A stretch of DNA of 20,983 bases from a virus, in IMG/VR virus record IMGVR_UViG_3300025127_000350, positions 1 to 20,983 of that record; one strand, 5' to 3'. The position numbers were made by a program, and so were the translations under genes. The notes under the pieces are model-generated. The model was not told the DNA's origin. It saw only the letters and a list, made by a program, of their open reading frames with translations, and did no database searches. Below, piece after piece: positions 1 to 20,983 of the stretch; within the stretch, counting starts at the first letter, position 1, and the number at the start of each line of letters is the position of its first letter.

Positions 1-283
1 TAGCATCAACCTTAGTTGTGCTGAAATGATGTGTCTCTCCACTATGAACGTGCATCACTTTGACATTAGTAATGAACTCAAGAAACTCTGCTGACAACTG
101 GTTTGCCAATAGAATACGAGGTGCAACAACCACAATGGTGCTACATGCTTCACTCTCAAACTCTCTCTTGGCATCCTGTATCATACAGATAGTCTTACCA
201 CCACCTGTGGGTACAATGACTTGACCTTTGTCGTTGTCAATCATTGCCTGTATTGCTTGCTCTTGGTGTGGTCTTAGTTGCAT
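1..283 (-). CDS. DEAD/DEAH-box SF2 helicase, partial (N-terminal part only)
   Basis: The ATG at 283-281 opens a frame that runs off the window edge, giving the first 94 residues. The N-terminus has a Q-motif-like MQLRPHQEQAI. A Walker A loop PTGGGKT follows at about residues 25-31, and a motif Ia-like VVVAPRILLANQL at about 50-62. This is the first RecA-like domain of a superfamily 2 ATPase of the ResIII/SSL2 type, which couples ATP hydrolysis to movement along or unwinding of nucleic acid. There is no room for the N-terminal DNA-binding domain of T4 UvsW, so it is UvsW-like only in its motor. An AAAGGA ribosome binding site lies about 5 nt before the ATG and supports the start. It follows the DNA methyltransferase by 22 nt in the same direction, so it may be a repair or recombination helicase or the motor of a restriction-like cassette. 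The downstream motifs (DEAD/DEAH box, domain 2) are outside the window. Confidence 0.85.
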   Translation of the reverse strand, partial: MQLRPHQEQAIQAMIDNDKGQVIVPTGGGKTICMIQDAKREFESEACSTIVVVAPRILLANQLSAEFLEFITNVKVMHVHSGETHHFSTTKVDA

Positions 284-304
284 AGATTTCCTTTTGATAT
301 ATTC

Positions 305-332
305 ATTATAGCAGTTGAGTCAATGGTGTCTC
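305..332 (-). promoter_or_regulatory. Possible sigma70-type promoter for the helicase gene
   Basis: Read on the minus strand, a GAGACA (-35 like, 4 of 6 to consensus) at 332-327 is followed after 16 nt by a perfect TATAAT at 310-305. It overlaps the last codons of the methyltransferase gene and would start transcription a few bases before the helicase ribosome binding site. In AT-rich DNA such a match can occur by chance. Confidence 0.25.
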
Positions 333-1106
333 TAAACTGTATGACACATTTTCATTTGGCACATGTGATTCTATCCAGTTCTTTGCTGTGTCAAAATAAT
401 CCTTGTCACTCTCAATACCAATATATTTTCGATTTGTATTAATACAAGCAATACATGTAGAACCAGACCCCATGCAATTATCAAGAATCACATCATTTTC
501 ATTTGAATATGTGTTGATGAAGTATTCTATCATGCCCACTGGTTTTTGTGTTGGATGAAACTTCAATGGATTATCATTATTAATTACTGGAAACTTTTGT
601 ACTGATCTAGGATAGCGATCAGTTGTAGTTCCATCATTACCAAATGTCTCTGTCAGATGATTATAGTTTCTCTTCTCTTTTGGGTGGGGTATATTTTTTC
701 TTGGTTTAACTGAACCAAATGGTTTGTGTCCAGTTGTCTTCTGTGGATTATAGGTTGGTAACTTGCGATAGAATATTAATATATTTTCGTGTGCTTTCAT
801 AGGCATCTTCTTTGCATTAAGATGTCCAGTTGCTTTGTTCTTCTCCCATATCCACTCATATCGAAATTGATTTGGATTTGAAACAATTAACTTAGATGTA
901 AAAGGTTGTTGTGATGTCAATATAATCGCACCATTTTCTTTTACTACTCGATTATATGCTCTCCATAAATCATCAAATGGTATGATACTATCCCATTTGT
1001 TTTGTGTTGTCCCATAAGGTAAGTCACAAAATACCATGTCAATGCAGTTGTCAGGTAAATCTTCCATGACATGAAGACAATCTCCTAAGAATATTTCACT
1101 ATTCAT
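306..1106 (-). CDS. Site-specific DNA methyltransferase, beta class (N6-adenine or N4-cytosine)
   Basis: This 266-residue protein transfers a methyl group from S-adenosylmethionine to an exocyclic amino group in DNA. The catalytic motif IV reads DLPYG at residues 28-32, a DPPY variant. The SAM-binding motif I comes late, as ILDNCMGSGST at about 207-217, preceded by the motif X-like HPTQKPV at about 184-190. The order IV, target recognition region, X, I defines the beta class. Length is normal for a phage orphan methylase and no motif is missing. Its start overlaps the end of the upstream nuclease-like gene by 8 nt, so the two are probably translated together; no strong ribosome binding site is visible. 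The helicase gene follows. It could protect phage DNA from host restriction, mark it, or serve as the modification part of a restriction-like pair. The target sequence cannot be read from the protein. Confidence 0.9.
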   Translation of the reverse strand: MNSEIFLGDCLHVMEDLPDNCIDMVFCDLPYGTTQNKWDSIIPFDDLWRAYNRVVKENGAIILTSQQPFTSKLIVSNPNQFRYEWIWEKNKATGHLNAKKMPMKAHENILIFYRKLPTYNPQKTTGHKPFGSVKPRKNIPHPKEKRNYNHLTETFGNDGTTTDRYPRSVQKFPVINNDNPLKFHPTQKPVGMIEYFINTYSNENDVILDNCMGSGSTCIACINTNRKYIGIESDKDYFDTAKNWIESHVPNENVSYSLETPLTQLL

Positions 1107-1686
1107 TTACAACAAACTCATCAAGATTTTCTACCATTATATCATAAAATTCATCTTTTGTCTTCTTTTGTTTTACATCCTTGATGTCAAAGAATACATC
1201 CATAATACCTATAAGTTGACCATACTGTTTCTTTAAGACACCATTAATCTTGGTGCGATTCTTTGCTGATATTACATCATCATAACCACCTACCGTTCCA
1301 TCTTTTTTAAATCTTGGTGCAACTCTTGGCAACACACTCACAAATAATACTTTCTCTAAATTTAATTCTGGTGCAAATGCTATTCTTGCTGCTTCTCCTA
1401 TGGTTGTGTTAGCATAGTTTTTGATATTTTTATTTACATTACTATTCATTGCTTTTGCCAGTATGCAAACTTTCAATTCGCCATCAATATTGAAACCCGC
1501 AATATCAATATCAAATGTACCTCCAAAGGCATCGTTAGATAGTTTATATTCAAATTTCCAATCTAAATCATTCCATTGAGGATTCTTTACAAGGATTTCA
1601 TTTAATAGTACATCATGCAAGTCATCGGTTCTCTTAGATGATCTCACATTCTGAAATGATGTTTGTAAAAATTCTGGTAATTTCAT
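1099..1686 (-). CDS. Uncharacterised protein with PD-(D/E)XK nuclease-like pattern
   Basis: No close family was recognised. The ATG at 1686 gives 195 residues. A TTG four codons upstream (1698-1696) has an AGGA four bases before it and is an alternative start. The core resembles a restriction-endonuclease fold: an acidic strand FDIDIAG (Asp59, Asp61), a turn NIDGE, then a second strand KVCILAKA (72-79) and a polar NSNVNKN stretch. In active PD-(D/E)XK enzymes the second strand carries (D/E)-X-K; here it is Leu76-Ala77-Lys78, so one metal-binding acidic residue is replaced. The gene overlaps the methyltransferase by 8 nt in the same direction, the arrangement expected of a type II restriction-modification pair. 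It may be an active variant, an inactive relic or a DNA-binding partner. The gene is confident; the nuclease assignment is tentative. Confidence 0.6.
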   Translation of the reverse strand: MKLPEFLQTSFQNVRSSKRTDDLHDVLLNEILVKNPQWNDLDWKFEYKLSNDAFGGTFDIDIAGFNIDGELKVCILAKAMNSNVNKNIKNYANTTIGEAARIAFAPELNLEKVLFVSVLPRVAPRFKKDGTVGGYDDVISAKNRTKINGVLKKQYGQLIGIMDVFFDIKDVKQKKTKDEFYDIMVENLDEFVVNE

Positions 1687-1706
1687 GGGATCTGTCAATT
1701 AATCCT

Positions 1707-1712
1707 ATTATA
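1707..1712 (-). promoter_or_regulatory. Possible -10 element upstream of the nuclease-like gene
   Basis: A perfect TATAAT is read on the minus strand at 1712-1707. No good -35 hexamer lies 16-18 nt upstream. If used, transcription would begin near 1700. That would remove the AGGA in front of the TTG start and favour the ATG at 1686. Confidence 0.25.
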
Positions 1713-1742
1713 GTGCATGTACATTTCCCTGCAATAGCATGT

Positions 1743-1788
1743 GTGTCACTATGTCAACTGACACAGTTAACACGAGACAATCTGTCTC
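1743..1788. repeat. Cluster of short inverted repeats in the 1687-1903 intergenic gap
   Basis: Three symmetric elements lie within 46 nt. GTGTCA at 1743-1748 pairs with TGACAC at 1759-1764. Nested inside, TGTCA at 1752-1756 pairs with TGACA at 1759-1763 across a two-base centre. GAGACA at 1774-1779 pairs with TGTCTC at 1783-1788 across three bases. No T-tract follows on either strand, so an intrinsic terminator is unlikely. The position upstream of the nuclease-like and methyltransferase genes fits an operator or a processed RNA hairpin. Nothing else clear was found in the rest of this gap. Confidence 0.45.
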
Positions 1789-1903
1789 AAAGTGAGAGAA
1801 GTAAGAATCGTATTATTCTACGTCTGTTTATGACCTCTGCACCATCCCTTCAAAAAATTTATAGTATCTCCCGAACAAACCATACAAAGGTATGTATGTA
1901 AAA

Positions 1904-2998
1904 TCAAAATTCTACACCATCTTTCCAATTATTAAAGTTTATTTTTTTCCATTGACCATATTTCTCAGGATCATTTTTTTCATCACTTATCATTTCATAA
2001 AATTTGTCATCAGGATTAAATGGTAGAGACTTAGCATATTCCCAGAATGGTGTGTCATACTTCGAACCATATTGATAATGCCACAATATAATGTTTTCAA
2101 GTTGTTTCATATTTGTTTTTATTTTCTCATTACAATAGTCAACTGTTTGTATCTTAAAAATTGCATCCCACGATTGCCTACAAATGTACTGATAAAATGC
2201 AACTGCTGTTGCTTCCATCGGTTCAATAAATCCATACATGTTGCCCTGCAAGATAGTTCTTTCGCCAACATAAAAATTCTTTGCTCTATAATTTTCAAAC
2301 TTTAATTCATCATTTATCTCGTCAATTTCAAATCTTTTGACAAAATCAATGATCGCATCCTCTCTGTCAGTTATTGTGTCATTGAATAAGTATCCATAGG
2401 ATACACTATCTTGATTTGGAATTACAAATGTCCATCCATTTGGTGTTGCAACTGCCTTTGTGTAAATTAAATCAGTATCTCGCCCTTTCTTTTTTGACAA
2501 GAGAACACTATTCAAAGGATTGACCAGTGATTCGTAATTACTCCTATCTCGATTATGTCTTCCTCGACAATCAAAAATTATATCAGCATCAATTTCTTTC
2601 TCAGGATTAATTATATTTTTCTCGTAGACCGTAAATAAATTAGATTCTAGTACCCTCTCAGATAATTTTTTAGGTACGAAGTGCATCGCAATATTAGGCA
2701 TTTCAAAGGGATGAAATATTTTATCATTTTTCTTTCCCCAATTCTCGTAGAGTATACCTGACTTAAATGTTGCTCCTATCTTATTATCATACCAATTCAT
2801 TCCTATTGTTGAACCGATCAAATCTAAAATAGGTAGTGTTGTTCCTTGACCTACTTTTTCAATTGGATGTTCATCTGGACTGTGATAAATTGATATTTCA
2901 AAACTGTCGCAGTTTTTATCCTCTATAAGATATTTGTAAAAGTGAAGAGCAGTGATGCAACCTGCATTTCCTGCACCAATTATCGCTATTTTAATCAT
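1904..2998 (-). CDS. FAD-dependent tryptophan-halogenase-like protein
   Basis: Flavin-dependent halogenases use FADH2, oxygen and chloride or bromide to halogenate an aromatic ring such as that of tryptophan. The N-terminus IAIIGAGNAG (residues 5-13) is the GxGxxG dinucleotide-binding turn. VGQGTTLPILDLIG (49-62) matches the conserved segment after the FAD strand. GATFKSGILYENW (75-87) places a lysine at residue 79, the family's catalytic lysine position. The halogenase signature WxWxIP appears as WTFVIP (189-194), with the second Trp replaced by Phe. GFIEPMEATA (256-265) matches the segment holding the catalytic glutamate, here Glu262. At 364 residues it is much shorter than bacterial tryptophan halogenases (about 500 or more), the loss being mainly C-terminal and in loops. 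It has its own promoter and is divergent from the oxygenase operon. The substrate is unknown, and other flavin oxygenation chemistry cannot be excluded. Confidence 0.85.
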   Translation of the reverse strand: MIKIAIIGAGNAGCITALHFYKYLIEDKNCDSFEISIYHSPDEHPIEKVGQGTTLPILDLIGSTIGMNWYDNKIGATFKSGILYENWGKKNDKIFHPFEMPNIAMHFVPKKLSERVLESNLFTVYEKNIINPEKEIDADIIFDCRGRHNRDRSNYESLVNPLNSVLLSKKKGRDTDLIYTKAVATPNGWTFVIPNQDSVSYGYLFNDTITDREDAIIDFVKRFEIDEINDELKFENYRAKNFYVGERTILQGNMYGFIEPMEATAVAFYQYICRQSWDAIFKIQTVDYCNEKIKTNMKQLENIILWHYQYGSKYDTPFWEYAKSLPFNPDDKFYEMISDEKNDPEKYGQWKKINFNNWKDGVEF

Positions 2999-3017
2999 TT
3001 ATTTTTTTCATAATTTA

Positions 3018-3046
3018 ATTATATCACTTTAAACTCACTTTGACAA
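3018..3046 (-). promoter_or_regulatory. Sigma70-type promoter of the halogenase gene
   Basis: On the minus strand, TTGTCA (3046-3041, 5 of 6 to consensus) is followed after exactly 17 nt by a perfect TATAAT (3023-3018). Transcription would begin near 3010, giving a leader of about 12 nt to the ATG at 2998. Its -35 overlaps the -35 of the opposite promoter. Confidence 0.7.
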
Positions 3047-3067
3047 GTAACATATATATGCTATAAT
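3040..3067 (+). promoter_or_regulatory. Consensus sigma70-type promoter of the 2OG oxygenase operon
   Basis: A perfect TTGACA at 3040-3045 and a perfect TATAAT at 3062-3067 are separated by 16 nt. Transcription would start near 3074, giving a leader of about 15 nt before the ATG at 3089. The -35 shares five bases (3041-3045) with the divergent halogenase promoter. Confidence 0.75.
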
Positions 3068-3079
3068 ACCATTAATGGT
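3068..3079. promoter_or_regulatory. 12-bp perfect palindrome over the oxygenase operon start site
   Basis: ACCATTAATGGT reads the same on both strands. It sits directly after the TATAAT and spans the expected start point, a typical place for a repressor dimer site. It could also be a chance palindrome of the AT-rich leader. No other copy was noticed in the window. Confidence 0.4.
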
Positions 3080-3088
3080 TGATTATGT

Positions 3089-3676
3089 ATGTCTGATAAA
3101 GGTAATGATCGAATTACTGATTTTATAATTCGATATGAAAAAATATTTACAAGAGAAGAGTGTCGTCAGTTGATTGAAAAAATTGATTTTTATGATGATA
3201 ATGCATTGCTTTATCCTCAACCTGACAATAATAAAATATTTCAAGATCAAGATGCAGTAAATGTTTTCTCTACGTCTGATTTAACTTTACCAGAATCATC
3301 TTTCATATGCGATCAAATTTTTCCAAAGATCAATCCATGTATTAAGAATTATCTTGATAGATTTCCACTACTAGGAAGAAGAAAATTTTCAATACATGAT
3401 ATTAAAATAAAAAAAATAAAATGTGGTGCAGGATTTCATCAATGGCACTATGAGAATGGTTATGTATATGATGTTCGTAGAACATTTGTTATACAAATCT
3501 ATATTAATGATGATTTTGATGGTGGTGAAACAGAATTTTTATATCAAAATAAAAGAGAGAAGGCAGTTGCAGGTGATGTTTTAATATTTCCCTGTCAATA
3601 TACTCACGTTCATAGAGGTAATCCACCAATAAACGGGGATAAATATCTCGTAACCTCTTGGGCTTGGTTGCAATAA
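3089..3676 (+). CDS. 2-oxoglutarate/Fe(II)-dependent oxygenase (prolyl-4-hydroxylase-like), first of three
   Basis: This 195-residue protein has the double-stranded beta-helix core of the 2OG-Fe(II) oxygenase superfamily, which couples 2-oxoglutarate decarboxylation to hydroxylation of a substrate. The facial triad appears as HYE (His120, Glu122) and THVHRG (His175 the likely third ligand), with Lys185 in GDKYLVTSW ten residues later as the 2-oxoglutarate anchor. The DGGETEFLY turn (144-152) and AGDVLIFP (161-168) are classic for P4H-like domains. The first acidic ligand is Glu instead of the usual Asp. There is no signal peptide or membrane segment, so it should act in the cytoplasm. It is the first gene of a three-gene operon behind a consensus promoter. 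The ribosome binding site is weak. The substrate is unknown: a protein proline, a phage structural protein or a small molecule. Confidence 0.85.
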   Translation: MSDKGNDRITDFIIRYEKIFTREECRQLIEKIDFYDDNALLYPQPDNNKIFQDQDAVNVFSTSDLTLPESSFICDQIFPKINPCIKNYLDRFPLLGRRKFSIHDIKIKKIKCGAGFHQWHYENGYVYDVRRTFVIQIYINDDFDGGETEFLYQNKREKAVAGDVLIFPCQYTHVHRGNPPINGDKYLVTSWAWLQ

Positions 3677-3680
3677 TAAT

Positions 3681-4346
3681 ATGAAAGAAAGATTAGAAGC
3701 AGAATTATTCGTAGAACCATTTCCATTAATGGTCGTTAATAATTTTTATAATGATTTTGAACTCGCATTAATATGGCAAGAATTAATGTTTTACACTGCC
3801 CCTAATAAACTTCTCGCAGCAGAAAATTATGGTGGGGTAGTTGGTAAAACAAATGCAAAAGCATTAGTACTTGATGATATATACATCAATCATAGTAAAA
3901 CTAAGGAAGATGGTATAAATTTTAGAAATTTATCGAATATACTTACTGTCAATCGTAAACTTTTTAGATGCGGTGTGCTTGAAAAGTTTTCCGAACTTCA
4001 TGGTTGCACTAGCATAGCAACTAAATCAAATCACGACACTACTAAAGTTAGATATTATCATAATAATGAATATTACGATCCTCATACAGATAGTTCTACA
4101 CAATTTCTCGCATTTTCATATTTTTATAGAGAACCTAAAAAATTTAAAGGCGGTGATTTAATTTTCCCAAAGTATGATTTCAAAATACCATGCAACAATA
4201 ATACAATGGTCATCTTTCCAGGTTGGGTGGAGCATGGCGTAAGAAAAGTCACAATTGAAGATTCTGATTATTTTGATGGGTGGGGAAGATACGCTATCAC
4301 ATCATTCTTTGGGTGTAAGTATAGGAATACTTTATCGGCAAAGTAA
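3681..4346 (+). CDS. 2-oxoglutarate/Fe(II)-dependent oxygenase, second of three
   Basis: This 221-residue oxygenase keeps the canonical HxD...H...R set. HTD lies at residues 135-137 in YYDPHTDSST, the distal His185 in GWVEHGVRKV, and Arg203 in GRYAITSFF. The KGGDLIFPKYDFKIP segment (156-170) matches the GGxLxFP strand of the superfamily. The N-terminal 110 residues vary most and probably shape the substrate pocket. It differs from its two neighbours by having Asp in place of Glu in the triad and Arg in place of Lys as the anchor, so it is not a recent duplicate of either. The ATG lies 4 nt after the stop of the first oxygenase and lacks a clear Shine-Dalgarno, so translational coupling is likely. 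The substrate is unknown. Confidence 0.83.
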   Translation: MKERLEAELFVEPFPLMVVNNFYNDFELALIWQELMFYTAPNKLLAAENYGGVVGKTNAKALVLDDIYINHSKTKEDGINFRNLSNILTVNRKLFRCGVLEKFSELHGCTSIATKSNHDTTKVRYYHNNEYYDPHTDSSTQFLAFSYFYREPKKFKGGDLIFPKYDFKIPCNNNTMVIFPGWVEHGVRKVTIEDSDYFDGWGRYAITSFFGCKYRNTLSAK

Positions 4347-4347
4347 G

Positions 4348-4908
4348 GTGCATCTTAATTATATTGCAATTTATGAAAATGCTCTCTCAGATGATGAGTG
4401 TGACTTAATAATTGATGAATTTGAAAAAGAAAAACAACTACATCATAAAGGATGTAGCGGTAATGGTCGGGTAAGGTCAACAACAAAAAAATCTACTGAT
4501 ATCACATATAATATCAACTCTGACTGTTTAACCTCACAAATCATATCAGATCATTTAGAGGATCATGTCGAGAAATATCTGGTGCAATATCCTGATATAA
4601 ACAATTATATAAAACAATGGCATTGTCTTTCTGATTATAACATTCAAAGATATTTTCCTGGTGAGGGTTTTTATAAACCTCATTGTGAAAATTGTGATAA
4701 GGAAAGTTCTTATCGTGTTCTAGTATGGATGTTTTATCTTAATGATGTTCCAGACGGTGGAACTTTATTTCCAACACTTGAAGTGGGTATTAAGGCAAAA
4801 AAAGGTAGATTAGTCCTTTGGCCATCTTATTGGACTCATGTTCACATGGGTCAAATTAGTCACACACATATGAAATATATCGCAACAGGTTGGTTTGGGT
4901 TTATTTAA
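4348..4908 (+). CDS. 2-oxoglutarate/Fe(II)-dependent oxygenase (prolyl-4-hydroxylase-like), third of three
   Basis: From the GTG at 4348, one base after the previous stop codon, the protein has 186 residues and begins with the P4H-like strand-helix IAIYENALSDDECD. This is why GTG is preferred. The frame is open further upstream, to an ATG at 4276 and a TTG at 4255, but that part overlaps the previous gene and does not look like the family. The triad is HCE (His112, Glu114) with THVHMG (His166), and the anchor is Lys176 in MKYIATGW, the same H-to-K spacing of ten as the first oxygenase. DGGTLFP (136-142) is the core turn. It resembles the first oxygenase more than the second, including the Glu ligand, which suggests an old duplication. 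Its end overlaps the convergent structural gene by 4 nt, leaving no room for a terminator. The substrate is unknown. Confidence 0.8.
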   Translation: MHLNYIAIYENALSDDECDLIIDEFEKEKQLHHKGCSGNGRVRSTTKKSTDITYNINSDCLTSQIISDHLEDHVEKYLVQYPDINNYIKQWHCLSDYNIQRYFPGEGFYKPHCENCDKESSYRVLVWMFYLNDVPDGGTLFPTLEVGIKAKKGRLVLWPSYWTHVHMGQISHTHMKYIATGWFGFI

Positions 4909-5951
4909 TAAAAAATAAATTGTCTTCCACCTTCTCCACCAGGTTTCGCATTATCATTGGTAGGTCCTCTGGGTGAGTTAGCACCAGCAGCACCATTAGA
5001 ATCTGAATTTGCGCCAAGTATTTCACCACCTTCACCACCATCTCCACCTTGTGCTTCTTCGTCATCCCCACCTTCGCCAGGATTTCCACCACGATTTTTC
5101 TCACCAACTTCACCATTAGAACCACTATCACGACCTGATCCACCTTCACCACCATTACCAGCAGGAAATCCTCGACCTCCTCCTCCTCCACCGCCACCAG
5201 CAGAGTTTGGGTCTCTCCAATCATCTTGTTCACCACCTGCACCACCACCGCCTCCGCCACCACCAGCGACGATACGATTTGTAGGAGAGTTAGATGATTC
5301 AGTTATTGCTTCTCCATTTACGATTGTTCCACTTATTATCTTCATCGCACTCGATCCTTTACCACCAGCAGTTGCTACATTATTATTTGAGTTTGCTCCT
5401 CTTCCACCATTTCCTCCTTTTCCGTAAACTCTCCCATTAGTACCAACATCAACAAATAAATCTGTTGAATTTGGCCAACCAGCCGAATTGGTATTATTGT
5501 TGTTATTACCTGTTCTTATTGCCACATCATCCTTATCAGAAGCACCTGATGACCCAAAGTGTTTATTAATATGAATTATTACTTTCTTTCCACCTTGCCA
5601 TCCTGACTTAGGTATAGAAGTTCTATCTGTACCACTTTTATTTCCTACTACATCGTATCTGTTATTATTAAAGGCACCAGTATATACATCAAAATTAGCA
5701 CTCGTATTAGAGTTAGTGCCATTACCATATACATTACTATATAAGTCTACTACTATGTTTGCTTGCTTACCATAAAATTGACTGAATTTTATAGGACTAT
5801 TTCCCTGAGGAATACCACTATCTAATGGTAAATTATTTAAATCACCATAATCCTCTGATACCCTATAATTACCTAGTTTGTTACCTGTTGGATTCCCAAA
5901 CTCTGTTTTAATATCGTTATATGAAATTGCTCCAGAATTTTGTAATGCCAT
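4905..5951 (-). CDS. Glycine-rich virion protein, probable gp38-like distal adhesin
   Basis: The 348-residue protein begins MALQNSGAISYNDIKTEFG and has SPIKFSQFYGK at 52-62. This N-terminal module, typical of small virion proteins in marine T4-like phages, probably attaches to another fibre. A polar, Asn-rich segment spans about 70-170. From about 172 the chain is dominated by glycine, with runs at 230-240 and 252-259 and many G-G-x and G-E-G-G units to residue 342, ending in aromatic FIFY. Such patterns resemble the polyglycine-II sandwich of gp38-type adhesins in T-even-like phages, in which variable loops between glycine strands bind the host receptor. It is the last gene of the structural block, directly after the fibre genes, the usual place of an adhesin or fibre assembly factor. 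Function is inferred from composition and position; a collagen-like decoration protein is the alternative. Confidence 0.7.
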   Translation of the reverse strand: MALQNSGAISYNDIKTEFGNPTGNKLGNYRVSEDYGDLNNLPLDSGIPQGNSPIKFSQFYGKQANIVVDLYSNVYGNGTNSNTSANFDVYTGAFNNNRYDVVGNKSGTDRTSIPKSGWQGGKKVIIHINKHFGSSGASDKDDVAIRTGNNNNNTNSAGWPNSTDLFVDVGTNGRVYGKGGNGGRGANSNNNVATAGGKGSSAMKIISGTIVNGEAITESSNSPTNRIVAGGGGGGGGAGGEQDDWRDPNSAGGGGGGGGRGFPAGNGGEGGSGRDSGSNGEVGEKNRGGNPGEGGDDEEAQGGDGGEGGEILGANSDSNGAAGANSPRGPTNDNAKPGGEGGRQFIFY

Positions 5952-5954
5952 ATT

Positions 5955-8216
5955 TTATGCCACCGTTGCGAGACCTACCCAACCATTTCCATCGTAAAGT
6001 TCGAGTCTATTTAGTGTGGTATTATATAGCAACGCACCAGTAACTGTTGAACCACCACCAAGACCACCATTCCCAGATCCATCATACATAAGATTTCTTT
6101 GAGCAGTTGTTACCTTAGGTGGAATCATGTAAGCAATTTTAGAACGATCTACTGGCCAACTATATCCTCCCCCTTGATCAGGAACATTGACAACATCAGA
6201 GAAGTCAACTGCTGATTTTGGAACTACTGAATTTCCGACTAAAACACTACCAGCATGAATACGAATGTCTCCATGAACTGTAATACGATTAGATTCTACA
6301 CCTGTTAATGCAGTGGTTCCAACTCCTACACGACCTTCATCATTTATGAATAATTTGTTGTGTGTAGTGCCATCACCACCAGTATTCAATCCTGTTGGAT
6401 TAACAAATAATAATTCACCACCATTTCCTGTGCTTCCTATACCAATAATATTTTTTATCTCCAAAGTATTAATATTGTTAACACCACTTGTTGAATTGAC
6501 ATTACCAGTCAAATTACCAGTCAAATTACCAGTTACATTACCAATGAGATTACCATTAAGAGGATTATTCAAATTGAGAGTATCAATGGTAACATTACCT
6601 GACATATTGACTGCACCACCAATAGTTGCTCCCCCAACAACTTCAAGTGCTACTGCTGGTGTTGTGACTCCTATTCCTAAACTACCACCAATACCTGTCA
6701 AAGTCATCAAAGCATTAGATGCTTTATGCCATACGAAATCCCCAGTGCGATCTGTGCCACTGTCTTTTAAATTGTTGATGTTGAGGAAGTAATTGAAATT
6801 ACCTGTGTCATTATTCAATATATTTAAAGATCTTCTGGTCATAAATGCGTTCACACCAGATTCATCACCATAAATTAATGCTGCATCATGTGTTGATAAA
6901 CCAGATGTACCCCCATTTAAACTTCCTATTTTTAATGTATTACTTACTGATACACCAGCTCCGATTGTATTGAAAACCTGAGTGCCACTTTGTAATAATC
7001 TAACCACATTAGAACTCGCAGAATTTATCTCAGTCGCAGTTAATCTACCAGTCAATGTAGATACTCCTGTGACATTGAGTTGATTTAGAGTTGCACCAGC
7101 ATTTGCATCTATCGCATCATTAAATGTTGATATACCAGTTACATTAAGATTGGTAGTATCTAATTGATTGAAAATCGTAACACCGACTCCGGATGTCATC
7201 AATCTAGGAGAACCATTATAACTTAAGGTTACGTCTGCTACTGTACTTCCAATTCCTACTGCTTCCTTGTTAGCGACTTTCATTGAGAGAGTGCCATGTC
7301 CAAATATATCTAAACCCTTTGGTCCATTTTCACCCACTGAATATCCAAACTGAATCTGCCCTCTTCCTGCACCTGTCCCGATGGATTCACTATAGAATCT
7401 AAGATAATTACTAGGTTTACCAAACCTAACTTGAGTCATAGGTTCAATATACAAATGTCCTCCAGTGTAGACCATCGATGATGGGAATAAGGAATTTCCA
7501 TTGTACACTGCGAACTTACCTGGTACATTATCTTCTTCAGACTGTGGTTTACCAAACCTAACAAAATCCTTGAACTGGACATTATCACCAAATGTTGATA
7601 CACCTGCTACTTCTAGTCCATTTGCTTGTATCAAACTGGTGCTTGTTGAAATACCAATAAATGTTGAAACACCTGATACTAATACATCATCAAATGAAGA
7701 AGAATTAGACACACTCAGTGTATTAGCAAAGAGATCAGATATTGTTGTTATACCTATAAAAGTAGATGGTCCGGTAACTCTCACATCACCTAAAACATCT
7801 AATGTGAAGTCGGGGAATTTACCAGTTTGAATACCTAGTCCACCTACATTATCACTTCCTATCCCAACAGATGATGTGGTTGACAGTGTTCCTGATAATT
7901 CTTTGAATCCAGCAGTGGCGATTGCCACGACATTTGTAAGAGTTGAACCATCACCAATATATTCAGTCGCTGTGATCCTTCCTGACCCACCATCAAGTTT
8001 TATCGCACTGTTTATACCAACTGTAATTCCTGTGCCAACTTCGACGTTGGTAGAATTTAATGTTCCAGAAGAATTTATATTACCCTCTACATCTAGTATC
8101 TGAGTTGGTATCGTGCTTCCAATACCAACTAACCCAGTATTCGGTTTAACAATTAACTTATTATCATCAACCTGTAAACCATTTCTGAAATTGAATGACT
8201 TCGAAAAATTTGCCAT
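5955..8216 (-). CDS. Tail-fibre-like structural protein (753 residues)
   Basis: The start MANFSKSFNFRNGLQVDD is a common opening of marine T4-like fibre proteins. It is followed by a GIGSTIPTQILDVEG segment typical of trimeric beta-structured fibres. The body is low-complexity beta repeat rich in VGIGST, TGVSTF and TGNLTGN units, and the C-terminus (GGGSTVTGALLYNTTLNRLELYD) forms a final beta module. There is no S74 chaperone and no enzyme motif. It probably forms part of the long or short tail fibres and would be a trimer. Translation is supported by AAGG about 5 nt before the ATG. The next gene (glycine-rich adhesin) starts 3 nt after its stop codon, which suggests that the two are made together and that the adhesin may cap this fibre. 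The exact T4 counterpart cannot be assigned by eye. Confidence 0.8.
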   Translation of the reverse strand: MANFSKSFNFRNGLQVDDNKLIVKPNTGLVGIGSTIPTQILDVEGNINSSGTLNSTNVEVGTGITVGINSAIKLDGGSGRITATEYIGDGSTLTNVVAIATAGFKELSGTLSTTSSVGIGSDNVGGLGIQTGKFPDFTLDVLGDVRVTGPSTFIGITTISDLFANTLSVSNSSSFDDVLVSGVSTFIGISTSTSLIQANGLEVAGVSTFGDNVQFKDFVRFGKPQSEEDNVPGKFAVYNGNSLFPSSMVYTGGHLYIEPMTQVRFGKPSNYLRFYSESIGTGAGRGQIQFGYSVGENGPKGLDIFGHGTLSMKVANKEAVGIGSTVADVTLSYNGSPRLMTSGVGVTIFNQLDTTNLNVTGISTFNDAIDANAGATLNQLNVTGVSTLTGRLTATEINSASSNVVRLLQSGTQVFNTIGAGVSVSNTLKIGSLNGGTSGLSTHDAALIYGDESGVNAFMTRRSLNILNNDTGNFNYFLNINNLKDSGTDRTGDFVWHKASNALMTLTGIGGSLGIGVTTPAVALEVVGGATIGGAVNMSGNVTIDTLNLNNPLNGNLIGNVTGNLTGNLTGNVNSTSGVNNINTLEIKNIIGIGSTGNGGELLFVNPTGLNTGGDGTTHNKLFINDEGRVGVGTTALTGVESNRITVHGDIRIHAGSVLVGNSVVPKSAVDFSDVVNVPDQGGGYSWPVDRSKIAYMIPPKVTTAQRNLMYDGSGNGGLGGGSTVTGALLYNTTLNRLELYDGNGWVGLATVA
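6501..6560. repeat. Five tandem 12-nt units encoding GNLT/GNVT repeats
   Basis: Five consecutive 12-nt units begin ATTACCA on the plus strand at 6501, 6513, 6525, 6537 and 6549. The first two are identical and the others diverge. In the minus-strand fibre gene they encode the L-x-G-N-V/L-T-G-N tetrapeptide series near residue 560, a fibre shaft repeat that can change in length by slippage. Confidence 0.8.
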
Positions 8217-8229
8217 TATACCTTTTTAG

Positions 8230-11200
8230 TTATTTATCTGAGATTTGTTGTTGTAAATCATCGACCTTATTATTAAGTTCTTTAATTGCCTCGATGAGAA
8301 GAGGAACCAATTTTTCATAATCAACTGCCTTGTAACCAGTTTTCTTTCTAGTCTTAACCAAACCAGGTAAACCAAGTTTTTCAATTTCTTGAGCAATAAC
8401 ACCAGTTCCAGAATCTTCTTTTTCTGACTCTTCAGTCCAATCAAATGTATATCCACCGATTGAAAGTACTTTTGCTAATGGATCATCAATTTTCTTAATG
8501 TTCTTCTTCAATCTTTCATCAGATGAGTGGAAGGCAATAATATCACCATCAACTCTCAATTCTTCTGTGCTTGGTTTATATTGTAAACCCGCTGTTTGAT
8601 CTGCCCTTAGAAAAGCATCCACTTCATTCGCATTAGTGCTATCTAATGTAGTTCGTGTGAATACTATATTGTGATATGTCGAAGAAGTACTTTCTGATTT
8701 AACATCAACTGTGTTAGCGTTTGCCGCAAAACTCGCTTCTCCTGTAAGATCACCAGAAAATGTTCCTGTTAAAGTCGTGCCATCAAATGTTAAATTTGCA
8801 CTATCTTGTAATGCACCACCAGCACCAACTGTAACGACACGACCTGATGTTAAATCTTCAACCTTGAATGTACTACCTGTGGAAACTATGCCACCTCCGG
8901 CCATTGTTGTAATGCCAGTGATGTTTAATCCACCTGTAATATCTATTCCTGAAACAGATGTCTGTAAACGAGTTACACCATTATGATACAATCTGACGTG
9001 TCCAGCAGAGTGATCCAATAACATAAAGTTTTCACCAGATGATTTCTCAAAAATCATCTGATTTCCACCAATTCTAAATCTTAAATCGTCATGACCACTG
9101 TGTTGTATTCTACTTCCTCCATTTGTTGATGGATCATGGAAGATTTTAAGATCAGCGTCATCACCAAATCTAAGTTCTGCATTATCAGCAAATTGTGAAT
9201 TTTTATTGACACCAAATCCACCATTAAGAACTAATGATGCGTCAGTTGGACTTGTTGCTGGATCAGCATTTTCAATCTTTAATGTTCCCTCTACTACAAG
9301 TTTATCTTTGATTCTTGCTTCTTCATTAAATGTAACAGGACCGTCAAACTGTGATAGAATCTGACTTGAAGCTCCACCCTCAACGACAAGTCTCTCTTTA
9401 ACAGTAACTTCATCAAATACAACACTTAATCTTGATGGATCTTCACCTGTCACACTTGGAACAGGAGTATCAAATGTAGTTTCCTCACCAGTAAGTGATG
9501 ATTTCTTTTGGTTTCCAATATAGAAGTCACCCTTATCATTCATACCTGTATATACAACAGCACCTGATGATTTTTCTAATGCTTGTGATAAGAATTCTTC
9601 TTTTTCAGATAATGATACTGTTTGTAATTGTGGTAATGCTGTGGAATAGTTACCAGGACCATATCCAAGATATTCAAATGTATGACCTGATGCTCTTAAA
9701 ACAGAAGGTCTTCGTAGTTCTATCGCTATTGGTTTGATTTTTCTAGCAAGTGATCCATTATCATGACCTTCAACTCTCGTACCGAGTGCTCCTCTTATCA
9801 CAAAAATTTCATCAGTGGCAGTCATATTTGACTGACTAATTCTCATAATCTCATTATCAACCTGAATATATGAACCATATGAGAATCTAGACATGGTTCC
9901 AACACCTGTGCCTGGTAGTCCTACTTTTAACTTATTTGATGTTGTAAATGAATTGATGAACAATATTTCATCATCAAATAAATGTGAACCTCGAACACTT
10001 AAATTTTCATCAGCAGCATCTGATGATTGATCGTTTGCAGATAAGTTATGTTTTAATACTCTCGCATTAGGTGTGCTTGCATTTAATACTGTTCCAGAAT
10101 TAGGATCTTTAACTTGACCAACAACTGAGAAAGAACCAACACTTGATACAGATTTGACAGTATACTCACCATAATTATAATATGGACTTGCACCACTTGA
10201 ACTTACAATTTGAACTCTATTACCTGCTGCTAAACCATGTGCACTTGATGATTGAAGTGTTGTGATGCCCGTAGTCGATGAAGGTAAAATCGCAGTACCA
10301 ATAGCAACACTGTGACCAGCAACAAATGCATATTGGAATGGAATTACATCTGGATCATTACTTGCTTGTTCAATTTGAATTTGAGTCTTTGATGGAACTG
10401 ATACAATTGGGAAATATCCGCCAGCAGTCGTACCAATACCAGTTATTTGAAGATAGTTTGATGTTGATGGAGACAAATGCCTTGAATCAACGACTAATCG
10501 AGCTTCACCATTACCACTGGAATTTAACCCTAAACTAGATGTATCAAAGTATAATTGACCAGTAGATATGCCTGATCCCTTTGAAACAATATCAACTGCT
10601 GAAACACCATTAGAGGATACAGTGACATTTGCTGTTACACCATTCCAAGAACTTAGACCACTTTCATTGAAAAGTCTGACATTATTAAATGTACCATCAG
10701 TATAACCTGATCCTGCTGTTATTATACCAGTGACTGCACCCGAAATTCCATGCTCTCTTGAAAATGTTATTGTTCGTTTACCAGAAGATAGTGCACCAAC
10801 ACTTGCGATACTGATACCAATACCAACATCAGTCATTAATTTATCAACTGTTTCTCTGGTTATACTTTTCTTTAAATCATTTGTTGTAACTTGTCCAAGG
10901 GGAAATCTATTTGCAAATGTTTTACTTGCATCAGGATTATCATTTGGATTGTCCCGATCTAATTGTGGATATAAATCAGAGACGTTCTGACCAAATTTTG
11001 AATCAGTAAACTCGATTGGCACAGAGTTTCCTGAGTTTAAAGGATAGATGTGGAATATACCATCTTGAACACCATCTTTGTAGTCAGATATTTTTTCATT
11101 ACGATAAGCATAGATGTTCGATTGTAAATTATTTCTCTCAAATCTTGGTAGATTTACAGTTTTAGTATTGAAGTCATTAGTGACAGTCGCAGCAGGATTC

Positions 11201-13959
11201 CTACCAGGATTATATTTAAACAACATGTCATTAACAATACTAGTCACAGTATGAGTTCCATTATATCCACTAGACCCTGCACCTACTGTATTAATATCAG
11301 GATTAGTGCTATCAGTTATATTTTTAATAATTACAGAATCACCAACTTTTAAGTTATGTGGCAATTCAGTTCTAACGGTTACATTAGGTTCAGAATAAGA
11401 AGCATGACTTATGAATCTTGGATTTCTGTTATACTCATAATCACCATTATCATTTTTCTTCTCTAATGGATCGTTAGCACTCTTTCTTGTGAAGTCTGCA
11501 TCCGTACCAAAACCTGTTGTGCTTGACTCTTGAATAATAAAACCATTCTCAACATTCTTGGATCTTTTTATTTCCTTTGGAATTACAACACGTAATTTAT
11601 ATATTTTATCATCTATCTTTCTTGCATCATTCACTCTCTCAATAAATGTGGGTTCAGTCCTAGCACCTATTCCTGCAACACCAAGTGTATTCATTGTGCT
11701 GTATATTTCATTACCTGCATTTGTAACGACAAACCAATTATTATTAGATGAGTCAAACTGTATTGGATGTCCAAGATCACCAACATTTTTTTCAGATACT
11801 CGACTTAATATTGAAATTTCTTCTCCACCATATACATCTAATGGAACTCCAACAGCAGCATCGGCTGCTGTGCTTGCAAGTTGAATTTGTGAACTTGATA
11901 ACGTGACTGAATCTGTACGAACAGAGTTTGCCTCACTTGTGATAGCAAAATATACAACATTACTTTCAACATTCTCAGGTAAATCACCTGTTCCACTTTG
12001 AATTATAACCTTCTCACCGTTTAATAAAGAATGTCCACTTACTGTAAAAATATTATTGACAGGGGCAGAGGCAGAAATTGTTTTTGCTGAAGTTGAAGTG
12101 CCATCTGCCATCAAAATATCAGCAGTCTTACCTGTTCCTATTATCACAGATAATTTATCATTTTTTTGAGCACCAACTCTAAATCCCTGAGTGTTTGCTG
12201 CTGGTTTAATATCTTTTGAATTAAATCCAAACAAATATAAATGAGTGTTAATACCAACTGCTGTTGTCAAACCAACATCAAGGGTCACCCAGTCGATTTT
12301 ATCCTTAGATGATGTTAATGCTCTTGGAGTTATTATATTTGTAATGAAAGCTTTATCATCCTTTTCAAATGCTTCTTTCTTGAATCCATCGGAAACAAGT
12401 GCCAACTGACCAAAGTTAGAGTTAGAGTTGGTGATTGAGGCATCACCACCATTTATCGCAGCAAAGTGTTTATTGTATCCAATCGCAAACACTGAAACAA
12501 CCTGCATGATTGCATCGTTAGTAATCGTGATATGGCAGTTCTCCCAACCTTTTCGATAAATTGCTTTTGGATCTAAATGATAGATTGTTGCAGGATTTGT
12601 TGATGATGATTTAGTTGCGAGTTGTCCACCATCTGTTTTAGTAAAGGAAATTCCATCATAAGAACGATTTACCTCATTATATTTGACAAATGCACGATCG
12701 TCTTTTTGAAGTGAAACACCAGTGAACTGGGCAACAACCATCGAACGGAAACCAGTTGCTTTGTTTCCATCTGCTTTCATTCCATTCAATCCATATACAG
12801 ATCTCATAGAAATATTGAATACATATGGTGAAGCACCAGATACAGTATCAGTTTCGACAACTACGCTACCATTTGTAGAATTACCAGGTGTTTGTAAGTT
12901 TGCATCAAATGATGGTAATAGATATGTAAATGTCTTGGTATCAACAACAGTAGCAACAAGAGTTGAAATATTATATGCCTGTGGAGATACACCACTTATT
13001 TTTATCGGTGTATCTGTTGTGAGTTTGTGTGCTTTTTTAGTAATAACAGTAACAACGTTACTTAGATCTGTTCCATCTCCTGCCTGAATTAATGCAATTT
13101 CAATAGGATCTGCTGCAAATGCTCCAACTATCTCAAATTCAGGTCTTTTTGGTTCAAATCCCTGTGGGTTAGTTGGAAATCTATCTAATACGTCAATTGG
13201 ACGAGTTGATGATTCATTATATGCGTTTGATAATTTACCATAATACATTTCCAAATCGGTCAAACCTGTGGATGTTGTATTCACACCATCAGCATATTCA
13301 AAGATTGTTAATTTATGATGAGAAAATGTTGCGTTTGCTTTATTACTTCCAGTTAAATCTGTTGGGTCTGTAAATACCTCTCCTTTACCATCAAAACAGG
13401 AGAATTGCCAAAAATAACAAGTACCAGTAATTCGGAATATTGCTGATGCTGCTATGTCATCATCAGTTGGATTTGGCACATATAAAGGTCTTACTTTTGT
13501 TTTTCTTAAATCTAAACCTACAATTGATGTACCACGAGGAACTATGACTCCACCTTCTACTGAGTTGAATTTAAATAAAACATTATCAGGGTCAGATAAA
13601 TCAAAATTAGTATTCAAATTTAAATTTAAAGTATCACTATCTTTAACTGTGCCATTTGAATCTATTAATTGATATGACGATGCTCCAACTGATTTAATCG
13701 AAAAACCTGGTCTATTATCTACTGAATGATCGCCAGGCATCAAGAGAATAGTTGTCCTCTCGATCAAGTCGTTAGCATCACCTGTCTGATATGAAAATCT
13801 TGCAGATTCTATCAGTGCTCTCTGTATAGTCTTAAAAGGTCTCGCTAATGAATTACCAGAGTTTGTTATGCTGTCTGTTGCATCTAGATCACTCGGACTC
13901 ACATAAAGGATTCTTCCCTCAGTGTTCTTTATGAAATTATCTAACTTATTCAGTGGCAT
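8230..13959 (-). CDS. Giant tail-fibre protein with C-terminal peptidase S74 intramolecular chaperone
   Basis: The 1909-residue protein opens with MPLNKLDNFIKNTEGRILYV and a segment GNSLARPFKTIQRALIESA that resembles the start of a right-handed beta-helix. The long middle part is beta-rich. Around residue 1080 it has AGSGYTDG-type units, and further on (about 1620-1730) ADLKIFHDPST and VRLYHNGVTRLQ units known from many marine phage fibres. The last 98 residues are an S74 domain: SSDERLKKNIKKID at 1812-1825, then GGYTFDW, GTGVIAQEIEKL and a terminal coiled-coil-like helix (LIEAIKELNNKVDDLQQQ). In characterised S74 proteins the domain drives trimer folding and then cuts itself off before the SD of SDxRLK; here that would be near residue 1812. 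The start has only a weak AAGAAG upstream. This is probably the main long fibre. The receptor is unknown. Confidence 0.88.
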   Translation of the reverse strand: MPLNKLDNFIKNTEGRILYVSPSDLDATDSITNSGNSLARPFKTIQRALIESARFSYQTGDANDLIERTTILLMPGDHSVDNRPGFSIKSVGASSYQLIDSNGTVKDSDTLNLNLNTNFDLSDPDNVLFKFNSVEGGVIVPRGTSIVGLDLRKTKVRPLYVPNPTDDDIAASAIFRITGTCYFWQFSCFDGKGEVFTDPTDLTGSNKANATFSHHKLTIFEYADGVNTTSTGLTDLEMYYGKLSNAYNESSTRPIDVLDRFPTNPQGFEPKRPEFEIVGAFAADPIEIALIQAGDGTDLSNVVTVITKKAHKLTTDTPIKISGVSPQAYNISTLVATVVDTKTFTYLLPSFDANLQTPGNSTNGSVVVETDTVSGASPYVFNISMRSVYGLNGMKADGNKATGFRSMVVAQFTGVSLQKDDRAFVKYNEVNRSYDGISFTKTDGGQLATKSSSTNPATIYHLDPKAIYRKGWENCHITITNDAIMQVVSVFAIGYNKHFAAINGGDASITNSNSNFGQLALVSDGFKKEAFEKDDKAFITNIITPRALTSSKDKIDWVTLDVGLTTAVGINTHLYLFGFNSKDIKPAANTQGFRVGAQKNDKLSVIIGTGKTADILMADGTSTSAKTISASAPVNNIFTVSGHSLLNGEKVIIQSGTGDLPENVESNVVYFAITSEANSVRTDSVTLSSSQIQLASTAADAAVGVPLDVYGGEEISILSRVSEKNVGDLGHPIQFDSSNNNWFVVTNAGNEIYSTMNTLGVAGIGARTEPTFIERVNDARKIDDKIYKLRVVIPKEIKRSKNVENGFIIQESSTTGFGTDADFTRKSANDPLEKKNDNGDYEYNRNPRFISHASYSEPNVTVRTELPHNLKVGDSVIIKNITDSTNPDINTVGAGSSGYNGTHTVTSIVNDMLFKYNPGRNPAATVTNDFNTKTVNLPRFERNNLQSNIYAYRNEKISDYKDGVQDGIFHIYPLNSGNSVPIEFTDSKFGQNVSDLYPQLDRDNPNDNPDASKTFANRFPLGQVTTNDLKKSITRETVDKLMTDVGIGISIASVGALSSGKRTITFSREHGISGAVTGIITAGSGYTDGTFNNVRLFNESGLSSWNGVTANVTVSSNGVSAVDIVSKGSGISTGQLYFDTSSLGLNSSGNGEARLVVDSRHLSPSTSNYLQITGIGTTAGGYFPIVSVPSKTQIQIEQASNDPDVIPFQYAFVAGHSVAIGTAILPSSTTGITTLQSSSAHGLAAGNRVQIVSSSGASPYYNYGEYTVKSVSSVGSFSVVGQVKDPNSGTVLNASTPNARVLKHNLSANDQSSDAADENLSVRGSHLFDDEILFINSFTTSNKLKVGLPGTGVGTMSRFSYGSYIQVDNEIMRISQSNMTATDEIFVIRGALGTRVEGHDNGSLARKIKPIAIELRRPSVLRASGHTFEYLGYGPGNYSTALPQLQTVSLSEKEEFLSQALEKSSGAVVYTGMNDKGDFYIGNQKKSSLTGEETTFDTPVPSVTGEDPSRLSVVFDEVTVKERLVVEGGASSQILSQFDGPVTFNEEARIKDKLVVEGTLKIENADPATSPTDASLVLNGGFGVNKNSQFADNAELRFGDDADLKIFHDPSTNGGSRIQHSGHDDLRFRIGGNQMIFEKSSGENFMLLDHSAGHVRLYHNGVTRLQTSVSGIDITGGLNITGITTMAGGGIVSTGSTFKVEDLTSGRVVTVGAGGALQDSANLTFDGTTLTGTFSGDLTGEASFAANANTVDVKSESTSSTYHNIVFTRTTLDSTNANEVDAFLRADQTAGLQYKPSTEELRVDGDIIAFHSSDERLKKNIKKIDDPLAKVLSIGGYTFDWTEESEKEDSGTGVIAQEIEKLGLPGLVKTRKKTGYKAVDYEKLVPLLIEAIKELNNKVDDLQQQISDK
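8231..8238 (-). promoter_or_regulatory. T4-late-like promoter candidate before the 753-residue fibre gene
   Basis: GATAAATA on the minus strand matches seven of eight bases of the T4 late motif TATAAATA. It lies 15-22 nt upstream of the ATG at 8216, just before an AAGG ribosome binding site, and overlaps the last codons of the preceding fibre gene. That coding overlap (Asp-Lys-stop) could produce it by chance. Confidence 0.35.
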
Positions 13960-13992
13960 GGTATGCTATTCTTCTTAAATTTCTCTATGTTC

Positions 13993-14000
13993 TATTTAGT
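13993..14000 (-). promoter_or_regulatory. Weak T4-late-like promoter candidate before the giant fibre gene
   Basis: ACTAAATA on the minus strand matches six of eight bases of TATAAATA. It lies in the only intergenic gap of the structural block (59 nt), just after a terminator-like hairpin, so a new transcript could begin here. Confidence 0.25.
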
Positions 14001-14005
14001 TAGGT

Positions 14006-14032
14006 AAAAAATTAATCATCATGGAGTGATGA
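14006..14032 (-). terminator. Weak intrinsic-terminator-like hairpin after the tailspike gene
   Basis: On the minus strand, TCATCA pairs with TGATGA (14032-14027 and 14021-14016) across a five-base loop. TTAA follows, then six T residues at 14011-14006. The stem is only 6 bp with two G-C pairs, and it includes the stop codon of the tailspike gene. It probably terminates only part of the transcripts. Confidence 0.35.
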
Positions 14033-16397
14033 AAACTGCTGCCATAATGAAATCCCTATCTTCAAATCCATCATCCACATTCTCAACATAAAGATCAAAA
14101 CGATCTACTGCCATAAACCTAACACTTACTGAGCAATTATGATTATCACCATCATTTTCACCGCTTGTTGCACATACAGTATAATCATTATTTGGATAAT
14201 TAGTTGTAAAATTAACTCGATATTCACCCTCTGCGAGATCACCAACACTGCTAATATTTAAACTATCTCTTATTGTTTTGGGATTTGCCGATCCTTTTCC
14301 GTAAAAATTTACGTATGAAGTAGCAAATACTGCCGAAGTGTTTCCAGCAGCATTATTAATTGCTGGTGGTAACTCACCAGTAAATGTTGCCGATCCATCA
14401 CTTCTAACTTTAAAAGTTTCGGTTCCGATTCCAGAACCAACTATAAAATCATACCTATCAGAGACATCTGTTGCATTTTGTTTTTGAAATGCAAGATAAC
14501 CAACATCTAACGGTATAGCATCCAGTCCGGACTGTTGAATCCTTTGCCTCCATGCAATTTTTAAACCTTCACCAGCACCTAAATTTTGATCACCAATGTC
14601 CTCGTACATGTCTAGGTTTATAATAGTTTTAGGTGTGGTTGCAGTATTACTTGTTGACCTCATATTTGTTTGAAGGGTCATTCCAACAGGTTGTGCATTA
14701 TCATTCGAACCCACTCCACCCCTCACTGGATATGCATATCCAGTAGCAATACCTGCTCCCACCTGAACATTTGGACTTGTTACATAAACGCCAGCTCCGT
14801 CAATTCCATATCCCTCTGTTTCAGTTCTTATAGCATAATTTTGAATAACTCCTCTATATGTACTAGAAGTTTGAGAAAATCTAATTGGATACTTAGGACC
14901 ATCAATTGAAGTAAACCCATCAAGAATAAAAGGTCCGAGCAAACTATCTGAACCATATAAACCATGAATAGCAGTTGAAGCAACTCCAACATTACCAAAA
15001 CCATTTATACTTATATTCTTCATCACTATGTTCCGTAAACCCTGCATCAATCTAATAACACCATTATCATTTTCTGCAAATCCTGTTGAGGGTTCAAAAT
15101 CATTTGCCATGTCAAAACTACTATCACTTACCGTAATGTTAGTCATATGAACAGTATCATAAGATGATACTCTTATACCATAACTTGCATTATATGTGGC
15201 AATACCCACATTATCTGCATCAGTAGCAACAAATTCTCTCGGAGATAAAACCTCAATATTTGACAATTTGATATTTTTTGCATTTGGACTTAAACCTTTA
15301 TCACCTGTACTATTGTCATTCAAAAATCCTAAGTGTTTTGCGTCAATACCTCTGGCACAGTTTATGACTCTTAAACCATCAACTGTTACATTGTAAGGAG
15401 CAGGAGCATAGGTATGACCTTTTATTTGTAGTCCTTTGTTTCCTTTTATTGCAACATTATCTGTCATTGTCACATTTCTACTTCCATCATCAATCTCAAA
15501 ACAGTTAGAATTATTACCTGTTCGAACACCAGAGGGAGTGATGGATCGACAACCAGTGATTAAAATATTTGATGAAAAGTGTGTAGTAATATTATCATCC
15601 CCTGCACCCGATGCAAAACAATTTTCAATTGTAACATACCTTGATGAGTCATTATCATATGTCGTACCATTATTATTATCAGGATATCTTGGGGATGTGA
15701 TGTCGATGCAATGTTTATATCCATCAAGACATCTTACATTTTTTACCAATACATATTCACTAAAACAAATACTTAGGGTAGTTTGATCATTGTCTTGATC
15801 TCCACCACTGAACTCAGTATCTTTAAGAGTTTCACCACCTGATACAGTCCATCGGTCTCGATTGAAATCCAACGTCATATCTCTTATAATGATATTTTCT
15901 CTTTTATTTCCTCTCTTACCTGTTCTCATTAATGTGGTATCCCTACCGACTGTTGATATCATCTTTATAACTGTACTTTCACCATCTCCAAATATGTGTG
16001 AATTACTAGGTATTTCTATTGTTTCACTTACCATGTAAGTTCCTCTGCTTAAATAAACTCTTCTTCCAGATGCTTTGTCTAAGGCATTTTGTATACTTTT
16101 AGTATCGTCAGTGATTCCATCTCCCACTGCACCATAATCTTCTACTGATGTAACATCAGAATCAGACCAAATGACAGATGAGTTTGGTCCAGTGCTCTTT
16201 AAAACTTGACCTTTGATACCAAAATCTGTTCCTGCAATCCCAACTTGACCTAGTTCACCTATGCGAAGTTTTTCATCATCTTTTATTTTCAGAATATATT
16301 TTTCTCCATGATTAACAGAATCAAAAAGATTCACCTTACCAAGAATATCTACATTCTCATTAAACTGAGCGTCGCTGCCTATAATTTCTCCTGCCAT
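14019..16397 (-). CDS. Tailspike-like protein with pectate-lyase (right-handed beta-helix) fold
   Basis: The 792-residue protein has an N-terminal attachment region (1-80) with LRIGELGQVGIAGTDF-type fibre repeats. DYGAVGDGITDDTKSIQNAL at 87-106 follows, the hallmark opening of the pectate lyase superfamily 3 beta-helix, then RRVYLSRGTYMV at 112-123. Regular beta-helix coils with N-ITT, N-I-ITGC and GLQIKG-type turns extend to about residue 520. The last 250 residues form beta-rich fibre-like modules. In phages this architecture often belongs to trimeric tailspikes that bind or cleave capsule or lipopolysaccharide sugars. No catalytic residues can be named from sequence alone. Translation starts at the ATG overlapping the previous stop in TAATG, with GGAGGAG some 13 nt upstream and AGG closer. 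A weak terminator follows. It is probably a receptor-binding or depolymerising spike. Confidence 0.82.
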   Translation of the reverse strand: MAGEIIGSDAQFNENVDILGKVNLFDSVNHGEKYILKIKDDEKLRIGELGQVGIAGTDFGIKGQVLKSTGPNSSVIWSDSDVTSVEDYGAVGDGITDDTKSIQNALDKASGRRVYLSRGTYMVSETIEIPSNSHIFGDGESTVIKMISTVGRDTTLMRTGKRGNKRENIIIRDMTLDFNRDRWTVSGGETLKDTEFSGGDQDNDQTTLSICFSEYVLVKNVRCLDGYKHCIDITSPRYPDNNNGTTYDNDSSRYVTIENCFASGAGDDNITTHFSSNILITGCRSITPSGVRTGNNSNCFEIDDGSRNVTMTDNVAIKGNKGLQIKGHTYAPAPYNVTVDGLRVINCARGIDAKHLGFLNDNSTGDKGLSPNAKNIKLSNIEVLSPREFVATDADNVGIATYNASYGIRVSSYDTVHMTNITVSDSSFDMANDFEPSTGFAENDNGVIRLMQGLRNIVMKNISINGFGNVGVASTAIHGLYGSDSLLGPFILDGFTSIDGPKYPIRFSQTSSTYRGVIQNYAIRTETEGYGIDGAGVYVTSPNVQVGAGIATGYAYPVRGGVGSNDNAQPVGMTLQTNMRSTSNTATTPKTIINLDMYEDIGDQNLGAGEGLKIAWRQRIQQSGLDAIPLDVGYLAFQKQNATDVSDRYDFIVGSGIGTETFKVRSDGSATFTGELPPAINNAAGNTSAVFATSYVNFYGKGSANPKTIRDSLNISSVGDLAEGEYRVNFTTNYPNNDYTVCATSGENDGDNHNCSVSVRFMAVDRFDLYVENVDDGFEDRDFIMAAVFITP

Positions 16398-16933
16398 TAG
16401 ATTAACCTATCTCCTCCTACTTGTGTTTTGCTAAATGCTCTCTGCACAAAACTTCCAACACCACCAGTAACATGACCAATTGCCTTCATAATGTTACCAG
16501 TTTGACCGCTTGCTTGGACTTTATTACCTCTTAGATTTACTGTTTGTGACGCACTCAAACTGATGTTTCGACCTGCTTTTAAAGAAATATCTTCTCTTGC
16601 TTCAACTACAACATTTGAACCTTTGATTAATATATTTCCATCTCCTTGACAAGTGATTTCAATACTTCCTTTCAAAGTTGCAATCTCAATACCAACATCA
16701 CCTTTTAATTTCTGACCTGATATAATTTCAATGTCCTTCTCATTATGTACCCTAAACGTTCCAGATTCATCCAGTGAGGCAAACTGTCTAGAATTGTCAT
16801 CAGTAACTGCATATTGTAGAAAGACATTCGTTCCTCTCTCACCCATCTGTGGGTTATTAACATCAATCCTAAACTTAGGACCTAAACTAAGGATATCCCT
16901 CTGTTCATGATTTTGATTTTGTCTTTCTGCCAT
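16397..16933 (-). CDS. Needle-like beta-helix protein, gp5 C-terminal / VgrG-tip-like
   Basis: The 178-residue protein has a conserved N-terminal part (LGPKFRIDVNNPQ, about 17-29, and QYAVTDDNS, about 40-48). A regular run of short beta-strands with about eight-residue spacing follows from about 75 to 145: DVGIEIA, GSIEITCQ, GNILIKG, NVVVEAR, DISLKAG, NISLSAS, TVNLRGN. This is the pattern of the trimeric beta-helix needle of T4 gp5 and VgrG proteins (DUF2345-like), which pierces the outer membrane. A GGAGG ribosome binding site at 16944-16940 lies six bases before the start and inside the last codons of the gp5-like gene. The two genes share one base (TAATG), so hub and needle should be made in matched amounts. 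In T4 this part is fused to gp5; here it is a separate gene. Confidence 0.75.
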   Translation of the reverse strand: MAERQNQNHEQRDILSLGPKFRIDVNNPQMGERGTNVFLQYAVTDDNSRQFASLDESGTFRVHNEKDIEIISGQKLKGDVGIEIATLKGSIEITCQGDGNILIKGSNVVVEAREDISLKAGRNISLSASQTVNLRGNKVQASGQTGNIMKAIGHVTGGVGSFVQRAFSKTQVGGDRLI

Positions 16934-19239
16934 TAGTATCCTCCGTATCCACCACCACCTGAGGGTGGGTTACTTGGTGGTGAACTGCTTGGTGGTGTAT
17001 CTGTTGATCCTGATGTATCAGTCATATCTATATCACCTATTCTTTGTATGGGTGTAGTAGTTGTTGTAGTAGTTGTCATCGTCATTGCGGTTCCGACTGT
17101 TCTTGCAGATCTGAAACTTTCTTGTGGTGTATCATATATTATAGCATCATTTCCAGAATGTGACGAACCTGTCATTTTCACACCATTTGGCATAATATGA
17201 TATGCACCAGAATATGCTTTACCATTGATATATCCCACAATATTATTAATATTTGGACTAATACAATCAATGACCTGAACCACTTCACCCTGTGGTGTAA
17301 GAGGTAGTCTTCCAATCACTGGTTTTATCAATGCACCAGTTCCTGTATTTGAAGTGACTGTAATTACTGGAATTTCGTCAACCTTCACATTATTTAGTGG
17401 TTTTACACTAATAATTCTACCATTCTGTATCGTGACATCATATTCTATATTATCATCTGTAACAACTGCATCTTCATATCCTGAACCAGTATTGATAATA
17501 TTTGTGTCAGTGACACCAAATGGAATTGAATCGGAGTTGATTGCGTCACCATCATCACTTGGAGATGCTGGATAGTTTTCTCCACCTGAGAGTATGTTTA
17601 CATTAACAATCTGTCCATATGTTGGTGAATCTGGATTAAAGTCTACGGTTGCTTCACCCACAGCACCATATCCTAAATTACATGGATCTTCAAATGTTAT
17701 GAGTGGTGGGGTTGTAAAGTAACCTAGACCAGGATCTGTTATCTCTACACCAATCACACTTCCAGTTCGACTTAAATCAGCAGTCACATCTGATAATCCC
17801 TCAGTATTATTTACAATACCACCTAGTATTGCCTTACCAGCACCACCAAATCCATCACCACCAAATATATTAACAACAGGTGGTCCGCAAAAATCTACAT
17901 TTGCACAGTCTGGTTTGACGAAAGGTGTTCCACCACCCGAATTTATATTTTCTAACACGTTATCTAATGCACCACTCACACTAAATGGTTTTTTCGCATT
18001 ACCACCAGTTTTACGGGAAGTTATCTTGCCAGCACATTTATTATTCTGTTGATTGCAATCTACAAATGAACTTACTGATCTAAACAAATCAGATGAACTT
18101 CGAAGAGCATCTTGAACTTTAAATGCTGGTGACAATATTGAAGAAAGACCACCAAGTATTCCGTCTAAATCATCAGAAATATCATTTAAAATACCATCAA
18201 GTAAAGATGCTGCAAACTGTTCGGCAACACAAATACCATTATTCACAACTGATACTAATGCGTCATTAAGTAGATCTTGTATTGTTTTACCTAATCCTGA
18301 AACAATTTTGCCTGGCAAACAATCAATAGTTTTTTCCATGCTCTTCACACCAGGTATCATTGCTCTCTGGGCAGCAATGCCAGCTTTTTTTGCCACACCA
18401 GCATTTTGAGTCGCAGCAAGAGTAATTCCATATACTTTATTATACAGTGAATCCAGTCCTCCTTGAAGTTCAGGCACCATTTTTTCATAAAACTTACCCA
18501 TCGCATTTGATACTAAACCATTTGTCATCTTCTGTATCTTTGATGTTGCCTGTGCAACATCACCAAGAAAATCAGTTCCACTTTCCACTGCGATAAACAA
18601 ATTATCTAATGTTGATGATACCTCTGTTAAAAAGGTATCATCACAATCATTTGCCGGAGTTAGACTTGCACCAAGTGTGCTAGATGTTGCCACCTCATCT
18701 ACTTCATCATCTTTCTTTTTTTCATTTAGATTATCAATTTTTTTCTGATCTAAGTTTCTTGTAGATTTGGCACTATCCTTTTCCATTTCATTTGTCTCTG
18801 TCTTTGGTAGTGTTCCATCAGGTGGTCTAACATTTTTCGTATAACCTGTAAACGGTTCAAAACCCAATGATGAAGCAGCATTTGAAACATCTTTTGTTCT
18901 ACCAAATGCTCCAAAGATTACAGGTAATTGTGCGTTATCACCGTCTAGGAAAAATCCCATGACAACATCACCTGGTCTTAATCTTACCGCAGTCACAAAA
19001 TTAGCAGAACCCGTTCCTGCTGTTGGTGGAAGTATCACTGTTGCAAATGGTAAGTCCTTGTCAGGCAAATCCTCTTTACTAAAAGGATGATAACCGAGAA
19101 TTCTTACTTTATAACGATTACCCCAACCCTCTCCTTGATTTTGTTTTCCAATAGATTCTATCGGTGCAATCTGACCAACCCACCAACGGAAACTATCTCT
19201 TCCTATAAAATTACTTTTTATGAGTGATTCGTCTATCAT
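16933..19239 (-). CDS. 5: Baseplate hub protein, gp5-like OB-fold subunit without lysozyme domain
   Basis: Residues 18-113 form the gp5 OB-fold: FRWWVGQIAP (17-26), NRYKVRILGYHP (41-52), DLPFATVILPP (62-72), LRPGDVVMGFFLDGD (87-101) and QLPVIFGAFG (104-113). In T4, gp5 is the trimeric hub that holds the needle. The T4 lysozyme domain is not visible: the 768 residues continue with a charged linker (140-185), an alpha-helical region (about 200-395) with Cys pairs, and then beta modules with DPGLGY (502-507), SGGENY (551-556) and NTGSGY (583-588). The end is a Thr run and a Pro/Ser/Gly-rich tail GGGGYGGY. It overlaps the gp27-like gene by 4 nt (ATGA), with GGAG just upstream of the start, and the needle gene by 1 nt. 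Neighbours and the OB fold make the hub role very likely; what replaces the lysozyme activity is not clear. Confidence 0.85.
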   Translation of the reverse strand: MIDESLIKSNFIGRDSFRWWVGQIAPIESIGKQNQGEGWGNRYKVRILGYHPFSKEDLPDKDLPFATVILPPTAGTGSANFVTAVRLRPGDVVMGFFLDGDNAQLPVIFGAFGRTKDVSNAASSLGFEPFTGYTKNVRPPDGTLPKTETNEMEKDSAKSTRNLDQKKIDNLNEKKKDDEVDEVATSSTLGASLTPANDCDDTFLTEVSSTLDNLFIAVESGTDFLGDVAQATSKIQKMTNGLVSNAMGKFYEKMVPELQGGLDSLYNKVYGITLAATQNAGVAKKAGIAAQRAMIPGVKSMEKTIDCLPGKIVSGLGKTIQDLLNDALVSVVNNGICVAEQFAASLLDGILNDISDDLDGILGGLSSILSPAFKVQDALRSSSDLFRSVSSFVDCNQQNNKCAGKITSRKTGGNAKKPFSVSGALDNVLENINSGGGTPFVKPDCANVDFCGPPVVNIFGGDGFGGAGKAILGGIVNNTEGLSDVTADLSRTGSVIGVEITDPGLGYFTTPPLITFEDPCNLGYGAVGEATVDFNPDSPTYGQIVNVNILSGGENYPASPSDDGDAINSDSIPFGVTDTNIINTGSGYEDAVVTDDNIEYDVTIQNGRIISVKPLNNVKVDEIPVITVTSNTGTGALIKPVIGRLPLTPQGEVVQVIDCISPNINNIVGYINGKAYSGAYHIMPNGVKMTGSSHSGNDAIIYDTPQESFRSARTVGTAMTMTTTTTTTTPIQRIGDIDMTDTSGSTDTPPSSSPPSNPPSGGGGYGGY

Positions 19240-20552
19240 GCGTCTCCAAATGAATCTCTTACTAATTTCATTGATGTAAATGAACGGTCTGGGTCAAAAT
19301 GATGACACACTTCTTTAATAATATATTTACCACTGGTCTCTTCATCAAATCTTTCTGAATCCTGCCTTGAAACCTTAGGGAATTGACAAGTTATAATATC
19401 ACCTGCACGTAAATCAGTATTGCAAGGAACAGTTACACTTAATAACTGTGTCAACAAAAGATTATACCTCATCGCGCTCTGTGCCTGATACTTCGTTGGG
19501 TCTGCGTTTGTCTTCTTTGATACATCAGGATCTATCGTACCATGATCAATCACTTGTGAGAACAAACGACTTGGCACATCTGATAAAGTCTTATCTGATT
19601 CCTCAGATATTCTTGGTAACACAACTTTATTACCTAACTTATCTATTCCAGACTCATCAAATTTAAATATTCGTTGTTTCATTTTAAAATTTAATGGATC
19701 GAATGTTAATCTTATAGACGAATATGTGCCTAATCTTAGTTTCTCAAGTAAATTCTGATTTCGATCAATCGTATAATTTAAAATTCTAAAATCATTATTC
19801 TTACTAATCGAACTTTCATTTACCTCTGTATAAGTATAAGTTGCCTTTGATGACTGTTTTGTTAATTTTTCAATTGATTTAAATTTAAATCCGTCCTGTG
19901 TCTGATAAAATAAAAATCCTGCTGTTGTATCATTTGATTTAGAATCATCTACCGACTTAGATGCCAACCAAACTAATGTTGTAAATGGTTTTCTAAGATT
20001 ACCAATAAATTTATATTCATTGCTGGTGGGGTCAACTTCATATCTTGATTTATCCATTTTAAAACCAATTCTATCATCAGTTAATATTTTTTCAACAGAT
20101 GTGCTAATCTTTGATGAATACTTTTTAAATACTCTTGTAGTTTCATTGGTGATTGCCTCCCTTGAAACAAGATTAAGAAGAAAAGTCTCTCTTTCTGATT
20201 GTGAAATTACGTCAGTAATACTTGATACTATCAAATTTTGTTCTGGGTCAGTGAAATCTAGACCTTTCTTTTCCTTGCCATTTCCAGTCTTACCTTGATC
20301 TAATATCTTCATTGATAATCTTTCACCTCCACGAAGAGGTAAACCATTATAGATCGACTGCCTTTCCTTCGAACCTTCCTTTGCAATTGAATCTCCTGTA
20401 TTGACAACTCTGACCTGTGCTGTGATTGTGGGAGAAAATAAATCTTCATAATAGTCAATCGAAATTGTGCCAAGTTTGATATCCACAGACTTTGACCTAT
20501 CGTTTGATTCGAGGATTAACTCCTCATAAAGTGATGCATCGGATGCTGACAT
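19236..20552 (-). CDS. 27: Baseplate hub protein, gp27-like
   Basis: The 438-residue protein is slightly longer than T4 gp27 (about 390). The N-terminal LGTISIDYYEDLFSPTITAQ resembles the first beta-barrel of tail-tube-like hub proteins. The C-terminal LRAGDIITCQFPK, GKYIIKEVCHHFDPDRSFTSMKL and LVRDSFG follow the pattern shared by gp27 and gpD-type hub proteins (aGD...sGkYlI..v.H.f....y.s.l.LvRD). gp27 forms a trimer that joins the tail tube to the gp5 trimer, and the next gene downstream is indeed gp5-like. Start: the ATG at 20552 shares its A with the stop of the upstream gene (TAATG) and has no clear ribosome binding site, so coupling is likely. No enzyme motif is visible. The assignment rests on the C-terminal pattern and neighbourhood. 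Confidence 0.75.
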   Translation of the reverse strand: MSASDASLYEELILESNDRSKSVDIKLGTISIDYYEDLFSPTITAQVRVVNTGDSIAKEGSKERQSIYNGLPLRGGERLSMKILDQGKTGNGKEKKGLDFTDPEQNLIVSSITDVISQSERETFLLNLVSREAITNETTRVFKKYSSKISTSVEKILTDDRIGFKMDKSRYEVDPTSNEYKFIGNLRKPFTTLVWLASKSVDDSKSNDTTAGFLFYQTQDGFKFKSIEKLTKQSSKATYTYTEVNESSISKNNDFRILNYTIDRNQNLLEKLRLGTYSSIRLTFDPLNFKMKQRIFKFDESGIDKLGNKVVLPRISEESDKTLSDVPSRLFSQVIDHGTIDPDVSKKTNADPTKYQAQSAMRYNLLLTQLLSVTVPCNTDLRAGDIITCQFPKVSRQDSERFDEETSGKYIIKEVCHHFDPDRSFTSMKLVRDSFGDA

Positions 20553-20983
20553 TACGTGTACGCTGCGTCGAGTAAAATATTTTCTTTAACCATACTATTT
20601 AACGACTTTCCAAGAACAATGAGTTTTGTCTGACTCTCTTGTGCTTGTGGGAGTTGTGTAACCTGTGTTGATGGAATAATATTATCAACAACGATAGTTT
20701 TTGATTTTTTCTCTTTTGTTATCGATTTTGTGATGTCTGCTTTTTTGACATTTGATATAAATTTACTGTCCTTTGTTACCTTTTTCACAGGTTCCATAGA
20801 CTTTTTGACTGCACTTTGTGCCTTCTTTAATTCACCTTTATAACCTTTATCACCAGGTTTATATGTTTTACCATCTAATGTTTGTATAGTTATTTTACTG
20901 TTATCCTTTTTAATAGATTCAACACTTTGAGCATCACCAGACTCTTTCACTTCAATATTAGAAACATTTATATCAACCTTACT
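20552..20983 (-). CDS. Lys-rich protein of unknown function, 5' partial
   Basis: The frame is open from the window edge to the TAA at 20554-20552, giving the last 143 residues. A GTG at 20950 is in frame but is probably internal, because coding continues upstream of it. The visible part is hydrophilic, with about one Lys in five residues (KKAQSAVKKSMEPVKKVTK), and ends in a more hydrophobic segment LIVLGKSLNSMVKENILLDAAYT. No family was recognised. Its stop overlaps the gp27-like gene by one base, so it belongs to the baseplate transcript and may be a baseplate assembly or tail protein. The true start and any domain further upstream are outside the window. Confidence 0.65.
   Translation of the reverse strand, partial: SKVDINVSNIEVKESGDAQSVESIKKDNSKITIQTLDGKTYKPGDKGYKGELKKAQSAVKKSMEPVKKVTKDSKFISNVKKADITKSITKEKKSKTIVVDNIIPSTQVTQLPQAQESQTKLIVLGKSLNSMVKENILLDAAYT

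Follow-up and report, generated by a model that had tools for sequence, protein, structure and literature searches.

The three 2-oxoglutarate (2OG)-Fe(II) oxygenase genes found beside a predicted tail-fibre adhesin in the viral contig analyzed here represent a linkage of oxygenase and adhesin that is real and not a chance arrangement of this contig. Modification of the adhesin by the neighboring enzymes is regarded as the best explanation, with the adhesin as presumed substrate, and is given about an even chance. In relatives, the oxygenases keep their place beside the tip gene even where the block is flipped, which suggests that the tip used to grab the host receives a chemical finish from the virus itself. 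Somewhat more tentatively, it could be assumed for marine T4-like phages in general that dedicated 2OG hydroxylases, joined by a halogenase in some lineages, modify gp38-type adhesins and that this cassette is inherited with the adhesin. Abundant marine phages possess many 2OG oxygenases and several halogenases, which are usually filed as auxiliary metabolism, and to our knowledge their role has stayed unexplained for more than 15 years. A tabulation of metaviromic islands from 2014 already contains Fe(II)-dependent oxygenases together with gp38 adhesins and files them under host recognition; the relevant section of that paper neither gives a mechanism nor analyzes adjacency, and it does not raise the idea that adhesins are modified (PMC3909814). 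Among the open papers covered by our literature search, none was found to propose adhesin modification by such enzymes.

Layout of the locus and the predicted adhesin

The window, i.e., the whole stretch of 20,983 nucleotides analyzed (IMG/VR record IMGVR_UViG_3300025127_000350), displays the following features:

HAL, 1904..2998, minus strand: putative compact flavin-dependent halogenase, 364 aa (PF04820, PHROG 2928)
Promoter-like site towards HAL, 3018..3046, minus strand: TTGTCA-17-TATAAT, 11/12 consensus positions, consensus match only
Predicted sigma70-type promoter upstream of OX1, 3040..3067, plus strand: TTGACA-16-TATAAT with TG before the -10 element, perfect consensus match
OX1, 3089..3676, plus strand: prolyl-4-hydroxylase-like 2OG-Fe(II) oxygenase, HxE / H173 / K185-x5-W191 (PF13640, alignments, profile)
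OX2, 3681..4346, plus strand: 2OG-Fe(II) oxygenase, HTD (135-137) / H185 / R203 (PF13640, alignment)
OX3, 4348..4908, plus strand: prolyl-4-hydroxylase-like 2OG-Fe(II) oxygenase, GTG start, HxE / H164 / K176-x5-W182 (PF13640, profile)
GLY, 4905..5951, minus strand: predicted gp38-type tail-fibre tip adhesin, N-terminal attachment domain and polyglycine half (predicted structure)
FIB1, 5955..8216, minus strand: fibre/tail protein immediately upstream of GLY (PHROG 3269 tail protein; synteny)
FIB2, 8230..13959, minus strand: large tail fibre with S74 chaperone domain (PHROG 529 tail fiber, 1389 bits; PF13884)

The four enzyme genes are intact, lie where the sequence-only reading had placed them and match Pfam and PHROG families. 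The overlap of the last oxygenase gene with the end of the glycine-rich gene, with fibre genes behind it, was likewise recovered: OX3 and GLY are convergent and have four bases in common (4905-4908), and GLY follows the two fibre genes on the same strand, in an order FIB2-FIB1-GLY that relatives have as well. HAL and OX1 are divergent and separated by a gap of 90 bases. For OX3, the TTG start at 4255 of a mechanical ORF listing was dropped in favor of GTG 4348 as the most likely start. All enzyme genes of the block are under purifying selection, with dN/dS of about 0.08-0.2 as calculated from dN and dS.

No Pfam or PHROG family was detectable for GLY. Its AlphaFold model (pLDDT 88.2, pTM 0.85) matched gp38 of S16 (6f45) with Z 17.2 over 231 residues in the range 2-348, and hence over the whole length, and gp38 of PP01 (9v85) with Z 16.8. 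A conserved N-terminal attachment domain is followed by the glycine-rich half, and the gene lies beside a fibre gene that occupies the place of gp37, in the window as well as in relatives. By predicted structure, the glycine-rich protein, which had already been read as an adhesin, is of the gp38 type, consisting of attachment domain and polyglycine receptor-binding domain, with a predicted function in receptor binding at the fibre tip. It resembles the S16 and PP01 proteins in full-length predicted fold, polyglycine-rich receptor-binding half and place after the fibre genes, but it is longer and has oxygenases alongside; none of the papers found describes this combination as a functional one.

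NPGEGG and KPGGEGG, the Pro-Gly steps previously likened to substrates of collagen-type prolyl hydroxylases, turned out to be private to the window sequence, as P291 and P337 are each proline in only 1/55 homologous adhesins. One proline of the glycine-rich half is conserved, P263 (GxPxG), which is kept in 53/55 homologues; it was dropped as a target of the adjoining enzymes, as it is retained also in adhesins without an adjacent oxygenase. Both observations count against adhesin modification.

Association of oxygenases and adhesin in relatives

Relatives of OX2, the block member most constantly adjoining the adhesin, adjoin an adhesin gene at 57 of the 58 distinct loci that were informative (24 codirectional, 33 inverted), and seen from the adhesin side an adjacent oxygenase is present in 54 of 61 informative loci, although these loci are mutually related and the counts thus overstate independence. 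Divergence of the adjacent oxygenase follows that of the N-terminal part of the adhesin (partial rank correlation 0.37, p 0.001) and of its glycine-rich part (0.22, p 0.004), but not that of the large fibre (-0.15). A covariation of 0.65 with the glycine-rich half, obtained for OX1 by best hit, fell to 0.30 once the oxygenase actually adjoining the adhesin was taken, and only this lower value was relied on. Conserved neighborhood alone is no proof of function, because a helicase and a DNA methylase likewise recur near the block in relatives. Two exceptions count against the proposal: in Rhizobium phage Y65 the relative sits among unrelated small genes, and in marine virus AG-345-L05 an OX2 is present with no adhesin within 6 kb.

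Within 17 cultured cyanophages, 55 of 158 2OG genes fell within the first 20 kb on the downstream side of the main fibre gene, compared to 16.9 expected (0/2000 rotations as high), and 21 versus 10 on its upstream side. An occurrence of the enzymes mainly away from fibre genes, which the sequence-only reading had named as a refuting result, was not found for the OX2 type, whereas about half of the 2OG genes of cultured cyanophages are located elsewhere, and this again counts against the proposal. The order fibre, glycine-rich gene, oxygenase block is repeated in the distant phages HTVC008M, Syn9/Syn10 and S-SSM5; Syn9/Syn10 harbor the halogenase VirX1 itself within this block, and P-RSM6 has one fibre locus with both oxygenases and halogenases. 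Glycine-rich genes of the cultured phages W01-W06 were recognized by composition only, and the adhesin N-terminal profile yielded no homologue in them.

Alternatively, the fibre end may be a recombination hot spot or hypervariable host-recognition island, in which oxygenases for host proteins or other targets are cargo placed where insertion is tolerated. The host-metabolism genes CP12, cpeT and talC in the same hot spot, the upstream enrichment of 2OG genes and the oxygenases' own early-type promoter (see below) all fit such an assumption. Moreover, host-recognition clusters of pelagimyophages and cyanophages have been characterized as hypervariable, with many accessory genes (PMC7029224). 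Such islands and clusters resemble the window in carrying oxygenases dependent on Fe(II) alongside gp38 adhesins (PMC3909814, PMC7029224). However, a hot spot of 20-40 kb would predict a looser placement than the direct adjacency to the adhesin that is retained in both orientations, and divergence follows the adhesin and not the large fibre, although physical linkage could account for this covariation as well. The cargo explanation is considered unlikely, but deserves to be kept in mind.

Enzymes, promoters and possible substrates

Membership in PF13640 (E 5.5e-8, 3.7e-8 and 5.2e-12 for OX1, OX2 and OX3) and PHROG 61 (E 1e-40, 8e-20 and 1.4e-40) was found for all oxygenases, and the catalytic residues, HxE...H...K in OX1/OX3 and HxD...H...R in OX2, are invariant among relatives. 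Among solved structures, prolyl 4-hydroxylases (P4Hs) are the nearest relatives of OX1/OX3, followed by the procollagen lysyl hydroxylase LH3; a joint profile of OX1 and OX3 hit the P4H of B. anthracis (E 1e-10), and the OX3 profile matched P4H structures with E 4e-8 to 6e-4. Prolyl 4-hydroxylases and LH3 act on peptides. With the P4Hs of B. anthracis (3itq/5hv0), Chlamydomonas (2jig/3gze) and PBCV-1 (5c5t), OX1/OX3 share the PF13640 fold, the distal His and the 2OG-binding Lys with a Trp six residues on (K185-x5-W191 and K176-x5-W182, invariant and aligned with P4H), but they differ in the iron-binding motif, which is HxE in 17/17 aligned sequences instead of HxD; the presumed substrate GLY, too, is without Pro-Gly repeats. 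OX2 displays HTD and H185, but R203 and F209 in place of Lys and Trp. The earlier likening of the oxygenases to prolyl hydroxylases was thus corroborated by profile for OX1 and OX3, which appear to resemble peptide prolyl hydroxylases, with proline hydroxylation as a putative activity; OX2 is, judging from its residues, a PF13640 oxygenase and not a classical P4H.

The halogenase was recognized by PF04820 (E 1.4e-34) and PHROG 2928 (E 4.9e-65), with the dinucleotide-binding motif GxGxxG (GAGNAG, residues 8-13) and catalytic K79 and E262, which are invariant in 47 sequences, aligned with VirX1 and equivalent to K79 and E346 of PrnA. Because the motif WxWxIP is replaced by W189-T-F-V-I-P, with a Phe for the second Trp that is invariant in the HAL group, HAL is described as a compact FDH-type enzyme and not as a canonical tryptophan halogenase. 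Its predicted model (pLDDT 93) matched AbeH (Z 37.6, 355 residues), MibH (32.8) and VirX1 (29.7), which points to a halogenase fold; the halide- and flavin-dependent activity is putative. MibH is a peptide halogenase, and its presence among the matches supports the proposal. VirX1 of cyanophage Syn10 (6qgm) is similar in fold, K79 and active-site Glu and likewise adjoins fibre, glycine-rich and 2OG genes, but HAL is only about 20-24% identical to it and is without the approximately 75 aa that follow residue 102 in VirX1 and PrnA. Glycine-rich ORFs at halogenase loci numbered 26 versus 6.1 expected. At many OX2-adhesin loci no halogenase is in view, and its position varies in cultured phages, for which reasons HAL was dropped as an obligate cassette partner. 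The co-occurrence with gp38-like genes expected by the sequence-only reading therefore held for the window's oxygenase type but not consistently for the halogenase, which is tied to the adhesin region more loosely than the oxygenases.

It might also be presumed that oxygenases and halogenase tailor a host surface polysaccharide or a small molecule or secondary metabolite, e.g., to block superinfection. Cyanophage clusters of carbamoyltransferases, halogenase and several 2OG oxygenases, the latter two together as in the window, were read as serving secondary metabolism or capsule decoration (PMC7824862). S-SSM5 has a Nol-like carbamoyltransferase between glycine-rich gene and oxygenases, in HTVC008M such an enzyme accompanies 2OG genes at another place, and VirX1 accepts a wide range of small aromatics in vitro (PMC8407142). 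Yet neither the core carbamoyltransferase of that cluster nor a glycosyltransferase or other pathway gene adjoins the block in the window (ORFs, Pfam, PHROG), many relatives combine oxygenase and adhesin with no halogenase in view, and peptide hydroxylases are the nearest relatives of OX1/OX3, all of which renders such tailoring rather improbable.

The earlier claim of divergent control is right, but what it points to is a host-sigma70-type promoter, which by itself does not favor a late structural substrate and counts against the proposal. The TTGACA...TATAAT element upstream of OX1 is kept in place in 16/16 relatives spanning the gap, and a conserved sigma70-type promoter is predicted to drive the oxygenases in the window's clade; their expression may therefore be early, before that of the adhesin, and their targets may include host molecules. 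The late-promoter motif TATAAATA occurs 0 times in the window versus 2.6 expected. The sister clade with codirectional genes has an operon-like layout, with the oxygenase ORF showing its first ATG 20-35 bases past the adhesin stop.

That the oxygenases deplete or sense host 2-oxoglutarate and so alter NtcA/nitrogen signaling, as proposed for cyanophages (PMC3037559), seems very improbable, since it explains neither the adhesin adjacency nor three distinct conserved oxygenases. It is hardly credible that the enzymes are leftovers with an antioxidant or O2-scavenging role, or that their genes are decaying and have no specific substrate, because the ligands of metal and 2OG are invariant and purifying selection is strong, even if these phages contain many 2OG paralogues of unassigned function.

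Under adhesin modification, the genes described would form that end of the fibre locus of a marine T4-like phage which encodes the tip, together with a dedicated adhesin-finishing cassette. GLY would cap the fibre, and OX1-OX3, as peptide hydroxylases using Fe(II), O2 and 2-oxoglutarate, would hydroxylate adhesin residues, presumably Pro, Asn, Asp or Lys situated within the polyglycine loops or close to them. This would occur in the infected cell prior to assembly and may tune folding, stability or receptor contact of the adhesin. The halogenase would be an optional companion, which may add a halogen to an aromatic residue exposed on the tip or act on some other target.

Should finishing of the adhesin be what these enzymes do, they would have to be counted with the virion; fibre sequence alone would then not suffice to predict receptors, VirX1 would acquire a natural context, and modification would constitute a chemical layer of receptor recognition.

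Gene order and predicted enzyme classes

The window, a complete IMG/VR virus record of 20,983 bases, derives by gene content from a T4-like marine myovirus, and its genes from the halogenase to the baseplate region are arranged as follows.

Gene layout (positions in the window)
1904-2998, minus strand: HAL, flavin-dependent halogenase, first gene of the block 1904-5951
HAL/OX1: divergent gap of 90 bases
3089-3676, 3681-4346 and 4348-4908, plus strand: OX1, OX2 and OX3, three 2OG-Fe(II) oxygenases
4905-5951, minus strand: GLY, glycine-rich, tail to tail with OX3 (overlap 4 bases)
5955-8216 and 8230-13959, minus strand: FIB1 and FIB2, fibre genes upstream of GLY
14019-16397: pectate-lyase-like tailspike, after FIB1 and FIB2
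Beyond the tailspike: baseplate-region genes

The classes predicted for HAL and OX1-OX3 are beyond doubt on family scores and invariant catalytic residues, and purifying selection acts on all four. A joint profile of OX1 and OX3 matches the prolyl 4-hydroxylases (P4Hs) of B. anthracis (E 1e-10), PBCV-1 (E 4e-7) and Chlamydomonas (E 1e-5), with lysyl hydroxylase LH3 ranking after these (E 0.01). The Lys-x5-Trp element is common to P4H and OX1/OX3, whereas the iron motif, usually HxD, is invariantly HxE in both of these otherwise P4H-like enzymes. By their motifs OX1-OX3 are P4H-like and not classical P4Hs, because OX1 and OX3 carry HxE, and OX2 combines HxD with Arg and Phe and gives weak P4H matches. 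HAL is compact, carries the key Lys and Glu and is structurally closest to tryptophan halogenases; comparison with the peptide halogenase MibH gave Z 32.8 and with VirX1 Z 29.7.

Several genes of marine T4-like phages named 'DNA endonuclease V', 'DNA endonuclease' or 'ferrochelatase' (Syn9 gp51, gp53 and gp54; HTVC008M gp034 and gp039; S-SSM5 048; P-RSM6 018) match PF13640 or belong to PHROGs matched by the window oxygenases, and these names look like propagated misannotations. At 306-1698 of the window, a PHROG 21547 gene of unknown function comes after a DNA N4/N6 methylase; it matches an intein-splicing model weakly, with a score that misses the cut-off.

The adhesin and its linkage to the oxygenases

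GLY had no match in Pfam or PHROG. An AlphaFold model based on 55 homologues has high confidence (pLDDT 88.2, pTM 0.85) and strongly matches only two solved structures, S16 gp38 (6f45; Z 17.2 over 231 residues, model 2-348) and the PP01 gp38 receptor-binding domain (9v85; Z 16.8), the next reaching Z 3.4; gp38 proteins are also among the top Foldseek matches in viral models. The predicted structure thus supports the earlier suggestion that GLY is a gp38-like adhesin, an identity which is well supported at the level of the model.

Among the best 80 OX2 relatives (61-100% identical; 68 distinct loci), an adhesin or glycine-rich gene adjoins OX2 in 57 of the 68; here and below, fibre and adhesin genes were called from profiles built in this analysis and from glycine content. 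Ten loci end at a contig edge: a script flagged eight, and the other two, L074 and L103, sit on contigs that start 428 and 433 bases before OX1. In one locus (L109) the adhesin adjoins OX1 instead and OX2 lies 3 kb further on. The oxygenase block runs with the adhesin in 24 of the 57 and against it in 33, and adjacency has therefore survived at least one inversion or reinsertion. Viewed from the adhesin, a 2OG gene lies within 900 bases in 54 of 61 informative distinct loci, and FIB2-GLY-FIB1 orders are found among the other seven; L134 and L135, two further loci of this order, carry both an oxygenase and a halogenase immediately past FIB1. These counts are not independent, since the loci are fragmentary, mutually related and chosen by similarity. 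In a matrix test the adjacent oxygenase tracked the adhesin and not the large fibre, which physical linkage alone could explain. The co-localisation noted in the sequence-only reading is real and, for the oxygenases, stronger than that reading could show.

The minority order, with the adhesin between the fibre genes, was seen in L134, L135, L228, L230, L244, L255, L257 and L260, mostly with a halogenase 1-2 kb past FIB1 and in some with an oxygenase there as well. In L077, L078 and L087 two tandem gp38-type adhesin genes adjoin an oxygenase, as expected of a duplicated or swapped receptor-binding tip.

The halogenase and cultured phages

The halogenase had been counted as part of the same possible island. 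Glycine-rich ORFs do occur near HAL relatives above expectation (26 versus 6.1, the background rate coming from seven genomes, six of them picked for carrying a halogenase), but the link is loose. We are unsure whether HAL belongs to the oxygenase-adhesin cassette, because a halogenase is often not seen there and lies elsewhere in the genome in several phages.

Positions relative to the main fibre gene were determined for 158 2OG genes of 17 cultured cyanophages. The 20 kb downstream hold 55 of them versus 16.9 expected (p ~5e-4, the smallest value that 2000 rotations allow), and the 12 kb upstream 21 versus 10.0 (p 0.017), the latter falling in the CP12/cpeT/talC hot spot. HTVC008M repeats the window layout: its fibre and glycine-rich gene (the latter missed by the adhesin profile) are followed by an oppositely oriented set of four 2OG genes, and it also has a halogenase. 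In Syn9 and Syn10 a run of 2OG genes is separated from glycine-rich fibre-locus genes by the VirX1 gene and another halogenase. In P-RSM6 one 2OG gene lies within the run of fibre genes, and two halogenases and further 2OG genes follow. Counter-examples are Rhizobium phage Y65, marine virus AG-345-L05 and roughly half of the 2OG genes in these cyanophages.

Expression and possible targets

The divergent gap contains a perfect TTGACA-16-TATAAT promoter toward OX1, both hexamers being kept in all 16 relatives that span it. At 3018-3067 two face-to-face sigma70-type matches overlap, the plus-strand one perfect, a pair that suggests shared, possibly host-driven control of halogenase and oxygenases. 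In a codirectional sister clade the first ATG of the oxygenase ORF follows the adhesin stop by 20-35 bases; adjacency therefore exists both under an early-type promoter and in an operon-like arrangement. In T4-like phages, early genes are served by sigma70-type promoters. Early expression would supply the enzymes ahead of the adhesin, which would suit an adhesin target as well as one in the host.

The Pro-Gly steps NPGEGG and KPGGEGG, earlier likened to substrates of prolyl hydroxylases, are the wrong motif, neither being conserved (one of 55 sequences each); P263 of GLY is kept in 53 of 55, with or without an adjacent oxygenase. A 2014 paper on marine phage 'metaviromic islands' listed oxygenases in a table alongside gp38 adhesins; the section consulted assigns them to host recognition and gives no mechanism (PMC3909814). 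Other proposals in print are 2OG/NtcA modulation (PMC3037559), secondary-metabolite or capsule decoration (PMC7824862), and antibiotic protection for the halogenase (PMC2984593); adhesin modification was proposed in none of the literature found among the open papers searched. Nol-like carbamoyltransferase genes adjoin 2OG oxygenases in two distant phages, HTVC008M (1306-3891) and S-SSM5 (32513-34759), in keeping with the proposal in the literature that sugars or metabolites are tailored.

As to substrate and function, we infer with roughly even odds that at least the oxygenases modify the adhesin. The broader proposal is more tentative, and falls somewhat short of even: in marine T4-like phages dedicated 2OG hydroxylases, joined in some lineages by a halogenase, may modify gp38-type adhesins and be inherited with the adhesin as a cassette.
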